A stretch of 64,000 bases of DNA from Sedimenticola sp. (GTDB lineage Bacteria; Pseudomonadota; Gammaproteobacteria; Chromatiales; Chromatiaceae). The stretch's first letter is position 1; every line of letters begins with the position of its first letter. This document shows, in pieces, positions 1 through 64,000 of this stretch. The stretch covers positions 62,001 to 126,000 of the forward strand of contig JALXAM010000047.1 of assembly GCA_026992075.1 (NCBI GenBank), in the 5' to 3' direction. A model generated the notes under the pieces. It ran no database searches, had not been told where the DNA came from, and saw only the letters and a program-made list of their open reading frames with translations. A program made the position numbers and the translations under genes.

Positions 1-2031
1 GACCCCACCTCCACCAAGGTGCTTGTATTGCGGGATACCAACAACGACAAGGTGTTGGATAGCAGTTACCTGTTCATGAACTCCATCGACCTGTGGAACG
101 CCAACGGTACCGGCGATTCCGGCGATCCCGTCAAAGGAGGTGCTGCTTCAAACCTGCACGGGACCAGGAATCTTTATACCTGGATAAACGGCAACAGCAA
201 CGATCTCACCGACAACGCTAACCGGGTTTCGAAGAGCAACAATCTTCTGACCTCCTCCTACCTGGGATCGCTGGACAGCGACACCCGTCTGGATGACCTG
301 GGCACCACTTTCGCCGACCGGAAAAACAAGCTGCTGGACTGGTTGACCTGGGCAGCGGACCTAACGCTGTCGGATGGCAATGGCGGTACGGTTACTGTCT
401 CTCATAAAAACGAAATGGGCGCACCGCTCCATACGCAGCCGGTAGTGGTCCGCAAGAATGGAGCGGAATATGTGTTCGTCGCCACTACGGAAGGAATTCT
501 TCACGTTTTCAACGGCTCCACGGGAAAGGAAGAATGGGCCTTCATGCCGGCCGATCTTCTTGATACGGTCGCCGACACCTTCGTGTCCGACTGGAATTTT
601 TCCAAGCCCCATGACCAAAACTCCGGCGAACCTATCCCACCGAACGACCACGGGCACGTGATCAAGCCAGAATATGGCCTAGACGGCCCCCTGGTCAAAT
701 ACACCACCTCCAACGGCCACACCTACCTGGTGATGGGCATGCGGCGAGGCGGCAGAAACTACTATGCTCTGGACATTACCAACCCTTTACAGCCGCAGTT
801 TGCCTGGAAGATCGAAGGCGGTAAGGGAAACTTCGCCGACCTGGGACAAACCTGGTCCAAGCCGATCTTCGTCAAGCTGCAACTCAATGGCAGCACCACG
901 ACCACCGAAGCATTGGCTTTCGGTGGCGGCTACGACCCGGGTCAGGATCGCAGTTACATCGACAACAACAGCAACGGGAAATTCGACTCTGGAGACACCC
1001 GAATCGGACGATCTGACGATTCCATGGGCAATGTCATCTACCTGGTGGATGCAACCACGGGAGCTTTGCTCAAGAAAATCGACGACACCGATGTGGTCAA
1101 GGGTCACATGGGGAACGCCATCGCCTCGGATCTGTTGCCCGTGGACATTAACGCCAATGGAGTCACCGACCGGTTCTATGCCGCCGGTGTAGGGGGCAGG
1201 ATCATCCGCGTCGACGTCCCGGATCACGCGCTCAAGAATCTGACCGGAAGCGGCGCGGTCACCGCCACCGTGGTTGCGGACGTGAATGGAGAAAGTGGAG
1301 AACCTGCCTCCGATTTCCAGAGGTTCTTTAACACGCCGGAAGTGGCTTACTTCAACAAGGGAGGGGTGCAGTATCTTGCACTGATGATCGCTTCGGGCCA
1401 TCGACCTGAGCCCCTCTCCAAGTCCGTCGATAATGATCGTTTCTATATGATCCGGGACCCCAATGTGTGGCGCGCCCCCCCTGACGGCAATGACGCGGAT
1501 ACCGATCCGGACTATCCAGCACCCCTCGATGAAAGCGATCTCTATAATGCCACCAGCAACCTGATTCAGGTGGGCAGCACCACTCAAAAGGCGCAGGCCC
1601 AATCAGACCTCGCTGCGAAAAAAGGCTGGTACGTCAACTTTGCGGGGGGTGAAAAAGGGCTGTCGCGGGCCAAGGTATATGACTACACCGTCATCTTCAC
1701 GACCTACAGTGGAGATCGCACCGCTGCGGTGGACGCCTGCAAGGCGCTGCATACCCAGGGGGAATCCAAGTTCTATGCGTTGGACATGACCAACGGGGCT
1801 GCCGTCTTTTCCGAGATGGACGGCAACGACAGTTCGCTCAGCACCAGTGATCGCAGCAAGGTGCTCAAGATCCCCGGCATGCCTCCTGCTCCGTCCCTTA
1901 TCACGCCAAGTACCACCGTGAACGGCAAGGTTCGGCTCGGCGGCCAGGTCATCGGCCTGGTGGGACTGGAGGAAGTGGCCCGTTGGACCGATCGTTTCCA
2001 CCCCATCTGGTGGGAAGAGGTCACTGAATGA
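1..2031 (+). CDS. pilY1: PilY1-type type IV pilus tip/assembly protein, C-terminal part
   Basis: The frame is open from the first base, so the start lies upstream; about 676 codons remain. It shows the PilY1 C-terminal beta-propeller: repeated strand blocks such as EGILHVFNGSTGKEEWAF, YYALDITNPLQPQFAW and GNVIYLVDATTG. Asp/Asn-rich loops (DTNNDKVLD near the window start and DNNSNGKFD about residue 315) look like the calcium-binding loops that control pilus extension and retraction in this family. PilY1 sits at the pilus tip and works in adhesion and twitching. A prepilin gene follows 51 bases downstream, the usual minor-pilin cluster order, with the rest of the cluster (fimU/pilV/W/X) presumably upstream. 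Confidence 0.88.
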   Translation, partial: DPTSTKVLVLRDTNNDKVLDSSYLFMNSIDLWNANGTGDSGDPVKGGAASNLHGTRNLYTWINGNSNDLTDNANRVSKSNNLLTSSYLGSLDSDTRLDDLGTTFADRKNKLLDWLTWAADLTLSDGNGGTVTVSHKNEMGAPLHTQPVVVRKNGAEYVFVATTEGILHVFNGSTGKEEWAFMPADLLDTVADTFVSDWNFSKPHDQNSGEPIPPNDHGHVIKPEYGLDGPLVKYTTSNGHTYLVMGMRRGGRNYYALDITNPLQPQFAWKIEGGKGNFADLGQTWSKPIFVKLQLNGSTTTTEALAFGGGYDPGQDRSYIDNNSNGKFDSGDTRIGRSDDSMGNVIYLVDATTGALLKKIDDTDVVKGHMGNAIASDLLPVDINANGVTDRFYAAGVGGRIIRVDVPDHALKNLTGSGAVTATVVADVNGESGEPASDFQRFFNTPEVAYFNKGGVQYLALMIASGHRPEPLSKSVDNDRFYMIRDPNVWRAPPDGNDADTDPDYPAPLDESDLYNATSNLIQVGSTTQKAQAQSDLAAKKGWYVNFAGGEKGLSRAKVYDYTVIFTTYSGDRTAAVDACKALHTQGESKFYALDMTNGAAVFSEMDGNDSSLSTSDRSKVLKIPGMPPAPSLITPSTTVNGKVRLGGQVIGLVGLEEVARWTDRFHPIWWEEVTE

Positions 2032-2082
2032 TCGGCATGGCCTGACCGAATGAAACCACAACTTCAGACCCCGGAAACGAAC

Positions 2083-2490
2083 ATGAAGAACGTTAGGCAT
2101 TTGCACAACGGCGGTTTCACGCTCATCGAGCTCATGATCGTGGTGGTGGTGATGGCCCTGCTCGCGGCCATCGCCTATCCAAACTACATCGAGCATGTCC
2201 GGAAGGCGAGAAGGGCGGACGCGAAAACCGCGCTAATGAACGCAACGCAGAGACTCGAGGTCTTCTTTTCGAGAAATGCCACCTATTCCGGTGCCTCCCT
2301 TGCCAGCACCACCAGTCCAGAAGGTTATTACACGCTCTCCCTGTCGAACCTCGGAAGCAACACCTATACTGTGACGGCCACTCCCGCTGGGGATCAAAGC
2401 AACGATTCCATCGCCGGTTTCAGAATCGACCAGTCTGGAAAGGAAGAGCGACTGAAGGGGGGGAACTGGGTCACCGGCTGGGAAGATTGA
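2083..2490 (+). CDS. pilE: type IV prepilin, PilE-like minor pilin
   Basis: Small prepilin of about 135 residues. The leader ends in Gly-Gly before FTLIELMIVVVVMALLAAIA, the class III signal cut and N-methylated by PilD, with the conserved Glu at mature position 5. The hydrophobic helix is followed by a short globular domain. I start it at the second ATG because a GGAAA stretch lies about seven bases upstream and it gives a normal short leader; an in-frame ATG at 2050 would add 11 residues with no ribosome site. It follows pilY1 directly, as in the minor-pilin operons of Pseudomonas and relatives. It has no Cys pair, which fits a minor rather than a major pilin. Confidence 0.85.
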   Translation: MKNVRHLHNGGFTLIELMIVVVVMALLAAIAYPNYIEHVRKARRADAKTALMNATQRLEVFFSRNATYSGASLASTTSPEGYYTLSLSNLGSNTYTVTATPAGDQSNDSIAGFRIDQSGKEERLKGGNWVTGWED

Positions 2491-2499
2491 GCCGATGAC

Positions 2500-3600
2500 T
2501 CATGATCCGGCGAGAGCAAACCCAAGTTGCTCCACCTCCCTTTTCCAGTTCATGAGGTGTGAGCCACTCAGATAGGTTTCCTGCAGAATACTGGAACCAT
2601 CCAGCTCCAGGGTCTGCGCATCGACCCTGGCCAGGGAGGTGTCCCGACCATAGCTCACTAGGTATGCGTCCCCGCTGCTGTCCAGGCACACCCCTCTTGG
2701 GGAAGGAAGCTCCATCATATTGACGAAGCTGACGTCATCGAGTGACCAGAAGGTCACCATCCCTCCGTCCGGGTGGGTAACGACCGCGATGCCTGTCTCT
2801 TCGTGAATGACGACGCTCAGGGCCTCGCCCTTCATGCGAGACACCACATCGCCTGGTTCTCTCATGGTGACGAGTTCTCCACCCGGCTTGCGAATGGAGA
2901 CCCCCCCGTTTTCCGACGGAGGCAGGCCTGCCCTTGGAGCAGATACCACGACCAAGGTGCCATTTTCCGATATGGCGAAATGGCCCGTGTTGATATAAGC
3001 ATTCGTTGGCGACCATTGATCCAAAAGCCGCTGGTTCTCGATCTCGACATAGGTGACGCAGGGGAGCGAGCCCCCGAGCCTGCCACCGCCGTTGGTAATA
3101 GCCATGACCTTCCCATCCCCGAGCAACTGGCATTCGTGGGGCTCCTCGCCATGACTGGGAAACTCACCCAACAGCTGAAAATTCTTCCCATCCCTAACGG
3201 CGATAGTGCCCTTGAGCCCTTCCAAGTAGGCCTCCGTGCAATAGAGGAGGCTCCCATCGGTGGAATAAACTCCGTGTCCGTAAAAGTGCCGTTCCGGTAC
3301 GGTGACCAGTGGTTGCTCCACCTTAAGCTCGTTCAAGTCCACGATGCAGGCACCCGGTCCCTTCTTTTCGAACAGAGCCATTCGGGTCGGCACCTCAGGG
3401 TGGAGCGCGATGGCATGGGGAAGGAATGCGGTCTCGATCAACAGCGGCTTTTTTCGCGCCGGCTGCAATACCGACAGCACAAAACCGGGTTGCCCTCCCT
3501 CGACCCGGTATTGACCACCACCCAATATCAGATCAATGCCCTTTTCTTCCTGTCTCAATTTGCATCCCCTGGTTTCTGCTGTTGTAAAACTGGATGGCAT
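2500..3600 (-). CDS. DUF1513 family beta-propeller protein
   Basis: About 366 residues with the features of DUF1513: a GGG.YRV opening strand, FLPHAIALHPEVP, GHGVYSTDGSLLYCTE, and GEEPHECQLLGDGKVMAITN. These suggest a WD40/YVTN-like propeller. Many DUF1513 proteins have a Tat signal and sit beside imelysin-type periplasmic iron-related proteins; here neither the signal nor those neighbours are visible, and the first 20 residues are polar. The start is uncertain: an in-frame upstream start would reach the thiO start. The gene converges on the pilin gene with about 9 bases between stop codons. Function is unknown. Confidence 0.7.
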   Translation of the reverse strand: MPSSFTTAETRGCKLRQEEKGIDLILGGGQYRVEGGQPGFVLSVLQPARKKPLLIETAFLPHAIALHPEVPTRMALFEKKGPGACIVDLNELKVEQPLVTVPERHFYGHGVYSTDGSLLYCTEAYLEGLKGTIAVRDGKNFQLLGEFPSHGEEPHECQLLGDGKVMAITNGGGRLGGSLPCVTYVEIENQRLLDQWSPTNAYINTGHFAISENGTLVVVSAPRAGLPPSENGGVSIRKPGGELVTMREPGDVVSRMKGEALSVVIHEETGIAVVTHPDGGMVTFWSLDDVSFVNMMELPSPRGVCLDSSGDAYLVSYGRDTSLARVDAQTLELDGSSILQETYLSGSHLMNWKREVEQLGFALAGS

Positions 3601-3693
3601 CCACTTCCAAGTACTTGATTGACTGTAGCAAGAATCCTTCGCAGAATCGAAGAACCCCGTCACGTGTCCGTCTTCAACGCCCCTCTGACCCAC

Positions 3694-4788
3694 ATGGTTG
3701 TCACCACCATCATCATCGGTGCCGGCATCGCCGGCCTGCTCACCGCACGGGAGCTGGCCGAAGCCGGTGCTTCGGTCACCGTGCTGGAGCGCGGAGAGCC
3801 GGCGCGGGAGTCCTCCTGGGCCGGTGGCGGCATTCTTTCACCGCTCTATCCCTGGCGTTATCCCGACAGCATCACCCGATTGGCGAGCTGGAGCCAGGCG
3901 GTCTATCCGGGCCTGTGTGAATCACTAAGCGAGTCCACCGGCATCGATCCGCAGTACCTGGACAGCGGCATGCTGGTTCATGCGCCGGGCGAGGAGCGGC
4001 AGGCACTGGACTGGGCCGACAGTTTCAGCCATGAGGTGGAACTGGCAGATCGCTCACACGTCGAGAAACTTGAGCCGGCCAGAAAGCAGCCCCCGGAGCC
4101 CATGCTCTGGTTCCCCGATATCGCCCAGGTGCGCAATCCCCGGCTGGTCAAGGCATTGCTGAAGGATCTCGAGCGCCGTGCCGTGCAGATCCTGCCCCAT
4201 TGGCCGGTGGAACGTCTCGAGATCTCTCCGCACCAGGTCATCGCGATCTGCGGCGGCAAGCGCATCGAGGCGGAAAAAGCGGTGGTCTGCGCCGGCGCCT
4301 GGAGCCGGCAGCTGCTGGAGCCCCTGGGGGCGGCACCCGAGATCCGCCCGGTGCGAGGCCAGATGCTGCTGTTCCGTACCCGACCGGGAACGATCCGGCG
4401 CATGGTGCTGGAGGAGAACCGTTACACGGTCCCGCGCAAGGACGGGCGGGTGCTCTTCGGCAGCACCATCGAGGAGGCGGGTTTCGACAAGTCCACCACG
4501 GAGGAGGCGCGGGAGGAACTCCACCGGATTGCGGTGTCCCGTTTCCCGGTGCTGGAAAAATATCCGGTGGAGAAGCATTGGGCGGGGCTGCGGCCCGGCT
4601 CTCCCGGCGGCATACCCTATATCGGGCCTCATCCCGAACATGAAAACCTGTTCATCAATGCCGGGCACTACCGCAACGGGGTGGTGCTGGGGCCGGCATC
4701 GGCACGGCTGGTGGCGGACCTGGTGCTGGAAAGAGAGCCCATTGTCGACCCGGCGCCTTATGCATTGGAGGCGACGCGTGAAGGGTGA
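3694..4788 (+). CDS. thiO: glycine oxidase ThiO / DadA-type FAD amine oxidase
   Basis: A 364-residue FAD-dependent D-amino acid oxidase family protein. It opens with the dinucleotide-binding motif IIIGAGIAGLLTARELAEAG and has the ThiO-type block SSWAGGGILSPLYPW. Near the end are GLRPGSPGGIPYIGPHPE and NAGHYRNGVVLGPASA, typical of the glycine oxidase C-terminus. ThiO oxidises glycine to dehydroglycine for the thiazole ring of thiamine. The ATG at 3694 places the Rossmann motif at residue 5, so the longer in-frame start at 3619 is less likely. No other thi genes are near. A general D-amino acid dehydrogenase is the main alternative. Confidence 0.85.
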   Translation: MVVTTIIIGAGIAGLLTARELAEAGASVTVLERGEPARESSWAGGGILSPLYPWRYPDSITRLASWSQAVYPGLCESLSESTGIDPQYLDSGMLVHAPGEERQALDWADSFSHEVELADRSHVEKLEPARKQPPEPMLWFPDIAQVRNPRLVKALLKDLERRAVQILPHWPVERLEISPHQVIAICGGKRIEAEKAVVCAGAWSRQLLEPLGAAPEIRPVRGQMLLFRTRPGTIRRMVLEENRYTVPRKDGRVLFGSTIEEAGFDKSTTEEAREELHRIAVSRFPVLEKYPVEKHWAGLRPGSPGGIPYIGPHPEHENLFINAGHYRNGVVLGPASARLVADLVLEREPIVDPAPYALEATREG

Positions 4789-4792
4789 GGCT

Positions 4793-4822
4793 GGTGGGCA
4801 CGCTTCGCTTTGCCCACCCTAC
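4793..4822 (-). repeat. family A REP-type palindrome, single unit (type I)
   Basis: A GGTGGGCACGCTTCGC / TTTGCCCACCCTAC palindromic unit directly after thiO. It is the same unit seen at 13.9, 17.1, 19.2, 61.2, 61.8 and 63.6 kb, but this copy is a singlet; the others come in pairs. It can fold as GGTGGGCA/TGCCCACC with a small loop. Confidence 0.8.
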
Positions 4823-4931
4823 GGTCACTGATAAGACACCAGCCGAACGATCCAGACAATGGGCGAAGGCTTTCATCGCCAAGGCGCCCGTGACATCCCA
4901 AGGACGACAAACCCTTCACCATCCTCTGCTC

Positions 4932-4937
4932 TATAAT
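4932..4937 (+). promoter_or_regulatory. candidate -10 element for the Uma2-like gene
   Basis: An exact TATAAT lies 27 bases before the ATG at 4965. I cannot find a good -35 hexamer 16-18 bases upstream, so the call rests on the -10 alone. Confidence 0.35.
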
Positions 4938-4964
4938 TTGAAAATCAAACGAGAGAGCGTCGTC

Positions 4965-5504
4965 ATGGGCACACCGCGTTTCGAAGATCTGCCGCACTAT
5001 ACCTGGGAAGATTACAAGCTCTGGGAAGGACGCTGGGAACTGATCCATGGCATTCCCTACGCCATGACACCGGCACCGAGCATTCAGCACCAGGCGGTGA
5101 GCGGCCGCATCGACCGAATGCTGCAGGAAGCGTTGGATGAATGTGAAGACTGTCAGGCGCTGCTGCCGGTGGACTGGAAAATCGCCGAGGACACGGTGGT
5201 TCAGCCCGACAACCTGGTGGTGTGTGGCGAAATCGGTCAAACCTACCTGACCAAGACCCCTGCCCTCGTTTTCGAGGTTCTTTCCAAATCCACGGCATCC
5301 AAGGACACGAATACGAAATTCACCCTGTACGAAAAAGAAGGGGTGCGCCACTACGTGATCGTCGACCCCGACGAAAGACTGGCCAAGGTCTATAGCCTGA
5401 GCGAGGGACGGCTGATAAAGAAGCTGGATGCCACCCAGGAGACCTGGCAGTTCGATCTCGGCCCTTGCGCCATCCACTTCGATTTCTCCAAGATCTGGGC
5501 TTGA
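4965..5504 (+). CDS. Uma2 family (DUF820) restriction-endonuclease-like protein
   Basis: About 179 residues of the Uma2/DUF820 family, a PD-(D/E)XK nuclease fold. The core is VQPDNLVVCGE, then PALVFEVLSKSTASKD, then a Lys in NTKFTLYEKEGVRHYVIVDP, which gives the D...E-x-L...K pattern. The N-terminal TWEDYKLWEG....ELIHGIPYAMTPAPSIQHQ block is also typical. The family is abundant in cyanobacteria and many bacteria; its biological role is not established. The ATG at 4965 has GAGAGA upstream, and the longer frame back to 4785 runs through a family A repeat, so it is rejected. A second Uma2 gene is at 33.8-34.4 kb. Confidence 0.8.
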   Translation: MGTPRFEDLPHYTWEDYKLWEGRWELIHGIPYAMTPAPSIQHQAVSGRIDRMLQEALDECEDCQALLPVDWKIAEDTVVQPDNLVVCGEIGQTYLTKTPALVFEVLSKSTASKDTNTKFTLYEKEGVRHYVIVDPDERLAKVYSLSEGRLIKKLDATQETWQFDLGPCAIHFDFSKIWA

Positions 5505-7645
5505 ACCTTCGCAAGCTTCTCTTTCTGCTGATTTTCTGGCAGCTGGCCCTACCCGCGGCACTGCTCGCGGCCGAGCCGATGGAGGTGCGCATCGGCGTAC
5601 TGAGCCACCGGGGCGATGATGCCACGCTGAAGAACTGGTCCCCCACCGCCGACTATCTCAGCCGCGAGATCCCCGAATACCGCTTCACCATCGTGCCCCT
5701 GGACTTCCGCGAGATCGAGCCGGCGGTGAAGAACCAGACGGTGGAGTTCCTGCTGGTCAACCCCGGCATCTACGTCAACATGGAGGTGCGCTACCGCATC
5801 ACCCGCATCGCCACCCTCAACAACCTGCTGGGCGACCGTCCCTGGAACATCTTCGGCGGAGTCATCTTCACCCGAGCCGACCGGGACGACATCCGCACCC
5901 TGGAGGATGTGCGGAACAAGCGCTTCATGGCGGTGGACCGCACCTCCCTGGGCGGCTTCCAGATGGCCTGGCAGACGCTCAAGGCGCACGACATCGACAT
6001 CCACGACGACACCCGCACCCTCACCTTCGGCGGCACCCACGATGCGGTGGTGCGCGCGGTACTGGAAGGCAAGGCCGACGTGGGCACGGTGCGAACCGGT
6101 ATCCTGGAAGCGATGAGCCTGGAGGGCGGCTCGCCGCTAGAGAAGGTGCGTATCCTGGGCGACCTGTGGAGCGACAAATACCCCTTCCACCACAGCACCA
6201 GGCTCTACCCCGAATGGCCCTTCAGCAAGCTGCCCCACACCCCCAACCGGCTGGCGCGCCGGGTGGCCATCGCTTTGCTGCGGATGTCGTCGCTGGAACC
6301 CGCCGCCCAGTGGGGCGACTACGCCGGCTGGACCATTCCCCTGGAATACCAGCCGGTGCACGAACTGCTGAAATCTCTGCACCTGCCCCCCTATGATCGC
6401 CCGGAACAATTCACTCTGGTGGATGCGGCACGCAAGTACTGGTACTGGTTGGTCACGGTTCTGGCCTTCCTGCTAGCGCTGGCGGCCATGTCCGTCTGGG
6501 TGGTGCGGCTCAATCTGGCCCTGGAGCGTTCCCGGCGCCTGCTGGAGCGGCAGCACAACCTCATCCTGGACTCGGTGGGGGACGGAATCTACGGCGTGGA
6601 CCTGCAGGGCAACGCCACCTTCTTCAACAAGGCGGCGGAGGCCATCACCGGTTGGAAGGCGGAAGAGCTCATCGGCCAGAACCAGCATGAAAAGCTGCAC
6701 CATACCCGCGTGGACGGTTCCCCTCACCCCCCCCAAGAGTGTCCCGTCTACCAGACCTTCCGCGACGGAGAGAGCCGTTTCGTGCGGGAGGACCTGTTCT
6801 GGCGCAAGGACGGCACCAGTTTTCCGGTGGAATACAGCAGCACGCCCCTGCGTGATGAGAAAGGGGAGATCGTGGGCAGCGTGGTGGTGTTCCGGGACAT
6901 CAGCGCGCGCAAGCAGGCGGAGGAAGAGGCGCGCCGTTACCAGGCAGAACTGGCCCACGTGGCGCGCCTGAGCACCATGGGAGAGATGGCGTCCGGTATG
7001 GCCCATGAGCTGAATCAGCCGCTCACCGCCATCGCCACCAATGCCGATGCCTGCATCCGGCTGCTGGAGAGCAACCCCGATGCGCGTGACCGCATCATCG
7101 ATGCCCTGGAGACCATCGGCGCCCAGGCGCGCCGGGCCGGCGGCATCATTCAGCAGTTGCGCCAGTTCGTACGCAAGGAGGAGCCCGAACCGACCCTGGT
7201 GGACCTCAACCAGCTCGTCGAGGAGGTGGTTTCCCTGGTGCGCCCCGAGCTGGAGCGCGCCGACATCACCCTGGTGCTGGAGCTCGATCCGGAACTGGCC
7301 AGGGTACCGGCCCAGCGCATCCAGATCGACCAGGTGCTGCTCAACCTCATCCTCAACGCCATCGAGGCGATGAGCGACCAACCCGCGGGGGAACGCCGAC
7401 TCACCCTGCACACCAACAACGCGGGCGACAACGCGGTGGTGGTCTCGGTGGAGGATACCGGCCCCGGCCTGTCGTCCGAGATCCGCGACAAGCTGTTCAC
7501 CCCTTTCGTCACCAGCAAGCCCCAGGGCATGGGGCTGGGGCTCTCCATCAGCCAGGGCATCATCCAGGCACACAAGGGCAACCTCTATTATGATGACAGC
7601 GCCGCGGGCGCCTGTTTTCGATTCACTCTACCCGTCAATCCATGA
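5501..7645 (+). CDS. TtrS/ThsS-type sensor histidine kinase with periplasmic PhnD-like domain
   Basis: A 714-residue membrane kinase. It has a Sec signal (LLFLLIFWQLALPAALLAAE), then a PhnD-like periplasmic binding domain to about residue 300, a membrane helix (WYWLVTVLAFLLALAAMSVW), a PAS domain (GDGIYGVDLQGNATFF), a HisKA box MAHELNQPLTAIATNA with the phospho-His, and an HATPase with DTGPGLS and GMGLGLSIS. This is the layout of TtrS, which senses tetrathionate, and of the thiosulfate sensor ThsS. It reads into a FixJ-like regulator and then the sox genes, so thiosulfate or tetrathionate sensing is a reasonable inference. The TTG at 5501 overlaps the previous stop; another in-frame TTG is at 5465. 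Neither has a strong ribosome site. Confidence 0.85.
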   Translation: MNLRKLLFLLIFWQLALPAALLAAEPMEVRIGVLSHRGDDATLKNWSPTADYLSREIPEYRFTIVPLDFREIEPAVKNQTVEFLLVNPGIYVNMEVRYRITRIATLNNLLGDRPWNIFGGVIFTRADRDDIRTLEDVRNKRFMAVDRTSLGGFQMAWQTLKAHDIDIHDDTRTLTFGGTHDAVVRAVLEGKADVGTVRTGILEAMSLEGGSPLEKVRILGDLWSDKYPFHHSTRLYPEWPFSKLPHTPNRLARRVAIALLRMSSLEPAAQWGDYAGWTIPLEYQPVHELLKSLHLPPYDRPEQFTLVDAARKYWYWLVTVLAFLLALAAMSVWVVRLNLALERSRRLLERQHNLILDSVGDGIYGVDLQGNATFFNKAAEAITGWKAEELIGQNQHEKLHHTRVDGSPHPPQECPVYQTFRDGESRFVREDLFWRKDGTSFPVEYSSTPLRDEKGEIVGSVVVFRDISARKQAEEEARRYQAELAHVARLSTMGEMASGMAHELNQPLTAIATNADACIRLLESNPDARDRIIDALETIGAQARRAGGIIQQLRQFVRKEEPEPTLVDLNQLVEEVVSLVRPELERADITLVLELDPELARVPAQRIQIDQVLLNLILNAIEAMSDQPAGERRLTLHTNNAGDNAVVVSVEDTGPGLSSEIRDKLFTPFVTSKPQGMGLGLSISQGIIQAHKGNLYYDDSAAGACFRFTLPVNP

Positions 7646-8265
7646 ACAGCCGGAGCGAGAGCACCATCTTCATCGTGGACGACGACCTGGAGGTGCGCCA
7701 GGCGGTGGCCCTGCTGATGGAGTCGGTTGGCCTGCCGGTGGAAACCTTCGGTTCGGCGGACGAGTTTCTGCAGTCCTTCGATCCTGAGCGCCCCGGTTGC
7801 CTGGTGCTGGACGTGCGCATGCCGGGAATGAGCGGACTGGAACTCCAGGCGCGCCTGGCCGCCGAGGAGATCCATCCCCCCATCGTCATCATCACCGGCC
7901 ATGGCGACGTGCCCATGGCGGTGCGGGCGGTGCGGGCCGGGGCGGTGGACTTCATAGAAAAGCCCTTCAACGACCAGGCGCTGCTCGACAGCGTGCACAA
8001 GGCGCTGGAACTGGACGCCCACCGCCGTGGCCAGGCACGGGAACTGGCGGAGATCCGCCGCCGGCTGGAGAGCCTCACCCCCCGCGAACGGCAGGTGATG
8101 GAGCTGGTGGTGGCCGGCCTGCGCAACAAAATGATCGCCGCCGAGCTCTCGGTGAGCCAGTCCACCGTGGAGGCCCACCGGGCCCGGGTGATGGAGAAGA
8201 TGGGGGCCCGCACCCTCTCCGACCTGATGCGCATGGTGCTGGCGCTGGAGCTGCGGGACGCATGA
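7642..8265 (+). CDS. TtrR/FixJ-type response regulator
   Basis: A 207-residue two-domain regulator. The receiver has the acidic pair in FIVDDDLEVRQ, the phospho-Asp in CLVLDVRMPGMSG and the Lys in FIEKPFNDQ. The C-terminal LuxR/FixJ helix-turn-helix is LTPRERQVMELVVAGLRN followed by AAELSVSQSTVEAHRARV. It overlaps the kinase gene by four bases (ATGA), so the two are translationally coupled. Its likely target is the sox operon 230 bases downstream, by position and by analogy with TtrR. No binding site is known to me. Confidence 0.88.
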   Translation: MNSRSESTIFIVDDDLEVRQAVALLMESVGLPVETFGSADEFLQSFDPERPGCLVLDVRMPGMSGLELQARLAAEEIHPPIVIITGHGDVPMAVRAVRAGAVDFIEKPFNDQALLDSVHKALELDAHRRGQARELAEIRRRLESLTPRERQVMELVVAGLRNKMIAAELSVSQSTVEAHRARVMEKMGARTLSDLMRMVLALELRDA

Positions 8266-8494
8266 CCCCTCACCCCTGCCTTCTCTCGCTAGGGGAAAAA
8301 GGCAATTAAGGGAAAACCCCAATATCTTTTCCCATATCTGCCAATTTCCCCCGATCTCCCCTCGTTGCATACTCACCCCTGATCCTGGCGCAAAACCAAC
8401 AACAAGAGCCGGATCGGTTATACGACACCTTCACCGCCTCGCACGCGGTTCTTCCACCCCGGCGGGGCATAATGTCTATTCCCTGGAGGATGTA

Positions 8495-8860
8495 ATGAGA
8501 AGAAGCAACCACAGGTTTTCCGGAACGGTGGGGTCTCTGCTCCTGGTTGCCGGTATGGTGATCACTGGCCAGGCCGCCGCTGCGGAAGATCCCATCTCCG
8601 CCGGAAAGAAACTCGCGTTCGATCGCAAGAAGGGCAACTGCCTGGCCTGTCACCACATCGAGGGGGGTACCCTCATGGGCAACATCGCCCCACCCCTGGT
8701 GGCCATGAAGCACCGATTCCCCGACAAAGCCAAGCTGCGGGAACAGATCTGGGACGCCACCAAGAACAACCCCCGCTCTATCATGCCCCCCTTCGGCAAG
8801 CACCGGATCCTCTCCGAAAAGGAGATCGATCTGGTCACCGAATTCATCTACAGCCTTTGA
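8495..8860 (+). CDS. soxX: SoxX, monoheme c-type cytochrome of the SoxXA complex
   Basis: A 121-residue periplasmic cytochrome with a Sec signal (about residues 1-30, ending AAAAE), one heme motif CLACH and a candidate axial Met in IMPPFGKHRILSEKEI near the C-terminus. SoxX pairs with SoxA to attach thiosulfate to the SoxY Cys. It is preceded by a strong GGAGG site about five bases from the ATG and starts the soxXAKYZ run. No strong promoter is evident in the 229-base gap after the regulator; CATAAT near 8468 is a weak -10 candidate. Confidence 0.92.
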   Translation: MRRSNHRFSGTVGSLLLVAGMVITGQAAAAEDPISAGKKLAFDRKKGNCLACHHIEGGTLMGNIAPPLVAMKHRFPDKAKLREQIWDATKNNPRSIMPPFGKHRILSEKEIDLVTEFIYSL

Positions 8861-8887
8861 TCCACCGGACGCAGGAGGAGAAGACTC

Positions 8888-9745
8888 ATGAGAAAGATTG
8901 CAACCCTGTTGCTTTCCGCCGGTCTGGTGGCATCCGCAACCACGGCGATAGCCAGCAGTCCAAAGGAAGACCTGGAGAAGTTTCGCGCCTACTTCGAGCA
9001 GAAGTTTCCCGGTCTGCAGCTCGACGACTTCGGTAACGGCGCCTACGCGCTGGATGCCGACAAACGGATGCAGTGGGAGGCCATGGAAGAGTTCCCGCCC
9101 TACGACGAATTCGTGGACAAGGGACGTGAGATCTGGGAGAAGCCGTTCAAGAACGGCAAATCCTTCGCCGACTGTTTCGGCAAGGATCCCTCCAAGGTGC
9201 GGGTGCGCTATCCCCACTGGGACGCCAAGACCAAGCAGGTGGTCACCCTGGAGGGTGACATCAACAAGTGCCTGAAGGAAAACGGCGAAAAGCCTTTCAA
9301 ATGGAAGAAGGGGCCCATCGCCTGGCTCAGCGCCTTCTTCGGGTACGAAGCACGAGGCCAGAAGATCAACGTGGTGATCCCCGATGACCCGGACGCCATC
9401 AAGGCCTACGAGCACGGCAAGCACTTCTTCTACGCCAAGCGTGGCCAGCTCAACATGGCCTGTGCCGATTGCCACGTGAAGTACCCTGGCCACTTCATTC
9501 GCGGTAACCTGTTGAGCCCGGCTCTGGGCCAGGTCACCCACTTTCCCGTCTACCGGGCCAAGTGGGCCAAGAAGAGCAAGGACGGCGATGGTCTGGGAAC
9601 CCTGCACCGCCGTTACGGTGGTTGCAACAAGCAGGTCCGGGCACGCCCCTTCAAGGCCCAGAGCAAGGTCTATCGCGACCTGGAATTCTTCCACCAGTAC
9701 ATGTCCAACGGCCTGACCATCAACGCGCCAGGCTACCGCGAGTGA
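8888..9745 (+). CDS. soxA: SoxA, L-cysteine S-thiosulfotransferase subunit
   Basis: A 285-residue diheme-type SoxA that keeps only one heme motif, CADCH (about residue 195). The first heme site of diheme SoxA is replaced by the non-heme pair FADCFGK and INKCLKEN. The catalytic Cys is in GGCNKQVRARPF near residue 247; in SoxA it forms the cysteine persulfide heme ligand. A Sec signal (MRKIATLLLSAGLVASATTAIAS) directs it to the periplasm. It carries out oxidative coupling of thiosulfate to SoxYZ together with SoxX. An AGGAGGAGA site precedes the ATG. Confidence 0.93.
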   Translation: MRKIATLLLSAGLVASATTAIASSPKEDLEKFRAYFEQKFPGLQLDDFGNGAYALDADKRMQWEAMEEFPPYDEFVDKGREIWEKPFKNGKSFADCFGKDPSKVRVRYPHWDAKTKQVVTLEGDINKCLKENGEKPFKWKKGPIAWLSAFFGYEARGQKINVVIPDDPDAIKAYEHGKHFFYAKRGQLNMACADCHVKYPGHFIRGNLLSPALGQVTHFPVYRAKWAKKSKDGDGLGTLHRRYGGCNKQVRARPFKAQSKVYRDLEFFHQYMSNGLTINAPGYRE

Positions 9746-9757
9746 GGGAGAGGACCC

Positions 9758-10099
9758 ATGATGAAGAAGACGATCATTTCTGTCGGCCTGGCCCTGCTCA
9801 TCGCGGGCTGCAGCGCTTCCCAGCCGGAAAAGCCCATGAGCCTGAAGGAGCAGTACGAAGCGGCCCTGGCCCGTACCCAGGCGGCCGTGGAGAAAGCGGC
9901 CTCCATGGAGGGCGAATGGCGTGACATCCGCTGGAAGAAATCCAAGAAGCGGTACCTGCCAAAGGCCATCGAGGCGGCCAAGGCTGGCGATTACGAGAAG
10001 GCGCTGAAGCTGCTCAGCATCGCCGAGTTCCAAGCCGAGATGGGCTACAAGCAGGCCATGGCGGAAAAGAATGCCGGACCGCATCTCTATGGCCTGTGA
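9758..10099 (+). CDS. soxK: SoxK (SAXB), SoxXA-binding lipoprotein
   Basis: A 113-residue lipoprotein with lipobox LIAGC, then a mostly helical Lys/Ala-rich body ending in KNAGPHLYGL. Size, lipobox and place between soxA and soxY match SAXB/SoxK, a small protein that binds SoxXA and raises its activity in several chemolithotrophs. It overlaps nothing and lies 12 bases after soxA, with a GAGAGGA ribosome site. Confidence 0.85.
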   Translation: MMKKTIISVGLALLIAGCSASQPEKPMSLKEQYEAALARTQAAVEKAASMEGEWRDIRWKKSKKRYLPKAIEAAKAGDYEKALKLLSIAEFQAEMGYKQAMAEKNAGPHLYGL

Positions 10100-10142
10100 T
10101 CCCTGGCAATCCGAATAGATCATCAGCAAGGAGACTGAAAAC

Positions 10143-10619
10143 ATGAAACTCGATCAGAAACGCCGCGTGTTCCTCAAGGGCTCCGTGGCTGCCACCTCCG
10201 TGGGCTTCGCCGTGGGCGCGGGCCTGTTGACCCCAAGCGCCGTGCTGGCCGCATGGAACAAGAGCGCATTCGAAGCCAAGGCCGTGGACAAGGCCATCGG
10301 CGGTGCCTTGGGCAACCCCACTACCTCACCCTCCGACAAGATCTCCATCAAGGCACCCGACATCGCCGAGAACGGCGCCGTGGTTCCCGTCTCCATCAAG
10401 GCGGACCTGGATGGCGTCACCGAGATCGCCCTGCTGGTGGAGAAGAACGCCAACCCTTTGTCGGCCATCTTCCACCTGCCCAAGGGCACCCTGCCTGACG
10501 TCTCCACCCGGGTGAAGATGGGTAAGACCGGTGACGTGATCGCCGTGGTCAAGGCGAACGGCAAGCTCTATTCGGCACGCAAGAGCGTGAAGGTCACCAT
10601 CGGCGGCTGCGGCGGCTGA
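10143..10619 (+). CDS. soxY: SoxY, covalent sulfur carrier subunit
   Basis: A 158-residue SoxY with a Tat signal (KRRVFLKG, hydrophobic stretch, cleavage after VLA) and the swinging-arm C-terminus VTIGGCGG. The Cys of that arm carries the thiosulfate and its oxidation intermediates. SoxY is exported by Tat folded with SoxZ, which is encoded next. The arm is GGCGG rather than the commoner GGCGG-stop variants with extra residues, and is intact. Confidence 0.95.
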   Translation: MKLDQKRRVFLKGSVAATSVGFAVGAGLLTPSAVLAAWNKSAFEAKAVDKAIGGALGNPTTSPSDKISIKAPDIAENGAVVPVSIKADLDGVTEIALLVEKNANPLSAIFHLPKGTLPDVSTRVKMGKTGDVIAVVKANGKLYSARKSVKVTIGGCGG

Positions 10620-10641
10620 GCAGAGGAAGAGGAACGAAAAA

Positions 10642-10956
10642 ATGGCAAAGACGATCAAGATTCGCGCTAAGGCTAAAGACGGTGTCACCACCGTCAAGTC
10701 GCTCATCACCCACCCCATGGAGACCGGCCTCCGCAAGAACAAGAAGACCGGCAAGCTGATCCCCGCCCACTTCATCCAGGAGGTGGTGTGCAAGCACAAC
10801 GGCAAGGAGGTGATCAACTGCGAGTGGGGCGCCTCCATTTCCAAGAACCCCTACCTGGCCTTCAAGTTCAAGGGTGGCAAGAAGGGTGACACCATCGAGC
10901 TGAGCTGGAAGGACAACACGGGGCAGAGCGACTCCATCACCACCAAGATCCGCTGA
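10642..10956 (+). CDS. soxZ: SoxZ, sulfur carrier partner of SoxY
   Basis: A 104-residue SoxZ without a signal peptide, as usual, because it is carried through Tat by SoxY. It has the family motifs THPMETGLRKNKKTG and PAHFIQEV followed by the immunoglobulin-like strands to GQSDSITTKIR. It lies 22 bases after soxY with an AGAGGAAGAGG ribosome site. A strong intrinsic terminator follows, so soxXAKYZ may end here and soxB may be transcribed partly on its own. Confidence 0.95.
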   Translation: MAKTIKIRAKAKDGVTTVKSLITHPMETGLRKNKKTGKLIPAHFIQEVVCKHNGKEVINCEWGASISKNPYLAFKFKGGKKGDTIELSWKDNTGQSDSITTKIR

Positions 10957-10965
10957 GCGGATTCC

Positions 10966-11000
10966 GGCTTCCGTCGCCTCGGCGGCGGAAGCCCTTTTTT
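10966..11000 (+). terminator. intrinsic terminator after soxZ
   Basis: GGCTTCCG pairs with CGGAAGCC around a 12-base centre that can itself pair, followed by six T residues. It lies 10 bases after the soxZ stop. Confidence 0.85.
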
Positions 11001-11070
11001 CTTCCCGGCCCGGGCAGATCAGAGAAGAACCCGGCCGAAAATCGCACCACCAACCACCGGATTCCCTGAC

Positions 11071-12837
11071 ATGAGTCTATCCAGAAGAGAATTCCTGCGG
11101 CTGATGGGATTGGCCGGTGCCGCCGGCCTGCTGCCCACCTCCGCCTTCGCGGCAGCACGCAAACCCTCGGATCTCTACGAGATCCCGGCCTTCGGCAACG
11201 TCACGCTGCTGCACATGACCGACTGCCACGCCCAGCTCAACCCCATCTATTTCCGGGAGCCCAGCGTCAATCTGGGCATCGGCGCCGCCAAGGGACGCCC
11301 GCCCCACTTGGTGGGCAAGCATTTCCTGCAGTACTACGGCATCGAACCGGGCAGTATCGAGGCACACGCCTTCACCTACCTGGACTACGTGGAACTGGCC
11401 CGCAAGTATGGCAAGGTGGGAGGCTTCGCCCATCTGGCCACCTTGGTGAAACGGCTGCGCGCCGAACGCGGCGACGGCAAGACCCTGCTGTTGGACGGCG
11501 GCGACACCTGGCAGGGCTCCGGCACTGCATTCTGGACCCGGGGCAAGGACATGGTGGGCGCCTGCAACCTGCTGGGTGTGGACGTGATGACCGGCCACTG
11601 GGAGTTCACCTACCTGGAGAAGGAGGTGATCGCCAACATCCAGGAGTTCAAGGGTGAATTCGTGGCCCAGAACGTGAGCGTCAACGAGGATGCCCTGTTC
11701 GATTACGCCTTCGCCGACTTCGAAGGCTTCGACGAGGATAGCGGCCTCGCCTTCAAGCCTTATACCATCAAGATCGTGGGCGGCATGAAGGTGGCGGTGA
11801 TCGGTCAGGCCTTCCCCTACACCCCCATCGCCAACCCACGCCGCTTCATCCCCGACTGGACCTTCGGCATCAAGGACGAGCACATGCAGGCCACCGTGAA
11901 CCAGGTGCGCGAGAGCGAGGAGCCCGACCTGGTGGTGGTGCTCTCCCACAACGGCATGGACGTGGACCTGAAGATGGCCTCCCGCGTGAGCGGTATCGAC
12001 GTCATCTTCGGCGGCCACACCCACGACGGCGTGCCCAAGCCGGTGGTGGTGAGCAACAAGGGGGGCAAGACCCTGGTCACCAACGCCGGCTCCAACGGCA
12101 AGTTCCTGGCGGTGATGGACCTGGAGGTGAGCAAGGGCCGCCTCAAGGACTATCGCTACCGGCTGGTGCCGGTGTTCGCCAACCTGCTCCCGGCGGATCC
12201 GGAAATGCAGGCCTACATCGACAAGGTGCGCGCCCCCTACAAGGACAAGCTGGAGCAGAAGCTGGCGGTGGCGGACGAGCTGCTCTACCGCCGTGGCAAC
12301 TTCAACGGCACCTTCGACCAGGTCATCTGCGACGCCCTGCGGGAGGTGAAGGATGCACAGATCTCCCTCTCCCCCGGCTTCCGCTGGGGCACCACGGTGC
12401 TGCCGGGGCAAGAGATCACCCTGGACAACGTCATGGACCAGACCTGCATCACCTACCCCGAAACCTACCGCCGGGAGATGACCGGCAAGGACATCAAGGA
12501 CATCCTCGAGGATGTCTGCGACAACCTGTTCAATCCCGATCCCTACTACCAGCAGGGTGGCGATATGGTGCGCGTGGGCGGCATGGATTATGTCTGCAAT
12601 CCCACCGAGAAGATGGGCAGGCGCATCAGCAACATGACCCTGGACGACGGCACGCCGGTGGAGGCGAACAAGAAATACGTGGTCGCCGGCTGGGCCACGG
12701 TGAATTCTCAGGCACCGGGCCGCCCCATCTGGGAGGTGGTCTCCGAGTACCTTGAGCGGCAAGGAACGGTGAAGATCAAAAAACTCAACACTCCCAGGCT
12801 GGTCGGCGTGAAAGGCAACCCGGGACTGGGAAGCTGA
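11071..12837 (+). CDS. soxB: SoxB, thiosulfohydrolase of the Sox complex
   Basis: A 588-residue periplasmic hydrolase of the 5'-nucleotidase fold. It starts with a Tat signal (SRREFLRLMGLAG). The dimetal site motifs are HMTDCHAQLNP near residue 50, LLDGGDTWQGSGTAFW, TGHWEFTY and the HNGMD and GGHTHDG pair. SoxB releases sulfate from SoxYZ-bound S-sulfonate with a dimanganese centre. It is split from soxZ by a terminator and a 114-base gap. No soxCD genes follow, which predicts sulfur deposition rather than full oxidation by Sox. Confidence 0.95.
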   Translation: MSLSRREFLRLMGLAGAAGLLPTSAFAAARKPSDLYEIPAFGNVTLLHMTDCHAQLNPIYFREPSVNLGIGAAKGRPPHLVGKHFLQYYGIEPGSIEAHAFTYLDYVELARKYGKVGGFAHLATLVKRLRAERGDGKTLLLDGGDTWQGSGTAFWTRGKDMVGACNLLGVDVMTGHWEFTYLEKEVIANIQEFKGEFVAQNVSVNEDALFDYAFADFEGFDEDSGLAFKPYTIKIVGGMKVAVIGQAFPYTPIANPRRFIPDWTFGIKDEHMQATVNQVRESEEPDLVVVLSHNGMDVDLKMASRVSGIDVIFGGHTHDGVPKPVVVSNKGGKTLVTNAGSNGKFLAVMDLEVSKGRLKDYRYRLVPVFANLLPADPEMQAYIDKVRAPYKDKLEQKLAVADELLYRRGNFNGTFDQVICDALREVKDAQISLSPGFRWGTTVLPGQEITLDNVMDQTCITYPETYRREMTGKDIKDILEDVCDNLFNPDPYYQQGGDMVRVGGMDYVCNPTEKMGRRISNMTLDDGTPVEANKKYVVAGWATVNSQAPGRPIWEVVSEYLERQGTVKIKKLNTPRLVGVKGNPGLGS

Positions 12838-12872
12838 CACGCAAGGTTTATCCCTCCCCTCCTTCGGGATTC

Positions 12873-12898
12873 AGCGCCCCCTGCGGGCGCTTTTTTTT
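12873..12898 (+). terminator. intrinsic terminator after soxB
   Basis: AGCGCCC pairs with GGGCGCT around a CCTGC loop and runs into eight T residues, about 35 bases after the soxB stop. Confidence 0.9.
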
Positions 12899-12903
12899 GG
12901 AAA

Positions 12904-12962
12904 TCCGCGCGCAGCGCTCTCCATCCCCCTCTCCCGCTTGCGGGAGAGGGCAAGGGTGAGGG
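12904..12962. repeat. family C palindrome (CCCTCTCCC type)
   Basis: A GCGCGCAGCGC block followed by CCCTCTCCCGC TT GCGGGAGAGGG and a G-rich tail. The same block order occurs at 42722-42781 and 44162-44224. A partial family B end (GGAGCGGCGCCCCCACCGCGAAC) follows at 12970. Confidence 0.75.
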
Positions 12963-13025
12963 TTTTTGCAGGAGCGGCGCCCCCACCGCGAACAAGCTGG
13001 TCGGCTTTCGGCTAAGATGCACGCC

Positions 13026-13871
13026 ATGAAACTCTTCGTGAACCGGCTCACCGTCCTCGACTTCTCCTTCCTGCACCCCGAGCGGGGCCTGTTGGGGGAG
13101 AGCTGGTGGCTGGACGTCACCCTGGAAGGGGGGCTGGACGAGCAGGGGATGGTGCTGGATTTCGGCGAGGTGAAACGGCAGGTCAAGGCGCTGGTGGACG
13201 AGCAGTTCGACCACCGCCTGCTGGTCCCGGCCGACCATCCCGCGCTCGAGCGCCGTGGCGATGAGCTGCGTTTCCTCACCCGCCGGGGCGATTTCTTCCG
13301 TCACCTCGGTCCGCCGGAGTCGGTGCGTTTCATCCCCGGCGAGGCGATCACCCCAGAGAGCGTGGCCGACGCCATCCGGCAACTGCTGGCACCTCAACTG
13401 CCGGGCAATGTGGAACGAATCGGGCTGCGCCTGTACGAGGAATCCATTGACGGCGCCTGGTACCGCTACAGCCACGGCCTGAAGCGCCACTGCGGCAACT
13501 GCCAGCGCATCGCTCACGGCCACCGTTCCCGCATCGAGATCTTGCGCGACGGTGAACGCGACCCCGGGCTGGAGTCGAAGTGGGCGGAGCGGCTGCGCGA
13601 CATCTACATCGGCAGCCAGGCGGATCTGGTTGCCATCACCTCACGCAACGACCAGACCTGCTACCGCTTCGCCTACGAGGCGGAGCAGGGACGCTTCGAG
13701 CTGGAGCTGCCCGAGGCGCGCTGTTACTTGCTCGACACCGAATCCACGGTGGAGAACATCGCCCGCCACCTGCGCGAGCGGCTGGAGGCGGAACACCCGG
13801 GCCATCATTTCCAGGTGCGTGCCTTCGAGGGCATCGGCAAGGGCGCCATCAGCGGCCAGGACGGGCGATAG
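13026..13871 (+). CDS. two-domain 6-carboxytetrahydropterin synthase (QueD/PTPS)-like protein
   Basis: About 281 residues made of two PTPS-like halves. The first half has MVLDFGEVKRQVKALVDEQ then DHRLL, the usual Asp-His region, and a later ITPESVADAIRQLL. The second half starts with RHCGNCQRIAHGHRS, which contains the HGH zinc motif with a Cys five residues before it, against four in E. coli QueD. The N-terminal half lacks an obvious second HGH. The ATG at 13026 fits the family N-terminus (KLFVNRLTVLDFSFL). It may act in pterin or queuosine-type chemistry, but no queC/E/F gene is near, so the reaction is open. Confidence 0.7.
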   Translation: MKLFVNRLTVLDFSFLHPERGLLGESWWLDVTLEGGLDEQGMVLDFGEVKRQVKALVDEQFDHRLLVPADHPALERRGDELRFLTRRGDFFRHLGPPESVRFIPGEAITPESVADAIRQLLAPQLPGNVERIGLRLYEESIDGAWYRYSHGLKRHCGNCQRIAHGHRSRIEILRDGERDPGLESKWAERLRDIYIGSQADLVAITSRNDQTCYRFAYEAEQGRFELELPEARCYLLDTESTVENIARHLRERLEAEHPGHHFQVRAFEGIGKGAISGQDGR

Positions 13872-13895
13872 CCACGCGAATCGTGCCCATCGAAC

Positions 13896-13984
13896 GGCGG
13901 GCACGCTTCGCTTTGCCCACCCTACGGTGGTCATCGCACCTATCAGGGCCGTAGGATGGGCAAAGGCCGCAGGCCGTGCCCATC
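13896..13984. repeat. family A REP doublet, types I and II, inner CCTAC...GTAGG
   Basis: A type I unit (minus, 13896-13927) and a type II unit (plus, 13951-13984, GTAGGATGGGCAAAGGCC...) face away from each other across about 24 bases. It fills the gap between the PTPS-like gene and convergent gloB. Confidence 0.8.
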
Positions 13985-13999
13985 GATGATCAACGCCGT

Positions 14000-14785
14000 T
14001 CAATCGTAATCCCGGTCCTTCCACTCCCGCAGCGCCCGGAACACCTCGCGATGCCCCTCCAGCGGCCTGCCGGCCCAGCGCTCGGCGGCGGCGATCACGG
14101 CTGGCTCCCCGGTGCGCAGGAAGGGGTTGGTCTCCAGCTCCAGCGCCAGGATGGAAGGAACCGTGGGCTCGCCCCGCTCCCGTTTCTCCTGTTCCTGCCG
14201 TTCCCGCGCCAACAGCGCCTGGTTGCCCGGCTCCACCCACTTGGCGAAACCGATATTGTCGAGAGTGTACTCGTGGGCGCAGTAGACCAGAGTCTCCGGC
14301 GGCAGCGCGGCGATACGACGCAACGAATCGCTGAGCTGCTCGAAGGTGCCGCTGAAAACCCGCCCACAACCACAGGCGAAGAGGGTGTCACCGCAAAAGA
14401 GCAGCCCCTCCCCCAGGTAGGCAAGATGACCCTCGGTGTGGCCCGGCACCTCCATCACCGTGAGGTCCAGCTCCAGCTCCGGGATCGCCAGCTGATCGCC
14501 ATCGGCAAGGCGCCGGTCCAGCGCTGACACCGGCTCGTGCGCCGGGCCGGCCACCACCGCATCGGGCCAGCGCTCCTTGAGCGCCGAAATGCCACCGGTA
14601 TGATCCCAGTGGCGATGGGTCACCAGGATGGCCGCCAGGGAGAGCCCCTCCCGCTCCAGCCGTTCGATCACCGGGTCCTCGTCGCCGGGATCCACCACCG
14701 CGCAAGCCCTTTCTCCCGGCCGCTGCAGCAGCCAGATGTAGTTGTCCTCGAAGGCCGGCAGGGGGTGCACTTGCAGCATGGTCAT
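14000..14785 (-). CDS. gloB: hydroxyacylglutathione hydrolase (glyoxalase II)
   Basis: A 261-residue metallo-beta-lactamase fold enzyme. The metal motif is THRHWDHTGG (TH-x-H-x-DH), with further ligands in PGHTEGHLAY, FCGDTLFACGCGR and YCAHEYT. This last block and the C-terminal helical domain (ELETNPFLR) mark GloB, which hydrolyses S-lactoylglutathione in methylglyoxal detoxification. The start at 14785 (MTMLQVHPLPAF) overlaps the hisI stop by four bases (ATGA). The ATG six bases on, at 14779, has slightly better spacing from GGGA. Confidence 0.92.
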   Translation of the reverse strand: MTMLQVHPLPAFEDNYIWLLQRPGERACAVVDPGDEDPVIERLEREGLSLAAILVTHRHWDHTGGISALKERWPDAVVAGPAHEPVSALDRRLADGDQLAIPELELDLTVMEVPGHTEGHLAYLGEGLLFCGDTLFACGCGRVFSGTFEQLSDSLRRIAALPPETLVYCAHEYTLDNIGFAKWVEPGNQALLARERQEQEKRERGEPTVPSILALELETNPFLRTGEPAVIAAAERWAGRPLEGHREVFRALREWKDRDYD

Positions 14786-15216
14786 TTCCCGTAGAGAGTT
14801 TCTGGGTCGATGAGCACCTCGCCGGTGACCACCACCCGGCCGCCTTCCACCTTGTTGAAGAAGCAGCTCCGCCGCCCGGTGTGGCAGGCTGGCCCCTGCT
14901 GGTCCACCAGCAGCAGGATGGTGTCCCCGTCGCAGTCGAAGCGGAGTTCCTTGAGGTGCTGCACCTGGCCCGAGGACTCGCCTTTGCGCCACAGCTGTTG
15001 CCGGGAGCGGGAGAAGTAGCAGACCCGGCCGCTGGCCAGGGTCTCCTCCAGCGCCTGCCGGTTCATCCAGGCCAGCATCAGCACCTCGCCGCTGTCGTAC
15101 TGCTGAGCGATGGCCGGCAGCAGGCCATCGGCGTTCCAGGGGAGGGCCGCCAATACCTGCTCCAGCGGCAGGGATTCTCCCACCGCCATCCGTTCCAGGG
15201 TCTTCCAGGGACTCAT
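14782..15216 (-). CDS. hisI: phosphoribosyl-AMP cyclohydrolase
   Basis: A 144-residue stand-alone PR-AMP cyclohydrolase of histidine synthesis. Motifs are LMLAWMNRQALEETLASG, CYFSRSRQQLWRKGESSG and DCDGDTILL, with the zinc Cys residues in GPACHTGRRSCFF. It lacks the fused HisE domain. The first 20 residues extend beyond the usual core. Its stop overlaps the gloB start. No other his genes are visible, so this is not part of a his operon here. Confidence 0.92.
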   Translation of the reverse strand: MSPWKTLERMAVGESLPLEQVLAALPWNADGLLPAIAQQYDSGEVLMLAWMNRQALEETLASGRVCYFSRSRQQLWRKGESSGQVQHLKELRFDCDGDTILLLVDQQGPACHTGRRSCFFNKVEGGRVVVTGEVLIDPETLYGK

Positions 15217-15318
15217 CCTCCACTCCCGACCAGGATCAACAAGGCCTCATTATCCCAGATCCTGCCGCTTTGCTCCTTGTGCGATAATTTTGCACCACCA
15301 TCCGCATCCCGGCCCACC

Positions 15319-15636
15319 ATGCGCATCTTTCGCATCACTTTCCACAACCAAGGCAAGATCTATCGGCTGCATGCCGAAGAGGTGTCGCAGGGGGAGCTCT
15401 ATGGTTTCGTGGAGGTGCATGGGCTGCTGTTCGACGAACACACCTCGGTGGTCATCGATCCCTCCGAGGAACGGCTCAAGGAAGAGTTCAGGAACACCAG
15501 GCGCCTGATGATCCCCATGCATGCAGTGATTCGCATCGAGGAGATGGAGAAACGGGGGCAGAACCAGATCATCGATGCCGATGCCCAGGACAACGTAACC
15601 CCTTTTCCCGGCTTTGGCCCGCCTCCAAAGGACTAG
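15319..15636 (+). CDS. DUF1820 family protein
   Basis: A 105-residue cytoplasmic protein with the DUF1820 signature: MRIFRITFHNQGKIYRLHA, EEVSQGELYGFVEV and DPSEERLKEEF. The tail is acidic and Pro-rich. The family is common in gammaproteobacteria and has no known function. It is divergent from hisI and two bases upstream of the next gene, so the two probably form an operon. Confidence 0.8.
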   Translation: MRIFRITFHNQGKIYRLHAEEVSQGELYGFVEVHGLLFDEHTSVVIDPSEERLKEEFRNTRRLMIPMHAVIRIEEMEKRGQNQIIDADAQDNVTPFPGFGPPPKD

Positions 15637-15638
15637 AG

Positions 15639-16583
15639 ATGCCGGACTGGTCGTTGAAACAGCGCATCCTGCGTCAGCGCACCCTGCTGCACAACATGCT
15701 ATTGGATCCCATGCGGCGGGCGGCGAAGCGCTGCGCGCGGGTATGGGACGACAAGGAAAAGCTCGATGCAGCCTTGATGAAGAGCATCGGACAGATTCCC
15801 TACTGCACCTATCTCTATGCCACCGACCTGAACGGCATCCAGGTGAGCGCCAACGCCTCCCAGACCGGGCTCATTGCCGAGGATTTCGGCCGCGACCGTT
15901 CCCAGCGCCCCTACTTCCGGGAGCTGAAGCCGGACAAGGAGATGTTCCTCTCCGAAGCCTACATCAGCCAGCGCGCCAACCGTCCATCGGTGACCGCCCT
16001 GCAGAAGGTGCGGGTGGATGGCGAGCACGTGGGCTATCTGGGCGCCGACTTCGACCTGCGCGACCTGCCCATCACCAAGAAGCTCTACACCGAGCCGGGC
16101 CGGTGGCGCCAGATCAAGGGGGACCCGGCCATCCGCGCCCAGGTGTTCCAACAGTGCCGTATCCAGAGCCGCCTGGACGACAACATCGACCTGGTGCTGC
16201 CGGTGCTGGAGGAGCTGGTCACCGAGCATGGGGTCTACCAGCTGGAGATCCACTTCTCCTCCAGCCGGGCCACCGTCTGGTTCCTCGACGATCCCTACCG
16301 GTACCAGCTCATCGAGGTGGACGAACTCACCGACCCCGATATCTGCCTGGCCTACCCACACCATCCCTACCCCGCCGATGCGCTGATTCCCCGCCAGGAC
16401 ATCCGTCCCATCCTGGACACATTCCGGCAGCTGCGTTACGCCGACGAAACCATCTACCTGCGCGCCGGCTCCATCAATCTCTTCAACGGCATCGTGGGGC
16501 TCAACTTCTCCTGCGACGGCTCCCACTACATCCCCCACCAGGAGTTCCTGGCCAAGGATTCGGCGTTCTGGAATGCCATTTAG
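15639..16583 (+). CDS. PDC/Cache-type sensor domain protein without a membrane anchor
   Basis: A 314-residue protein. Residues about 20-150 read as a PDC (double Cache-like) sensor: YCTYLYATDLNGIQVSANA, DRSQRPYFRELKPDKEMF, LSEAYISQRANRPSVTAL and GYLGADFDLRDLP. That pattern is normal for extracytoplasmic ligand domains of kinases and chemoreceptors, but I see no signal peptide or membrane helix. The second half (from about residue 175) is unassigned. It is probably cotranscribed with the DUF1820 gene. The ligand and output are unknown. Confidence 0.65.
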   Translation: MPDWSLKQRILRQRTLLHNMLLDPMRRAAKRCARVWDDKEKLDAALMKSIGQIPYCTYLYATDLNGIQVSANASQTGLIAEDFGRDRSQRPYFRELKPDKEMFLSEAYISQRANRPSVTALQKVRVDGEHVGYLGADFDLRDLPITKKLYTEPGRWRQIKGDPAIRAQVFQQCRIQSRLDDNIDLVLPVLEELVTEHGVYQLEIHFSSSRATVWFLDDPYRYQLIEVDELTDPDICLAYPHHPYPADALIPRQDIRPILDTFRQLRYADETIYLRAGSINLFNGIVGLNFSCDGSHYIPHQEFLAKDSAFWNAI

Positions 16584-16586
16584 TTT

Positions 16587-16712
16587 GGAAATAACCACAG
16601 AGGACACAGAGAATTCAACGGTAGGAGGCGCGTCCCCGCGCCGAACGACGAAGGCATTTCCGCCTTCGCAGGTTCGCGGCGGAGACGCCGCTCCCACGGG
16701 ACGTTTTCCATG
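16587..16712 (-). repeat. family B composite repeat
   Basis: On the minus strand it reads CCATGGAAAA...GGAGCGGCGTCTCCGCCGC...TTCGGCGCG...CGCGCCTCCTAC...GAATTCTCTGTG...GGTTATTTCC. The same order of blocks is found in plus orientation at 42568-42718 and 60491-60652. It contains two internal palindromes (GCGGCG...CGCCGC and GGAGGCGCG...CGCGCC). It separates the PDC gene from the BolA gene. Confidence 0.8.
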
Positions 16713-16809
16713 GTTTTGGCGGGCTTGTTCGCCGGGAAACCTCCAACAAGCGCTATCCCCGACAAATTGCCGGTTGATTCCCACCCGACCCCTGACCATA
16801 TTGGCATCC

Positions 16810-17130
16810 ATGAACCGACAAGCGACCATCGAGCAGAAACTCACCGAGGCTCTGGCCCCCAGCCACCTGGAGGTGGTGGACGAGAGCCACATGCACAGCG
16901 TGCCGGAGGGCGCCCAGTCCCATTTCAAAGTGACGGTGGTGAGCAGCCAATTCGAAGCGATGCCCCTGGTGAAACGCCACCGGCTGGTGAACCAGGCCCT
17001 GGCACAGGAGTTCGCGGAGGGCCTCCATGCTTTGGCCCTCCATACCTTCACCCCCGAGGAGTGGTTCGACAAGGGCGGCCGGTCGCCCGACTCCCCTCCT
17101 TGCATGGGTGGCGGCAAGGCCAACCCGTAA
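16810..17130 (+). CDS. BolA/IbaG family protein
   Basis: A 106-residue BolA-fold protein with the core HLEVVDESHMHSVPEGAQSH and VKRHRLVNQALAQEF, then LHALALHTFTPEEW. The DESHMH segment carries the conserved His used with monothiol glutaredoxins to hold a 2Fe-2S cluster. The last 15 residues are a low-complexity tail. The gene stands alone between repeats. BolA proteins act in iron-sulfur handling and stress morphology. Confidence 0.82.
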   Translation: MNRQATIEQKLTEALAPSHLEVVDESHMHSVPEGAQSHFKVTVVSSQFEAMPLVKRHRLVNQALAQEFAEGLHALALHTFTPEEWFDKGGRSPDSPPCMGGGKANP

Positions 17131-17135
17131 TCCCT

Positions 17136-17207
17136 GCAGGGTGGGCAAAGCGTTGCGTGCCCACCGCATATCGATGGGCACGGCCTGGCGGCCTTTGCCC
17201 ATCCTAC
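17136..17207. repeat. family A REP doublet, outer GTAGG ends
   Basis: Type I (plus, CAGGGTGGGCAAAGCG...) then type II (minus, GATGGGCACGGCC...CCCATCCTAC), seven bases apart, in the gap between the BolA gene and the phoU-like gene. Confidence 0.8.
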
Positions 17208-17268
17208 GTAATACCGGTGCATGGTAGAATCGCCGCTCGAGGCAACATCATCCCAGGGCAGATTCCCC

Positions 17269-17931
17269 ATGACCGCACCCCACCGCCTGCTGGCCCGCGC
17301 CGAGGGCCAGGTCCACAAAAACCTCTTCACCATGACCAGCCGGGCCAGGGAAGCGCTGGAAAAGGCCATGGAAGCGTTGGCCTCTCAGAATGCCGAGCTG
17401 GCCCAGCAGGTGGTGGAAGCGGACCTGCAGCAGAATCACCTGCTCCGCATCATCGAACGGGAATGCCTGGAGATCCTCGCCACCCTGGAGCCCAAGGCGG
17501 GTGACCTGCGGGAGGTGCTGGCCAGCCTGCAGATCGCCAGTGAACTGGAACGCATCGCCGACCACGCCAAGGACATCGCCAAGATCGTGCTGGAGATGGA
17601 CCCTTCCGATTTCTCCGGCCCCATGGACCGCATCTCCGCCATGGGTGACCTCTGCCAGACCATGCTCACCCAGGTGATGGAGGCCTACGAGAACCTGGAT
17701 GACCAGCTTGCCCACACCGTTGCGGACCACGATTGCGAAGTGGACGAGCTGGACGAGGCCGCCTGCTCCAGTCTGATGATGACCCTCATGACCCGGCCGG
17801 ACTCCAGCATGCACGCCACCCACCTGCTCTGGATCGCCCACCACCTGGAGCGGGTGGGCGACCGCATCACCAACATCGCCGAGCGGGTGGTCTTCATGGT
17901 GACGGCGGAAACGCCGGACCTCGGGGGATGA
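17269..17931 (+). CDS. PhoU family protein
   Basis: A 220-residue PhoU-like protein of two three-helix bundles. The paired metal-binding repeats are LQIASELERIADHAKDIAK and LLWIAHHLERVGDRITNIAE. PhoU links the Pst transporter to PhoR. No pst or pho genes are nearby, so its partner must lie elsewhere. The ATG at 17269 has AGGG about ten bases upstream. It overlaps the next gene by four bases. Confidence 0.85.
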   Translation: MTAPHRLLARAEGQVHKNLFTMTSRAREALEKAMEALASQNAELAQQVVEADLQQNHLLRIIERECLEILATLEPKAGDLREVLASLQIASELERIADHAKDIAKIVLEMDPSDFSGPMDRISAMGDLCQTMLTQVMEAYENLDDQLAHTVADHDCEVDELDEAACSSLMMTLMTRPDSSMHATHLLWIAHHLERVGDRITNIAERVVFMVTAETPDLGG

Positions 17932-19148
17932 TCGACCCCCAGAGCCTGGGGGCCCTGGCCAACCTGCATGAGCTCCTGGATCAACTGGTGCAGGATCTGC
18001 CCCCCCGCGAGGTGAACCGCCGTTTCACTCCCGACTTGCCCTCCATGGGCTGGCTGCTTGGGCGCAGCGTCTACCTCGAGCTTCACTGGCTGCGGGAGAA
18101 GCTGCTGGGCGATGACGACCTGACCCGCCGGGTGCGTCATATCTTCGCGGGCACCGAAATACCGACCCCGGCACAGGAGCGGCTCCTCCCGCCCCGCGAT
18201 CACCTGCTCAACTGGGCCCTGGAGATACAGGACCACCACCTGAGTCTGCTGGCCAATCCCGGACGGCTGCCGGACCACCCCTGGCTCCGCAACGGCTGGA
18301 TCGTCGATTACCTGGTACAGGTCCACAGCCGGATCTACGAACGAATGCTTTCCGTGCGACAGGCCCGCGCCGTCCACCAGGGTGGCAATTACCAGGTGAC
18401 CGAGCCCCTGCGGACGACGCTTCCCGCACCCGACACCCTGGAGATCCCCCAGGGCCATTATCGGGTGGGCGCTCGGGAGGGGGTGGTGTTCGACAACGAA
18501 CAACCCATGCAGCTGGTGGAACTGCGCAATTTCCGCATCCAGCGCCGGCCGGTGGAGAACGCCGCCTGGCTCGCCTTCATGGAGGCCGGAGGTTATCGGG
18601 AGCAGTCCTTCTGGAGCGACTCAGGCTGGCGCTGGAAGGGGGAAGCCGAAGCGCCTCGTCACTGGCGCCGCGACGACGCAGGGCACTGGTATGCAATGGG
18701 GCTGAACGGTCCCATGCCACTGCTTGCCGACCAGCCGGTGAGCGGCATCTCCTGGTACGAGGCGGAGGCCTTCGCCAACTGGATCTCCAGCAACGCCGAA
18801 GGGTTCCGGGGCGCCATCCTGCCTCATGAGTACCACTGGGAGGCGGCCGCCCGCATCGGCGGGTTGGAAGAGGTGGGCCGGGTGTGGGAATGGTGCGCCA
18901 ATCCGCCGGAACCCTACGCCGACTACGAAAAACCGGTGGATCCCGAGATGGCCAGCCACTTCGATCCCCGGGCGCGGGTGTTGCGCGGTGGGTGCCTGCA
19001 CACCCAGCCACGTCTACGGCGCGCCAGCCTGCGCCACTGGGGTCCACCGGGGTCGCCCTGGCTCTTCTCCGGCCTGCGCCTGGTGCTACCGCCGGCGCTG
19101 GAGGAAGAGGCGCTCTACCGCGAGCAGTGGCGGCATTTTCTCAACTAG
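17928..19148 (+). CDS. EgtB/SUMF1-like protein with N-terminal DinB-like domain
   Basis: A 406-residue protein. The N-terminal half is helical with His residues in VYLELHWLREKL and VQVHSRIYERML. The C-terminal half is a formylglycine-generating-enzyme (SUMF1) fold: RRPVENAAWLAFMEAGGY, VSGISWYEAEAFANW, LPHEYHWEAAARI, VWEWCANP and the end RVLRGGCLHTQ...SGLRLVL. This is the layout of EgtB-type sulfoxide synthases. The iron site of EgtB uses HxxxH; here the second His appears to be Tyr (HSRIY), so the iron chemistry may differ. It overlaps the phoU-like gene (ATGA). No egtD is near. Confidence 0.75.
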   Translation: MIDPQSLGALANLHELLDQLVQDLPPREVNRRFTPDLPSMGWLLGRSVYLELHWLREKLLGDDDLTRRVRHIFAGTEIPTPAQERLLPPRDHLLNWALEIQDHHLSLLANPGRLPDHPWLRNGWIVDYLVQVHSRIYERMLSVRQARAVHQGGNYQVTEPLRTTLPAPDTLEIPQGHYRVGAREGVVFDNEQPMQLVELRNFRIQRRPVENAAWLAFMEAGGYREQSFWSDSGWRWKGEAEAPRHWRRDDAGHWYAMGLNGPMPLLADQPVSGISWYEAEAFANWISSNAEGFRGAILPHEYHWEAAARIGGLEEVGRVWEWCANPPEPYADYEKPVDPEMASHFDPRARVLRGGCLHTQPRLRRASLRHWGPPGSPWLFSGLRLVLPPALEEEALYREQWRHFLN

Positions 19149-19152
19149 CGAT

Positions 19153-19307
19153 GTTGGGCACGCTTCGCTTTGCCCAACCTACAAGCTTATCCGCCTGAAA
19201 GCCGCCGTCCCGGTGTTTGTAGTTCCCCGTAGGTTGGGCAAAGGCGCGCAGCGCCGTGCCCGACAATCCTCTGGTAACCCGGTTCGTCAGGCTGAAGCCC
19301 GACCTAC
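19153..19307. repeat. family A REP doublet plus a TCGGGCTTCAGCCCGA-type unit
   Basis: Type I (minus, 19153-19182) and type II (plus, 19229-19264) with CCTAC...GTAGG facing inwards. They are followed by GTCAGGCTGAAGCCCGACCTAC at 19286-19307, related to the end units of the family E elements at 30.0 and 45.4 kb. The stretch fills the gap between two convergent genes. Confidence 0.75.
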
Positions 19308-19331
19308 CACGATTAGGGCAGGGAACGCAGC

Positions 19332-19691
<360 letters not shown>

Positions 19692-21293
19692 TCACTTGAA
19701 ACCATTGACGATAGGATAGCGCCGATCCCGTCCATAGGCACGCCGCGATACCTTGATGCCCGGGGGTGCCTGGCGCCGCTTGTACTCGTTGCGGTCCACC
19801 ATGCCCACCACACGCTTCACCAGGAACTCGTCGTAGCCGGCCGCCACGATCTCCTCGATCCCCTGGTCCAGCTCCACGTAGCGCTCCAGGATGGCATCCA
19901 ACAGCTCGTAGGGGGGCAGTGAATCGGTGTCCTTCTGGTCGGGCCGCAGCTCGGCCGAGGGAGGGCGTTCGATGACCCGCTCCGGGATCACCTCGCCATT
20001 GCGGTTGCGCCAGCGGGCCAGGCGGTAGACCATGGTCTTGAAGACATCCTTGAGCGGCGCGAAGCCCCCCGCCATGTCGCCGTAGAGGGTGGCATAGCCC
20101 ACCGACATCTCGCTCTTGTTGCCGGTGGTGAGCAGCATGCGGCCGGTCTTGTTGCTGATGGCCATGAGCACGATGCAGCGGCAACGGGCCTGGATGTTCT
20201 CCTCGGTGACATCCATGGGCATCCCCTCGAACTCCGCCTGCAACATGCCGAGAAAGGCCTGGAAGGCCGGCTCGATGGGAATGATGCTGTGCTTCACCCC
20301 CAGGATGCGCGCCTGGTGCAGCGCCTCCTCGTTGCTGATATCGGCGGTGTAGCGGGACGGCATCAGCACCACCTCCACCCGTTCCGGCCCCAGGGCATCC
20401 ACCGCCAGGGCGGCTGTGAGCGCCGAGTCGATACCCCCGGACAGTCCCAGCACCACCCCCTTGAAGCCGCTCTTGGTGACATAGTCGTGGATGCCCAGCA
20501 CCAGTGCACGGTAGACCGCCTCGGTCATCTCCGGCCACCCGGCCATTTCGCCCGCGAGGGAACCGCTCGTATCGTCCCGGGTCACCAGGTCCAGCGATTC
20601 CCGGAATCGGGGACTGCGCTGGACCACCTCCCCGGCGGCATCCATGGTGAAGGAGCCGCCGTCGAACACCAGCTCGTCCTGTCCCCCCACCAGGTTGACG
20701 TAGAGCACCGGGATCTCGTTCTCCAGGGCCCGTTCCCGCACCACCTCCAGCCGCTGGTCTCCCTTGCCCATCTGGAAGGGCGAGGCGTTGAGGTTGATGA
20801 GCAGCTCCGCTCCCGCCTGCGCCGCCCGCCGCGCCGCCTCCGGTGTCCAGATGTCCTCGCACAGGGTGACACCCACGGCGGTGCCTCCTACCTCCACCAC
20901 GCAGGGCTCCCTGCCCGGCGTGAAATAGCGTTTCTCGTCGAACACGCCGTAGTTGGGCAGTTCCGCCTTGAAATACTCGGCCACCACCTGCCCTTCGCGC
21001 AGATAACCGGCGGCGTTGTAGAGCCTGCCTCCCTTGCGGCGAGGATAGCCCAGCAGCAGGTCGATGCCGCTGGCACCCCGTTGGACCGTCTCCAGCAGCT
21101 CCTCGCAAAGGTCGAGAAAATCCTTGCGCAGCAGAAGATCCTCGGGCGGATAGCCGGTGAGGGCCAGCTCCGGGTAGACCACCAGGTCCGCCCCCAGCTC
21201 GTCCCGCGCGCGTCGCGCCCAGGAGAGGATGCGTTCCACGTTGCCGGCGATATCTCCCACCAGGGGATTGATCTGTGCAATGGCTATCTTCAT
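19692..21293 (-). CDS. nadE: glutamine-dependent NAD(+) synthetase
   Basis: A 533-residue fused enzyme. The N-terminal nitrilase-like glutaminase has the Glu in VVYPELALTGYPPEDLL and the Cys in GVTLCEDIWTPE. The C-terminal synthetase has the P-loop LGLSGGIDSALTAALAVDAL and TTGNKSEMSVGYATLYGDM. It makes NAD from deamido-NAD using glutamine nitrogen. The ATG at 21293 matches the family start (MKIAIAQINPLVGDI). It reads into glnB, 21 bases on, and is divergent from the small gene at 21378. Confidence 0.95.
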   Translation of the reverse strand: MKIAIAQINPLVGDIAGNVERILSWARRARDELGADLVVYPELALTGYPPEDLLLRKDFLDLCEELLETVQRGASGIDLLLGYPRRKGGRLYNAAGYLREGQVVAEYFKAELPNYGVFDEKRYFTPGREPCVVEVGGTAVGVTLCEDIWTPEAARRAAQAGAELLINLNASPFQMGKGDQRLEVVRERALENEIPVLYVNLVGGQDELVFDGGSFTMDAAGEVVQRSPRFRESLDLVTRDDTSGSLAGEMAGWPEMTEAVYRALVLGIHDYVTKSGFKGVVLGLSGGIDSALTAALAVDALGPERVEVVLMPSRYTADISNEEALHQARILGVKHSIIPIEPAFQAFLGMLQAEFEGMPMDVTEENIQARCRCIVLMAISNKTGRMLLTTGNKSEMSVGYATLYGDMAGGFAPLKDVFKTMVYRLARWRNRNGEVIPERVIERPPSAELRPDQKDTDSLPPYELLDAILERYVELDQGIEEIVAAGYDEFLVKRVVGMVDRNEYKRRQAPPGIKVSRRAYGRDRRYPIVNGFK

Positions 21294-21377
21294 CGCTGCC
21301 CAATCCATGACGCGGGCCCCATCCGGGGCTCGGTGAAGAGTGGTAAAGTAGCACAAACCCAACCTCTTCGTTGCTGC

Positions 21378-21605
21378 ATGAGACTCCTCTTCCTGGTTGC
21401 CGCCATCGCTGTCGCCTGGTGGGCGTTGCGGCTCCTGCGTCAGTCCCGTCCCTTCCCGAAAGCGCGCCCACGCGACGACGAGCGCCACGTGGAGAACATG
21501 GTCTCCTGCGCCCGCTGCGGCCTTCATGTGCCGGAGAGCGAAGCGGTCCACCGGGAAGGCAAGCACTATTGCAGCGAGGCGCACGCGCGCGAGGACCGGC
21601 ATTGA
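21378..21605 (+). CDS. PP0621-type small membrane zinc-ribbon-like protein
   Basis: A 75-residue protein: one N-terminal membrane helix (LLFLVAAIAVAWWALRLL), then a Cys/His cluster CARCGLHVPESEAV...HYCSEAHARE that could bind one metal ion. This matches the small PP0621-like proteins often placed just before pilSR. Its stop overlaps the pilS TTG start, so it is translationally coupled to the kinase. Function unknown. Confidence 0.75.
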   Translation: MRLLFLVAAIAVAWWALRLLRQSRPFPKARPRDDERHVENMVSCARCGLHVPESEAVHREGKHYCSEAHAREDRH

Positions 21606-23233
21606 GACGCAGGCGTTCCGTTCCAGACTCGCTGGTGGTGCTGCCCGAGCACAATGGCCAGAAGCGGCAGATGGAGCTCTATTTCTTCTACCGCTTCGTG
21701 CTGGCCCTGGGGCTGCTGATCTCCTTCTTCACCGGCATCGGCCCCTCTTTCCTGGGCGCGGAGAATCCGGATCTTCACTCCCTGGTGGTGGTGGTCTACC
21801 TGGTGCTCACCCTCATCTCGTTGCTGCTGAGCCTGGCCGACATCGGTTCCGCCCGGGTGGAATACCTGTTCGCAATCATCGTGGACAGCCTGGTGATCGC
21901 CACCCTCATGCACACCTCGGGCGGCGCCAGCTCCGGCCTGGGCATCCTGCTGGGCATCTCCATCGCCTTCGCCAGCCAGGGGCTGTCCGGGGCCACCAGC
22001 ATGCTGGCGGCGGGCATCGCCACCCTGGCCATCTTCATCGAGGACGGCATCGCGGTATCCACCGGGGCACGAACCAGCCACGGCTATTTCGCCACCACCC
22101 TGCTGGGAGCCTCCTATTTCGCCCTCGCCTTCCTCTCCCTGGAGCTGGCCAACCGGGCCCGCACCAGCGAAAGCCTGGTCAAACAGCAGGGGCGGGACAT
22201 CACCAGTCTCACCGAACTCAACGAACAGGTGATCCAGCGCATGCAGACCGGCGTGGTGATCCTGGATTCGCGCCGCCGGATCAAGATGCTCAACGACGCC
22301 GCCTGGGCCTTTCTCGGACGTCCGGTATCGGCCATCGGCCACCCGCTGGAGGAGATCCATCCCCAGCTGGCGGCAGCCCTGGACTCCTGGCTGTTGCAGC
22401 CCACCAACACCCAGCGCCACATCCACGCCCAGGCGGAGGGCAACGACCTGCTGGTCACCTTCCAGCAGCTTGGGCCCTCCAGCCGCTCCAACATCCTGAT
22501 CTTCATCGACGACGCCTCCCAGGCGGCAGCCCAGGCCCAGCAGCTCAAGCTGGCCTCCCTGGGCCGGCTGGTGGCCAGTATCGCCCACGAGATCCGCAAT
22601 CCCCTGGGCGCCATCGGACACGCCAACCAGCTGCTGCGGGAATCACCCGACCTGCGGGGCACCGACCGGCGCATGACCGAAATCATCGACCGTAACACCG
22701 CGCGGCTCAACGAAGTGATCGAGAACATCCTGGCTCTGTCGCGGCAGCGGGAGCCGCAGCCCGAGCGGGTAGCGCTCAAGCCCTGGCTGGAAGAGACCGC
22801 CCGGGAGATGGTGGAGAATCTCGGTCTGCAGCCCCGCCAGATCCACATCCGGGTGACGCCCCCCAACGCCAAACTGCGTTTCGATCCCCAGCAGATCCGC
22901 CAGGTGCTGGAGATCCTGGTGGAGAACGCGGTGAAGCACCAAGCGCGACTGGGTGAGGATTTGGTCATCACCCTGGCCGGGGGCATCGACGAGCTCACCG
23001 GCGAGGGCCACCTGCAGGTGATGGACAACGGCGCCCGCATCCCGCCGGAGGTGATCGACAAGATCTTCGACCCCTTCTTCACCACCCGCAACGACGGCAC
23101 CGGCCTGGGTCTCTACCTGGCCAAGGAGCTGTGTGACGCCAACAACATTCGCATCCGCTACCTACCCATATCCACGGGCGGCAACAGTTTCCGCCTGCGG
23201 TTCAGGACCAATCGAACAGGAAGCACCCGATGA
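21602..23233 (+). CDS. pilS: PilS-type sensor histidine kinase
   Basis: A 543-residue kinase with about six membrane helices (residues 20-180), a PAS domain (QTGVVILDSRRRIKMLNDA), a HisKA box (VASIAHEIRNPLGAIGHANQ) and an HATPase (DNGARIPPEVIDKIFDPFF, GTGLGLYLAKELC). The topology and the NtrC-type partner mark it as PilS, which senses pilin levels in the membrane. The TTG start at 21602 overlaps the previous stop (TTGA); no better start is in frame nearby. Confidence 0.9.
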   Translation: MRRRRSVPDSLVVLPEHNGQKRQMELYFFYRFVLALGLLISFFTGIGPSFLGAENPDLHSLVVVVYLVLTLISLLLSLADIGSARVEYLFAIIVDSLVIATLMHTSGGASSGLGILLGISIAFASQGLSGATSMLAAGIATLAIFIEDGIAVSTGARTSHGYFATTLLGASYFALAFLSLELANRARTSESLVKQQGRDITSLTELNEQVIQRMQTGVVILDSRRRIKMLNDAAWAFLGRPVSAIGHPLEEIHPQLAAALDSWLLQPTNTQRHIHAQAEGNDLLVTFQQLGPSSRSNILIFIDDASQAAAQAQQLKLASLGRLVASIAHEIRNPLGAIGHANQLLRESPDLRGTDRRMTEIIDRNTARLNEVIENILALSRQREPQPERVALKPWLEETAREMVENLGLQPRQIHIRVTPPNAKLRFDPQQIRQVLEILVENAVKHQARLGEDLVITLAGGIDELTGEGHLQVMDNGARIPPEVIDKIFDPFFTTRNDGTGLGLYLAKELCDANNIRIRYLPISTGGNSFRLRFRTNRTGSTR

Positions 23234-24612
23234 ACAGGAGCCAAAGGAAACGCCCCCTGGCGCTCATCGTCGACGACGAGGCCGACATCCGCGAGCTGCT
23301 GGAGATCACCCTGTTGCGCATGGAGGTGGACACCGCCTGTGCCGCCGACCTGGCGGAGGCGCGGGAGGCGCTGGCGCGGCAGTCGTTCGATCTCTGCCTG
23401 CTGGACATGCGACTGCCCGATGGCGACGGCATCGAGCTGGTGCGCGAGATCAGCAAGCGTTACCCACAGACTCCGGTGGCCATGATCACCGCCCATGGCA
23501 GCATGGAGACCGCCGTGGAGGCGCTCAAGGCGGGGGCCTTCGACTTCGTCTCCAAACCGGTGGACCTGCCGGTGCTGCGCAAGCTGGTGAACACCGCGCT
23601 GCAGCGGGAGACGGCCGGACCATCACCGGAAGAGTCCCGGGAACAGGAGAGCCCCCTGCATGGCAAATCGGCCGCCATGCAGGAGATCCGCACCCTCATC
23701 GCCAAGCTGGCGCGCAGCGAGGCGCCGGTGCATATCACGGGAGAGTCGGGCACCGGCAAGGAGCTGGCCGCCCGCCTCATCCACCAGCTGGGCCCGCGCA
23801 GTGACAAGCCATTCGTGGCGGTGAACTGCGGCGCCATTCCCCACGAGCTGATGGAGAGCGAGCTGTTCGGGCACCGCAAGGGCTCCTTCACCGGCGCCAT
23901 CTCCGACAACAAGGGTCTGTTCCTGGAAGCGGACGGCGGCACCCTGTTCCTGGACGAGGTGGCGGATCTGCCCCTCTCCATGCAGGTGAAGCTGCTGCGC
24001 GCCATCCAGGAAAAGAAGGTGCGGCCGGTGGGCGCCACCAGGGAGCTGCCGGTGGACGTGCGCATCATCAGCGCCACCCACCAGAACCTGGCCGCCCGGG
24101 TAGAGGAGGGGCTGTTCCGGCAGGATCTCTATTACCGGCTCAACGTCATCGAACTCACCATGCCCTCCCTGCGGGAACGGCCCGAGGACATTCCGGAGCT
24201 CACCGGTCACCTGCTGCGCTCCATCGCCAGCAACTACCAGCAGCCGGTGCCTCGCATCGAACGGGCGGCACTGAAGGCGCTGCAACAGTACTCCTTCCCC
24301 GGCAACGTGCGGGAGCTGGAGAACATCCTGGAACGGGCCTTCGCTCTGTGCGAAGGGGACAGCATCCGCCGCGAGGACCTGGGTCCCCTGTCGGCCGCCC
24401 AGCCGGCGGTGGCCGCCAACGCCGGGCAGCAGCCGGGCTGTGCCCCCCGGCCGGACGAGAATCTGGACGACTTCCTGGCCCGCATCGAGCGGGACGTCCT
24501 GGAGGAGGCGCTGGTGGCCTCCCGCTGGAACAAGACCGCGGCGGCCAAGCGGCTGGGGATCAGCTTCCGTTCCCTGCGCTACCGGCTGTCGAAGCTGGGG
24601 CTGGACGAGTGA
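23230..24612 (+). CDS. pilR: PilR-type sigma-54 response regulator
   Basis: A 460-residue NtrC-family regulator. Receiver phospho-Asp is in LCLLDMRLPDGDG. The AAA+ domain has Walker A GESGTGKE, the sigma-54 contact loop GSFTGAI, Walker B GGTLFLDEVADL and the arginine region. The Fis-type helix-turn-helix is WNKTAAAKRLGISFRSLRYRL. PilR turns on sigma-54 promoters of pilin genes. It overlaps pilS by four bases. Its targets may include the pilin cluster whose end is at the left edge of the window. Confidence 0.92.
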   Translation: MNRSQRKRPLALIVDDEADIRELLEITLLRMEVDTACAADLAEAREALARQSFDLCLLDMRLPDGDGIELVREISKRYPQTPVAMITAHGSMETAVEALKAGAFDFVSKPVDLPVLRKLVNTALQRETAGPSPEESREQESPLHGKSAAMQEIRTLIAKLARSEAPVHITGESGTGKELAARLIHQLGPRSDKPFVAVNCGAIPHELMESELFGHRKGSFTGAISDNKGLFLEADGGTLFLDEVADLPLSMQVKLLRAIQEKKVRPVGATRELPVDVRIISATHQNLAARVEEGLFRQDLYYRLNVIELTMPSLRERPEDIPELTGHLLRSIASNYQQPVPRIERAALKALQQYSFPGNVRELENILERAFALCEGDSIRREDLGPLSAAQPAVAANAGQQPGCAPRPDENLDDFLARIERDVLEEALVASRWNKTAAAKRLGISFRSLRYRLSKLGLDE

Positions 24613-24622
24613 GAATCCGGGC

Positions 24623-25570
24623 CTAGTCCGCTTTCTTCAGGTCGGGCAGCCGGCTCACCGCCTCCAGCGCCGCGGTCCAGGCCCGCGCCAGGTTGTCCCG
24701 GTTGTAGCCGCCGCCTCCCAGGATCAGCAACGGCAACCCCAGCCCGGCCAACGAACGGGCCACCATGGCATGGGTGGCCGGCGACAGCGCCAAATGGGTG
24801 ATGGGATCGCCGGCGATGCTGTCGGCCCCCGCCTGCAGCAACAGGAACCGGAGCCGATGCCGCTCGAGGAAAGACAACGCCGCCGGCCACAACCGCGCAA
24901 ACCGCTCGTCGTCGGCGGAGGGTGGCAGGGGCACGTTGAGCTTGGTGCCGGCCGCCTTGCCCCGGCCGGTCTCGCTGACCGCTCCCGTGCCTGGATAGAG
25001 AAACCGGCCATCCTCGTGGAAGTCCACCACGATCACCCCCGGATCCTCCTCGAAGGCATAGAAGACGCCATCGCCGTGGTGGGCATCGATATCCACATAG
25101 CCGATGCGTGGTATCCCGGCCTGCCGGCGCAGGTACTCGATGACGATGCCGCAGTCGTTGATGGCGCAAAAACCTGCGGCGCCGTCCCGCCGGGCATGGT
25201 GCAGACCGGCGATGGGCACGAAGGCGCAGCGGCACTCCCCTTCCAGGAGCGCATCCGCGGCTGCGCACACGGTGCCGGCCACCACCAGCGAAGCCTCCCA
25301 GATCCCGGGAAACACCGGGGTGTCGCCGCCGTCCAGGAAGCCGGTGCCCTGGCGGGATTTCCGCTCCAGGAAATCGAGATAACGGGAATCGTGGAACAGC
25401 GCCAGCAGCGAACGGTCACCTCGCACCGGCGCGTGGATCTCCACCTGCCGGTCCAGCCCCTTCCGGTAAAAGGCCGCCTCGAAGGCGGCCAACCGGTCGG
25501 GGCCGAAGGGATGCCCCTCGCCGAAGCCGTAGCTCGCCAGCGCCTCGCCGAGATAAAGGCAGGTACGCAT
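24623..25570 (-). CDS. histone deacetylase family (AcuC/APAH-like) amidohydrolase
   Basis: A 315-residue arginase/deacetylase-fold protein. The active-site pair is in GLHHARRDGAAGFC, the zinc ligands are in GYVDIDAHHGDGV, and the third acidic ligand lies in QAGADSIAGDPI. The C-terminal GGGGYNRDNLARAW is typical. Bacterial members remove acetyl groups from acetyl-CoA synthetase lysines or from polyamines; I cannot tell which here. It converges on pilR with 10 bases between. Confidence 0.85.
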   Translation of the reverse strand: MRTCLYLGEALASYGFGEGHPFGPDRLAAFEAAFYRKGLDRQVEIHAPVRGDRSLLALFHDSRYLDFLERKSRQGTGFLDGGDTPVFPGIWEASLVVAGTVCAAADALLEGECRCAFVPIAGLHHARRDGAAGFCAINDCGIVIEYLRRQAGIPRIGYVDIDAHHGDGVFYAFEEDPGVIVVDFHEDGRFLYPGTGAVSETGRGKAAGTKLNVPLPPSADDERFARLWPAALSFLERHRLRFLLLQAGADSIAGDPITHLALSPATHAMVARSLAGLGLPLLILGGGGYNRDNLARAWTAALEAVSRLPDLKKAD

Positions 25571-25599
25571 GGCGGCCGGTCCGGCGATCCGTCCCCGTA

Positions 25600-26169
25600 T
25601 CAGCGCCTCGGGGTGTAGGTGAACTTCTGGCCGCTGACGCTGATCTCGTACATCAGGCCGCCCTTGGCGATGATGAAGGTGGCCATGCCCTTGTTGTAGG
25701 TGTTGCCGATGGTGTCGGCATTGTTCTTGCCGCCACTCAGGGTGGCGGAGCTGCCCGCGGTGGTGGCCTGGGCCTGGGCCGCCGCGGTGATCACCACCAC
25801 GCCGGCGCCGGCGCCGAACTCGAAGTTGCCGCTGGTGAATTCGCGGAAGGCCCGCTCATCCTCGAAGAAGATGATTTCGCTGAAGGCCTGCCCCCCCAGC
25901 TGGAACCCCAGGGAGACCTGGGTCAGGGTGGCGTCGCCAACGTACTGGTCATGTGCATAGACCCGCCCCTTCCCATAGGCGCCGCCCACGCCGATGCCGC
26001 CCTTGCCCACGGTGGGGAAGACCGCATAGCCGTAGCTGGTCTCGAAAAACTTGGCGGAATCGTCCGCCTGCTTGAACATGCGGATGGCGTCCTGGTACTC
26101 GTCCGCCATGGCGGCACCCGCCACCAGCAGTAACAGCAGGGCAAAGGTTCCGGTGACCAGTTTCTTCAT
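25600..26169 (-). CDS. YSC84/SYLF-domain lipid-binding protein
   Basis: A 189-residue exported protein with a Sec signal (LVTGTFALLLLLVAGAAMA). The SYLF domain follows: YGYAVFPTVGKGGIGVGGAYG, then SLGFQLGGQAFSEIIFFED and FEFGAGAGVVVITAAAQAQ. In eukaryotes SYLF domains bind phosphoinositides; the bacterial role is unclear, probably membrane-surface binding in the periplasm. The gene is divergent from tRNA-Arg. Confidence 0.85.
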   Translation of the reverse strand: MKKLVTGTFALLLLLVAGAAMADEYQDAIRMFKQADDSAKFFETSYGYAVFPTVGKGGIGVGGAYGKGRVYAHDQYVGDATLTQVSLGFQLGGQAFSEIIFFEDERAFREFTSGNFEFGAGAGVVVITAAAQAQATTAGSSATLSGGKNNADTIGNTYNKGMATFIIAKGGLMYEISVSGQKFTYTPRR

Positions 26170-26233
26170 CTTTGTATCCTCAGTTATGTTCGTGCGTTTC
26201 CAGGTCGGGCATTGGAACAGAGCCCTGTGTCAT

Positions 26234-26265
26234 TTGCAATGAAGGCAAAAATTTTCAGGTATAAT
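26234..26265 (+). promoter_or_regulatory. promoter of tRNA-Arg
   Basis: An exact TATAAT at 26260-26265 lies 16 bases before the tRNA. TTGCAA at 26234-26239 is a possible -35, though the 20-base spacing is long. Confidence 0.55.
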
Positions 26266-26281
26266 TCCCCACGCTTCAACA

Positions 26282-26358
26282 CCGCCCCTAGCTCAGCTGG
26301 ATAGAGCGCAGCCCTCCGGAGGCTGAGGTCAGAGGTTCGAATCCTCTGGGGCGGGCCA
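26282..26358 (+). tRNA. tRNA-Arg (anticodon CCG)
   Basis: 77 bases with a seven-pair acceptor stem (CCGCCCC / GGGGCGG), D arm GCTC...GAGC, anticodon arm CAGCC-CTCCGGA-GGCTG giving anticodon CCG, T arm CAGAGG-TTCGAAT-CCTCTG, discriminator G and an encoded CCA. It closely matches the E. coli tRNA-Arg(CCG) plan. Confidence 0.95.
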
Positions 26359-26519
26359 TTTTCCTCTCCTCCCGCTCTGCGGCGGATCCGACCGGCAACC
26401 TGGTCTCCCGAACTCCCCCACACTGGCCCGGCTGATCCCTTCGTGCGCCGACGCTGATTCCGAAGCCGTCCCGCCCCCGCCTCGTGATAAGCTCAACCCC
26501 CCGACTGCAGAGGAGCGTC

Positions 26520-27710
26520 ATGGCCATCCGGCAACCGGACCTGGAACAGGAAGCCTTTCCCGCAAAGGGATCCCCGCTGGCGGCCCGGGTGCGGCTGGAA
26601 GCGGACCCCGAAGAGGGCTGGCGGCTGTACTGCAGCGGCTCGTGGCTCGCCGAGCGGCTGGATGCCGCCGTGGCCACCCTGAAGCAGGTCGCCGGCAGGC
26701 TGCGCGACACCCGCGTCGTCTGGGACTTCTCGGCGGTGAGCCAGATGGATTCCGCCGGCATGATGCTTCATCTCCACTACCGCCGGCGGCTGGAGCAGCA
26801 GGGCTGCCGGCAGGAGTTTCTCGGCCGCAGTCAGGAGCAGCAGGAGCTGGAAGCACTGCTGCTGCGCTATCTTCCCGGAGAACGCGGCCGCCGGCGCTCC
26901 ATTGCCCAGCGCCTGCTCGCCCCACTGGCAGCGCTGGGACGCACCGTGCTCCAGGGACTGCGCGACTGGCGGGCCTTTCTCGCCTTCCTGGGCGAGAACG
27001 CGGTGGTGCTGGCCCAGTCCCTGCTGCATCCCCTCTCCCTGCGCTTCGACGCCATCGCCAAGAACATCGAGGATGCCGGGGTGCGCGCCCTGCCCATCAT
27101 CACCCTCACCAGCTTCCTCATCGGCGTGGTGATCGCCTACCAGGGAGCGGTGCAGCTGCAGAAGTTCGGCGCCAACATCTTCATCGTGGACATGATCGGC
27201 ATCTCGGTGACCCGCGAGCTGGCGCCCCTGATCACCGCCATCGTGGTGGCCGGCCGCACCGGCTCCTCCTACACCGCCCAGCTCGGAGTGATGAAGATCA
27301 CCGAGGAGATCGACGCCATGAAGGTGATGGGCTTCGATCCCCAGCGTTTCCTGGTGCTGCCGCGCATCCTGGCGCTGATGATCGCCCTGCCGCTGATGAT
27401 CTTCTTCGCCGACCTGGTGGGCATCTTCGGCGGCATGGTGGTGGCCCACCTGCACCTCAACCTCTCCTGGAGCGAGTTCATCCACCGCCTGCAGAACGTG
27501 GTGGCGGTGAAGCATTTCTGGATCGGCATCTTCAAGGGCCCCTTCTTCGCCTGGCTCATCGCCGTGGTGGGCTGTTTCCGCGGCCTGCAGGTCTCCCGCG
27601 ACACCGAGAGCATCGGCTACTACACCACCGTGAGCGTGGTGAACAGCATCTTCCTGGTGATCGCCTGCGACGCCCTCTTCTCGGTGGTGTTCACGGAGCT
27701 GGGCATATGA
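26520..27710 (+). CDS. MlaE-type ABC permease with fused N-terminal STAS domain
   Basis: A 396-residue protein. Residues about 20-120 form a STAS domain (WDFSAVSQMDSAGMMLHLHY). The rest is an MlaE/YrbE permease: VRALPIITLTSFLIGVVIAY, GISVTRELAPLITAIVVAGR, GSSYTAQLGVMKITEEIDAM and five or so helices. It forms an MCE lipid transporter with the next three genes. In the classic Mla system the STAS protein (MlaB) is separate; here it is fused to the permease. The ATG at 26520 follows AGAGGAG. Confidence 0.9.
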   Translation: MAIRQPDLEQEAFPAKGSPLAARVRLEADPEEGWRLYCSGSWLAERLDAAVATLKQVAGRLRDTRVVWDFSAVSQMDSAGMMLHLHYRRRLEQQGCRQEFLGRSQEQQELEALLLRYLPGERGRRRSIAQRLLAPLAALGRTVLQGLRDWRAFLAFLGENAVVLAQSLLHPLSLRFDAIAKNIEDAGVRALPIITLTSFLIGVVIAYQGAVQLQKFGANIFIVDMIGISVTRELAPLITAIVVAGRTGSSYTAQLGVMKITEEIDAMKVMGFDPQRFLVLPRILALMIALPLMIFFADLVGIFGGMVVAHLHLNLSWSEFIHRLQNVVAVKHFWIGIFKGPFFAWLIAVVGCFRGLQVSRDTESIGYYTTVSVVNSIFLVIACDALFSVVFTELGI

Positions 27711-28492
27711 GCAGCGAAACGGCAGCCCCGACGGAGGTGATCCGGGTAAGAGAGGTGGTCACCCGTTTCGGCGACAACCTGGTGCACGACCGGGTGAGCC
27801 TGAGCGTGCGCCAGGGAGAGATCTACGGCCTCATGGGCGGCAGCGGCTCGGGCAAGTCCACCCTATTGCGGGAGATGATCCTGCTGTTGCGCCCGCAGTC
27901 GGGCAGCATCCGGGTGCTGGGCAAAGAGCTGGATCGCATCGGCCGCGCCGAGGCCGCCTGGCTGCGGCGCCAGTGGGGGGTGCTGTTCCAGTCCGGCGCC
28001 CTTTATTCCTCGCTCACGGTGGCGGAAAATGTGGCCATGAAGCTGCGCGAATACACCCGCCTGCCCGCCGCCGTCATCGACGAGATCGTGCGCATGAAGA
28101 TCCGCATGGTGGGGCTTCCCGACCACGCCGCCGACCTCTACCCGGCGGAGCTGAGCGGCGGCATGGTGAAGCGCGCCTCGCTGGCGCGGGCCCTGGCCAT
28201 GGACCCGCGCCTGCTGTTCCTGGACGAGCCCACCTCCGGCCTGGATCCCATCGGCGCCGAGGCCTTCGACCGGCTCATCCTCGAGCTGCGCGACATGCTG
28301 GGGCTGACGGTGGTGATGGTGACCCACGACCTGGACTCCATCTGGACCATCGTGGACCGCTTCGCCGTGCTGGGCGACCACCGGGTGATCGCCGAGGGCA
28401 CCCTGGAGGAGGTGATCCACCAGCCCCACTCCATCATCCGCCAGTTCTTCTGGGGGGCGCGCGGCCGCCTGAGGAGCGCCCATGGGCAGTAA
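27707..28492 (+). CDS. MlaF-type ABC transporter ATPase
   Basis: A 261-residue ATPase with Walker A GGSGSGKSTLL, Q-loop LFQSGALYSSLTV (the MlaF-type), signature LSGGMVKRASLARALAM, Walker B LLFLDEPTSGLDP and switch His in VTHDLDS. It powers the MCE lipid transporter at the inner membrane. It overlaps the permease gene by four bases (ATGA) and the MCE gene by 11. Confidence 0.92.
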   Translation: MSSETAAPTEVIRVREVVTRFGDNLVHDRVSLSVRQGEIYGLMGGSGSGKSTLLREMILLLRPQSGSIRVLGKELDRIGRAEAAWLRRQWGVLFQSGALYSSLTVAENVAMKLREYTRLPAAVIDEIVRMKIRMVGLPDHAADLYPAELSGGMVKRASLARALAMDPRLLFLDEPTSGLDPIGAEAFDRLILELRDMLGLTVVMVTHDLDSIWTIVDRFAVLGDHRVIAEGTLEEVIHQPHSIIRQFFWGARGRLRSAHGQ

Positions 28493-29390
28493 CGCCAACT
28501 ATGTGCTGGTGGGCCTCTTCGTGCTGCTGTTCACCGCCGGCCTGCTGGGATTCGCCTACTGGCTGGCCAGGCATGGCGGACAGGAGGAGTACGACTACTA
28601 CCAGGTGTTCATGAAGGAGTCGGTGGCGGGGCTGAGCACCGACGCCTCGGTGAAGTACCGCGGTGTGGAGGTGGGCACCGTCTCCGAGATGGGACTGGCC
28701 CCTGACAATCCGGAGCAGGTGCGGCTGGTGCTCAAGATCAAGCGGGGCACCCCGGTGAAGGCCGACACCACCGCCACCCTCAAGTTCTACGGCATCACCG
28801 GCCTGGCCTACATCGAGCTCCAGGGGAGCCGTCCCGATGCGCCGAGGCTGCGTGCCGAGCCGGGGAAACTGCCGGTGATCCCCTCCTCGCCCTCCACCTT
28901 CACCCGGCTGGACGTGGCTCTGAGCGAACTGGCGGAGAAGTCGGGCGACGCCCTGGACCGCATCGGTCGGCTCCTGAGCGACGACAACCTGCAGAATGTG
29001 GCCACCCTGCTGAAGGACACCAGGGACATGATGCACGGGGTACGCCGACTGGCCGAGGGCATCGACGAACAGCTGGACGACCTGCACCGGCTCATCGAGC
29101 AGGGGATCCAGATGGAACAGGACGTATCGGAGAGCTTCGACCAGGTGACCCGCGCCTCCATCAACGTGGAGAGCCTGGCCCGCTCCCTGCAGGGCACCTA
29201 TGTGACCCTGGGCCGGCGGGCCACCGATCTGGTGGATCAAAGCTCGGAGATGGCCCAGTCTCTCTACCAGGAGGTGGGACAGTTGTTGCAGGAGCTGCAG
29301 GCTGCCGTGGAGGAGCTGCGCAACAGCCCGGGTGATCTTCTCTTCAGCCGCAGCGAGCCCCGCCCCGGGCCCGGGGAGCAGGCACCATGA
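28482..29390 (+). CDS. MlaD/MCE domain substrate-binding protein
   Basis: A 302-residue protein with one N-terminal membrane helix (YVLVGLFVLLFTAGLLGFAY), then a single MCE domain (GLSTDASVKYRGVEVGTV, FYGITGLAYIELQGS) and a long helical tail to the end, likely a coiled coil of the MCE hexamer. It is longer than E. coli MlaD (about 180 residues) because of that tail. It should span or reach into the periplasm to pass phospholipids. Confidence 0.9.
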   Translation: MGSNANYVLVGLFVLLFTAGLLGFAYWLARHGGQEEYDYYQVFMKESVAGLSTDASVKYRGVEVGTVSEMGLAPDNPEQVRLVLKIKRGTPVKADTTATLKFYGITGLAYIELQGSRPDAPRLRAEPGKLPVIPSSPSTFTRLDVALSELAEKSGDALDRIGRLLSDDNLQNVATLLKDTRDMMHGVRRLAEGIDEQLDDLHRLIEQGIQMEQDVSESFDQVTRASINVESLARSLQGTYVTLGRRATDLVDQSSEMAQSLYQEVGQLLQELQAAVEELRNSPGDLLFSRSEPRPGPGEQAP

Positions 29391-29989
29391 AACGGCTCGC
29401 GCTCCTTCTGCTGGCCTCCCTGCTGCTCGCCGGCTGCGCCACCCGCGAGCTGCCGGCACCCTATCTCTACACCCTGCGGCCCATGACCCTGGATGGGCCG
29501 CGGCAGAAAGCAGCCGAAACAGGTCCCATCCTGAAACTGGCCTCCCTGCGCGGCACCCGCCCCTACGCCGGCACCAGGATGCTCTACACCGAAAGCGGCA
29601 TCGACCGCAACGCCTTCGCCTTCAGCCGCTGGAGCGACTCGCCCGTCCGCCTGTTGCAGATGGTGCTGCTGGAACAGCTGAACCAGTGCGGCCTGTTCCG
29701 GGCAGTGGTCCCCCCCGGCTCCACCCTGCGCAGCGATCTCTCGCTGGAGGGCACCCTGCTCGATTTCAGCCTGCACCTGGAAGGGGACAAGCCCAGAGGG
29801 GTGGTGGAGACCCGCTTCCTGCTGGCCGACAGCCGCAGCCGCAAGGTGCTGGCCGGCCGCCGGTTCCGTGCCGAGATCCCGGTGGAAAAGGCCGACGCCC
29901 GCCACGCCGCCATGGCCCTGGACCGCGCCGCGCGGCAGGTGGCCGGAGAACTCTCGGCCTGGCTGGCGCAACAGCTGCAGCGGCACTGA
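29387..29989 (+). CDS. ABC-type transport auxiliary lipoprotein (PqiC/DUF330-like)
   Basis: A 200-residue lipoprotein with lipobox LLLAGC, then the auxiliary-component fold: YLYTLRP, YTESGIDRNAFAFSRWSDSP and LSLEGTLLDFSLHLEGDKPR. Such proteins serve MCE transporters in place of MlaA/MlaC, probably at the outer membrane. It overlaps the MCE gene by four bases and ends the four-gene operon. Confidence 0.85.
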   Translation: MKRLALLLLASLLLAGCATRELPAPYLYTLRPMTLDGPRQKAAETGPILKLASLRGTRPYAGTRMLYTESGIDRNAFAFSRWSDSPVRLLQMVLLEQLNQCGLFRAVVPPGSTLRSDLSLEGTLLDFSLHLEGDKPRGVVETRFLLADSRSRKVLAGRRFRAEIPVEKADARHAAMALDRAARQVAGELSAWLAQQLQRH

Positions 29990-30030
29990 CAGAACCGCAT
30001 ACCCTGGATCCCTGCCCAAAGCCGGCGCCT

Positions 30031-30211
30031 GTAGGTCGGGCTTCAGCCCGACAACTGCAACGCTTTCGCGGCGCCGCCGCCCCGGTGTTCGTAGCGGGAA
30101 CGCCGTGAATACATCCCTGTAGGCTCCGCGTCGGCATCCATGCCTCCGAGGTCCCGCTACGAACACCGGGCCGTCGGCTTTCAGGCGAAGTGGAGTTGTC
30201 GGACTGAAGCC
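30031..30211 (-). repeat. family E nested palindrome (MITE-like), copy 1
   Basis: The ends are GTAGGTCGGGCTTCAGCCCGAC (30031-30052) and a decayed match near 30195-30211. Inside are perfect 19-base arms CCCGGTGTTCGTAGCGGGA (30081-30099) and its complement (30152-30170), around a core that on the minus strand reads GCCTACAGGGATGTATTCA. The same core is at 45.5 and 63.7 kb. It separates the MCE operon from the convergent regulator gene. Confidence 0.8.
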
Positions 30212-30223
30212 GCGCCGTTCCGG

Positions 30224-30949
30224 TCAGGACCTCTGACGCAGGAGCTGACGCACCCGCGGCAGGTGCCGGCGGCTCACCTCCACGCAATCCTTCACCCCTT
30301 CCAAGATGACGCAGGCGCCGCCGTCGGCGCGCCGCTCCAGCCCCCGCACCCGGTTGGCCACCACCAGGGCGTTGCGATGCACCCGCAGCACCCGTTCCCC
30401 CAGCCGTTTCTCCAAGGACTTGAGCGACTCCTCGATGAGCGCCTCACCCCCCTGGTGGCGCACCGCCACATACTTGCTCTCGGCCCGGAAATAGAAAATC
30501 TCGGACAGAGGGATGTGCTCCAGCCCGCCCCGGTAGCGCACCGTCACACCGGGCTCCTCGGCCGGCGACGCCTGTTCCACCAGGGGCCGGGTGGGCCGGG
30601 TCACCTTCTCCAGCGTCGCCTTCAGCTTCTCCGGCCGCACCGGCTTGAGCAGATAGCCCGCCCCGTTGGCCTCGAAGGCGGGCAGCGCGTGGTCGGCATA
30701 GGCGGTGGTAAAGACCACTGCCGGCGGCACCGGCATGGCGGCGATGCGGCGCGCCGCCTCCAGTCCATCCATGCCCGGCATGCGGATGTCCATCAGCACC
30801 AGGTCCACCTGCCCCTGCCGGCACCGCGCCACCGCCTCCTCGCCGTTGGCCGCCTCCCCCGCCAGCTCGTAGGGCGCGCCCAGCTGGCCCACCAGGCCGG
30901 CGAGATAAGCCCGGGCCGGCGCCTCGTCGTCCACCACCAGGATCTTCAT
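30224..30949 (-). CDS. algR: AlgR-type LytTR response regulator
   Basis: A 241-residue regulator: receiver with DDEAPAR, phospho-Asp in DLVLMDIRMPGMDG and Lys in GYLLKPVRPEKL; then a LytTR DNA-binding domain (IFYFRAESKYVAVRH, SLKSLEKRLGERVLRVHRNA). AlgR controls alginate, type IV pili and other surface traits in pseudomonads. It overlaps the kinase gene by four bases. Together with pilSR this gives two pilus-related regulatory pairs in the window. Confidence 0.9.
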   Translation of the reverse strand: MKILVVDDEAPARAYLAGLVGQLGAPYELAGEAANGEEAVARCRQGQVDLVLMDIRMPGMDGLEAARRIAAMPVPPAVVFTTAYADHALPAFEANGAGYLLKPVRPEKLKATLEKVTRPTRPLVEQASPAEEPGVTVRYRGGLEHIPLSEIFYFRAESKYVAVRHQGGEALIEESLKSLEKRLGERVLRVHRNALVVANRVRGLERRADGGACVILEGVKDCVEVSRRHLPRVRQLLRQRS

Positions 30950-31983
30950 CGCTTCGTCTCCTCCACCGGCAACCAGATGCGCACCTGGTACCGGCCATCC
31001 ACCATGCCGGTGCCCAGCCCGGCCGCCTCTCCGAACAGCGCCTGCAGCCGCTGGCGGATGTTCTCCAGCGCCATGCGGTTGCCGCGACGATGTACCTTCT
31101 CTCCGCCCGGCGGCAGGGTGTTGCTCACCGCCAGCTGCAGCCGGCCCTTCCGGCAGCTGCCGAACAGAGTCACCTCTCCCCCCTCCGGCGCCGGCTCCAC
31201 CCCGTGGTAGACGGCGTTCTCCACCAGCGGCTGCAGCAGCAGGCGGGGCAGCCGCGCCGACAGGGGAAGATCCTGCAATTCCCAGCGCACCCGCAGCCGC
31301 TCCCCCAGCCGCAACTGTTCCACCTCCAGGTACTGGCGCACCAGCGCCAGCTCCTCCTCCAGGGTGGACTGCTGCCCTTCGGCGGCCATGCCGGCGCGGA
31401 ACAGGTCGGAAAGGTCATGGAGCACCTGCTGCGCCCGCGCAGGATCGCTGGAGATGAGACTGATCACCGTGTTGAGACTGTTGAACAGAAAGTGGGGCCG
31501 GATGCGCGCCTGCAACGCCTGGTAACGGGCCTGGTTCTCCGCCAGCTCCCGCCGGCGCTGCTGATGCAGCTCGTAGAGATAGCGCAGCACCAGGGCCCCC
31601 AGGATGCCGCCGATGCCCAGGGTGCGGGCCAACAGCTCCCGGTGCTCCACCCCCGCCACCAGCTCCACCGGGAGCAGCCAGGCGGTGATCTCCGCCACCA
31701 CCGCGCAGACCGCCAGCACCAGCAGCCAGGCGACCAGTCCGGCCAGCCCATGACCCATGCCGCCCAGCCAGCGCCGCAGCAGGCAGATGAGCGCCGCCGA
31801 CACCAGCGCGATCCAGAGGATGTAGAGCGCGGTGAGACTGAAGCGGGACCAGAAAGCCGCCAGCTGGTCGATGGAGGCCAGGGTGACGATCACCGCCAGC
31901 ACCACGGCCCCCAGCACCACCGCCATCACCATGCGCACGCCGCAAAAGTCCGGCAGAAAGCTCTTCCACTCCTCCTGTGCCAT
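30946..31983 (-). CDS. algZ: AlgZ/FimS-type LytS-family sensor kinase
   Basis: A 345-residue kinase with four membrane helices in residues 20-135 and a His_kinase domain: ALQARIRPHFLFNSLNTVIS holds the phospho-His; LLLQPLVENAVYHGVEPAP is the ATP-binding N box. This is the FimS/AlgZ type paired with AlgR. It is divergent from argH across a 69-base gap, the same arrangement as in Pseudomonas (argH-algZ-algR). Confidence 0.9.
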   Translation of the reverse strand: MAQEEWKSFLPDFCGVRMVMAVVLGAVVLAVIVTLASIDQLAAFWSRFSLTALYILWIALVSAALICLLRRWLGGMGHGLAGLVAWLLVLAVCAVVAEITAWLLPVELVAGVEHRELLARTLGIGGILGALVLRYLYELHQQRRRELAENQARYQALQARIRPHFLFNSLNTVISLISSDPARAQQVLHDLSDLFRAGMAAEGQQSTLEEELALVRQYLEVEQLRLGERLRVRWELQDLPLSARLPRLLLQPLVENAVYHGVEPAPEGGEVTLFGSCRKGRLQLAVSNTLPPGGEKVHRRGNRMALENIRQRLQALFGEAAGLGTGMVDGRYQVRIWLPVEETKR

Positions 31984-32018
31984 AACCCCATGATAAACAA
32001 GGGCACATGGCCATGCAG

Positions 32019-32024
32019 TATAAT
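32019..32024 (+). promoter_or_regulatory. candidate -10 of argH
   Basis: An exact TATAAT lies 29 bases before the argH ATG in the argH-algZ divergent gap. The -35 is not clear. Confidence 0.45.
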
Positions 32025-32052
32025 CGCGCCATCATAACGAGGAGCCCATCAC

Positions 32053-33435
32053 ATGAGCGCAAAGAAACCCTGGGCCGGCCGCTTCAACCAGCCCACCAAC
32101 GCCTTCGTGGAGGCCTTCACCGCCTCGGTGGATTTCGACCGACGGCTGGCGCCCCAGGACATCCGCGGCTCCATCGCCCACGCCACCATGCTGGCGAGGC
32201 AGGGGATCCTCACGGAGGAAGAGCGGGACCGGATCGTCGAGGGACTGGAGGCGATCCTCGCGGAAATCGAGGCGGGCGACTTCGACTGGTCGGTGGCCCT
32301 CGAAGACGTCCACATGAACATCGAGGCGGCCCTCACCGCACGCATCGGCGAGGCGGGCAAGAAGCTCCACACCGGCCGCTCGCGCAACGACCAGGTAGCC
32401 ACCGACGTGCGCCTCTGGCTGCGCGAGGAGATCGAGGCCATCCAGGCCGAACTGCGTCGCCTGCAGCACGCCCTGCTCGACCTGGCCGAGCGCGAGGCCG
32501 AGACCATCCTGCCCGGCTTCACACACCTGCAGACCGCCCAGCCGGTCACCTTCGGCCACCACATGATGGCCTGGTTCGAGATGCTGGAGCGCGACCACGG
32601 CCGCCTGGCGGACTGCAAGTCGCGCATGAACCAGTGCCCCCTGGGCGCAGCCGCCCTGGCCGGCACCACCTTCCCCATCGACCGCGAGTTCACCGCCCGC
32701 GAGCTGGGCTTCGACGCCCCCTGCGCCAACTCCCTGGACGCGGTGAGCGACCGCGACTTCGCCATCGAGTTCAGCGCCGCCGCCGCCCTGCTGATGATGC
32801 ACCTGTCGCGCATGTCGGAAGAGCTGGTGATCTGGTCCTCGGCCCAGTTCGGCTTCATCACCCTTTCCGACGCCTTCTGCACCGGCTCCTCCATCATGCC
32901 GCAGAAGAAGAACCCCGACGTGCCCGAGCTGGTGCGGGGCAAGAGCGGCCGCGTCTTCGGCCATCTCATGGGCCTGCTCACGCTGATGAAGAGCCAGCCG
33001 CTGGCCTACAACAAGGACAACCAGGAGGACAAGGAGCCCCTCTTCGACACCGTGGACCAGCTGCGCGGCAGCCTCAAGGTGTTCGCCGACATGGTGCCCG
33101 AGATCCGGTGCAACCCGGAGGCCATGCGCCAGGCGGCCCTCAAGGGATTCGCCACCGCCACGGACCTGGCCGACTACCTGGTGCGCAAGGGAGTGCCCTT
33201 CCGTGATGCCCACGAGGTGGTGGGCAAGGCGGTGGCCCTCTGCGTGGAGCGGGAGATCGACCTGGCGGAACTCTCGCTGGAGGAGCTGCGCGCCTTCAGC
33301 GACGCCATCGACGAGGACGTCTTCGACTGTCTCACCCTGGAGGGCTCGGTGGCGGCCCGCGACCACTTCGGCGGCACCGCCCCCAGCCAGGTGCGCCAGG
33401 CCATCGCCCGCGCGCGGGAGCGTATCCAGGCATGA
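32053..33435 (+). CDS. argH: argininosuccinate lyase
   Basis: A 460-residue fumarase/aspartase-superfamily lyase. Signature [20 protein letters not shown], plus [14 protein letters not shown] and the catalytic His region [19 protein letters not shown]. It splits argininosuccinate to arginine and fumarate. A GAGGAG site lies about nine bases upstream of the ATG. It overlaps the next small gene by four bases. Confidence 0.97.
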
Positions 33436-33812
33436 AGAACCGGGTGCGGGTGAGCACCACCTTCTCCTTTCGGGGCGAGACCTATCACCCCGAGCTGCTG
33501 CTCGACCTGGACGAGCTGCCCCCGGAAAGCCTGGAACCCGAAGCCCTCTACCCCATGCTGGCCAGCGCCAACGGCATCGACCCCTACTCTTACGAGTACG
33601 AGGTGCTCGAGGTCACCCCCCTGGAGTTCGACCAGCCCGAGGGGGTGGTGGCCGACCATCTCCACGACGGCCAACTGGATCTTGCCGGCCTCAAGCTGGC
33701 CCTGGCCGATGCACGACTGCGCAACCGGCTGGAAGAGATCGCCCGCAGGCACCTGGGGGTGGAAAAGCTGGAGGAAATGCCGGGACTGGAAACGGCCCTG
33801 CGGGCAACGTGA
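33432..33812 (+). CDS. hypothetical protein coupled to argH
   Basis: A 126-residue protein I do not recognise. It is acidic, with no signal or membrane segment: [20 protein letters not shown], then an acidic middle ([10 protein letters not shown]-like run) and a helical C-terminal third ([20 protein letters not shown]). It starts with an ATGA overlap with argH, so it is translationally coupled. The codon use looks like its neighbours, so I take it as a real gene. Confidence 0.65.
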
Positions 33813-33836
33813 GAGGCGGGCCGGGAGTAGGGACGC

Positions 33837-34406
33837 TCAGCCCCAAAGGGTCCCGAGGGAAAACTCCACGGCCTCGAAAGGCGGCTGACGCACCGGTGCG
33901 TCGCCTCCCAGGCTCTCCAACAGCAGCCAACGTGGAAGATCGCCGGAGGAATCGAGCTGGTACACCTCCAGGGTTCTCAGGTCGGGATCCAGCAGCCAAA
34001 GGTGCTGAACGCCTTTGCGGGCATAGAGCGGCATCTTGAGCACCCGGTCCACCCGGGCGGTGGAGGGCGAGAGGATCTCGCAGACCCAATCCGGCGCCAG
34101 TTCGAACCAGGGCGTCTCCGGCAATTGCGGCATCCGTTCCCTGCGCCAGCCCGCCAGATCCGGCACCACCACATCCTCGCCGAAGTGCAGTTCGGGCTCG
34201 TCCAGTATCCACCAGCCCCCCGGTCCCTCACTGCCGAAATCGAAAGCGTTGCCGATGCGACCGCCCAAGACCGAATAGGCCCGCGCATGGCGGGGCGCGG
34301 GACGGGGATGGGTATGCAACTCGCCATTGAGAATCTCTCCCACCAGGTGTTCCGGCAGTTTCAGAAGATCCTCATAACGAGCTTCGCGTTTGGCGGTCTC
34401 GGGCAT
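33837..34406 (-). CDS. Uma2 family (DUF820) restriction-endonuclease-like protein, second copy
   Basis: A 189-residue Uma2 protein: ARYEDLLKLPEHLVGEILNG at the N-terminus, then VVPDLAGWRRERMP, WVCEILSPSTARVDR, and KMPLYARKGVQHLWLLDPD, giving the PD...E-x-L...K nuclease pattern. It diverges from the copy at 4965-5504, so it is not a recent duplicate. It converges on the argH operon. Role unknown. Confidence 0.8.
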   Translation of the reverse strand: MPETAKREARYEDLLKLPEHLVGEILNGELHTHPRPAPRHARAYSVLGGRIGNAFDFGSEGPGGWWILDEPELHFGEDVVVPDLAGWRRERMPQLPETPWFELAPDWVCEILSPSTARVDRVLKMPLYARKGVQHLWLLDPDLRTLEVYQLDSSGDLPRWLLLESLGGDAPVRQPPFEAVEFSLGTLWG

Positions 34407-34543
34407 GGCGTGGCTTGATTCTCAGGAATTTATAAAACCCGTTGTGGCTCGATTCTAGCAGAACGGCTACAACGGAATGGGGGCCGGCTATCGCCTTTTC
34501 CATACCCTCTTTTGCAAAGGGCAAGAGCTGACCACCTTCCCAT

Positions 34544-34570
34544 AAAAAAAGGCGCCCGAAGGCGCCTTTT
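34544..34570 (-). terminator. intrinsic terminator of the porin-glnK-amtB operon
   Basis: Read on the minus strand: AAAAGGCGCC, a TTCG tetraloop, GGCGCCTTTT and three more T residues, 24 bases after the amtB stop. The A-run on the other side means it could also stop plus-strand transcripts. Confidence 0.9.
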
Positions 34571-34593
34571 GCCTGGACAGGGTGTCAACCCGC

Positions 34594-35874
34594 TCAGAGG
34601 CCGGACCCCTTGGCACCGGTGAATTCGGGATAGGCTTCCATCCCGCACTCGGCCAGGTCCACGCCCTCGTACTCCTCTTCTTCGGAGACCCGCAGGCCCA
34701 TGATCACCTTGATGATCAGCCAGACCACGATGCTCACGCCGAAGACCCAGCCGAAGATGGTGGCTGCACCGATGAGCTGGCCGCTGAAGCTGGAGTCGCC
34801 GTTGGTCAGGGGCACCAGCATGAGGCCGAGGAAGCCACAGACGCCGTGCACCGAGATGGCACCCACGGGATCGTCGATCTTCATCTTGTCGAAGGCCAGG
34901 ATGCTGAACACCACCAGGGCGCCACCCGCTGCACCGAACAGGGTCGCCTGCAGCACCGAGGGGGTGGAGGGCTCGGCGGTGATCACCACCAGGCCGGCCA
35001 GGGCGCCGTTGAGCGCCATGGTGAGATCCGCCTTGCCGAAGAGGCTCTTGGCCACGATGAGGGCGGCCACCACGCCGGCTGCCGCGGCAGCGTTGGTGTT
35101 GACGAAGACCATGGCCACCGAATTGGCGTTGGCGATATCACCCAGCTTCAGCACGGAACCGCCGTTGAAGCCGAACCAGCCGAACCAGAGGATGAAGGTT
35201 CCCAGGGTGGCCAGGGGCAGGTTGGCACCCGGGATGGGGCGGATCTCGCCGTTGGGGCCATACTTGCCCTTGCGCGGGCCCAGCAGGAGCACGCCGGCCA
35301 GGGCGGCGGCGGCACCGGCCATGTGCACGATGCCGGAACCGGCGAAGTCGGAGAAGCCCAGATCACCCAGATTGTAGAGTCCGAAGACCGCGTTGCCGCC
35401 CCAGGTCCAGGAACCCTCCATGGGGTAGATGAATCCGGTCATCACCACCGCGAAGAGCAGGAAGCTCCACAGCTTCATCCGCTCGGCCACGGCGCCGGAG
35501 ACGATGGACATTGCGGTGGCCACGAACACCACCTGGAAGAAGAAGTCGGAGGCCGTGGAGTAGACGGAATCGCCATTGAAACCGTTTTCCGCCGACGCCT
35601 TGAGGGCATCCGCCACCAGGTTCTCACCGCCGGCGAGGCCGGAGAGCAGGTATTCGCCACCGTACATCAGGGCGTAGCCGGACACCATGTACATGATGCA
35701 GGAGATAGCGTACAGGGCCACGTTCTTGGTGAGGATCTCCACCGTGTTCTTGGCGCGCACCAGGCCCGCCTCCAGCATGGAGAAGCCGGCCGCCATCCAC
35801 ATCACCAGCGCTCCCATCACCAGGAAGTAGAAGGTGTCGATGGCGTATTGCAGTTCGAAAATCTGATTTTCCAT
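34594..35874 (-). CDS. amtB: ammonium transporter
   Basis: A 426-residue Amt protein with 11 membrane helices. The pore twin His residues lie in GSGIVHMAGAAAALAG and ISVHGVCGFLGLM. Further motifs are ERMKLWSFLLF, ILWFGWFGFNGGS and VNTNAAAAAGV. The C-terminal tail (GLRVSEEEEYEGVDLAECGMEA) is the segment that contacts GlnK. It has no obvious cleaved signal. It is the last gene of the operon. Confidence 0.95.
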   Translation of the reverse strand: MENQIFELQYAIDTFYFLVMGALVMWMAAGFSMLEAGLVRAKNTVEILTKNVALYAISCIMYMVSGYALMYGGEYLLSGLAGGENLVADALKASAENGFNGDSVYSTASDFFFQVVFVATAMSIVSGAVAERMKLWSFLLFAVVMTGFIYPMEGSWTWGGNAVFGLYNLGDLGFSDFAGSGIVHMAGAAAALAGVLLLGPRKGKYGPNGEIRPIPGANLPLATLGTFILWFGWFGFNGGSVLKLGDIANANSVAMVFVNTNAAAAAGVVAALIVAKSLFGKADLTMALNGALAGLVVITAEPSTPSVLQATLFGAAGGALVVFSILAFDKMKIDDPVGAISVHGVCGFLGLMLVPLTNGDSSFSGQLIGAATIFGWVFGVSIVVWLIIKVIMGLRVSEEEEYEGVDLAECGMEAYPEFTGAKGSGL

Positions 35875-35891
35875 CGGTCAGCTCCTCCTCG

Positions 35892-36233
<342 letters not shown>

Positions 36234-36241
36234 TCAGCTCC

Positions 36242-36988
36242 TCACTCGAAGGTCTTGGTCCAGGAGACGACGAATTTCACGTCGGAAGTATCGTCCGCCC
36301 AGTAGTTGCTGGCGGCGCTCTTCTTGTAATCGGTGTTGGCCTTGGAAACGGTGAAGGTGAAGTCCCCCCACTGGCCGGCGCTCTTGGTGACATCGAGCTG
36401 GAAGTGGGCATAGTCGGGATCGTCGCCATGGTTTTCGGCATCCTCCCACTTGCTGCTGGTACTGAAGTCGTAGTAACCGACCGTTCCCCCGATGTTCCAG
36501 GTTTCGGCTACGTCGAAATTGGCGGAAAGATGGTAGTAGAGGTCCCCATCGGAGAAAGGCCCATCACTGTCAGCTTGACCATTTACGGTCCAGGCAATTC
36601 CGGCTTCCAGGAATTTCCAGCTACCAGAAAGACTCAACTCTAGAAAATCGGCATCTTTATATTCATCTGCGCTGCTCGGGTAGTAGTAATAGATCGCCCC
36701 GATGTCGTAACCGAAATCACTGACGGAACCAGAGAAGCCGCCGTAGAAATCGACCTCGGCACCACTGCTGCCCCAATCCACGTTGGAAACCCAGGTTCCC
36801 AAGTAGAAACCGGAGTCATGGCTCCAGTCCAGGCCACCAGAGACAGCAGCGCCATCGTCGGTCTGGGTGACACCACGCCACAGATAGTTGCTGGTGGCAC
36901 CGATGTTGGCGCTCAGGCCCGCCTGGGCCAGGGAGGAGGCGCCCAGCAGGGCGGCGGCCGAAGCCAGGGTCAGGGTCTTCATTTTCAT
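36242..36988 (-). CDS. TorF/TIGR02001 family putative outer-membrane porin
   Basis: A 248-residue exported beta-barrel protein. It has a Sec signal (LTLASAAALLGASSLAQA) and the family start ANIGATSNYLWRGVTQTDDG, followed by alternating aromatic strands ending in a C-terminal Phe-Glu (VSWTKTFE). Members are often placed before glnK-amtB and are thought to admit small nitrogen compounds. The ATG at 36988 has GAGG eight bases upstream. It is the first gene behind the sigma-54 promoter. Confidence 0.85.
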   Translation of the reverse strand: MKMKTLTLASAAALLGASSLAQAGLSANIGATSNYLWRGVTQTDDGAAVSGGLDWSHDSGFYLGTWVSNVDWGSSGAEVDFYGGFSGSVSDFGYDIGAIYYYYPSSADEYKDADFLELSLSGSWKFLEAGIAWTVNGQADSDGPFSDGDLYYHLSANFDVAETWNIGGTVGYYDFSTSSKWEDAENHGDDPDYAHFQLDVTKSAGQWGDFTFTVSKANTDYKKSAASNYWADDTSDVKFVVSWTKTFE

Positions 36989-37037
36989 TTGATTCACCTC
37001 GGGATAATCAATGGACGAAAGATCGTGGCCAATAGCA

Positions 37038-37053
37038 AGCAATCAGCGTGCCA
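37038..37053 (-). promoter_or_regulatory. sigma-54 promoter of the porin-glnK-amtB operon
   Basis: On the minus strand the sequence is TGGCACG-CTGA-TTGCT, an exact -24/-12 match with the correct spacing. Transcription should begin near 37026, giving a short leader of about 38 bases. glnK-amtB operons are classic NtrC/sigma-54 targets. Confidence 0.9.
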
Positions 37054-37129
37054 TATGATGTTTTCTGTTTCGATTCACGCGGTTACAGATATTTTTTTCA
37101 CGCCTCGCCCACCCTTTCCCCAACCCCGT

Positions 37130-37144
37130 GCACCATTCGGGTGA
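37130..37144 (-). promoter_or_regulatory. candidate NtrC-binding site
   Basis: GCACC-ATTCG-GGTGA, close to the NtrC consensus GCACY-N5-RGTGC, centred about 110 bases upstream of the predicted sigma-54 start, the usual enhancer distance. The rest of 36989-37300 contains an A/T-rich patch and no gene. Confidence 0.6.
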
Positions 37145-37300
37145 ACGCCGGGGGACAAGCCGGAACAGCATGTGCCATTTCGGAGCATGGTTCCACCGAC
37201 CGCCGGAAACGGAAGCCGGGACGATCCCCGATTTCAAGGACTGGACAGGGCCCGGCCCCCGAAGTAGCCTGAACCTCCAGATCGGATGGGAGGAGACGAG

Positions 37301-37564
37301 ATGCTTGACCCCAAGGTCATCGACGAGATTTCGAGCAAGGTGACGGCCAACCTGCCCAAGGGACTGCAGGCGCTGCAGAGCGATCTGCAGCACAATCTGC
37401 GCAGCACCCTGGGGGCGGCGCTGAACAAGCTCAACCTGGTCACCCGGGAGGAGTTCGAGATCCAGCAGGGGGTGCTGGCCCGCACCCGGGCCAAGGTGGA
37501 CGCCCTGGAACGGCGGGTGCGGGAACTGGAAAAGGCGCTGGAAAGCCGCGACAATAACGGCTGA
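37301..37564 (+). CDS. ubiK: ubiquinone biosynthesis accessory factor UbiK (YqiC/BMFP)
   Basis: An 87-residue protein: amphipathic N-terminal helix (LDPKVIDEISSKVTANLPKG), then a C-terminal coiled coil (VDALERRVRELEKALESR) that trimerises in this family. UbiK supports aerobic ubiquinone synthesis with UbiJ. The ATG at 37301 follows GGGAGGAGA. It precedes comM by 30 bases. Confidence 0.88.
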   Translation: MLDPKVIDEISSKVTANLPKGLQALQSDLQHNLRSTLGAALNKLNLVTREEFEIQQGVLARTRAKVDALERRVRELEKALESRDNNG

Positions 37565-37594
37565 TACCATTCAGCCACATGACCAGGGAAGGTT

Positions 37595-39109
37595 ATGGCA
37601 CTGGCAACCACACTCTGCCGCGCCAGCGTGGGCATGGAGGCACCGCTGGTCACCGTCGAAGTCCATCTGGCCAACGGCCTGCCGGCCTTTCACATCGTGG
37701 GGCTGGCGGAGAAGGCGGTGCAGGAGAGCCGCGAGCGGGTGCGCAGCGCCATTCTCAACGCCGGCTTCGAGTTTCCCGCCCGCCGCATCACCGTCAACCT
37801 GGCCCCCGCCGACCTGCCCAAGGAGGGTGGCCGCTTCGACCTGCCCATCGCTCTGGGCATCCTGGCCGCCTCCGGCCAGTTGCCGCCGGAATCGCTGGCG
37901 GGCAAGGAGTTCCTGGGGGAGCTGACGCTCTCGGGAGCGGTGCACGGGGTCACCGGCTCGCTGCCCGCGGTGATGGCCGCCAGCCGGGAGGGCCATGCCC
38001 TGTTCCTGCCGGCAGCCAACCTGGCCGAGGCCAGCCTGGTTTCTGGCGCGCGGCTCCACCCCCTGGAGCACCTGCTCCAGGCCACCGGCCACCTCTCCGG
38101 CCAGGCGCAGGTGGCGCCCCACCGCACCAAGATCGCCGCCGAGCCCGATTATTCCGGCCTGCCGGATCTGTGCGAGGTACGGGGACAGGCCCAGGCCAAA
38201 CGCGCCCTCATGGTGGCCGCCGCCGGCGGCCACAACCTGCTCTTCAGCGGCCCGCCGGGAAGCGGCAAAAGCATGCTGGCCAGCCGGCTGCCTTCGATCC
38301 TGCCGCCCCTTTCGGACGAAGAGGCGCTGGAGCAGGCGGCCATCGCCTCCATCGCCGGCCAGCCGTTCCGGCCGGAACGCTGGCGGCTGCGCCCCTACCG
38401 GGCACCCCACCACACCGCCTCGGCGGTGGCGCTGGTGGGTGGGGGCGGCTCCCCCCGTCCCGGGGAGATCTCCCTGGCCCATCACGGGGTGCTCTTCCTG
38501 GACGAGCTTCCGGAATTTCCCCGGCACGTGCTGGAGGTGCTGCGCGAACCGCTGGAGAGCGGCCGTATCAGTATCTCCCGCGCATCACGAAAGGTGGAAT
38601 ATCCGGCCCGCTTCCAGCTGGTGGCGGCCATGAACCCCTGCCCCTGCGGTCACCTGGGTGATCCCACCGCCAGTTGCCGCTGCACTGCCGAGCAGGTGGC
38701 CCGTTACCAGGCACGTATCTCCGGCCCGCTGCTGGACCGCATCGATCTCCAGGTGCAGGTGCCCACCCAGCCCCCTTCGCTGCTGCTGGCGCAGGACCCG
38801 CTACCGGAACCCACCAGCGCCGAGGTTCGGGCACAGGTGCTGGCGGCACGCCAGATCCAGCAACGGCGCCAGGGTCGCCCCAATTCGGCACTGGAGAATG
38901 CGGCGCTGGAAAAATGGTGCAAGCTGGATGGATCCTGCCGCGCCTTCCTCGAAAGGGCCATGGAGTCGCTGGGACTGTCGGCACGCGCCTACCACCGCAT
39001 CCTGCGGGTGGCGCGCACCATTGCCGACCTGGCGGGGGAAGCGGAGATGGCCCTGCCCCACCTCACCGAGGCCATCGGTTACCGCAGGCTGACGAACCCC
39101 GCAGGGTGA
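37595..39109 (+). CDS. comM: ComM/YifB family AAA+ ATPase
   Basis: A 504-residue protein. The N-terminal Lon-protease-like domain has GLPAFHIVGLAEKAVQESRE; the AAA+ core has Walker A SGPPGSGKSMLA and Walker B LFLDELPEF; the C-terminal Mg-chelatase domain includes NPCPCGHLGD with its Cys pair and LDRIDLQVQV. ComM is a helicase that moves DNA branches during natural transformation. It converges on the small RRM gene with three bases between. Confidence 0.93.
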   Translation: MALATTLCRASVGMEAPLVTVEVHLANGLPAFHIVGLAEKAVQESRERVRSAILNAGFEFPARRITVNLAPADLPKEGGRFDLPIALGILAASGQLPPESLAGKEFLGELTLSGAVHGVTGSLPAVMAASREGHALFLPAANLAEASLVSGARLHPLEHLLQATGHLSGQAQVAPHRTKIAAEPDYSGLPDLCEVRGQAQAKRALMVAAAGGHNLLFSGPPGSGKSMLASRLPSILPPLSDEEALEQAAIASIAGQPFRPERWRLRPYRAPHHTASAVALVGGGGSPRPGEISLAHHGVLFLDELPEFPRHVLEVLREPLESGRISISRASRKVEYPARFQLVAAMNPCPCGHLGDPTASCRCTAEQVARYQARISGPLLDRIDLQVQVPTQPPSLLLAQDPLPEPTSAEVRAQVLAARQIQQRRQGRPNSALENAALEKWCKLDGSCRAFLERAMESLGLSARAYHRILRVARTIADLAGEAEMALPHLTEAIGYRRLTNPAG

Positions 39110-39112
39110 GAT

Positions 39113-39358
39113 TCAGGCCTGCTGGTAGAGAGGGCAATAGGCGTCCACGCAACGCCCCTTCCAGTAGCGGCCGCGCAGGTGATCGGTGACGAAGTTGGCC
39201 ACCTCCCGGTCGGCATCACCCAGATCCACCTTCCAGTCGACCCCCTTGCGGCGTTTTGCCAAGGTGTCCACCTTGCGCACAGGATGGAAATGCTCCACCA
39301 ATGCCTTCACCTCGTCCGCGGTCACGTCGAAAGGCAGGTCATTCATGAGAATCACCAT
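39113..39358 (-). CDS. small RRM-like RNA-binding protein
   Basis: An 81-residue protein. It opens with VILMNDLPFDVTADEVKALV, the beta1-alpha1 pattern of an RNA recognition motif (RNP2-like), continues with a Lys/Arg-rich loop (TLAKRRKGVDWKVDL) and ends YWKGRCVDAYCPLYQQA. The aromatic RNP1 octamer is not obvious, so RNA binding is an inference. The ATG at 39358 has GGAGG eight bases upstream. Confidence 0.65.
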   Translation of the reverse strand: MVILMNDLPFDVTADEVKALVEHFHPVRKVDTLAKRRKGVDWKVDLGDADREVANFVTDHLRGRYWKGRCVDAYCPLYQQA

Positions 39359-39467
39359 CTTTCCATCCTCCGAATTGTTTGTTGTTGCTTCTCGTGGCGG
39401 CCCGTTGCAGGCCCGGGGAAAGGTCCGGACGAGAAGAAACCGGACCAACAAATTTAGAATACGCCTT

Positions 39468-39842
39468 CTACCCCTCCTCTTCAAGAGCCGCCTGTACCAG
39501 CAGCAGCTCGGCAATCCCCGCTGCCGCCCCCAGATAGGGCACCAGCCGAATCCGGCTGCCTGGATGGGCCTGGCGCGCCTTCTCCACCTCGGCCGGGATG
39601 TCTTCGCTCACGTGGCGACCGGCGGACAAAAAATAGGGTAGCACCACCACCTCGCCGGCACCCTGCTCCAGGCAGCGGTGGATTCCCTCCGGAATCGAGG
39701 GTTCGGCCAGCTCCAGGAAGGCGGCATCCACCAGCCCATAACGATCGCCCGCCACCTCTTTCACCCGTCGTGCCAGGCGGCGCACCTCCTCGTTGGAGGC
39801 TTCCCGCCGGCTGCCGTGGGCCACCAGCAGCAGCGCCTTCAT
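39468..39842 (-). CDS. cbiX: short-form sirohydrochlorin chelatase (CbiX/SirB-like)
   Basis: A 124-residue single-domain chelatase: MKALLLVAHGSRREASNEEV holds the metal His, and LPYFLSAGRHVSEDIPAEV holds the second conserved His. Small CbiX proteins insert Co or Fe into sirohydrochlorin. DsrAB needs siroheme, so iron insertion is an attractive role here, though the gene is 5 kb from dsr. It overlaps the pepN stop by four bases (ATGA) and lies downstream of it, so here it reads pepN-cbiX. Confidence 0.85.
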   Translation of the reverse strand: MKALLLVAHGSRREASNEEVRRLARRVKEVAGDRYGLVDAAFLELAEPSIPEGIHRCLEQGAGEVVVLPYFLSAGRHVSEDIPAEVEKARQAHPGSRIRLVPYLGAAAGIAELLLVQAALEEEG

Positions 39843-42475
39843 GATTCGAGCAGCCGGGTGACCACTTCGCGCACATCCTTCGACAGCCCGGGCTGCGCCA
39901 GCACCCGTTCTAGCTGCTCGCGGGCGTGGGCCTGGCGTCCCTCGTCGAGCCGGCGCCAGCGCGACAGGTTTCGCAACAGGCGCGCGGCCACCTGGGGATT
40001 CACCGGGTCCAGCTTGAGCACCTGGTCCACCAGGAAGGCATAACCGCTGCCGTCCGGCGCATGGAAGCGCAGCGGATTGCCGGCGGCGAAGGCGCCGATG
40101 AGGGAACGCACCCGGTTGGGGTTCTCCAGGGAGAAGGCGGGGTGGGAAAGGAGCACCTGCACTCCGGGCAGGGTGTCGTCCCGGCGGGAGAGGGCCTGGA
40201 CGCTGAACCACTTGTCCATCACCAAGGGATCGTCCTCCCAGCGGGCGGCGAAGTCGGCCAGGATCTCCTCCCGCTCGGGGAAGTCGCTGTGGGCGATGAG
40301 CGAGAGCGCCGCCATCACGTCGGTCATGTTGTGCCCGCGCCGGTACTGTTCCAGGCAGAGGCGATGGCCGGTATCGCCGCCAGCCGCCACCAGGTACTCC
40401 AGCAGCAGGTTCTTCAGGCTGCGGCGGCCCATGGCCTCCGGGGTGATCCGGTATTCGCCCTGCTCGTCCAGGCGCTGGTAGTGCTCCACCAGCAAGGTTT
40501 CGAGCTGCCGTCCCAGCGCCCGCTTCACCCCTTCACGCACGCGGTGGATCCCCTCCACGTCGATGGTCTCCATCTGGTCCCCCAGCCAGGACTCGGAGGG
40601 AAGCTGAAGGATCTCGGCGGTGAGGGCCGCATCCTCCGACCAGCGCTCCAGGGTGGCACGGAAGGTCTCCAGGTAGTCCCGGGGCAGCATCACCTCCTGC
40701 ACGCCATCCGTCACCATGGCCAGGATCATCCGCTGGGCCAGCAGCTGGGCGGCGTCCCAGCGGTTGAAGCCGTCGCTATCGTGGGCCATGAGCAGGCGCA
40801 AATCCTCGTCGCTATAGTCGAAGTGGAGCTTCACCGGCGCCGAGAAACCACGCAGCAGCGAGGGTACCGGCAGCTCGTCCACATCCAGGAAGACGAAGGT
40901 GTGGGTCGCCTCGCGCAGCTCCACCAGGGAGGGATCGGTGCAGCGGTCCTCGCGCACCAGGGGCAGCTCGCTCCCCTCGGAGTCGAGCAGTCCCACTCGA
41001 ATGGGGATATGGAAAGGAGGCTTGTTGCTTTGCCCGGGGGTGTCCGGCACCTGCTGCTCGAAATGGAGCAGGTACCTGCGGCCGGCGGCATCATATTCGC
41101 CACGTACCTTCACCTGGGGGGTGCCGGCATAGCGGTACCAGTGCATGAACTGGGAGAGATCCCTTCCCGAGGCATCCTCCATGCAGCGCACGAAATCCTC
41201 CACCGTCACCGCCTGGCCGTCGTGGCGTTCGAAATAGAGATCGGTGGCCTTGCGGAAGGTCTCCGGCCCCAGCAGCTCCGCCTGCATGCGCACCACCTCG
41301 GCTCCCTTCTCGTACACGGTGACGGTGTAGAAATTGTTGATCTCCATGTATTCATCGGGGCGCACCGGATGGGCCATGGGGCCGGCATCCTCGGCAAACT
41401 GGTGGGCGCGCAGCAGGCGCACGTCGTCGATGCGCTTGACGCTGCGCGATCCCATGTCGGCGGAGAACTCCTGGTCGCGGTAGACGGTGAAGCCCTCCTT
41501 GAGGGAGAGCTGGAACCAGTCGCGGCAGGTGATGCGGTTGCCGGTCCAGTTGTGGAAGTACTCGTGGGCCACCACCGCCTCGATGCCCTGGTAGTCGGCA
41601 TCGGTGGCGGTGTCGGGCCGCGCCAGGATGTACTTGGCGTTGAAGATGTTGAGCCCCTTGTTCTCCATGGCGCCCATGTTGAAATCGTTCACCGCCACGA
41701 TGTTGAACACCTCCAGGTCGTACTCGCGGCCGTACTGCTCCTCGTCCCAGCGCATCGCCTTCACCAGGGAGTCCATGGCGTGTTCACAGCGGTCGAGGTT
41801 GCCCGGCTCCACGTAGATGCGCAACCGCACCGGCCGCCCCGAGGCGGTGCTGAAGGGCCGTTCCAGATATTCCAGATCACCCGCCACCAGAGCGAAGAGG
41901 TAGCTGGGCTTGAGAAAGGGGTCGTCCCAGACGGCATAGTGGCGCCCGCCGGGCAGCTCGCCGGCCTCCACCGGGTTGCCGTTGGAGAGCAACACCGGGT
42001 AGCGCTTGCGGTCCGCCTCGATGCGGACGTTGAAGCGGGCCATGACGTCGGGCCGGTCCAGGTACCAGGTGATGCGGCGGAACCCTTCCGCCTCGCACTG
42101 GGTGCAGAAGAGCCCGCCGCTGCGGTAGAGCCCCTCCAGCCGGGTGTTCCTCTCCGGCGCGATCTCCACCTCGGACTCCAGCACGAAACGGTCGGGCGGA
42201 TCGAACAGGACAAGCCCCTCGTCATCGATCTCGTAGCGGTCGGCATGGAGCTCGGAACCGTCCAGGCGCAGCCAGACCGGCTCCAGTTCCTCGCCGTGGA
42301 GCCGCAGTCGATCCGGCCTGTCCGGGCGGGCCGGATTGCGCGCCAGGGCCAGTCGGGAGATCACCCGGGTGCCCTGCTCGCGCAGGTCGAAGCGGAGATC
42401 CACCGTCTCCACGGTCCAGGCGGGCGGCCGGTAGTCGGCCAGGCGGATGGTCTTGGGTGCGGCCTCTTTTGGCAT
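39839..42475 (-). CDS. pepN: aminopeptidase N
   Basis: An 878-residue M1 metallopeptidase. The exopeptidase motif is MGAMENKGLNIFNAKY and the zinc motif is VVAHEYFHNWTGNRITC with the downstream Glu in KEGFTVYRDQEF. It trims N-terminal residues from peptides in the cytoplasm. The ATG at 42475 (MPKEAAPKTIRLADY) matches the E. coli-type start. Confidence 0.95.
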   Translation of the reverse strand: MPKEAAPKTIRLADYRPPAWTVETVDLRFDLREQGTRVISRLALARNPARPDRPDRLRLHGEELEPVWLRLDGSELHADRYEIDDEGLVLFDPPDRFVLESEVEIAPERNTRLEGLYRSGGLFCTQCEAEGFRRITWYLDRPDVMARFNVRIEADRKRYPVLLSNGNPVEAGELPGGRHYAVWDDPFLKPSYLFALVAGDLEYLERPFSTASGRPVRLRIYVEPGNLDRCEHAMDSLVKAMRWDEEQYGREYDLEVFNIVAVNDFNMGAMENKGLNIFNAKYILARPDTATDADYQGIEAVVAHEYFHNWTGNRITCRDWFQLSLKEGFTVYRDQEFSADMGSRSVKRIDDVRLLRAHQFAEDAGPMAHPVRPDEYMEINNFYTVTVYEKGAEVVRMQAELLGPETFRKATDLYFERHDGQAVTVEDFVRCMEDASGRDLSQFMHWYRYAGTPQVKVRGEYDAAGRRYLLHFEQQVPDTPGQSNKPPFHIPIRVGLLDSEGSELPLVREDRCTDPSLVELREATHTFVFLDVDELPVPSLLRGFSAPVKLHFDYSDEDLRLLMAHDSDGFNRWDAAQLLAQRMILAMVTDGVQEVMLPRDYLETFRATLERWSEDAALTAEILQLPSESWLGDQMETIDVEGIHRVREGVKRALGRQLETLLVEHYQRLDEQGEYRITPEAMGRRSLKNLLLEYLVAAGGDTGHRLCLEQYRRGHNMTDVMAALSLIAHSDFPEREEILADFAARWEDDPLVMDKWFSVQALSRRDDTLPGVQVLLSHPAFSLENPNRVRSLIGAFAAGNPLRFHAPDGSGYAFLVDQVLKLDPVNPQVAARLLRNLSRWRRLDEGRQAHAREQLERVLAQPGLSKDVREVVTRLLES

Positions 42476-42567
42476 GGTGATCCAGGGTGGCTGCAAATCG
42501 GAAGGGAAAGTGTACCCTGTTCGACCTGGGAGTGGGCCTCTTCCAACCAACCTCCATGAAGCCAAAG

Positions 42568-42718
42568 TTCACCCCCGGATCATGGAGAAACAATCCGAAG
42601 GAGCGGCGTCCTCGCCGCGAACCCGCCATGGCGGAAATGCCTTCGCGGTTCGGCGCGGGAACGCGCCTCCTACAGTTGAATTCTCCGTGTCTTCTGTGCC
42701 TCTTCGGTTGTTTCCACA
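42568..42718 (+). repeat. family B composite repeat
   Basis: Block order GTTCACCCCCGGATCATGG, GGAGCGGCGTCCTCGCCGC, TTCGGCGCGGGAACGCGCC, CTCCTAC, GAATTCTCCGTG and TTGTTTCCAC, shared in order with 60491-60652 and, inverted, with 16587-16712. It takes most of the 412-base gap between pepN and the glutaredoxin gene. Confidence 0.85.
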
Positions 42719-42721
42719 CTA

Positions 42722-42781
42722 ACCGCGCACAGCGCGCACCTCGTCCCCCTCGCCCGCTTGCGGGAGAAGGGGGGTGAGGGT
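42722..42781. repeat. family C palindrome
   Basis: ACCGCGCACAGCGCGC followed by CCCTCGCCCGC TT GCGGGAGAAGGG and a G-rich tail; same block as at 12.9 and 44.2 kb. The rest of the gap (42782-42887) shows no feature apart from the glutaredoxin ribosome site. Confidence 0.7.
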
Positions 42782-42887
42782 GAAGAACCGAAAAACACTG
42801 GATCAACGCTGACCGGGATTGCTAGGATAGCCGCAGAAGTACGCCAGGCCGTCACCAAGAGCGGCCGTTCATGCGGAGGAGCCTCCC

Positions 42888-43211
42888 GTGTCTGCACCCA
42901 AGGTCGTCGTCTATGCCACCCTGTTCTGCCCCTATTGCGTGCGCGCCAAGGCGCTGCTCCAGTCCAAGGGAGTGGAGTTCGAGGAGATCCGGGTGGACCT
43001 GGACCGCGACCGCATGGTGGAGATGATGCAGCGCAGCGGTCGCCGCACCGTGCCGCAGATCTTCATCGACGATTTCCACGTGGGTGGCTTCGACGACATG
43101 GCGGCCATGGATGCCCGGGGTGAACTGGACCCCCTGCTGGGACTGGAAGCCGGCACCGGCACGGCGGCTTACGGCCATGGTCCGGACAGTTCCGAGGACG
43201 GCCCCACGTGA
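42888..43211 (+). CDS. grxC: glutaredoxin, GrxC type
   Basis: A 107-residue dithiol glutaredoxin with active site FCPYC at about residue 14 and the glutathione-binding TVPQIFIDDFHVGGFDD. The last 25 residues are an extra acidic tail. The start is GTG with GGAGGAGCC upstream. It reduces protein and ribonucleotide reductase disulfides with glutathione. Its stop overlaps the hslR start. Confidence 0.9.
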   Translation: MSAPKVVVYATLFCPYCVRAKALLQSKGVEFEEIRVDLDRDRMVEMMQRSGRRTVPQIFIDDFHVGGFDDMAAMDARGELDPLLGLEAGTGTAAYGHGPDSSEDGPT

Positions 43212-43606
43212 TCGAGGGGCGCATGCGCCTGGACAAGTGGCTCTGGGCAGCCCGCTTCTTCAAGACCCGAAAGCTGGCCGCCGAGGCGGTACAGGGAGGG
43301 CATGTTCATCTCGACGGGCGCCGCACAAAACCGGGAAAGGAGGTGCGGGTGGGCAGCCGGCTGCACATCCGCAAGAACGGTCTGGAGTGGGAGATCGAAG
43401 TGCTGGAGCTGCCTTCGCAGCGGCGGCCGGCCAGGGAAGCGGTGAACTTCTACCGGGAGGAGGAACGCACCCGTCTGAAGCGGCAGGAGATCACTGCCCT
43501 GCGCCGCGCCGAGCGAGAGGCCGCGCCCATCCGTCCCGACAAACGCCCCAGCAAACGCGACCGCCGCCTGATCCACCGCTTCAAGCAAGGACAGGAGCAT
43601 GGATGA
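43208..43606 (+). CDS. hslR: ribosome-associated heat-shock protein Hsp15 (S4 domain)
   Basis: A 132-residue protein with the S4 RNA-binding domain MRLDKWLWAARFFKTRKLA then GGHVHLDGRRTKPGKEVRVG, and a basic C-terminal tail (RPDKRPSKRDRRLIHRF). Hsp15 binds nascent-chain-loaded free 50S subunits. The GTG at 43208 overlaps the previous stop; an ATG at 43223 with GAGG upstream is an equal choice and gives the shorter family start. Confidence 0.9.
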   Translation: MIEGRMRLDKWLWAARFFKTRKLAAEAVQGGHVHLDGRRTKPGKEVRVGSRLHIRKNGLEWEIEVLELPSQRRPAREAVNFYREEERTRLKRQEITALRRAEREAAPIRPDKRPSKRDRRLIHRFKQGQEHG

Positions 43607-44057
43607 GAACGCCTACCGCGAACTTTACCGGGAGGTGAACGACCGCCAGTGCCACTACGAGAAGGCGATCCTCTCCACCCGCTGCAGCTGCAGCACCATG
43701 CGAAAGATCAATCTCGCCGAGCGGGAGGCGGCCCGCTGCGAGGAAGAAGCGGCCTGGCGCCGCTGCCATCACTATCTCGAAACCCTACGGCAGGCGGCAA
43801 TCTTCACGCTCAAGGCACGGGGCGAAGGCCAGCGGCTGCCCCACGCCAAGGCGATGCGGCTGCAGATGGGTGGGCTGCGGGGGCTCTATGCCGCGCTCCA
43901 CCCCGGACAGTCCGTTCCCGACCCCATTCCGGACATCAGCGGTTTGCTGGCAGAGGCGCAAAAAAGGTGGGGCAGCTTCGAGGCACTGCCTTTCGAGGAG
44001 ATCATCAAGGAAGTCGCCGCCTGGGAGGGGCGGCGGCCGAAGCGGCGTAGAAGATGA
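43599..44057 (+). CDS. hypothetical protein with Cys/His-rich N-terminus
   Basis: A 152-residue protein I do not recognise. The first 55 residues hold CHYEKAILSTRCSCSTM, an ARCEEE segment and RRCHHYLE, giving six Cys and several His residues that could bind a metal or cluster. The remainder is helical and ends in a basic tail (RRPKRRRR). It overlaps hslR by eight bases, so it is in the same operon. Confidence 0.6.
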   Translation: MDENAYRELYREVNDRQCHYEKAILSTRCSCSTMRKINLAEREAARCEEEAAWRRCHHYLETLRQAAIFTLKARGEGQRLPHAKAMRLQMGGLRGLYAALHPGQSVPDPIPDISGLLAEAQKRWGSFEALPFEEIIKEVAAWEGRRPKRRRR

Positions 44058-44075
44058 ATGGGGTTCTCTTTCGAT

Positions 44076-44224
44076 CCCCTCACCCCCGGCCCCTCTCCCG
44101 GAGGGAGAGGGGAGGCACGGGCAGCGGCCTTCCGGCCGGCGGGGATGCGTCTCTTCAAACAGACCGCGCCTTGCGCGCTCCTTGTCCCCCTCTCCCGCTT
44201 GCGGGAGAGGGCCGGGGTGAGGGC
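44076..44224. repeat. two family C palindromes
   Basis: A first copy at 44076-44115 (CCCCTCTCCCGGAGGGAGAGGGG) and a second at 44162-44224 (GACCGCGCCTTGCGCGC then CCCTCTCCCGC TT GCGGGAGAGGG). They fill the gap between convergent operons, one base short of the dsrS stop. Confidence 0.75.
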
Positions 44225-44225
44225 A

Positions 44226-45341
44226 TCATCGAGTTTCCAGGAGCAGCGCCACCTGGCCCAGGTAGGGCTCCATCACCGGCTGCAGCTTGCGCCGCATGAG
44301 CGTGCCGATGGCGTCGGTCTTGCGGAACACCGGACGCACCACGCCGTACCCGGAGCCGGAAAGCACCCGCAGTGCCTTCAGCTGGGGTACCAGGCCGGGA
44401 CAGGCCTGCGACACCGCCTTCGCCTCGGGCGACTCCTGAATCCAGCTTTCCGCCTCTGCCTGCAGCTCCTCGATGGTGGCGTCGGCCGGCCCCTCGGGGC
44501 GCGCCGCCGCGAAATAGCCGGCCACCACCTCCAGGGTTCGGTTCACCACGTCCTGGTTCACCGGCTTCTCCAGCACCTTGCGCAGGGTCTTAAGCCAGGT
44601 CTGGCCGGGAGCCGAGAGCACCCGCAGCATCAGGCCCGCGACAGCATTTCCGGCTTGGGCGAGCTGCATCAGCGGCTCACGGCAGGAATCCAGCAGAGGG
44701 GAGTCCGCACCCTGCTCCGGCAGCTCATCGGGCAGTGATTGCAGGAAACCGACGTAGAAGGCGTTCTTGCGCCGCGCCCGCTTCCACAGTTCTTCCCGCA
44801 CTGCCTGGTCCACCAGCCCCGGCTGCAGCACCAGGGTGACTGTATCCATGATCTTCTCGGCCTCGGTCTCGAACGGCAGGAACTCCACCAGCCAGCGGGC
44901 CAGTTTCGGCCCCATCTCGCCCGCCAGGATGCGCGGGTTGCGCAACATCTGGCGGGCGTTCTCCGCGTCCTCCATGGCCCACCAGGCGCGCCGCGCCAGC
45001 TCGTCGGTGAGATCCTCGGAGTAGACCACCGCCACCACCGCCTCGGGCTCGCCCAGCAGCAGCAGCTCCTCCACGTTCTCCAGCCGCAGGTGGCCCATTC
45101 GGGTCCAGCGCTGAAGATGAAGGGGATAACCTGCCGGGGTACCCAACACCTGGGTGGAGAGCAGCTCGCGCACCCACTTGAGATAGAGCTCGTCCTTCAC
45201 CGTGGGATTGAGGGGGATCTCCATCTCGCCCTTCTCGGAAAGGGCGTGGAGGATCATGCGCGATTCGTCGATGCGCACCGCCTGGGGGCGGTTGGCCAGC
45301 ATCACGTTGAGGCGCAGGGCGTCTTCGGGTGCCAGTTCCAT
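44226..45341 (-). CDS. dsrS: DsrS
   Basis: A 371-residue soluble helical protein, last gene of the dsr operon. It has no signal peptide and no cofactor motif. Size, helical content and place after dsrR match DsrS of Allochromatium. It has no proven enzymatic role. It is split from dsrR by a 292-base gap full of nested palindrome, so its transcript may be decoupled. The start at 45341 (MELAPEDALRLNVML) is the first ATG and fits the family. Confidence 0.8.
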   Translation of the reverse strand: MELAPEDALRLNVMLANRPQAVRIDESRMILHALSEKGEMEIPLNPTVKDELYLKWVRELLSTQVLGTPAGYPLHLQRWTRMGHLRLENVEELLLLGEPEAVVAVVYSEDLTDELARRAWWAMEDAENARQMLRNPRILAGEMGPKLARWLVEFLPFETEAEKIMDTVTLVLQPGLVDQAVREELWKRARRKNAFYVGFLQSLPDELPEQGADSPLLDSCREPLMQLAQAGNAVAGLMLRVLSAPGQTWLKTLRKVLEKPVNQDVVNRTLEVVAGYFAAARPEGPADATIEELQAEAESWIQESPEAKAVSQACPGLVPQLKALRVLSGSGYGVVRPVFRKTDAIGTLMRRKLQPVMEPYLGQVALLLETR

Positions 45342-45390
45342 CAGAACGAATTACAAGTCATTGGTGTGAACAATCACGAACACCCGCCTC

Positions 45391-45596
45391 GTAGGTCGGG
45401 CTTCAGCCCGACGAATCACGCTACAAAGTTGGAAGGCCGGTGGGGGATCCTTTCTGGCGGGGCTTCGGCAGCAGGGATGCTGCCGCAGAGCCTACAGGGA
45501 GGTATTGACGGCGTCCCCGCCAGGAAGGATCCCCCACCGGCCCAGTGACTGCGTTAAATCCAACCTTATAATTCGTCGGGCTGAAGCCCGACCTAC
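45391..45596. repeat. family E nested palindrome (MITE-like) inside the dsr operon, copy 2
   Basis: The ends are GTAGGTCGGGCTTCAGCCCGAC and its exact inverse (45391-45412 and about 45574-45596). Within these are 28-base arms at 45435-45462 and 45515-45542 that pair with one mismatch. The core reads TTCGGCAGCAGGGATGCTGC then GCCTACAGGGAGGTATTGA. No transposase is encoded. Confidence 0.85.
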
Positions 45597-45633
45597 GGAT
45601 AGCGGCTGCCCCTGATCGGGGATGAAGCCGTGT

Positions 45634-45948
45634 TCAGTGCTCCTTGGGCGGCACATAGTGAGGATCGGCGGGGTTGAGAAAAATGAACTGCCAATTGCCC
45701 GGCTCCAGCTCGACAAAGTCCAGCGTGCACTCTTCCAGTTTCTCCTGGAACCTGGGATCCATCACCACCTCGATCCCTTCCGACTGGATGCGCAGGTCTC
45801 CCTCGGCCGGCTCGTCGAAACCCATCTTGTAGTGGAAGGAGCCGTCGGCATTCTCCCGCACCGCCAGGCGCAGGGCCATGCCCTCGGTGCCCCCTTGCTT
45901 GGCGGCCGTTCTGATCTGCTCTGCTGCTTTGGGCGTTATCCTGAACAT
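45634..45948 (-). CDS. dsrR: DsrR, A-type iron-sulfur carrier-like protein
   Basis: A 104-residue IscA-fold protein (MFRITPKAAEQIRTAAKQG, MALRLAVRENADGSFHYKMG, DEPAEGDLRIQSEGIEVVMD). It lacks the three Cys residues that bind iron-sulfur clusters in IscA; the only Cys is in EECTLDF. This loss is a known DsrR trait. DsrR affects dsr protein levels in Allochromatium, probably after transcription. It follows dsrN by 15 bases. Confidence 0.88.
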   Translation of the reverse strand: MFRITPKAAEQIRTAAKQGGTEGMALRLAVRENADGSFHYKMGFDEPAEGDLRIQSEGIEVVMDPRFQEKLEECTLDFVELEPGNWQFIFLNPADPHYVPPKEH

Positions 45949-45963
45949 CGCTAGTTTCCGTCC

Positions 45964-47331
45964 TCAACTGCTCGAATGGCCGGCCACGAACTCCACGAAG
46001 CGCTCGGCCCAGTGGTTGCCGCCCACATTGCGCATGTGGGAATAGTTGGCCAGCAGGTTCCGGTACACCAGGCCATCGTGGCGACCGTCCACACCGTATC
46101 CTCTTTCCACCCGGTAGGCAAACGGCAGCCCGGAATCCAGCTGCTCCAGCCCGGAATAGTGGAACTCGTGCGCATGGATCACCTGCCCCGCCCGGGCTCC
46201 CCAAGGGTGGTGCGCAGTTTCGCACAGCCGGACATAGCCTCTACCCTGGGGTTTCTGGTGCATTTTCACCTCTGCCGGCAACACTCCGACCATCTCGCAA
46301 CGCCTGCCACGCCATTCCAACCCCCGGCCCAGGTACATCAGGCCCCCGCACTCCGCGTAGGCTGGCCGGCCCGAATCGATGAAGGCGCGAATGGAGTTGC
46401 GCATCGACTGGTTGTTTTCCAGTTCGGCCATCTGTGTCTCGGGAAAGCCGCCGCCGATGAACAGGCCATCCGCGTCCGGCAACTGCCGGTCGGCCAGGGT
46501 ATCGAAGAAGAGCAGCTCCGCCCCCGAGCGCCGCAATGTTTCCAGGTCGTCGGGATAGTAGAACCCGAAGGCGGCATCCCGGGCGATGGCGATGCGCACC
46601 CTGGGGATCGGCGCCGCCTTGGCCGGAACAGGCTGGGCGTGAAACCGGGGCGCCCTCTCCCCGATCTCCAGGATCCGATCCAGCTCCACGCTGGCGCCCA
46701 CGTGATCGGCGATGATGTCGATGCGCCTCTGGGCGGCCTGCGCCTCGTTGCTCGGCATCAGGCCCAGATGGCGCTCCTCGATCTCCATCTCCGGGTTGTG
46801 TGGCACGGCGCCCACCACCTGCACGTCGGTGTAGTGCTCGATGACCCGGCGCAGCTTGGACTCGTGCCGCGGCCCTCCCACATTGTTGAGAATCACGCCG
46901 GCGATGCGGATGCGGGAATCGAAGGCCTGGTAGCCGAGAATCAATGGCGCCACGCCACGGGTCATGCCCCGGGTATCCAGCACCAACACCACGGGGGCGC
47001 CCAGCAGAGCGGCCAGTGCGGCATTGCTGTTGCTGCCATCCAGGTCCAGGCCGTCATAGAGCCCCTTGTTGCCCTCGATGACGCCGATCCCGGCATCGGC
47101 CATCTGACGGGCGAAAAGATTGCTGATCTCCTCCCGTCCCATGGTGTGGAAGTCGAGGTTGTAGCAGGCACGCCCCGCGGCCTGCCCCAGCCAGAGCGGA
47201 TCGATGTAGTCCGGCCCTTTCTTGAAAGGTTGTACCACGTGACCCCGGCGTTTCAGCGCGGCGCACAGGCCAATACTCACCGTCGTCTTGCCCGACGACT
47301 TGTGCGCGGCGGAGATCATCAGGTGAGCCAT
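45964..47331 (-). CDS. dsrN: DsrN, siroheme amidase (CobB-like)
   Basis: A 455-residue glutamine amidotransferase of the cobyrinate a,c-diamide synthase family. The ATP-binding N-terminus has ISAAHKSSGKTTVSIGLCAA and the class I glutaminase-like C-terminus has the Cys in PAYAECGGLMYLGRGLEW and the His in QVIHAHEFHYS. DsrN makes siroamide, the amidated siroheme of DsrAB. The sequence just before the ATG is part of a perfect hairpin and shows no Shine-Dalgarno match. Confidence 0.9.
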   Translation of the reverse strand: MAHLMISAAHKSSGKTTVSIGLCAALKRRGHVVQPFKKGPDYIDPLWLGQAAGRACYNLDFHTMGREEISNLFARQMADAGIGVIEGNKGLYDGLDLDGSNSNAALAALLGAPVVLVLDTRGMTRGVAPLILGYQAFDSRIRIAGVILNNVGGPRHESKLRRVIEHYTDVQVVGAVPHNPEMEIEERHLGLMPSNEAQAAQRRIDIIADHVGASVELDRILEIGERAPRFHAQPVPAKAAPIPRVRIAIARDAAFGFYYPDDLETLRRSGAELLFFDTLADRQLPDADGLFIGGGFPETQMAELENNQSMRNSIRAFIDSGRPAYAECGGLMYLGRGLEWRGRRCEMVGVLPAEVKMHQKPQGRGYVRLCETAHHPWGARAGQVIHAHEFHYSGLEQLDSGLPFAYRVERGYGVDGRHDGLVYRNLLANYSHMRNVGGNHWAERFVEFVAGHSSS

Positions 47332-47340
47332 GGTTCAGAA

Positions 47341-47374
47341 TGCGAAAAGGCGGCCTGGAGACCGCCTTTTCGCA
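47341..47374 (-). terminator. hairpin between dsrP and dsrN (attenuator-like)
   Basis: Perfect 13-base arms (47341-47353 and 47362-47374: TGCGAAAAGGCGG with its complement) around an eight-base loop. No T-run follows on the minus strand beyond CCTTTTCGCA, so it is probably a partial terminator, stabiliser or translation block, not a strict stop. Confidence 0.6.
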
Positions 47375-47394
47375 AATCCTCGCGGATCCGTCAA

Positions 47395-48618
47395 TCAGGA
47401 CTTGGCGTGATGCGGATCCACCACCTCGTCCGCCAGGGAGACCGGCAGGAACTGCAGTACGCGAATGGCCACGAAGGTGAGCAGCAACACCAAAGCCATG
47501 CCACCGATCCCCAGCAGCACCTCGGGCAGGCTGGGCGAATAGAGGAATGGCTGACCGTTCACGCCATCGAAGAAGCCGCTGGCAACGATGGTCTTGCCGG
47601 GGAACATGGCCATGGGGAAAGCCTGTCCGCCGATGACGATGACATAGACCGTGGCCAACCCACCCAGGATCACCGACACCGCGGCAGCGATGATGCCTCC
47701 CCGGGTCTTGCCGATGGTGGGATGATAGACCAGCGCCATGGGCAACAGGCAGCCCACGAAGACCCAGCCCACCCAGAAGAGGAAGGTGTAGATGCCGCCG
47801 TTGAGCAGGATGAAGGCCTCGTACTCGTGGTTCTCCGTGCCATAGAGGTTGGTGATGTGGTAGACGAGGGTGAAATAGAACACCGCTGCCGCGAATACTC
47901 CCAACAGATTCTTCAGCCGGAACAGCACCTTGTCTCCGAGCTCCCGCCCGTCGATCTTGTAGGTGAACATCAACACCAGGATGTAGATGGCCAAGCCGTA
48001 GGCGAAGGACATGATGACGAACATGGGCGCCAGAATGGCCGCATCATACCCCTGCCGGGCCACGATGAAACCGAAGATGGAGCCGGTACCGGTGGTGAGT
48101 ATGATCCGCCAGACGAAGGCCAGGATGCCCACCGGGCGATAGTGCTTGTTGAAGCGACGGTCCATCATGAACCACAGGTAGACCGCCACCACCGCCATGA
48201 AACCGGTATAGAGGAAGATGTTCCAGGCGAAGATCGACTTGAAGTTGTAATGGGTCATGGCCACCAGCAGCCGGTCCGGCTTGCCCAGATCCAGCACCAG
48301 CACCGCCAGGCCACCCATGAGCAGAGTGATGGCCAGCAGGCCAGATAAACGGGCCAACGGCTTGTACAGCTTCTTCTCGAAGACCGAACCGATGGAGGCG
48401 GTGTTCAAGGCACCGGAGGCGGCCACGATGAGGAAGATGGCGAAGACGTGCGGCGTGCCCCAGACGATCTGGTTGGTCATGCCGGTCACCCAGTGGCCAT
48501 TGTGTTCCATGTACCAGGCCGCGGCACCGCCGATGGCCACGATCACCGCCATCAGCGCCAGCAGTCCCCAGTACCTGGGACTCTCCAAACCCCACTCGCT
48601 GAAGTGAACCTTTTTCAT
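47395..48618 (-). CDS. dsrP: DsrP, NrfD-type membrane subunit of DsrMKJOP
   Basis: A 407-residue integral membrane protein with about ten helices, for example YWGLLALMAVIVAIGGAAAW, AITLLMGGLAVLVLDLG and YTFLFWVGWVFVGCLLPMAL. It belongs to the NrfD/PsrC family and probably handles quinone in the DsrMKJOP complex. The ATG at 48618 follows GTGAGG and gives the usual start (MKKVHFSEWGLESPRYWG). Confidence 0.92.
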   Translation of the reverse strand: MKKVHFSEWGLESPRYWGLLALMAVIVAIGGAAAWYMEHNGHWVTGMTNQIVWGTPHVFAIFLIVAASGALNTASIGSVFEKKLYKPLARLSGLLAITLLMGGLAVLVLDLGKPDRLLVAMTHYNFKSIFAWNIFLYTGFMAVVAVYLWFMMDRRFNKHYRPVGILAFVWRIILTTGTGSIFGFIVARQGYDAAILAPMFVIMSFAYGLAIYILVLMFTYKIDGRELGDKVLFRLKNLLGVFAAAVFYFTLVYHITNLYGTENHEYEAFILLNGGIYTFLFWVGWVFVGCLLPMALVYHPTIGKTRGGIIAAAVSVILGGLATVYVIVIGGQAFPMAMFPGKTIVASGFFDGVNGQPFLYSPSLPEVLLGIGGMALVLLLTFVAIRVLQFLPVSLADEVVDPHHAKS

Positions 48619-48649
48619 TACCTCACCCGCCTCTATACTCGAACCTGAC

Positions 48650-49414
48650 TCAGATATTGGTGTACCGAACACCGGTGTTGAGCTTGAGATCATCACGAAT
48701 CTGCACGCTGGGATAGGCCTTGAGCGCCTTCGAAACCGGGCTGTCCGGGTCCTTCAGGTCGCCAAAGACGATGGCCTGGTGCTTGCAGGCATCCTGGCAG
48801 GCCGTGGTGGTCTGGCCATTGTCCAGGCGGTGCACGCAGAAATTACAGCTCTCCACGCAGCCCTTGCCACGCGGTGCACGGGTCAACTTTTCCGCCACGT
48901 CGGCATGGATGAAGGAGCGAGCCTTGTAGGGGCAGGCCATCATGCAGTAACGGCACCCGATGCAGATGTGCCGGTCCACCATGACGATGCCATCGGCCCG
49001 CTTGAAAGAGGCGCCGGTGGGGCATACGTCGACACAGGGCGGAAACTCGCAATGTTGGCACATCATGACCAGATTGGTGATGCGGCCGGTCATGTTGTCC
49101 TTGAGCTTCACGTGACGGATCCATTGGGGACGCTGCCGCTCCCAGAGCGCATCGTCCGCGCCTTCCGGTTTGTTCACCAGATCGAGCCCGTTCTCCTGGT
49201 CACAGGCTTCCACGCAGTCGTTGCACCCTTCCACGCACTTGCTGGTGTCGATGAGCATGCCCCAACGCACCTTGTCGGTCACCGGAGTGGTCCGGGGCTC
49301 CGCCTGTGCCTGCAGGGTGTGCAGCACCACACCGGGTGCCAGAGTCACCGTGGTGGTGGCGGCGGCCGCTTTCTTGAGAAAGTCACGGCGCCCTTGATCG
49401 CTCGTGCTGGACAT
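48650..49414 (-). CDS. dsrO: DsrO, periplasmic iron-sulfur protein of DsrMKJOP
   Basis: A 254-residue ferredoxin-type protein with a Tat signal (GRRDFLKKAAAATTT). Four cluster motifs are seen: CVEGCNDCVEAC, CQHCEFPPCVDVC, CIGCRYCMMAC and CNFCVHRLDN...CQDAC, so up to four 4Fe-4S clusters, though the ligand set resembles DsrO family members. It passes electrons between DsrJ and DsrP on the periplasmic side. Confidence 0.92.
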   Translation of the reverse strand: MSSTSDQGRRDFLKKAAAATTTVTLAPGVVLHTLQAQAEPRTTPVTDKVRWGMLIDTSKCVEGCNDCVEACDQENGLDLVNKPEGADDALWERQRPQWIRHVKLKDNMTGRITNLVMMCQHCEFPPCVDVCPTGASFKRADGIVMVDRHICIGCRYCMMACPYKARSFIHADVAEKLTRAPRGKGCVESCNFCVHRLDNGQTTTACQDACKHQAIVFGDLKDPDSPVSKALKAYPSVQIRDDLKLNTGVRYTNI

Positions 49415-49416
49415 CT

Positions 49417-49797
49417 TCACTTCTCTCCTGGAACCGTGCTGTGGCACATGAAGCAGTCGAACTCGACCGCGGCATACTCGTGACACGTGTTGCAGAACTC
49501 CCCTTCGGCGTTCACCGGCACCGGCTTGCCCGATGCATCCCGGCGAGCGTGACAGTCCACGCAGCCGGCCAGGCTGTGTTTACTGCCGCGGATGCCCTGA
49601 TGCACGGTCAGATCACGCTGGTGCTCGATGAACTCGAAGTGCCTGCGCCGCATGACAGGAGTGGGCTCGACACAGCTCGTGAGCTTGTCCGCCTTGGCGG
49701 TCCCTTCCACCCCCTCGCCGGCATGGGCGGTGCCCAGCCCGAAGAACAGGCTGGACACCAGGATTGCCAGCAGGGTGATACTGCGCTTGCCAGTCAT
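49417..49797 (-). CDS. dsrJ: DsrJ, triheme cytochrome c of DsrMKJOP
   Basis: A 126-residue protein with an N-terminal helix/signal (RSITLLAILVSSLFFGLGTA) and three heme motifs: CVDCH, CNTCH and CFMCH. A further Cys at residue 42 (KLTSCVEP) is outside any heme motif and fits the Cys proposed as an unusual heme ligand in DsrJ. It sits next to dsrO, its likely electron partner. Confidence 0.92.
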   Translation of the reverse strand: MTGKRSITLLAILVSSLFFGLGTAHAGEGVEGTAKADKLTSCVEPTPVMRRRHFEFIEHQRDLTVHQGIRGSKHSLAGCVDCHARRDASGKPVPVNAEGEFCNTCHEYAAVEFDCFMCHSTVPGEK

Positions 49798-49819
49798 GAA
49801 TGAAGCCTCTGCTGTCGGT

Positions 49820-51769
49820 TTACTCACCCAGGCCCATCTTGATGTAACCCGTGGGACAGACGTCGGAGCAGATGTGGCAACCCACGCAACGCGAGTAGTC
49901 GGTGGCCACGTAGCGTCCGGTGGTGCGCTGATCCTTGGGCACCCGGTAGACGGCATCCTGCGGGCAGTAGATGACGCAGTTGTCGCACTCGAAGCAGAGA
50001 CCGCAGCTCATGCAACGATCCGCCTCCTTGCGCGCCGTCTCCTCGTCCAGCCCCTTGACCCGCTCGTGGAAGTGACCCAGCACCTCGTCGGCGGTGGGCA
50101 CGTCCTCTTCCCGCTTGTAACGGGGAGTCACCTCGAAGTAGCCCAGGAACATCTCGTCGGTGCTGATGATCTCCTGGAAAGAGCGGTCCTCGTAGTTGTG
50201 CACCGCGTAGTTGGCCTGGGAAGTGCCCCGCAGGTCACCGGAATTGGGGTCGAACTGCTCGGGATCCAGACCCGCCTCGTGCAGCTTTTCCAGCAGGTCG
50301 AAGTGGTGCACGTCCACCTTGGGCCGCTTCTTGATCTCCTCGCCCTTGAGGAACTCGTCCACCGATTCGGCAGCCACCCAGGCCTGGCCGATGGCGGTGG
50401 TGAGCAGGTGGGGACGCACGATGTCGCCGATGGCGAAGTGGTTGGGCTTGCCCTTCACCTGATAGTTGCCGGTGGTGTCCATCAGGCCGCGGCCGTTGTC
50501 GAAGCTCTCCAGACCCTGCAGGTCACCACCCTGGCCGATGGCGGCCACGATGAGATCGGCTTCCAACACCCGCTCGGTGCCCTCGATGGGCTTGGGAGTG
50601 TTGCCTTCCATCTCGCAGTCGCACACCTTCAGGCCGGTGGCGCGACCGTCGTCACCCTTGATCACCTCCAGCGGCATGACGCCGTCAAGAATGGTCACGC
50701 CCTCTTTCAGCGCGTCCTCGATCTCGTGCTCGGAGGCCATCATCTGCCCCCGCTTGAAAAGAGAGGTGAGAGTGGCATCCACCGGCTCGCGGGTGGCTTC
50801 GAGAGACTCGTCGTGAACCAGGCTATCGTCGTGGATCACGTCCTCCGGGTTGCCCTGCAGGTTGGGGCTGGTGCCGATACGGCGGGCCACGGAGACCACG
50901 TCGATGGAGGTGTCGCCACCACCCACGCAAACGATCTTCTTGCCGGTGACCTTCATGCGGCCCTCGTTGAAGGCCTTGAGGAAGGCGACACCGGTGACAC
51001 AGTTGGGGGTGCCTTCCCAACCGGGCACGGGAAGGTCACGGCCGGTCCAGCAGCCGATGGCCCAGATGATGGCGTCGAAGTTCTTCTCCAGCTCCTCGAC
51101 GGTGACGTCCTTGCCCACACGGGTGTTGGTGTGCACCTCCACGCCCATGTCGACGATACGCTGGATCTCGGCGGCCAGCTTGTCGCGGGGCACCCGGTAG
51201 TTGGGGATGCCATAACGCATCATGCCGCCCAGCTCGGGCTGAGCCTCGTAGACGGTGGCGCCATGCCCCATCAGGCGCAGCTGGTAGGCCGCCGCCATGC
51301 CGCCGGGGCCGCCGCCGATGATGGCCACCTTCTTGCCGGTGTCCGGGCCGGGCTCGAACTTGTAGCCGTTGGCCAGAGCGGTGTCGCCGATGAACTGCTC
51401 GATGGAGTTGATGCCGACGTGATCCTCCACCTCGTTGCGGTTGCAGCCGTCCTCACAGGGCGCAGGACAGACGCGCCCCATCATGGAGGGGAAAGGGTTG
51501 GCTTCCACGGCGCGGCGGAAGGCGTACTCGTGCCAGTCCACGTCTGCCGGCGGCTTCTCCAGGCCGCGAACGATGGAGAGCCAGCCCCGCACATCGTGAC
51601 CGGAAGGGCAGCTGCCCTGGCAAGGAGGTGTCTCGTGCACATAGGTCGGGCACTTGTAGGAGGTGTCGTAGTTGAAGACGTCCTCGGTCCAGTCGTCCCA
51701 GGTATTCTTGCCGTCTTCGAAACGACGCCAGGTGCGGCTCTTGTTCATTTGTTCGCTAGGAGTTGCCAT
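49820..51769 (-). CDS. dsrL: DsrL, NAD(P)H oxidoreductase of oxidative Dsr
   Basis: A 649-residue iron-sulfur flavoprotein. N-terminal Cys cluster (CPTYVHETPPCQGSC), then two dinucleotide-binding regions (KKVAIIGGGPGGMAAAYQLR and KKIVCVGGGDTSIDV), and a C-terminal two-cluster ferredoxin (CMSCGLCFECDNC...C and CVGCHICSDVCP). DsrL couples DsrAB to NAD(P)H/NAD(P) and marks the oxidative pathway in this context. The ATG at 51769 has GGAG seven bases upstream; a GTG two codons earlier is possible. Confidence 0.92.
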   Translation of the reverse strand: MATPSEQMNKSRTWRRFEDGKNTWDDWTEDVFNYDTSYKCPTYVHETPPCQGSCPSGHDVRGWLSIVRGLEKPPADVDWHEYAFRRAVEANPFPSMMGRVCPAPCEDGCNRNEVEDHVGINSIEQFIGDTALANGYKFEPGPDTGKKVAIIGGGPGGMAAAYQLRLMGHGATVYEAQPELGGMMRYGIPNYRVPRDKLAAEIQRIVDMGVEVHTNTRVGKDVTVEELEKNFDAIIWAIGCWTGRDLPVPGWEGTPNCVTGVAFLKAFNEGRMKVTGKKIVCVGGGDTSIDVVSVARRIGTSPNLQGNPEDVIHDDSLVHDESLEATREPVDATLTSLFKRGQMMASEHEIEDALKEGVTILDGVMPLEVIKGDDGRATGLKVCDCEMEGNTPKPIEGTERVLEADLIVAAIGQGGDLQGLESFDNGRGLMDTTGNYQVKGKPNHFAIGDIVRPHLLTTAIGQAWVAAESVDEFLKGEEIKKRPKVDVHHFDLLEKLHEAGLDPEQFDPNSGDLRGTSQANYAVHNYEDRSFQEIISTDEMFLGYFEVTPRYKREEDVPTADEVLGHFHERVKGLDEETARKEADRCMSCGLCFECDNCVIYCPQDAVYRVPKDQRTTGRYVATDYSRCVGCHICSDVCPTGYIKMGLGE

Positions 51770-51842
51770 GGTCACTCTCCATACAGTTGAACTGTTGCCC
51801 TTGCGGGATACTTGTTTCTTTCAGGGATACAGCCTTTGCGGT

Positions 51843-53378
51843 TCAGGCCGCATCCTCCTCGGATTCCTCTTCTTCCCCACCTTCGTTCTGACCAGTGAGG
51901 ATGATGGCGTTGGACACCAGCTGGTGCACGCTCACGATCTGGTCCATGTCGAAGCCATAATAGGGGATCACCTTGGTGAACTGGGACTTGCAGATGGCGC
52001 AGATGGCCGCCATGTGGGTAACCCCATGCTCCTCGGTGGCCGCTTTGAGGGCATCCATGCGCGGCTTGGCCCCCTTCACCCGCAGCTCCATCAGGTCGTC
52101 GGTGAGCAGGCCGCCGCCCCCACCGCAGCAGAAGGTGGCCTCTCGGATGGTGCCATCCGGCATGTCCACGTAGTTGTTGCAGACCGCCTTGATCACGTTG
52201 CGCGGAATCTCGAACTGGCCGCCGGGCTTGTCGCCCATGCGGGTGGCGCGCGCCACGTTGCAGGAGTCGTGGAAGGTCACCACCATGTCGTCGTTGGCCG
52301 ACGGATCCAGCTTGAGTTTGCCGGCCTGGATCTGCTCCCAGGTGAACTCCAGAATATGCTGGGGTACCGGGTATTTGGGATCCAGGAAATCGAAGGGGCC
52401 GGCCAGCGTGTTCAGGAATGCATAGGCCACCCGCCAGGCATGACCGCACTCGCCGAAGATGATGCGCTTCACGCCCAGGTCGATGGCCGCCTTGCGGATC
52501 CGCAACGACACCTTGCGCATGTTCTCGTAGGAGCCGATGAACATGCCGAAGTTGGCCGCCTCCGAGGCATAGGAGCTGAGGGTCCAGCTCACGCCCGCCT
52601 CGTGGAACACCTTGCCGTACCCCATGAGGCCGTCCACGTGGGGCTCGGCGAAGAAGTCGGCCGAAGGGGTCACCAGCAGGATCTCGGCACCCTTCTCGTC
52701 CAGCGGATAGCGCACCTTGACGCCGGTATCGTCGTAAACGTCCTCTTCCAACCCTTCGAGGGTATCGGCCAGGGCCGGCTCCGGCAGACCCAGGTTGTTA
52801 CCGATGCGGAAGACCTTGCCGATGATCTCGTTGCAATACTTGTCCCCCACCCCGATGCGATCCATGATCTCACGCGCGGCCATGGAGATCTCGGCGGTGT
52901 CGATGCCGTAGGGGCAGAAGACCGAACAGCGGCGGCACTGCGAGCACTGGTGGTAGTAGTTGTACCAGTCGTGCAGCACCTCTTCGGTGAGATCCACGGC
53001 GCCCACCAGTTTGGGAAAGAACTTGCCCGCCAGGGTGAAGTAGCGGCGATAGACCTTGCGCAGCAGGTCCTGGCGCGCCACCGGCATGTTCTTGGGATCT
53101 GCGGTGCCCAGGAAATAGTGGCACTTGTCGGTGCAGGCGCCGCACTTCACGCAGGAATCCAGGAAGACCTGGAAGGAGCGATACTTCTTCAGCATGTCGC
53201 CCATGGCCTCGATGGCCTTCTCCTTCCAATCCTCGGGCATCTCGCCCGGGAAACCCAACGCCTCCATGAACTCCGGCTTGGCACGGAAGGTCTCGAGATG
53301 TGCCATGCTGTCCGGCTGAATCGGCGGCACCTCCGTCACGCCGGTGATCTCGGGTACTTCGAAATTCGCTTTAGCCAT
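51843..53378 (-). CDS. dsrK: DsrK, HdrD-like catalytic subunit of DsrMKJOP
   Basis: A 511-residue cytoplasmic iron-sulfur protein. Two 4Fe-4S motifs come first: CVKCGACTDKCHYF and CSQCRRCSVFCPYG. The CCG domain motif CCGGGGG near residue 418, with upstream GECGHAWRV and HDSCNVARA, forms the HdrB/D-type noncubane cluster site. It reacts with the DsrC trisulfide or disulfide. An acidic tail (EGGEEEESEEDAA) ends it. Confidence 0.93.
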   Translation of the reverse strand: MAKANFEVPEITGVTEVPPIQPDSMAHLETFRAKPEFMEALGFPGEMPEDWKEKAIEAMGDMLKKYRSFQVFLDSCVKCGACTDKCHYFLGTADPKNMPVARQDLLRKVYRRYFTLAGKFFPKLVGAVDLTEEVLHDWYNYYHQCSQCRRCSVFCPYGIDTAEISMAAREIMDRIGVGDKYCNEIIGKVFRIGNNLGLPEPALADTLEGLEEDVYDDTGVKVRYPLDEKGAEILLVTPSADFFAEPHVDGLMGYGKVFHEAGVSWTLSSYASEAANFGMFIGSYENMRKVSLRIRKAAIDLGVKRIIFGECGHAWRVAYAFLNTLAGPFDFLDPKYPVPQHILEFTWEQIQAGKLKLDPSANDDMVVTFHDSCNVARATRMGDKPGGQFEIPRNVIKAVCNNYVDMPDGTIREATFCCGGGGGLLTDDLMELRVKGAKPRMDALKAATEEHGVTHMAAICAICKSQFTKVIPYYGFDMDQIVSVHQLVSNAIILTGQNEGGEEEESEEDAA

Positions 53379-53416
53379 GAGCGGGACCTATCGCCTCGGT
53401 TGTTGCGTTCAGGTTG

Positions 53417-54160
53417 TCAGGAGTTCTCTTCTTCCAGTTCCAGCTTGCGCGCCCAGCTGGCCACGTGCCTTTGCTCCCTGGGGTTGTCCACCATGTTGCG
53501 GGTGGGGCTGAAGAAGACGCCCACGCCGTGCAGCAATTTGCTGTAGGGAAACACGATCATCAGTGTCGCCACCAGCAGCAGGTGAATGACCAGCAGCGGA
53601 TCACCGGGCAGCGGCTTCAGATCGAAGGTGAGAAGCCCCATGGTAAATTGTTTGAGCGCCACGATGTCGGTGTGGGCCACGAAGGTGGTGAGTGCGCCGC
53701 TCAGCCCGATGAGCACCAGCAGCGCCAGCATCAGGTGGTCGGAAGGGGCAGTGATGTAGCGCACGCGATCGATGAGGAAGCGGCGTGCCCACAGACCCAA
53801 CAGGCCGATGATCATGGCGAAGGAAGCGTACTTGCCGAAAGGCTGCGCCAGTTGCACCACCAGAGGCACGGGATCCAGGAAGTAGCGCAGGTGACGGAAG
53901 AGCACCAACGCCAGACCATAGTGGAATAGCGCCGCCAGGATCCAGAGCAGCTTGTTGCTCTTGAAAAGGCTTTCGAAAAAGAACACTTCGCGGAACATGC
54001 GCAGGACCACGCCCCACCTGGTCACTGGAGCGGGCGTGGTGGCTATCTTCAACGGCGCCGGCACCTTGGCATAGAGCCAGACACGGTAGAGCACCCCGGT
54101 GAGGAAGATCACCGCGGCGAAGTAGAAGAGCGCTGCGACAATGATGGTCAGAAGCGACAT
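53417..54160 (-). CDS. dsrM: DsrM, NarI-like cytochrome b subunit
   Basis: A 247-residue membrane protein with about five or six helices (TIIVAALFYFAAVIFLTGVL, LMLALLVLIGLSGALTTFVA, LLVIHLLLVATLMIVFPYS). It has His residues placed in these helices for two b hemes, as in NarI. It links DsrK to the quinone pool. A very stable hairpin lies between it and dsrC. Confidence 0.9.
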   Translation of the reverse strand: MSLLTIIVAALFYFAAVIFLTGVLYRVWLYAKVPAPLKIATTPAPVTRWGVVLRMFREVFFFESLFKSNKLLWILAALFHYGLALVLFRHLRYFLDPVPLVVQLAQPFGKYASFAMIIGLLGLWARRFLIDRVRYITAPSDHLMLALLVLIGLSGALTTFVAHTDIVALKQFTMGLLTFDLKPLPGDPLLVIHLLLVATLMIVFPYSKLLHGVGVFFSPTRNMVDNPREQRHVASWARKLELEEENS

Positions 54161-54192
54161 GTTTCGAAAACCCTTTCAGATGGTACGGGACA

Positions 54193-54218
54193 GGGAAGGC
54201 GTCCGAAGACGCCTTCCC
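54193..54218 (-). terminator. hairpin between dsrC and dsrM (stabiliser/attenuator)
   Basis: Perfect 11-base arms GGGAAGGCGTC and GACGCCTTCCC around a TTCG loop on the minus strand, 19 bases after the dsrC stop. No T-run follows. It fits partial termination or 3' protection of a dsrC-rich mRNA. Confidence 0.7.
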
Positions 54219-54236
54219 ATCTTCGGGGCAGGTTGC

Positions 54237-54569
54237 TCAGACGCAACCGGTAGGCTTGGGCAGGCCGGCGTAACGGCAGGCCTGCTTGCCAGGACCATAG
54301 GGGAACAAGCCATACAGGTACTTGCTGTTGCCCTTCTCCTTGCCCAGGCGCTTGCCCACGGCCTTGGTGAGCACGCGCACTGCGGGTGCAATCTGGTACT
54401 CCTCGTAGTACTCGCGCAGGAAGTTGATGATCTCCCAGTGCTCGTCGGTGAGTTCCAGGTCGTCTTCCTTGGCCATGGCCTCGGCCACGGCGGGCTCCCA
54501 GTCATCGAGGTTAACCAGGTAACCTTCCTCGTCGGTCTCCAGGGTCTTACCATTCACTTCGATAGGCAT
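54237..54569 (-). CDS. dsrC: DsrC, sulfur-trafficking protein
   Basis: A 110-residue DsrC with the mobile C-terminal arm ACRYAGLPKPTGCV. The two conserved Cys residues are Cys98 and the penultimate Cys109, so it can form the intramolecular disulfide and trisulfide states. It shuttles sulfur from DsrEFH to DsrAB and is the substrate of DsrK. A second, Cys-free copy lies at 61364-61708. Confidence 0.96.
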   Translation of the reverse strand: MPIEVNGKTLETDEEGYLVNLDDWEPAVAEAMAKEDDLELTDEHWEIINFLREYYEEYQIAPAVRVLTKAVGKRLGKEKGNSKYLYGLFPYGPGKQACRYAGLPKPTGCV

Positions 54570-54624
54570 CTTTCTCTCTCCTAGCTATATCAATAAAAAG
54601 AATCTTCGGGTCGGGCGCTCGGCC

Positions 54625-54933
54625 TCAGAGCCAGGCCTGAACCTTGCCGCAGGCGTCAACCAGATCCACGAAACCCGCGTAGTCCACCATCTCCACGCCT
54701 TCGATCAGCCGCTCGGCCTTGAGACCACGGGCCTTGAAGTCGGGCTCCAGCACGTACACCTTCTTGTCGGCCAGCGCACTGGCCACCTTGTCGGTAGCCG
54801 TGGTGCCGGTGATGGCGGCATACACTCCATCCTCGTACAGCAGGATGGAGGAGCCGGGCTTGGACAGCCGCAGGCAGGTATCCAAGGAGGGCTTCTCGAA
54901 AGGAGACTTGTTCACGGTGTGCAGATCGCTCAT
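54625..54933 (-). CDS. dsrH: DsrH, TusB-like subunit of sulfurtransferase DsrEFH
   Basis: A 102-residue DsrEFH-fold protein with the conserved Cys20 (SLDTCLRLSKPG) and a YEDGVYA segment. It makes the hexameric DsrE2F2H2 complex that hands sulfur to DsrC. It follows dsrF by 12 bases. Confidence 0.93.
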   Translation of the reverse strand: MSDLHTVNKSPFEKPSLDTCLRLSKPGSSILLYEDGVYAAITGTTATDKVASALADKKVYVLEPDFKARGLKAERLIEGVEMVDYAGFVDLVDACGKVQAWL

Positions 54934-54945
54934 CTTTGATTCTCC

Positions 54946-55353
54946 TCAGAAGCTGAATACCACGTCGGACGCTTCCAGCAGCTCGGCAAGCTTGTCGGAA
55001 TCGACCACTTCCACGATGTTGTCCACCGTCTCCTCGGTCTCCCAATCCTCCCAGGGCACCACCTGCAGGTCGTCCTGCGTGAGGCCGCGGGCTTCCAGGG
55101 AGTCCTTGTCGACATAGATGTGACGAACCTCGTAGTCGCCCAGGGTCTTGTAGGTGGGCGAGAAGTTCTTCATGCCGATACCGGTGGTGTCCTGCCCGGT
55201 GACGAGCTGAAACACGCCATCATCGATGAAGGCCAGACTCACCGCCTGCTCGAAGGCTGCGGCGATGAGCACCACCTCCAGCGACTCCCAGGCATAGATG
55301 GTGCCGTAGGGCGCACGGCGATTGAGGAACATGAACTGCTTCTTGTCAGACAT
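54946..55353 (-). CDS. dsrF: DsrF, TusC-like subunit
   Basis: A 135-residue DsrEFH-fold protein: FMFLNRRAPYGTIYAWESLE, then EQAVSLAFIDDGVFQLVTGQ. It has no Cys, as expected for DsrF, which is structural rather than catalytic. It lies between dsrE and dsrH with short spacers. Confidence 0.92.
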   Translation of the reverse strand: MSDKKQFMFLNRRAPYGTIYAWESLEVVLIAAAFEQAVSLAFIDDGVFQLVTGQDTTGIGMKNFSPTYKTLGDYEVRHIYVDKDSLEARGLTQDDLQVVPWEDWETEETVDNIVEVVDSDKLAELLEASDVVFSF

Positions 55354-55368
55354 CGATCAATCCTCCCG

Positions 55369-55761
55369 TCAATCGCCGAACACGACCAGCTTGTCACACT
55401 GGATGGCCGCCTCAACGAGCTGCCCCAGGCCGGAGATCCGGAAGCGGGGCGCAATGTTGGTGGCGTCCTTCCCGTTGCGCTGGGCCTCGCCCTCGTCCAC
55501 GATGCCGCGGCGCTGGGCGGCGGCGACACAGACCACCAGGTCCAGGTCGTACTTCTCCGCCAGCTCCACCCAGTTGTTGACCACGTTGCGGTCGTCCTGG
55601 GGCGGCGTGGTCAGACGGGTGCCATTGAGCACGCCATCGTGATAGAAGAAGACGCGGAAGCACTCATGGCCCTTCTCCAACGCCGCCTTGGTGAAGTGGT
55701 AGGCGGAGTCGGAGGCCTGGTGCTGGTAGGGGCCTTCGTTTACCTGAATCGCGAATTTCAT
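55369..55761 (-). CDS. dsrE: DsrE, TusD-like catalytic subunit
   Basis: A 130-residue protein with Cys78 in DLDLVVCVAAAQRRGI, the sulfur-binding Cys of DsrE, and N-terminal KFAIQVNEGPYQHQASDSAY. DsrE takes sulfur and passes it to DsrC. It follows dsrB by 23 bases. A further Cys (HECFRVFF) is not in the conserved site. Confidence 0.93.
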   Translation of the reverse strand: MKFAIQVNEGPYQHQASDSAYHFTKAALEKGHECFRVFFYHDGVLNGTRLTTPPQDDRNVVNNWVELAEKYDLDLVVCVAAAQRRGIVDEGEAQRNGKDATNIAPRFRISGLGQLVEAAIQCDKLVVFGD

Positions 55762-55784
55762 GAGCGGTTTGACTCCTCAGCCGT

Positions 55785-56858
55785 TCAGAAGCGGATGTGC
55801 GCCGACTGGTTCAGGTTGTTACGACTGCCGCGCCAGTTGTCGATGTGGTACTTGGTGAACGGCAGATCGGTGAGCTCGAAGAAGCGCTTCCAGCCGATGC
55901 GCTCCACCCACTCGCCCATGCGCTCCCACTCCTTGGCGTTCTCCTTGTAGGCCTTGAGGATCTTGGTCACGATCTCGGCGACCTCGGGCCAACGCGGAGC
56001 GTTGTTGGGGATGTTGGAGGCCACCAGCTTGTGGAACATGGGCTTGGAACGGGCGTTGGAGTGCTTGCCGCCAACCCAGATCGACAGGCGGGTGTACTCG
56101 GAATCGTTGATCTGCATCGGCGGGCAGGGCGGGAAGCAGGCGCCGCAGCAGACGCACTTCTTCTCGTCCACCTCCAGGGTGGGCTTGCCGTTCACCATGG
56201 CGGGACGGATGGCCGCCACCGGGCAGCGCGCGACCACGGCGGGACGCTCACAGGCGTTGGCCACCAGATCGTGGTTGATCTTCGGCGGCTTGGTGTGCTG
56301 CACGTTGATGGCGATGTCCCCCTGGCCGCCACAGTTGATCTGGCAACAGGAGGTGGTGATGTGCACCCGGTTGGGCATCTCCTCGTTCTTGAACTCCTCG
56401 TAGAGGGTGTCCATCATCGCCTTCACCACACCGGAGGCATCGGTGCCGGGGATGTCGCAGTGCAGCCAGCCCTGGGTGTGGGAGAGCATGGTCACCGAGT
56501 TGCCGGTTCCGCCCACCGGATAGCCCAGGCTCTCCAGGCGCTCGATGAGGGGCTCCACCTTGGACTCGTCGGTGGTCATGAACTCCATGTTGCCGCGCAT
56601 GGTGAAACGGATGTAACCGTCACAGAACTCGTCGGCGATGTCGCAGATGGTACGCAGGCTCAGAATGTCCCACTGGCGCGGGGCGCCGGCCTTGACGGTC
56701 CACACCTCGTCGCCGTTCTTGGACACATGGTGCAGCACCCCGGGACGCGGACGGTCGTGGTAGGCCCACTGGCCATAGTTCTTGCGCAGCACGGGATGCA
56801 TGTACTGGAAATGATCCGGCGTACCGGACTCGATGGGCATGCGAGGTTGATCGGACAT
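55785..56858 (-). CDS. dsrB: DsrB, reverse dissimilatory sulfite reductase beta subunit
   Basis: A 357-residue DsrB. The siroheme/4Fe-4S ligands include TSCCQINCGGQGDI, and the inserted ferredoxin domain has CERPAVVARCPVAAIRP and KCVCCGACFPPCPPM. With DsrA it oxidises sulfane sulfur to sulfite, taking six electrons. It follows dsrA by 89 bases. Confidence 0.95.
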   Translation of the reverse strand: MSDQPRMPIESGTPDHFQYMHPVLRKNYGQWAYHDRPRPGVLHHVSKNGDEVWTVKAGAPRQWDILSLRTICDIADEFCDGYIRFTMRGNMEFMTTDESKVEPLIERLESLGYPVGGTGNSVTMLSHTQGWLHCDIPGTDASGVVKAMMDTLYEEFKNEEMPNRVHITTSCCQINCGGQGDIAINVQHTKPPKINHDLVANACERPAVVARCPVAAIRPAMVNGKPTLEVDEKKCVCCGACFPPCPPMQINDSEYTRLSIWVGGKHSNARSKPMFHKLVASNIPNNAPRWPEVAEIVTKILKAYKENAKEWERMGEWVERIGWKRFFELTDLPFTKYHIDNWRGSRNNLNQSAHIRF

Positions 56859-56947
56859 GCGTACCTCCTGAAATACTGAAATTCGTCTGTAGCTTGATCC
56901 CGGCCGCGGAATCCTCCGCAGCCGGGATGCGGTTCGTTGCTATGGGA

Positions 56948-58216
56948 TCAGCTGGCCGCGGCCTTCTTGCGCTCTTCCCACTTGGCGGCCTCCTCGTCCC
57001 AGCCGTCCATGCGGACATAGCTGCTGGTACGCGGACGCTCCACCATGTTGGGATCGACGTCGACGCCGATGCCCTCGAGGAAGTTGGCCAGACCGATACG
57101 CTCGATCATCTCGCCGGTGCGCTCGTGCTCCAGCGCGTTCTCGGCGAAGAAGTCGATGATCTCCTCGGCCAGCTCCACCAGCTTCTCCACGTCTTCCTCG
57201 GTGTCCACCTTCATGAAGGGGATCAGCACGGTGCCGAACAGGTCGCCGATCTTCAGGGTGCGCTTGCCGCCGATGAGAATGGTGGCCCCCTTATCGTCGC
57301 CCGGAGAGAGCGCCTTGGTCATGACGTTGATGCAGTGCATGCAGCGCACGCAATCCTTGTTGTTCACCTCCAGGGTGTCGTCGTCATGCAGCGTCAGCGC
57401 ATTGGTGGGGCAGCGGGTGATGACGTTGTCGATCACGTACTTGCGTCCCTTCTTCTCGACGAAGGCCTTCACCTCCTCCTGGTTCACCTTCATGTCGTCG
57501 CGCCAGGTGCCGATGATGGCCATGTCGGCGCGCTGGATGGAGTTGGTGCAATCGTTGGCGCAACCGCTGACCTTGAACTTGAACTTGTAAGGCAGCGCCG
57601 GACGGTGCATGTCGTCCTGGAAGTTGTTGAGCAGGGTGCGCATGATGTTGTGCTCGTCGATGTTGGAGTGCTCGCAACGAGCCGCACCCACGCAGGACAT
57701 GCCGGTGCGCACGCAAGGGCCTGCGCCACCGAGGTCGAAGCCCAGCTCGTTCATCTCGTCGAAGCAGGGCTGCACGGCATCGGAATCCATGCCCACCAGC
57801 ATCAGGTTGCCGGTCTGGCCGTGCAGGCAGATCATGCCGGAGCCGTACTTCTCGTCGATATCGATGATCTTGCGCAGCACGTCGGTGTTGTAGAAGAAGC
57901 CCGGCGGGGGCTGGATGCGCATGGTGTGGAATTCCGCCGCCTTGGGGAAACGGGGCTTGCCCTCATCGTCCTTCAGCTCGGTGAAGCGGGGAATGATGCC
58001 GCCGCCGTAACCGAACACGGTGATGGTGCCACCCTTCCAGTAGCCGAGACGGGTTTCATAGGAAGTCTCCAGCTGACCCAGCAGGTCGTTGGCCATGGCG
58101 TTGATGCGCTCGCTGGGATGCTCGTCGCGCAGGCGCTTGATGCCTTTGATGAAGCTCGGCCAAGGCCCCTCCTCGAGCTGGTCAATCATGGGGGTATGGT
58201 GCTTTTCGATCGCCAT
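56948..58216 (-). CDS. dsrA: DsrA, reverse dissimilatory sulfite reductase alpha subunit
   Basis: A 422-residue DsrA, first gene of the operon. The active-site motif is CVRTGMSCVGAARC with KVSGCANDC; the ferredoxin insert has RCPTNALTLHDDD and DCVRCMHCINVM. It forms the alpha2beta2 reverse sulfite reductase with DsrB. The start (MAIEKHHTPMIDQLEEGPW) has AGGAGA eight bases upstream. Confidence 0.96.
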   Translation of the reverse strand: MAIEKHHTPMIDQLEEGPWPSFIKGIKRLRDEHPSERINAMANDLLGQLETSYETRLGYWKGGTITVFGYGGGIIPRFTELKDDEGKPRFPKAAEFHTMRIQPPPGFFYNTDVLRKIIDIDEKYGSGMICLHGQTGNLMLVGMDSDAVQPCFDEMNELGFDLGGAGPCVRTGMSCVGAARCEHSNIDEHNIMRTLLNNFQDDMHRPALPYKFKFKVSGCANDCTNSIQRADMAIIGTWRDDMKVNQEEVKAFVEKKGRKYVIDNVITRCPTNALTLHDDDTLEVNNKDCVRCMHCINVMTKALSPGDDKGATILIGGKRTLKIGDLFGTVLIPFMKVDTEEDVEKLVELAEEIIDFFAENALEHERTGEMIERIGLANFLEGIGVDVDPNMVERPRTSSYVRMDGWDEEAAKWEERKKAAAS

Positions 58217-58717
58217 TTTTCAGTCTCCTGACTAGATCGTGAATACGGTAGTTCTCTGACGAGCCATGGCGCCATGCCGGCTCGAATCTGTTGTCACTCC
58301 TCTCTGCGAATGGGGCGGCGCCAGGGTTGTGGCGCTCCACCTCCATCGACAGCAGCTAACTGTAGCCGAGCCTTGCCCCGGAGACACTCCGCCATCGGGG
58401 GTATTCGGGCCTCTGGCGACTATCCCCAAAGGGATAGAACAAAGCCGCCAGCAATGCCTCGTCGATACCGGAACATCTTTCCAACCCATTGATCCGGCAA
58501 CTCTTTCCCCTTCAAAAGAGGCGGTTCCGGCTGGCCCGATGAGGCAAGATGCGAGCGCCCCTCAATAAGTATTTCAGAGTATACTCATCTTCAAAACGAC
58601 GGCTGATGGTAGACAACGGAAGCCTTGAAGGTCAACCGGGATGGATGAGGTGTTGATCTGGATCAAATCGATGCCATATTCTGGCCTGAACGAACCGCTG
58701 AAGGAGAGCCGAAAGCG
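58217..58717. promoter_or_regulatory. dsrA / small-ORF divergent regulatory region
   Basis: About 500 bases without a gene. It holds a small hairpin (CTATCCC-CAAA-GGGATAG, 58420-58437), the 10-base palindrome GAGTATACTC (58577-58586), the FNR-type box at 58653-58666, and a possible plus-strand promoter TTGATC-N18-TATTCT (58653-58682). I could not assign a clear -35/-10 pair for dsrA. Confidence 0.6.
58653..58666. promoter_or_regulatory. FNR/CRP-family (Anr-type) binding site
   Basis: TTGAT-CTGG-ATCAA is a perfect match to the FNR consensus TTGAT-N4-ATCAA. It lies 437 bases upstream of dsrA and 52 bases before the small divergent ORF, and its first half overlaps the candidate -35 of that ORF. 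Confidence 0.7.
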
Positions 58718-58918
58718 ATGAACGACGAACCCCTTGCCCTGAGCAACATCCTGGTTTCCAACTATGAACTCGAGAGTTTCGAAGAACTGTTGGAGCTGGT
58801 GCGCGAGTACGCGCGCCACGGCGAACGCTTTCTCAAGACCGATGTGAAGCCGGAATTCCCGGACACTCCCGAGGACTGGGAGGACCGCATCGAGGCCGCC
58901 TTCTGCGGTCGGGTGTGA
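58718..58918 (+). CDS. small acidic hypothetical protein divergent from dsrA
   Basis: A 66-residue protein with no recognised domain: NDEPLALSNILVSNYELESF, then a helical ELLELVREYARHGERFLK and DTPEDWEDRIEAAFCGRV. AAGGAGAGCC lies eight bases upstream of the ATG. It is the first gene of a three-gene run with the next two ORFs, spaced by five and two bases, so the three are probably cotranscribed. Confidence 0.6.
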   Translation: MNDEPLALSNILVSNYELESFEELLELVREYARHGERFLKTDVKPEFPDTPEDWEDRIEAAFCGRV

Positions 58919-58923
58919 GGACC

Positions 58924-59637
58924 ATGGACTTTCTCGATCCCGGGCAGCAGCCCGACGTGATGCCGGTCTCCCCGGCCGAGGAGGCCGCGGAGAAGGCGCG
59001 CCTGGAGGGCGAGCTCTTCGAGCTGCGGCAGCGCCACGCGGAGCTGCCTGCCGATGCCCCCCAACGCCACGGGCTGGCGCTGGAGATGGCACGCAACCTG
59101 GCGCTGCTAGAACAGGGGGAAGAAGCCTGGCCACTGGCGCGCGAGGCGTTGGACCATTTCATCGCCACCGAGCAATGGCAGCCGGCCGCCGAGGCGTGCG
59201 AAGTGCTCTACCTGGCCGACCAGCCCGGTTCCCTGGCGGCACTGGGCCAGGGTATCTGGCTGGCGGTGACCTATCCCATCGACCCGGAGGTGACCCTCAC
59301 CCTGCTGCAACACCTCATCGACGACACACCACCCGACGCCGACGGCGCTGCGGTGGCCGCCGCCACCGCTGCTTTCGTGGCCGACCTGCGCGCCACCGAG
59401 CCAAAGCAGCGGGAGGATCTGCTCTTCTTCACCCAGCAGATGCTGGGCAACGTGGCCCGGCGCCACAGCCAGGTGGAGAACCAGGCCCAGTTCGACTACT
59501 GGATCGAGAAGCTGGAGCTGGACCAGCCCGACAAGTTCCTGGTGCGACTGCGCAACATCGTGGACGTGCTGGTGCAGGACGACTGGTGGTTCGACCGCGA
59601 GGCGCTGCAGGCGCGGCTGCCGGACCCGGAGGAGTGA
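58924..59637 (+). CDS. hypothetical helical-repeat (TPR-like) protein
   Basis: A 237-residue helical protein with repeat-like segments (RHGLALEMARNLALLEQGEE, QWQPAAEACEVLYLADQPGS) suggesting TPR-type helix pairs, then a region ending in VRLRNIVDVLVQDDWWFDRE. No enzyme motif. The GTG at 58915, overlapping the previous stop, is an alternative start. It lies two bases before the Cas6-like gene. Confidence 0.6.
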   Translation: MDFLDPGQQPDVMPVSPAEEAAEKARLEGELFELRQRHAELPADAPQRHGLALEMARNLALLEQGEEAWPLAREALDHFIATEQWQPAAEACEVLYLADQPGSLAALGQGIWLAVTYPIDPEVTLTLLQHLIDDTPPDADGAAVAAATAAFVADLRATEPKQREDLLFFTQQMLGNVARRHSQVENQAQFDYWIEKLELDQPDKFLVRLRNIVDVLVQDDWWFDREALQARLPDPEE

Positions 59638-59639
59638 AC

Positions 59640-60326
59640 ATGTTCTGGGAAGAGGAGACGGAACAGGAGATCCCGGAGCAGTCCAGCCGGGTGATGGATC
59701 TCTCCTTCCCCATCCGCAGCCGCATGCTGCCGGTGGACCACCTCCACGCCCTGCGCCAGGCGCTGCTGGCCCACCTGCCCGAGCTGGAAGCATGGCGGGT
59801 GGGCGTTCACGAGATCCACCTGGCCGGCTCCCAGAACGGCTGGGAGCGCCCGGACCCTGCCCTGGGGCAGCACCTGATCCCCTCACGGCGCACCCGCATG
59901 CAACTGCGGGTACCGATGGAGTTCGCCGACGAGCTGGCGGCGCGGCTGTCCGGCCGCACCCTCGACCTTGGCGACTTCGAGCTCACCCTGGGCGAACCCA
60001 GGCGCAAGCCGCTCTTCAGCCACCCCACCCTCTATGCCCGCCACATGAAAATGGAAGCGGGGGAGGCGGAGGATGAAAACCGCTTTCTCCAGCGCATTGC
60101 CGAGGAACTCAAGGAGAAGCGGATCCGGGTGAAGAAGGCGCTCTGCGGCAAGACCACCGAGATCGCCACCCCGGAGGGGCCCTGGATCACCCGCAGCCTG
60201 ATGCTGGCCGACCTCTCGCCCGAACATTCGCTGCAGCTCCAGGAGGAGGGGCTGGGCGGCAACCGCCAGATGGGCTGCGGCCTCTTCCTGCCCATGAAGG
60301 GCATCCAGGCGCTTTCAACCGACTGA
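59640..60326 (+). CDS. Cas6 (Cmx6, type I-MYXAN)-like protein
   Basis: A 228-residue protein that matches the Cmx6 family as I know it: MDLSFPI (19-25), LPVDHLHALRQALLAHLP, a Ser/Arg strand pair (IPSRRTRMQLRVP), LYARHMKM, and the C-terminal Gly-rich loop GLGGNRQMGCG (204-214) before LFLPMKGI. That loop is the family's RNA-binding G-loop. Candidate catalytic His residues are in DHLHAL and VGVHEIH. No other cas gene or CRISPR array is near. GAGGAG lies six bases upstream of the ATG. Confidence 0.7.
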   Translation: MFWEEETEQEIPEQSSRVMDLSFPIRSRMLPVDHLHALRQALLAHLPELEAWRVGVHEIHLAGSQNGWERPDPALGQHLIPSRRTRMQLRVPMEFADELAARLSGRTLDLGDFELTLGEPRRKPLFSHPTLYARHMKMEAGEAEDENRFLQRIAEELKEKRIRVKKALCGKTTEIATPEGPWITRSLMLADLSPEHSLQLQEEGLGGNRQMGCGLFLPMKGIQALSTD

Positions 60327-60333
60327 CACTTCT

Positions 60334-60481
60334 AAGGAAGGCCTGAAAAATTCGGGCCTTCCTTCGGCACAAGGATGTGCCGGCAAAATCGATCTCTGTA
60401 AGCGATTGATTTTGTAGCAAGCCGCAAACCGCGTTTGCGGCGCAGCGCGCCCTGATAAAGCCAAGGATGGCTTTTATCAGG
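60334..60481 (+). repeat. array of five adjacent stem-loops after the Cas6-like gene
   Basis: Stems at 60334-60364 (10 bp plus extensions), 60365-60382 (6 bp), 60384-60414 (11 bp, one G-T), 60421-60441 (8 bp) and 60451-60481 (13 bp with one bulge). Two loops share the octamer CAAGGATG (60370-60377 and 60462-60469). The first begins seven bases after the stop at 60326 and could act as a terminator, but no T-run follows. Confidence 0.75.
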
Positions 60482-60490
60482 TAAATTTGG

Positions 60491-60652
60491 GGTTCACCCC
60501 GGATCATGGAAAAACATCACGTAGGAGCGGCGTCCCCGCCGCGAACCCGCAACGGCGTGAAGCGATTTCGTCGTTCGGCGCGGGAACGCGCCTCCTACAT
60601 TCGAATTCTCCGTGATCTCCGTGTCTCTGTGGTTATTTCCACATCAAGTCGG
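60491..60652 (+). repeat. family B composite repeat
   Basis: Third copy: GGTTCACCCCGGATCATGG, GGAGCGGCGTCCCCGCCGC, TTCGGCGCGGGAACGCGCC, TCCTAC, GAATTCTCCGTG and GGTTATTTCCAC. Same orientation as 42568-42718. Confidence 0.85.
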
Positions 60653-60674
60653 ACAGGCTTCCAGAAACGGCATT

Positions 60675-61133
60675 TCACTTCACCGTGATGCGGTAGGCCG
60701 CGTGACAGGCGACGCAGTTGCCCATCAACTCCGCCAGCTGCTCCCGTGCGTGCTGGGAATCGCCCAACTGGCGGGCATCAAGCGCCAGGGCGTCGAACTT
60801 GCCGTGGGTATCGAAACCCAGCTTCTTGAACTCCAGCGGCAGCTTGGCCATGAGGGCCACTGGCACATCCCTGGCCGTCCCCATGCCCACCCGAGAGGCC
60901 GCCTCGGCCACCGCCGCCATGTCGCCACGATTGCTGGCCGCCAGGATCGCCTGAGCGGCGGCCAGGAAATCCCGCATCTCCTTCAACACCAAATCACGCT
61001 CGCTCTCTTCGAGCAACAGCGCCTGGCGTCCATCCGGCGCCACCTGCACATTGCCCAGCACGATCACCTTGTAAGCCGCTCCGGCCAGGATCAGCAGGAA
61101 GGCTGCCAACAGGCCCCAACACAGTTTGCACAT
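60675..61133 (-). CDS. class II (c'-type) cytochrome c, membrane-anchored
   Basis: A 152-residue protein with an uncleaved-looking N-terminal hydrophobic helix (LLAAFLLILAGAAYKVIVLG) and one heme motif CVACH near the C-terminus (MGNCVACHAAYRITVK), the class II cytochrome c arrangement. The four-helix body lies between. It is likely periplasmic and tethered; an electron-transfer or NO/redox role is possible. The ATG at 61133 is chosen over an upstream TTG. Confidence 0.82.
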   Translation of the reverse strand: MCKLCWGLLAAFLLILAGAAYKVIVLGNVQVAPDGRQALLLEESERDLVLKEMRDFLAAAQAILAASNRGDMAAVAEAASRVGMGTARDVPVALMAKLPLEFKKLGFDTHGKFDALALDARQLGDSQHAREQLAELMGNCVACHAAYRITVK

Positions 61134-61233
61134 GAACAAAGTCCCCGGTTCCGCGTCGTTTGGTCTGGCCGCAGATGATACCCGGAATCCTGGCTCAGAT
61201 CCGGGTAATCGAATGTGGAAACATGCTTGAGGA

Positions 61234-61305
61234 GCAGGATGGGCAAAGGCCGCCAGGCCATGCCCATCGGGCGGTGGCGGGCAGGCTGCGCTTTGCCCAC
61301 CCTAC
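61234..61305 (+). repeat. family A doublet, left arm of the inverted pair around rspA
   Basis: Type II (plus) then type I (minus) in a 72-base unit. Its reverse complement matches 61840-61911 at about 68 of 72 positions. It lies 59 bases upstream of the RspA start. Confidence 0.85.
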
Positions 61306-61363
61306 AGCGACTGTTTTAGAATCTCGCGACTTTCTGATTGCCCAGACGACAGGAGGGACGCAG

Positions 61364-61708
61364 ATGCCTTACGAAGTGAACGGCCAGACCATCGAAACGG
61401 ACGAGAACGGATACCTGGCCGATCCCAACGACTGGAACGAGGAGGTGGCCAAGGTGATCGCGGAGGCCGAGGGAGTGAACCTCACCCAGGAGCACTGGGA
61501 CGTGATGAAGTACCTGCGCGATACCTATTTCGAGGAGGGAGGCCACCAACCCAACAACCGGGAGATGGTGAAGGCGATGAGCAAGATCTGGGGCCGCAAG
61601 GTCGGCTCCAAGGATCTCTTCATGCTCTTCCCCGGCAGCGGCGGCCCCTCCAAGCAGGCAGCCAAGATCGCCGGGCTGCCGGAGACCAAGCGGAAAGGGG
61701 GTTATTGA
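61364..61708 (+). CDS. RspA-type DsrC paralogue lacking both Cys residues
   Basis: A 114-residue DsrC-family protein (MPYEVNGQTIETDENGYL, NLTQEHWDVMKYLRDTYF). The C-terminal arm reads KQAAKIAGLPETKRKGGY: the position of DsrC Cys98 is Ala, and Cys109 is absent. The whole protein has no Cys. Proteins of this kind are called RspA and are thought to be regulatory rather than sulfur-carrying. AGGAGGG lies seven bases before the ATG. It is flanked by a 72-base inverted pair of family A doublets. Confidence 0.85.
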   Translation: MPYEVNGQTIETDENGYLADPNDWNEEVAKVIAEAEGVNLTQEHWDVMKYLRDTYFEEGGHQPNNREMVKAMSKIWGRKVGSKDLFMLFPGSGGPSKQAAKIAGLPETKRKGGY

Positions 61709-61711
61709 TCT

Positions 61712-61752
61712 GACCCTCACCCCGACCCTCTCCCGCACGCGGGAGAGGGAGG
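61712..61752. repeat. family C palindrome
   Basis: CCCTCACCCCGACCCTCTCC CGC...GCGGGAGAGGG directly after the RspA stop. A partial family B block (GGAGGCGCGTCCTCGCACCG ... GGTTCGCGGCCGAGAGGCC) follows at 61757-61831. Confidence 0.7.
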
Positions 61753-61839
61753 GCGCAGGAGGCGCGTCCTCGCACCGAACCGGAACCCCGGTGACTCCCT
61801 AAAAGGTTCGCGGCCGAGAGGCCGCTCCTGCGAATCACC

Positions 61840-61911
61840 GCAGGGCGGGTAAAGCGCAGCCTGCCCGCCACCGCCCGATGGGCATGGCCTGGCGGCCTTT
61901 TCCCATCCTGC
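61840..61911 (-). repeat. family A doublet, right arm of the inverted pair around rspA
   Basis: Type I (plus) then type II (minus) over 72 bases; the inverted match to 61234-61305 differs at about four positions. It lies between RspA and the convergent reductase gene. Confidence 0.85.
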
Positions 61912-61919
61912 CCCTTCTC

Positions 61920-62924
61920 TCAATCCGCGGCGTATTCGAAGGAGTCGTAGTGCAGCTGCGACTCGGGCACGCCCCGCGCCAGCAGCGCCTCGCGGGCGGC
62001 GCTCACCATGGGCGGCGGGCCGGCCATGTAGATGTCGTACTTGGGCAGCTCGTCGCCCAGATCCTCCAGCACCGCCTCGTGCACCCAACCGGTGCGCCCC
62101 TGCCAGCCTTCGTCCGGCTCCGACAGCACCGGCACGAAGCGGAAGTTGTCGTGTTCCTTCTCCCATTGTTTCGGCAGGTCGGGCAGGTAGAGGTCCTTCT
62201 GTGAACGCACCCCCCAGTAGAACAGCATGGGCCGGTCGATGCCGGCATGGAAGGCGTGCTCGATCTGGGACTTGATGGGGGCGAAACCGGTGCCGCCGGC
62301 GATGAAGAGCATGGGGCGGTCGGAATCCTCGTCCAGGGTGAAGGTTCCCAGCGGCGCCTCGATGCGCAGGATGGTCTCCTCCTTCATCTGGGTGAAGGCC
62401 CAGTCGGTGAAGACGCCGCCGTCCACGTGGCGGATGTGGAGTTCGATGAGGTCGTCTTCGTGGGGCGGGTTGGCGATGGAGAAGGCGCGCCGGCGGCCGT
62501 CGTCGAGAATGAAGTCGAGATACTGACCGGCCATGAACTGGAGCCGCTGCTCCTCGGGCAGCTTGAGCCAGAGCCGCACCACGTCGTCCGCCAGATGGTC
62601 GATCTTCACCACCTTCACCGGCATGGTGCGGGGCTTGATCTCCTCGGGCGTCTCGATCTCCTCCACGTCGATGACGACATCGCTGCGTGGCACCGCCTGG
62701 CATGGCAGGCAGGCGTCCTCGGGGGCATCGATGAGTTTGTCGGGTTCGCCGTCGGGATACTCCACCTCACCTTCCACCAGGGTGGCCATGCAGGCGCCGC
62801 AGAAACCGTTGCGGCAACCATAGGGCAGGCCGATGTCCTGACGAATGGCCGCGTCGAGGATGGTCTCACCCTCCTCCACCTCGAACTGATGGCCGGTGGC
62901 CGCGATCTTGACCTTGAAACTCAT
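61920..62924 (-). CDS. 2Fe-2S/FAD NAD(P)H oxidoreductase (AscD-like)
   Basis: A 334-residue reductase. N-terminal plant-type ferredoxin with PYGCRNGFCGACMATLV and CLPCQAV, then an FNR-type FAD/NAD module: RRRAFSIANPPHEDDLIELH and PMLFIAGGTGFAPIKSQIEH, ending with FEYAAD. It matches CDP-6-deoxy-glucoseen reductase-type annotations and also phenol or methane monooxygenase reductase parts. No partner oxygenase or sugar genes are near, so the partner is unknown. Confidence 0.85.
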   Translation of the reverse strand: MSFKVKIAATGHQFEVEEGETILDAAIRQDIGLPYGCRNGFCGACMATLVEGEVEYPDGEPDKLIDAPEDACLPCQAVPRSDVVIDVEEIETPEEIKPRTMPVKVVKIDHLADDVVRLWLKLPEEQRLQFMAGQYLDFILDDGRRRAFSIANPPHEDDLIELHIRHVDGGVFTDWAFTQMKEETILRIEAPLGTFTLDEDSDRPMLFIAGGTGFAPIKSQIEHAFHAGIDRPMLFYWGVRSQKDLYLPDLPKQWEKEHDNFRFVPVLSEPDEGWQGRTGWVHEAVLEDLGDELPKYDIYMAGPPPMVSAAREALLARGVPESQLHYDSFEYAAD

Positions 62925-63105
62925 GGGATCTCCCGGGTTCCGATTGCGATGATGGCGCGATTGTCGCCCATTTGGCCGGTCAATTAAACCGCGCCCCGGC
63001 AGGGGATCGTTAGCAACCTGCCCTGCTCTTTCGCCACGCCCCCCCTGAGTCGGACAGGCTCCCGGGGTGGTATCATGGCCTCAAACCAACCCTGTTCCGA
63101 ACCGC

Positions 63106-63477
63106 ATGGAAATCGAAGCGCTGCGCGACCTGGTGGTCCAGGTCCTGGAAGAGATGAAGGCACGCGACATCAAGGTGATCGACGTGCGGGGCAAGACCGA
63201 CATCACCGACTATTTCGTCATCGCCTCGGGAACCTCGGACCGGCACGTGAAATCCATCGCCGAGGCGGTGGCCTTCCAGGCCAAGCTCAAGGGCGAACCG
63301 CCCCTGGGCACCGAAGGGGTCAACGAGGGCGAGTGGGCGCTGGTGGATCTCAACGGCGTGGTTGTGCACGTGATGCAGCCCAGGGTGCGGGATTTCTACC
63401 AGCTGGAAAAGCTCTGGTCGGTGGACGCCAAAGCCGCTGAAAAGCTGGTCCGCGAGCGCGGCGCCGAACCTTCTTGA
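63106..63477 (+). CDS. rsfS: ribosomal silencing factor RsfS
   Basis: A 123-residue RsfS/Iojap protein: DIKVIDVRGKTDITDYFVIA, GTSDRHVKSIAEAV and WALVDLNGVVVHVMQPRVRD. It binds ribosomal protein L14 and blocks subunit joining under starvation. nadD, its usual neighbour, is not seen upstream. The ATG at 63106 is preferred over a GTG at 63067. Confidence 0.92.
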   Translation: MEIEALRDLVVQVLEEMKARDIKVIDVRGKTDITDYFVIASGTSDRHVKSIAEAVAFQAKLKGEPPLGTEGVNEGEWALVDLNGVVVHVMQPRVRDFYQLEKLWSVDAKAAEKLVRERGAEPS

Positions 63478-63494
63478 TTTTCTTTCTTCGGGTT

Positions 63495-63604
63495 GATGGG
63501 CACGGCCTTACGGCCTTTGCCCATCCTGCTTATCCACCTTACCACCGGCTAGCACGGGACTCGCGGATCACCGTAGGGCGGGCAAAGCGCAGCATGCCCG
63601 CCGC
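63495..63604. repeat. family A REP doublet
   Basis: Type II (minus, 63495-63528) and type I (plus, 63573-63604), ends facing inward, after rsfS. Confidence 0.8.
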
Positions 63605-63626
63605 CGAGCTGGCGATCCCCTTTGCA

Positions 63627-63736
63627 GGCCGCTGGTCGACCCTTGGTGGCGGGGTTTCGGCAGCAGGGATTCTGCCGCAAAGCCTACAGGGATGTATTCA
63701 CGGCGTCCCCGCCCCACCAAGGATCGGCCAGCGACC
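63627..63736. repeat. family E palindrome, copy 3
   Basis: Arms at 63627-63654 and 63707-63736 pair with a few mismatches around the core TTCGGCAGCAGGGATTCTGC ... GCCTACAGGGATGTATTCA, shared with 30031-30211 and 45391-45596. The outer TCGGGCTTCAGCCCGA units are missing here. Confidence 0.75.
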
Positions 63737-63769
63737 CTCGCGAAAGCGTTGGGTTCACCGGGTTCGGCT

Positions 63770-64000
63770 TCAAGCACCCCGCTGCAACGCCTCGATGCGC
63801 TTCTCCAGCGGCGGGTGGCTGGCAAAGAGTTCGTGCAGGCCGCGGCCGGCGATACCGAAGGCGGCCATCTCGTCGGGCAGTGGCTCCGGCTGGGCCTGCT
63901 GCAGCCGCCGCAGGGCGGCGATCATCTTCTGCCGCCCCGCCAGGGCGGCGCCACCCGCATCGGCACGGAACTCCCGCCAGCGCGAGAACCAGGCCACGAT
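63770..64000 (-). CDS. htpX: HtpX-type M48 metalloprotease, C-terminal part
   Basis: The frame is open to the window edge; about 76 C-terminal residues are present. [18 protein letters not shown] is the conserved segment after the M48 active site, where the third zinc ligand lies, and [18 protein letters not shown] is the typical end. The HEXXH and membrane helices lie outside the window. Confidence 0.85.

Follow-up and report, generated by a model that had tools for sequence, protein, structure and literature searches.

Cas6 is the enzyme that matures CRISPR RNA, and its cuts leave ends with 5′-OH and 2′,3′-cyclic phosphate. Why, then, does a gene for a Cas6-like protein stand next to dsrA in a 64,000-nucleotide stretch of Sedimenticola sp. 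DNA (hereafter the window) in which a direct-repeat scan, in line with the original prediction, revealed no CRISPR array? The three open reading frames concerned, their forward strand and their divergence from dsrA were all re-found as first described (Table 1), and the position of the cas6 ATG agreed with the reported packing of this gene two bases behind its TPR-like neighbour.

Table 1. Features of the dsrA and cas6 region, in window coordinates.
Feature	Position	Strand	Details
dsrA, divergent neighbour of the cas6 unit	56948..58216	-	ORF divergent from the unit
Perfect palindrome TTGATCTGGATCAA, presumed FNR-type, ahead of sm66	58653..58666	.	Block conserved in the genus
sm66, first gene of the unit	58718..58918	+	66 aa, acidic; core DVKPxYxDTPxxWEDRLEAAF
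TPR-like all-helical protein, family without a name	58915..59637	+	240 aa; GTG start overlaps sm66 stop
dsr-type Cas6	59640..60326	+	228 aa; ATG two bases past TPR-like stop
Cytochrome-like gene, between cas6 and DsrC2	60675..61139	-	CxxCH motif read in the sequence
DsrC2, DsrC-family paralogue	61364..61708	+	C-terminal RKGGY, lacking the two catalytic cysteines; PF04358, 118 bits

A Cas6 protein in a conserved unit beside dsrA

The 228-residue protein matched PF09559 with an E value of 6.2e-56 (189.8 bits against a cut-off of 26.7), TIGR02807 of NCBIfam with 110.3 bits (cut-off 98.85) and the PADLOC Cas6 model with 182.6 bits, all three in agreement with the Cas6 (Cmx6)-like identity originally proposed. 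TIGR02807 was also matched by all 46 members of our alignment, at E values up to 1e-5; because a model named for CRISPR recognizes these proteins, they are likely to be annotated as CRISPR components. AlphaFold2 predicted the structure with high confidence (pLDDT 90.4), in agreement with the Cas6 fold, which consists of two RRM-like domains. Foldseek placed it with 8fcj_B (E 3e-15), and the nearest solved structure was the Cas6 of a type I-B CRISPR-associated transposon (PDB 8fcj, 8fcu), which superimposed with a VIA-align Z score of 24.5 for 8fcj (2.0 Å over 198 residues, 25% identity). The structures next in rank were other Cas6 proteins, and the top PDB matches were all Cas6, so that the structure prediction first suggested for this gene returned a Cas6 fold.

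Alignment revealed both shared and private features. H34, the family histidine with which helix 1 begins, was present in all 68 dsr-type copies and in nine of the ten other PF09559 copies, while R90 was invariant in the 68 and likewise in all the others compared. The glycine-rich C-terminal loop noted in the original prediction as of Cmx6 type was common to both sets; in Cas6 proteins this loop contacts RNA. An NGW insert, in contrast, is peculiar to the dsr-type, with its tryptophan found in 68 of 68 copies and a gap in 10 of 10 others. Judged by these residues, H34 is putatively catalytic and dsr-type Cas6 looks able to cut RNA. The transposon Cas6, which sits in Cascade, lacks both the NGWERP insert and, at the H34 position of the profile alignment, the histidine, unlike the dsr-type. 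As this relative carries no histidine there, catalysis could also have been lost in a protein that keeps H34. Across six pairs within the genus, dN/dS of dsr-type Cas6 ranged from 0.13 to 0.31.

In a tree of 78 sequences, 68 dsr-type copies (30 taken as every second of 60 order loci, plus 38 class loci) and ten further PF09559 proteins from the order formed two groups with a support of 100/100, and on the dsr-type side of the midpoint root the branch length was 1.39 changes per site. L300 was left out of the tree, as its sequence duplicated the copy of L297. This root was placed at the midpoint of a tree with no outgroup, and the comparison copies came from a single order; Cas1 lay within 9 kb of five of the ten, so that a CRISPR type is proved for half of them. 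We infer that the dsr-type lineage descends from CRISPR and was recruited once. Compared with Cas6/Cmx6 of type I CRISPR-Cas (PF09559, TIGR02807), the dsr-type thus shares sequence family, fold, H34 and glycine-rich loop, and differs in forming its own long-branched group, in its own insert, in its dsr, sm66, TPR and DsrC2 neighbours and in having no tie to Cas1.

Whether the trio stays next to dsrA in other genomes had been left as a question by the original prediction. We compared 98 cas6 loci, hand-chosen from 120 stretches that were read (the 22 others lacked cas6), with one or two loci per genus in the order and class loci drawn from the list of TPR matches together with special cases. 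A divergent dsrA lay within 4.5 kb in 82 of them, sm66 was found upstream in 90, the TPR-like gene in 81 and a DsrC-family gene downstream in 81, as DsrC2 is here; the unit is therefore longer than the trio. A similar picture emerged from the best 80 of 568 relatives in public genomes, where flanks of 6 kb, many of them cut by contig ends, contained sm66 in 77, dsrA in 65 and the TPR-like gene in 62 cases; this set included Sedimenticola, Allochromatium, Thiocapsa, Thiocystis, Thiohalocapsa, Thiothrix, Cocleimonas and an Acidiferrobacterales genome, and in Allochromatium palmeri and A. warmingii the unit adjoined dsr. Five genomes of 1.0–1.1 Mb retained sm66, Cas6 and DsrC2 beside dsrA, with no match to the TPR-like gene. 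In the window 501 bases separate dsrA from the divergently oriented unit, and in 42 of 81 class loci the space that separates dsrA from sm66 contained a TauD-like gene. The cytochrome-like gene, matched only in L001–L003 among the 30 nearest loci (some of which are cut by contig ends), is outside the conserved unit.

Independence from CRISPR and coupling to dsr

The genome from which the window derives (2.73 Mb, 99.98% complete) encodes a single copy of dsr-type cas6 and is not free of CRISPR. Contig C3 carries a locus with repeats at a 61-base period, Cas1, Cas5 and a Cas6e of its own (PF08798, 175 bits), which identify it as type I-E; an assignment to type I-F, read from weak Cas1 matches in this genome, was ruled out. 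A CRISPR locus elsewhere in the genome that uses the window gene had been named as the finding that would speak against a stand-alone Cas6, and the locus on C3 is instead supplied with Cas6e. Across the order, a Cas6 match was present in 188 of 210 genomes and Cas1 in 131 of 210, with no association between the two (p 0.10): Cas1 accompanied Cas6 in 121 of the 188 carriers and was missing from 67. Within the genus, 14 of 15 genomes had Cas6 and 8 of 15 lacked Cas1. Moreover, when 16 chosen genomes were searched with PF09559, ten proved to hold a further full copy beside the dsr-type, and the recurring neighbours of cas6 in the loci that we read were dsr genes, sm66, TPR and DsrC2. Dsr-type Cas6 is independent of CRISPR, and the evidence favours the stand-alone status first ascribed to the window gene. 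Among viral contigs, 23 pattern matches were obtained, none of them a relative.

The link to dsr had initially been described as one of position only; co-occurrence across the class revealed a stronger tie. In an even sample of 369 class genomes, Cas6 was present in 118 and dsrA in 119; 111 genomes carried both, 7 Cas6 only and 8 dsrA only, with neither gene in 243 (p 7e-75). The match scored 156 bits or more in every one of the 118 Cas6 carriers. Among 210 genomes of the order, 187 had dsrA, and the two genes were found together in 180, with neither in 15, Cas6 only in 8 and dsrA only in 7 (p 2e-12), at a cut-off of E 1e-3 under which a few weak or fragmentary matches (for example, in G006 and G199) count as carriers. 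Both counts cover all genomes searched, those without a match being assigned by elimination.

Exceptions to this pairing often sit at contig ends. In the order, the contig breaks off ahead of the unit or within it in three of four inspected dsrA-only genomes (G166, G066 and G119), and the 2.9 kb that remain of the contig in the fourth (G031) contain no unit. In four of the eight Cas6-only genomes (G016, G017, G023 and G034) the contig stops less than 700 bases past sm66, towards the expected place of dsrA, and a fifth (G046) retains a dsrA fragment at a contig end, with G042, G187 and G196 left out of this check. In the class, five dsrA-only genomes (G279, G288, G419, G446 and G561) are each less than 90% complete, and in a sixth (G332) the contig that carries sm66 terminates right at this gene (L261), G319 being left out. 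The remaining one, G415, is 99% complete and possesses dsr with neither Cas6 nor sm66; it seems truly to lack Cas6.

Linkage and co-occurrence can also be told apart. Cas6 lay within 2.5 kb of dsrA, as read by eye, in 10 of 12 one-contig class genomes with both genes, and the other two, G318 and G532, keep both genes at distances of about 41 kb and 517 kb, respectively. In G318 (1.4 Mb), dsrA, Cas6 and the sm66–TPR pair occupy three separate sites and are all retained. Similarly, the TPR-like gene stood without an adjoining Cas6 in 17 class stretches, yet Cas6 was present in 92 of the 93 class genomes with this gene. We conclude that dsr-type Cas6 is coupled to dsr.

Beyond the class the coupling was absent from the genomes searched. 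Among 214 genomes from the phylum, 45 besides our own matched dsrA at E up to 1e-60; Cas6 was detected in none of the 26 of these that were searched, all outside the class, with the same query that gave 118 class carriers, which indicates that dsr-type Cas6 is dispensable for Dsr chemistry as such. Two of these 26 have a close dsrA (65–66% identity) with sm66 divergent from it and no Cas6. At one (L311) a TauD-family gene (PF02668) lies between dsrA and sm66; at the other (L312) a similar open reading frame, judged by eye, takes this place and a DUF6967 protein follows sm66. Because both loci have sm66 while being free of Cas6, sm66 seems to be the older companion of dsrA, with Cas6 added, or kept, in the class.

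Partner proteins and candidate RNA targets

The protein encoded by sm66 gave no convincing match in Pfam, NCBIfam or the PDB, and among 33 aligned copies no Pfam family was matched by more than one (best E 0.019). Its dN/dS was 0 to 0.04 in the four of six genus pairs with a finite dS, as compared with 0.07–0.34 for the TPR-like protein in six pairs. For the latter, AlphaFold2 predicted an all-helical protein with eleven helices in a row (pLDDT 94), which would suit the description as TPR-like, but the window protein matched no Pfam family up to an E value of 5, nor any in NCBIfam. Among 42 members of its family, stray NCBIfam matches concerned one member each, and similarity to PDB structures was weak (best Foldseek E 0.011; TM scores up to 0.46/0.55 among the matches listed).

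DsrC2 belongs by profile to the DsrC/TusE family (PF04358), and differs from the DsrC sulfur carrier in that the cysteine of the C-terminal arm is missing from 80 of 81 copies, which have none in their last 15 residues; 75 of the 81 contain no cysteine at all. The operon DsrC, in contrast, retained both C-terminal cysteines in 75 of 76 cases. Since the sulfur-carrying arm has lost its cysteine, the sequences suggest that DsrC2 senses or binds within the module rather than transferring sulfur. Cysteine-free members of the DsrC/TusE family are, we presume, those called ‘RspA’, a name that was not met for this family in the open-licence PMC literature searched.

Upstream of sm66 lies a perfect palindrome of putative FNR type. 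It belongs to a block that is conserved across nine genus sequences when aligned; over all loci, a site of this type occurred in 14 of 81 versus 36 of 810 control stretches, and it is chiefly a genus feature.

Structured RNA was sought in the intergenic gaps of the dsr loci. Stems of at least 7 bp with a score of at least 18 were found in 46 of 84 dsrA–dsrB gaps and 67 of 81 dsrC–dsrM gaps, and the window itself has both. By the same criterion they were detected in 16 of 83 dsrB–dsrE, 1 of 82 dsrH–dsrC and 17 of 80 cas6–DsrC2 gaps, and within the unit in 4 of 81 TPR–cas6 and 4 of 80 sm66–TPR gaps. None of 20 shuffles formed an equally good stem in 44 of 80 cases for dsrA–dsrB and in 58 of 79 for dsrC–dsrM; the hairpin sequences differ between species. 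Five small genomes that keep Cas6 had dsrA–dsrB and dsrC–dsrM hairpins below threshold, and the Cas6-free loci L304 and L305 had dsrA–dsrB hairpins of 6 and 11 bp, respectively, that none of 50 shuffles equalled. More distant dsr loci without known Cas6 (L306–L310) showed no such dsrA–dsrB stem, and L260 has no gap there; these control loci are defined as being without known Cas6, the genomes of two of them (G746, L306; G718, L309) themselves lying outside the Cas6 search. As candidate Cas6 substrates the dsr hairpins are thus a weak lead, being neither specific to Cas6 loci (L304 and L305) nor above threshold in the small genomes. An Rfam search of positions 54000–64000 yielded three matches, all far under their gathering scores.

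For Allochromatium vinosum, a laboratory strain for which dsr mutants are available, an excerpt of PMC3368242 describes the dsr genes as transcribed together, with additional promoters at dsrC and dsrS, and a passage of PMC3397948, citing Grimm et al. 2010, reports that on sulfide the dsrEFH and dsrC transcripts exceed that of dsrA. Unequal levels of dsr segments, as given in these excerpts, would fit an RNA-processing factor encoded next to dsrA; for dsrC, an extra promoter would fit as well.

Proposed role and its alternatives

We propose that a Cas6 taken from CRISPR is now a dedicated accessory of the oxidative (reverse) Dsr pathway in Gammaproteobacteria, acting in an RNA module with sm66, the TPR-like protein and DsrC2, a proposal to which we give an even chance of being correct. 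In its most likely form, these four proteins would assemble into a small RNA-binding module, in which a structured cellular RNA would be bound by Cas6 and probably cleaved by means of H34. An adaptor role may fall to the sm66 and TPR-like proteins, and DsrC2 may be a sensor or may compete with the true DsrC. Most likely, the RNA acted on would be the long dsr transcript, whose segments are co-transcribed and, in the excerpts cited above, unequal in level.

The proposed module has to be set against a reading in which the Cas6 fold was kept and the nuclease lost, leaving an RNA- or protein-binding scaffold of a Dsr-related complex that holds, for example, DsrC2, TPR and sm66. We consider this possible, though doubtful. 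The private insert with its tryptophan (68 of 68 copies, against a gap in 10 of 10 others) would suit such a scaffold, as would the loss of cysteines from DsrC2, suggestive of binding and not chemistry in the module, and the transposon Cas6 8fcj that does without the histidine; on the other hand, H34 is invariant in the 68 dsr-type copies and kept in nine of ten others, and the glycine-rich loop, with which Cas6 proteins contact RNA, is retained. DsrEFH and DsrC are homologous to TusBCD and TusE. This homology, together with the DsrC-family gene that follows cas6 in 81 of 98 loci, could point to sulfur transfer to RNA, in which Cas6 and a DsrC-family protein guide the thiolation of tRNA or another RNA in the manner of the Tus relay. 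Such a function is unlikely, given that cysteine is missing from the final 15 residues in 80 of 81 copies of DsrC2, which hence cannot carry sulfur there, and that none of the 26 dsrA genomes outside the class has the Cas6 gene.

That the gene is simply a passenger, inherited with the dsr locus and functionally unrelated to it, would account for its tight linkage (82 of 98 loci), and shared inheritance alone could yield much of the co-occurrence. It is very unlikely, however, in view of the two among 12 one-contig genomes that keep both genes about 41 and 517 kb apart, the 17 stretches in which TPR lacks an adjoining Cas6 while 92 of 93 TPR genomes have one, the persistence of Cas6 in genomes of 1.0–1.1 Mb and the purifying selection on genes of the unit seen in their dN/dS. 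We assign still less probability to a spare crRNA processor that serves CRISPR arrays in trans: the protein is a Cas6 by profile and 121 of 188 order carriers also have Cas1, but 67 of the 188 do not, eight of them in the genus itself, Cas6 and Cas1 are not associated (p 0.10), the Sedimenticola genome has an array of type I-E that comes with a dedicated Cas6e, and further PF09559 copies exist beside the dsr-type in ten order genomes. A CRISPR role was accordingly disfavoured: Cas1 shows no association, carriers without it exist, and Cas6e serves the array of the window's own genome.

DsrR and DsrS are, like dsr-type Cas6, accessory genes of oxidative dsr; to our knowledge, and as far as they have been described, neither is a relative of Cas6. 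DsrR is linked to the regulation of sulfur oxidation in an excerpt of PMC11406059, and both genes lie inside the dsr operon itself according to the excerpt of PMC3368242, whereas dsr-type Cas6 belongs to a divergent unit. Solo-Cas4 differs from Cas6 in family, and the excerpt of PMC5704561 that deals with it names no tie to a metabolic pathway. Searches of the open-licence PMC literature yielded no description of a dsr-associated Cas6; an earlier notice in other dsr papers is possible.

Dsr-type Cas6 accompanies dsr through many families of sulfur bacteria, among them purple sulfur bacteria, Thiothrix and bacteria whose genomes measure about 1 Mb. If confirmed, the proposed role would represent a Cas protein exapted into energy metabolism, and would carry a warning for genome surveys that matches to dsr-type Cas6 should not be counted as CRISPR-Cas. 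We would put it at evens that this is the first Cas6 endoribonuclease fixed as a metabolic RNA-processing factor, one that acts together with sm66 and a DsrC unable to carry sulfur in the maturation or control of dsr or other sulfur-metabolic RNA, also in the genomes of about 1 Mb. Confirmation of the role would draw attention to sm66 and the helical protein as two families without a name, and would supply a definite candidate for the control of dsr after transcription, in which one transcript gives rise to segments of unequal level.

Sequence elements between dsrA and sm66

The gap that separates dsrA from sm66, the gene for the 66-residue acidic protein of the unit, contains two palindromic elements in the window. 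The one nearer sm66 is a perfect FNR-type palindrome; it is kept across the genus, and a site with at most one mismatch occurs ahead of sm66 in 14 of the 81 loci overall, versus 36 of 810 control stretches. The other element, an inverted repeat, was found again in nine aligned sequences of the genus, where the differences are mostly central.

In half of the loci (42/81), a gene of the TauD dioxygenase family lies between dsrA and sm66, and such a gene is also present there in a Cas6-free genome outside the class. A search of our own window with the TauD-family gene gave no match.

Features of the window and of related loci
Feature	Position	Location or content	Remarks
Inverted repeat CTATCCCC-AA-AGGGATAG	58420-58437	dsrA-sm66 gap	Candidate operator or RNA hairpin
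FNR-type palindrome TTGATCTGGATCAA	58653-58666	Ahead of sm66	Perfect palindrome
DsrC2	61364-61708		DsrC paralogue without cysteine; C-terminal end RKGGY
TauD-family dioxygenase gene	L134:4652-5647	Between dsrA and sm66	
DUF6967 (PF22295) protein	L312:1208-1432	After sm66	73 residues
Type I-E CRISPR locus	L093:7873-12239	Own genome, contig C3	Array, Cas1, Cas5, Cas6e

Partial units and TPR genes away from dsr

In genome G270 (locus L266) dsrA adjoins Cas6, yet sm66 is absent from the genome; G415 (L260) carries dsr and neither Cas6 nor sm66. The genome of L312, from outside the class, bears dsr without Cas6, and there the DUF6967 protein follows sm66. At four loci (L161, L162, L166 and L167) the TPR gene is not beside dsr and adjoins relatives of one 228-residue protein, accompanied in two of them by relatives of a 128-residue protein; the L167 copies of these two neighbours had no Pfam match.

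The type I-E locus and the region downstream of cas6

The type I-E CRISPR locus of the source genome extends up to the end of its contig. Behind cas6 in the window, four successive hairpin-forming palindromes were noted by eye (60333-60480), the first of which was also scored computationally; the nearest relative (L002) has a cytochrome-like gene close behind cas6 in their place. Further downstream, the cysteine-free paralogue DsrC2 belongs to the unit in most of the loci read.
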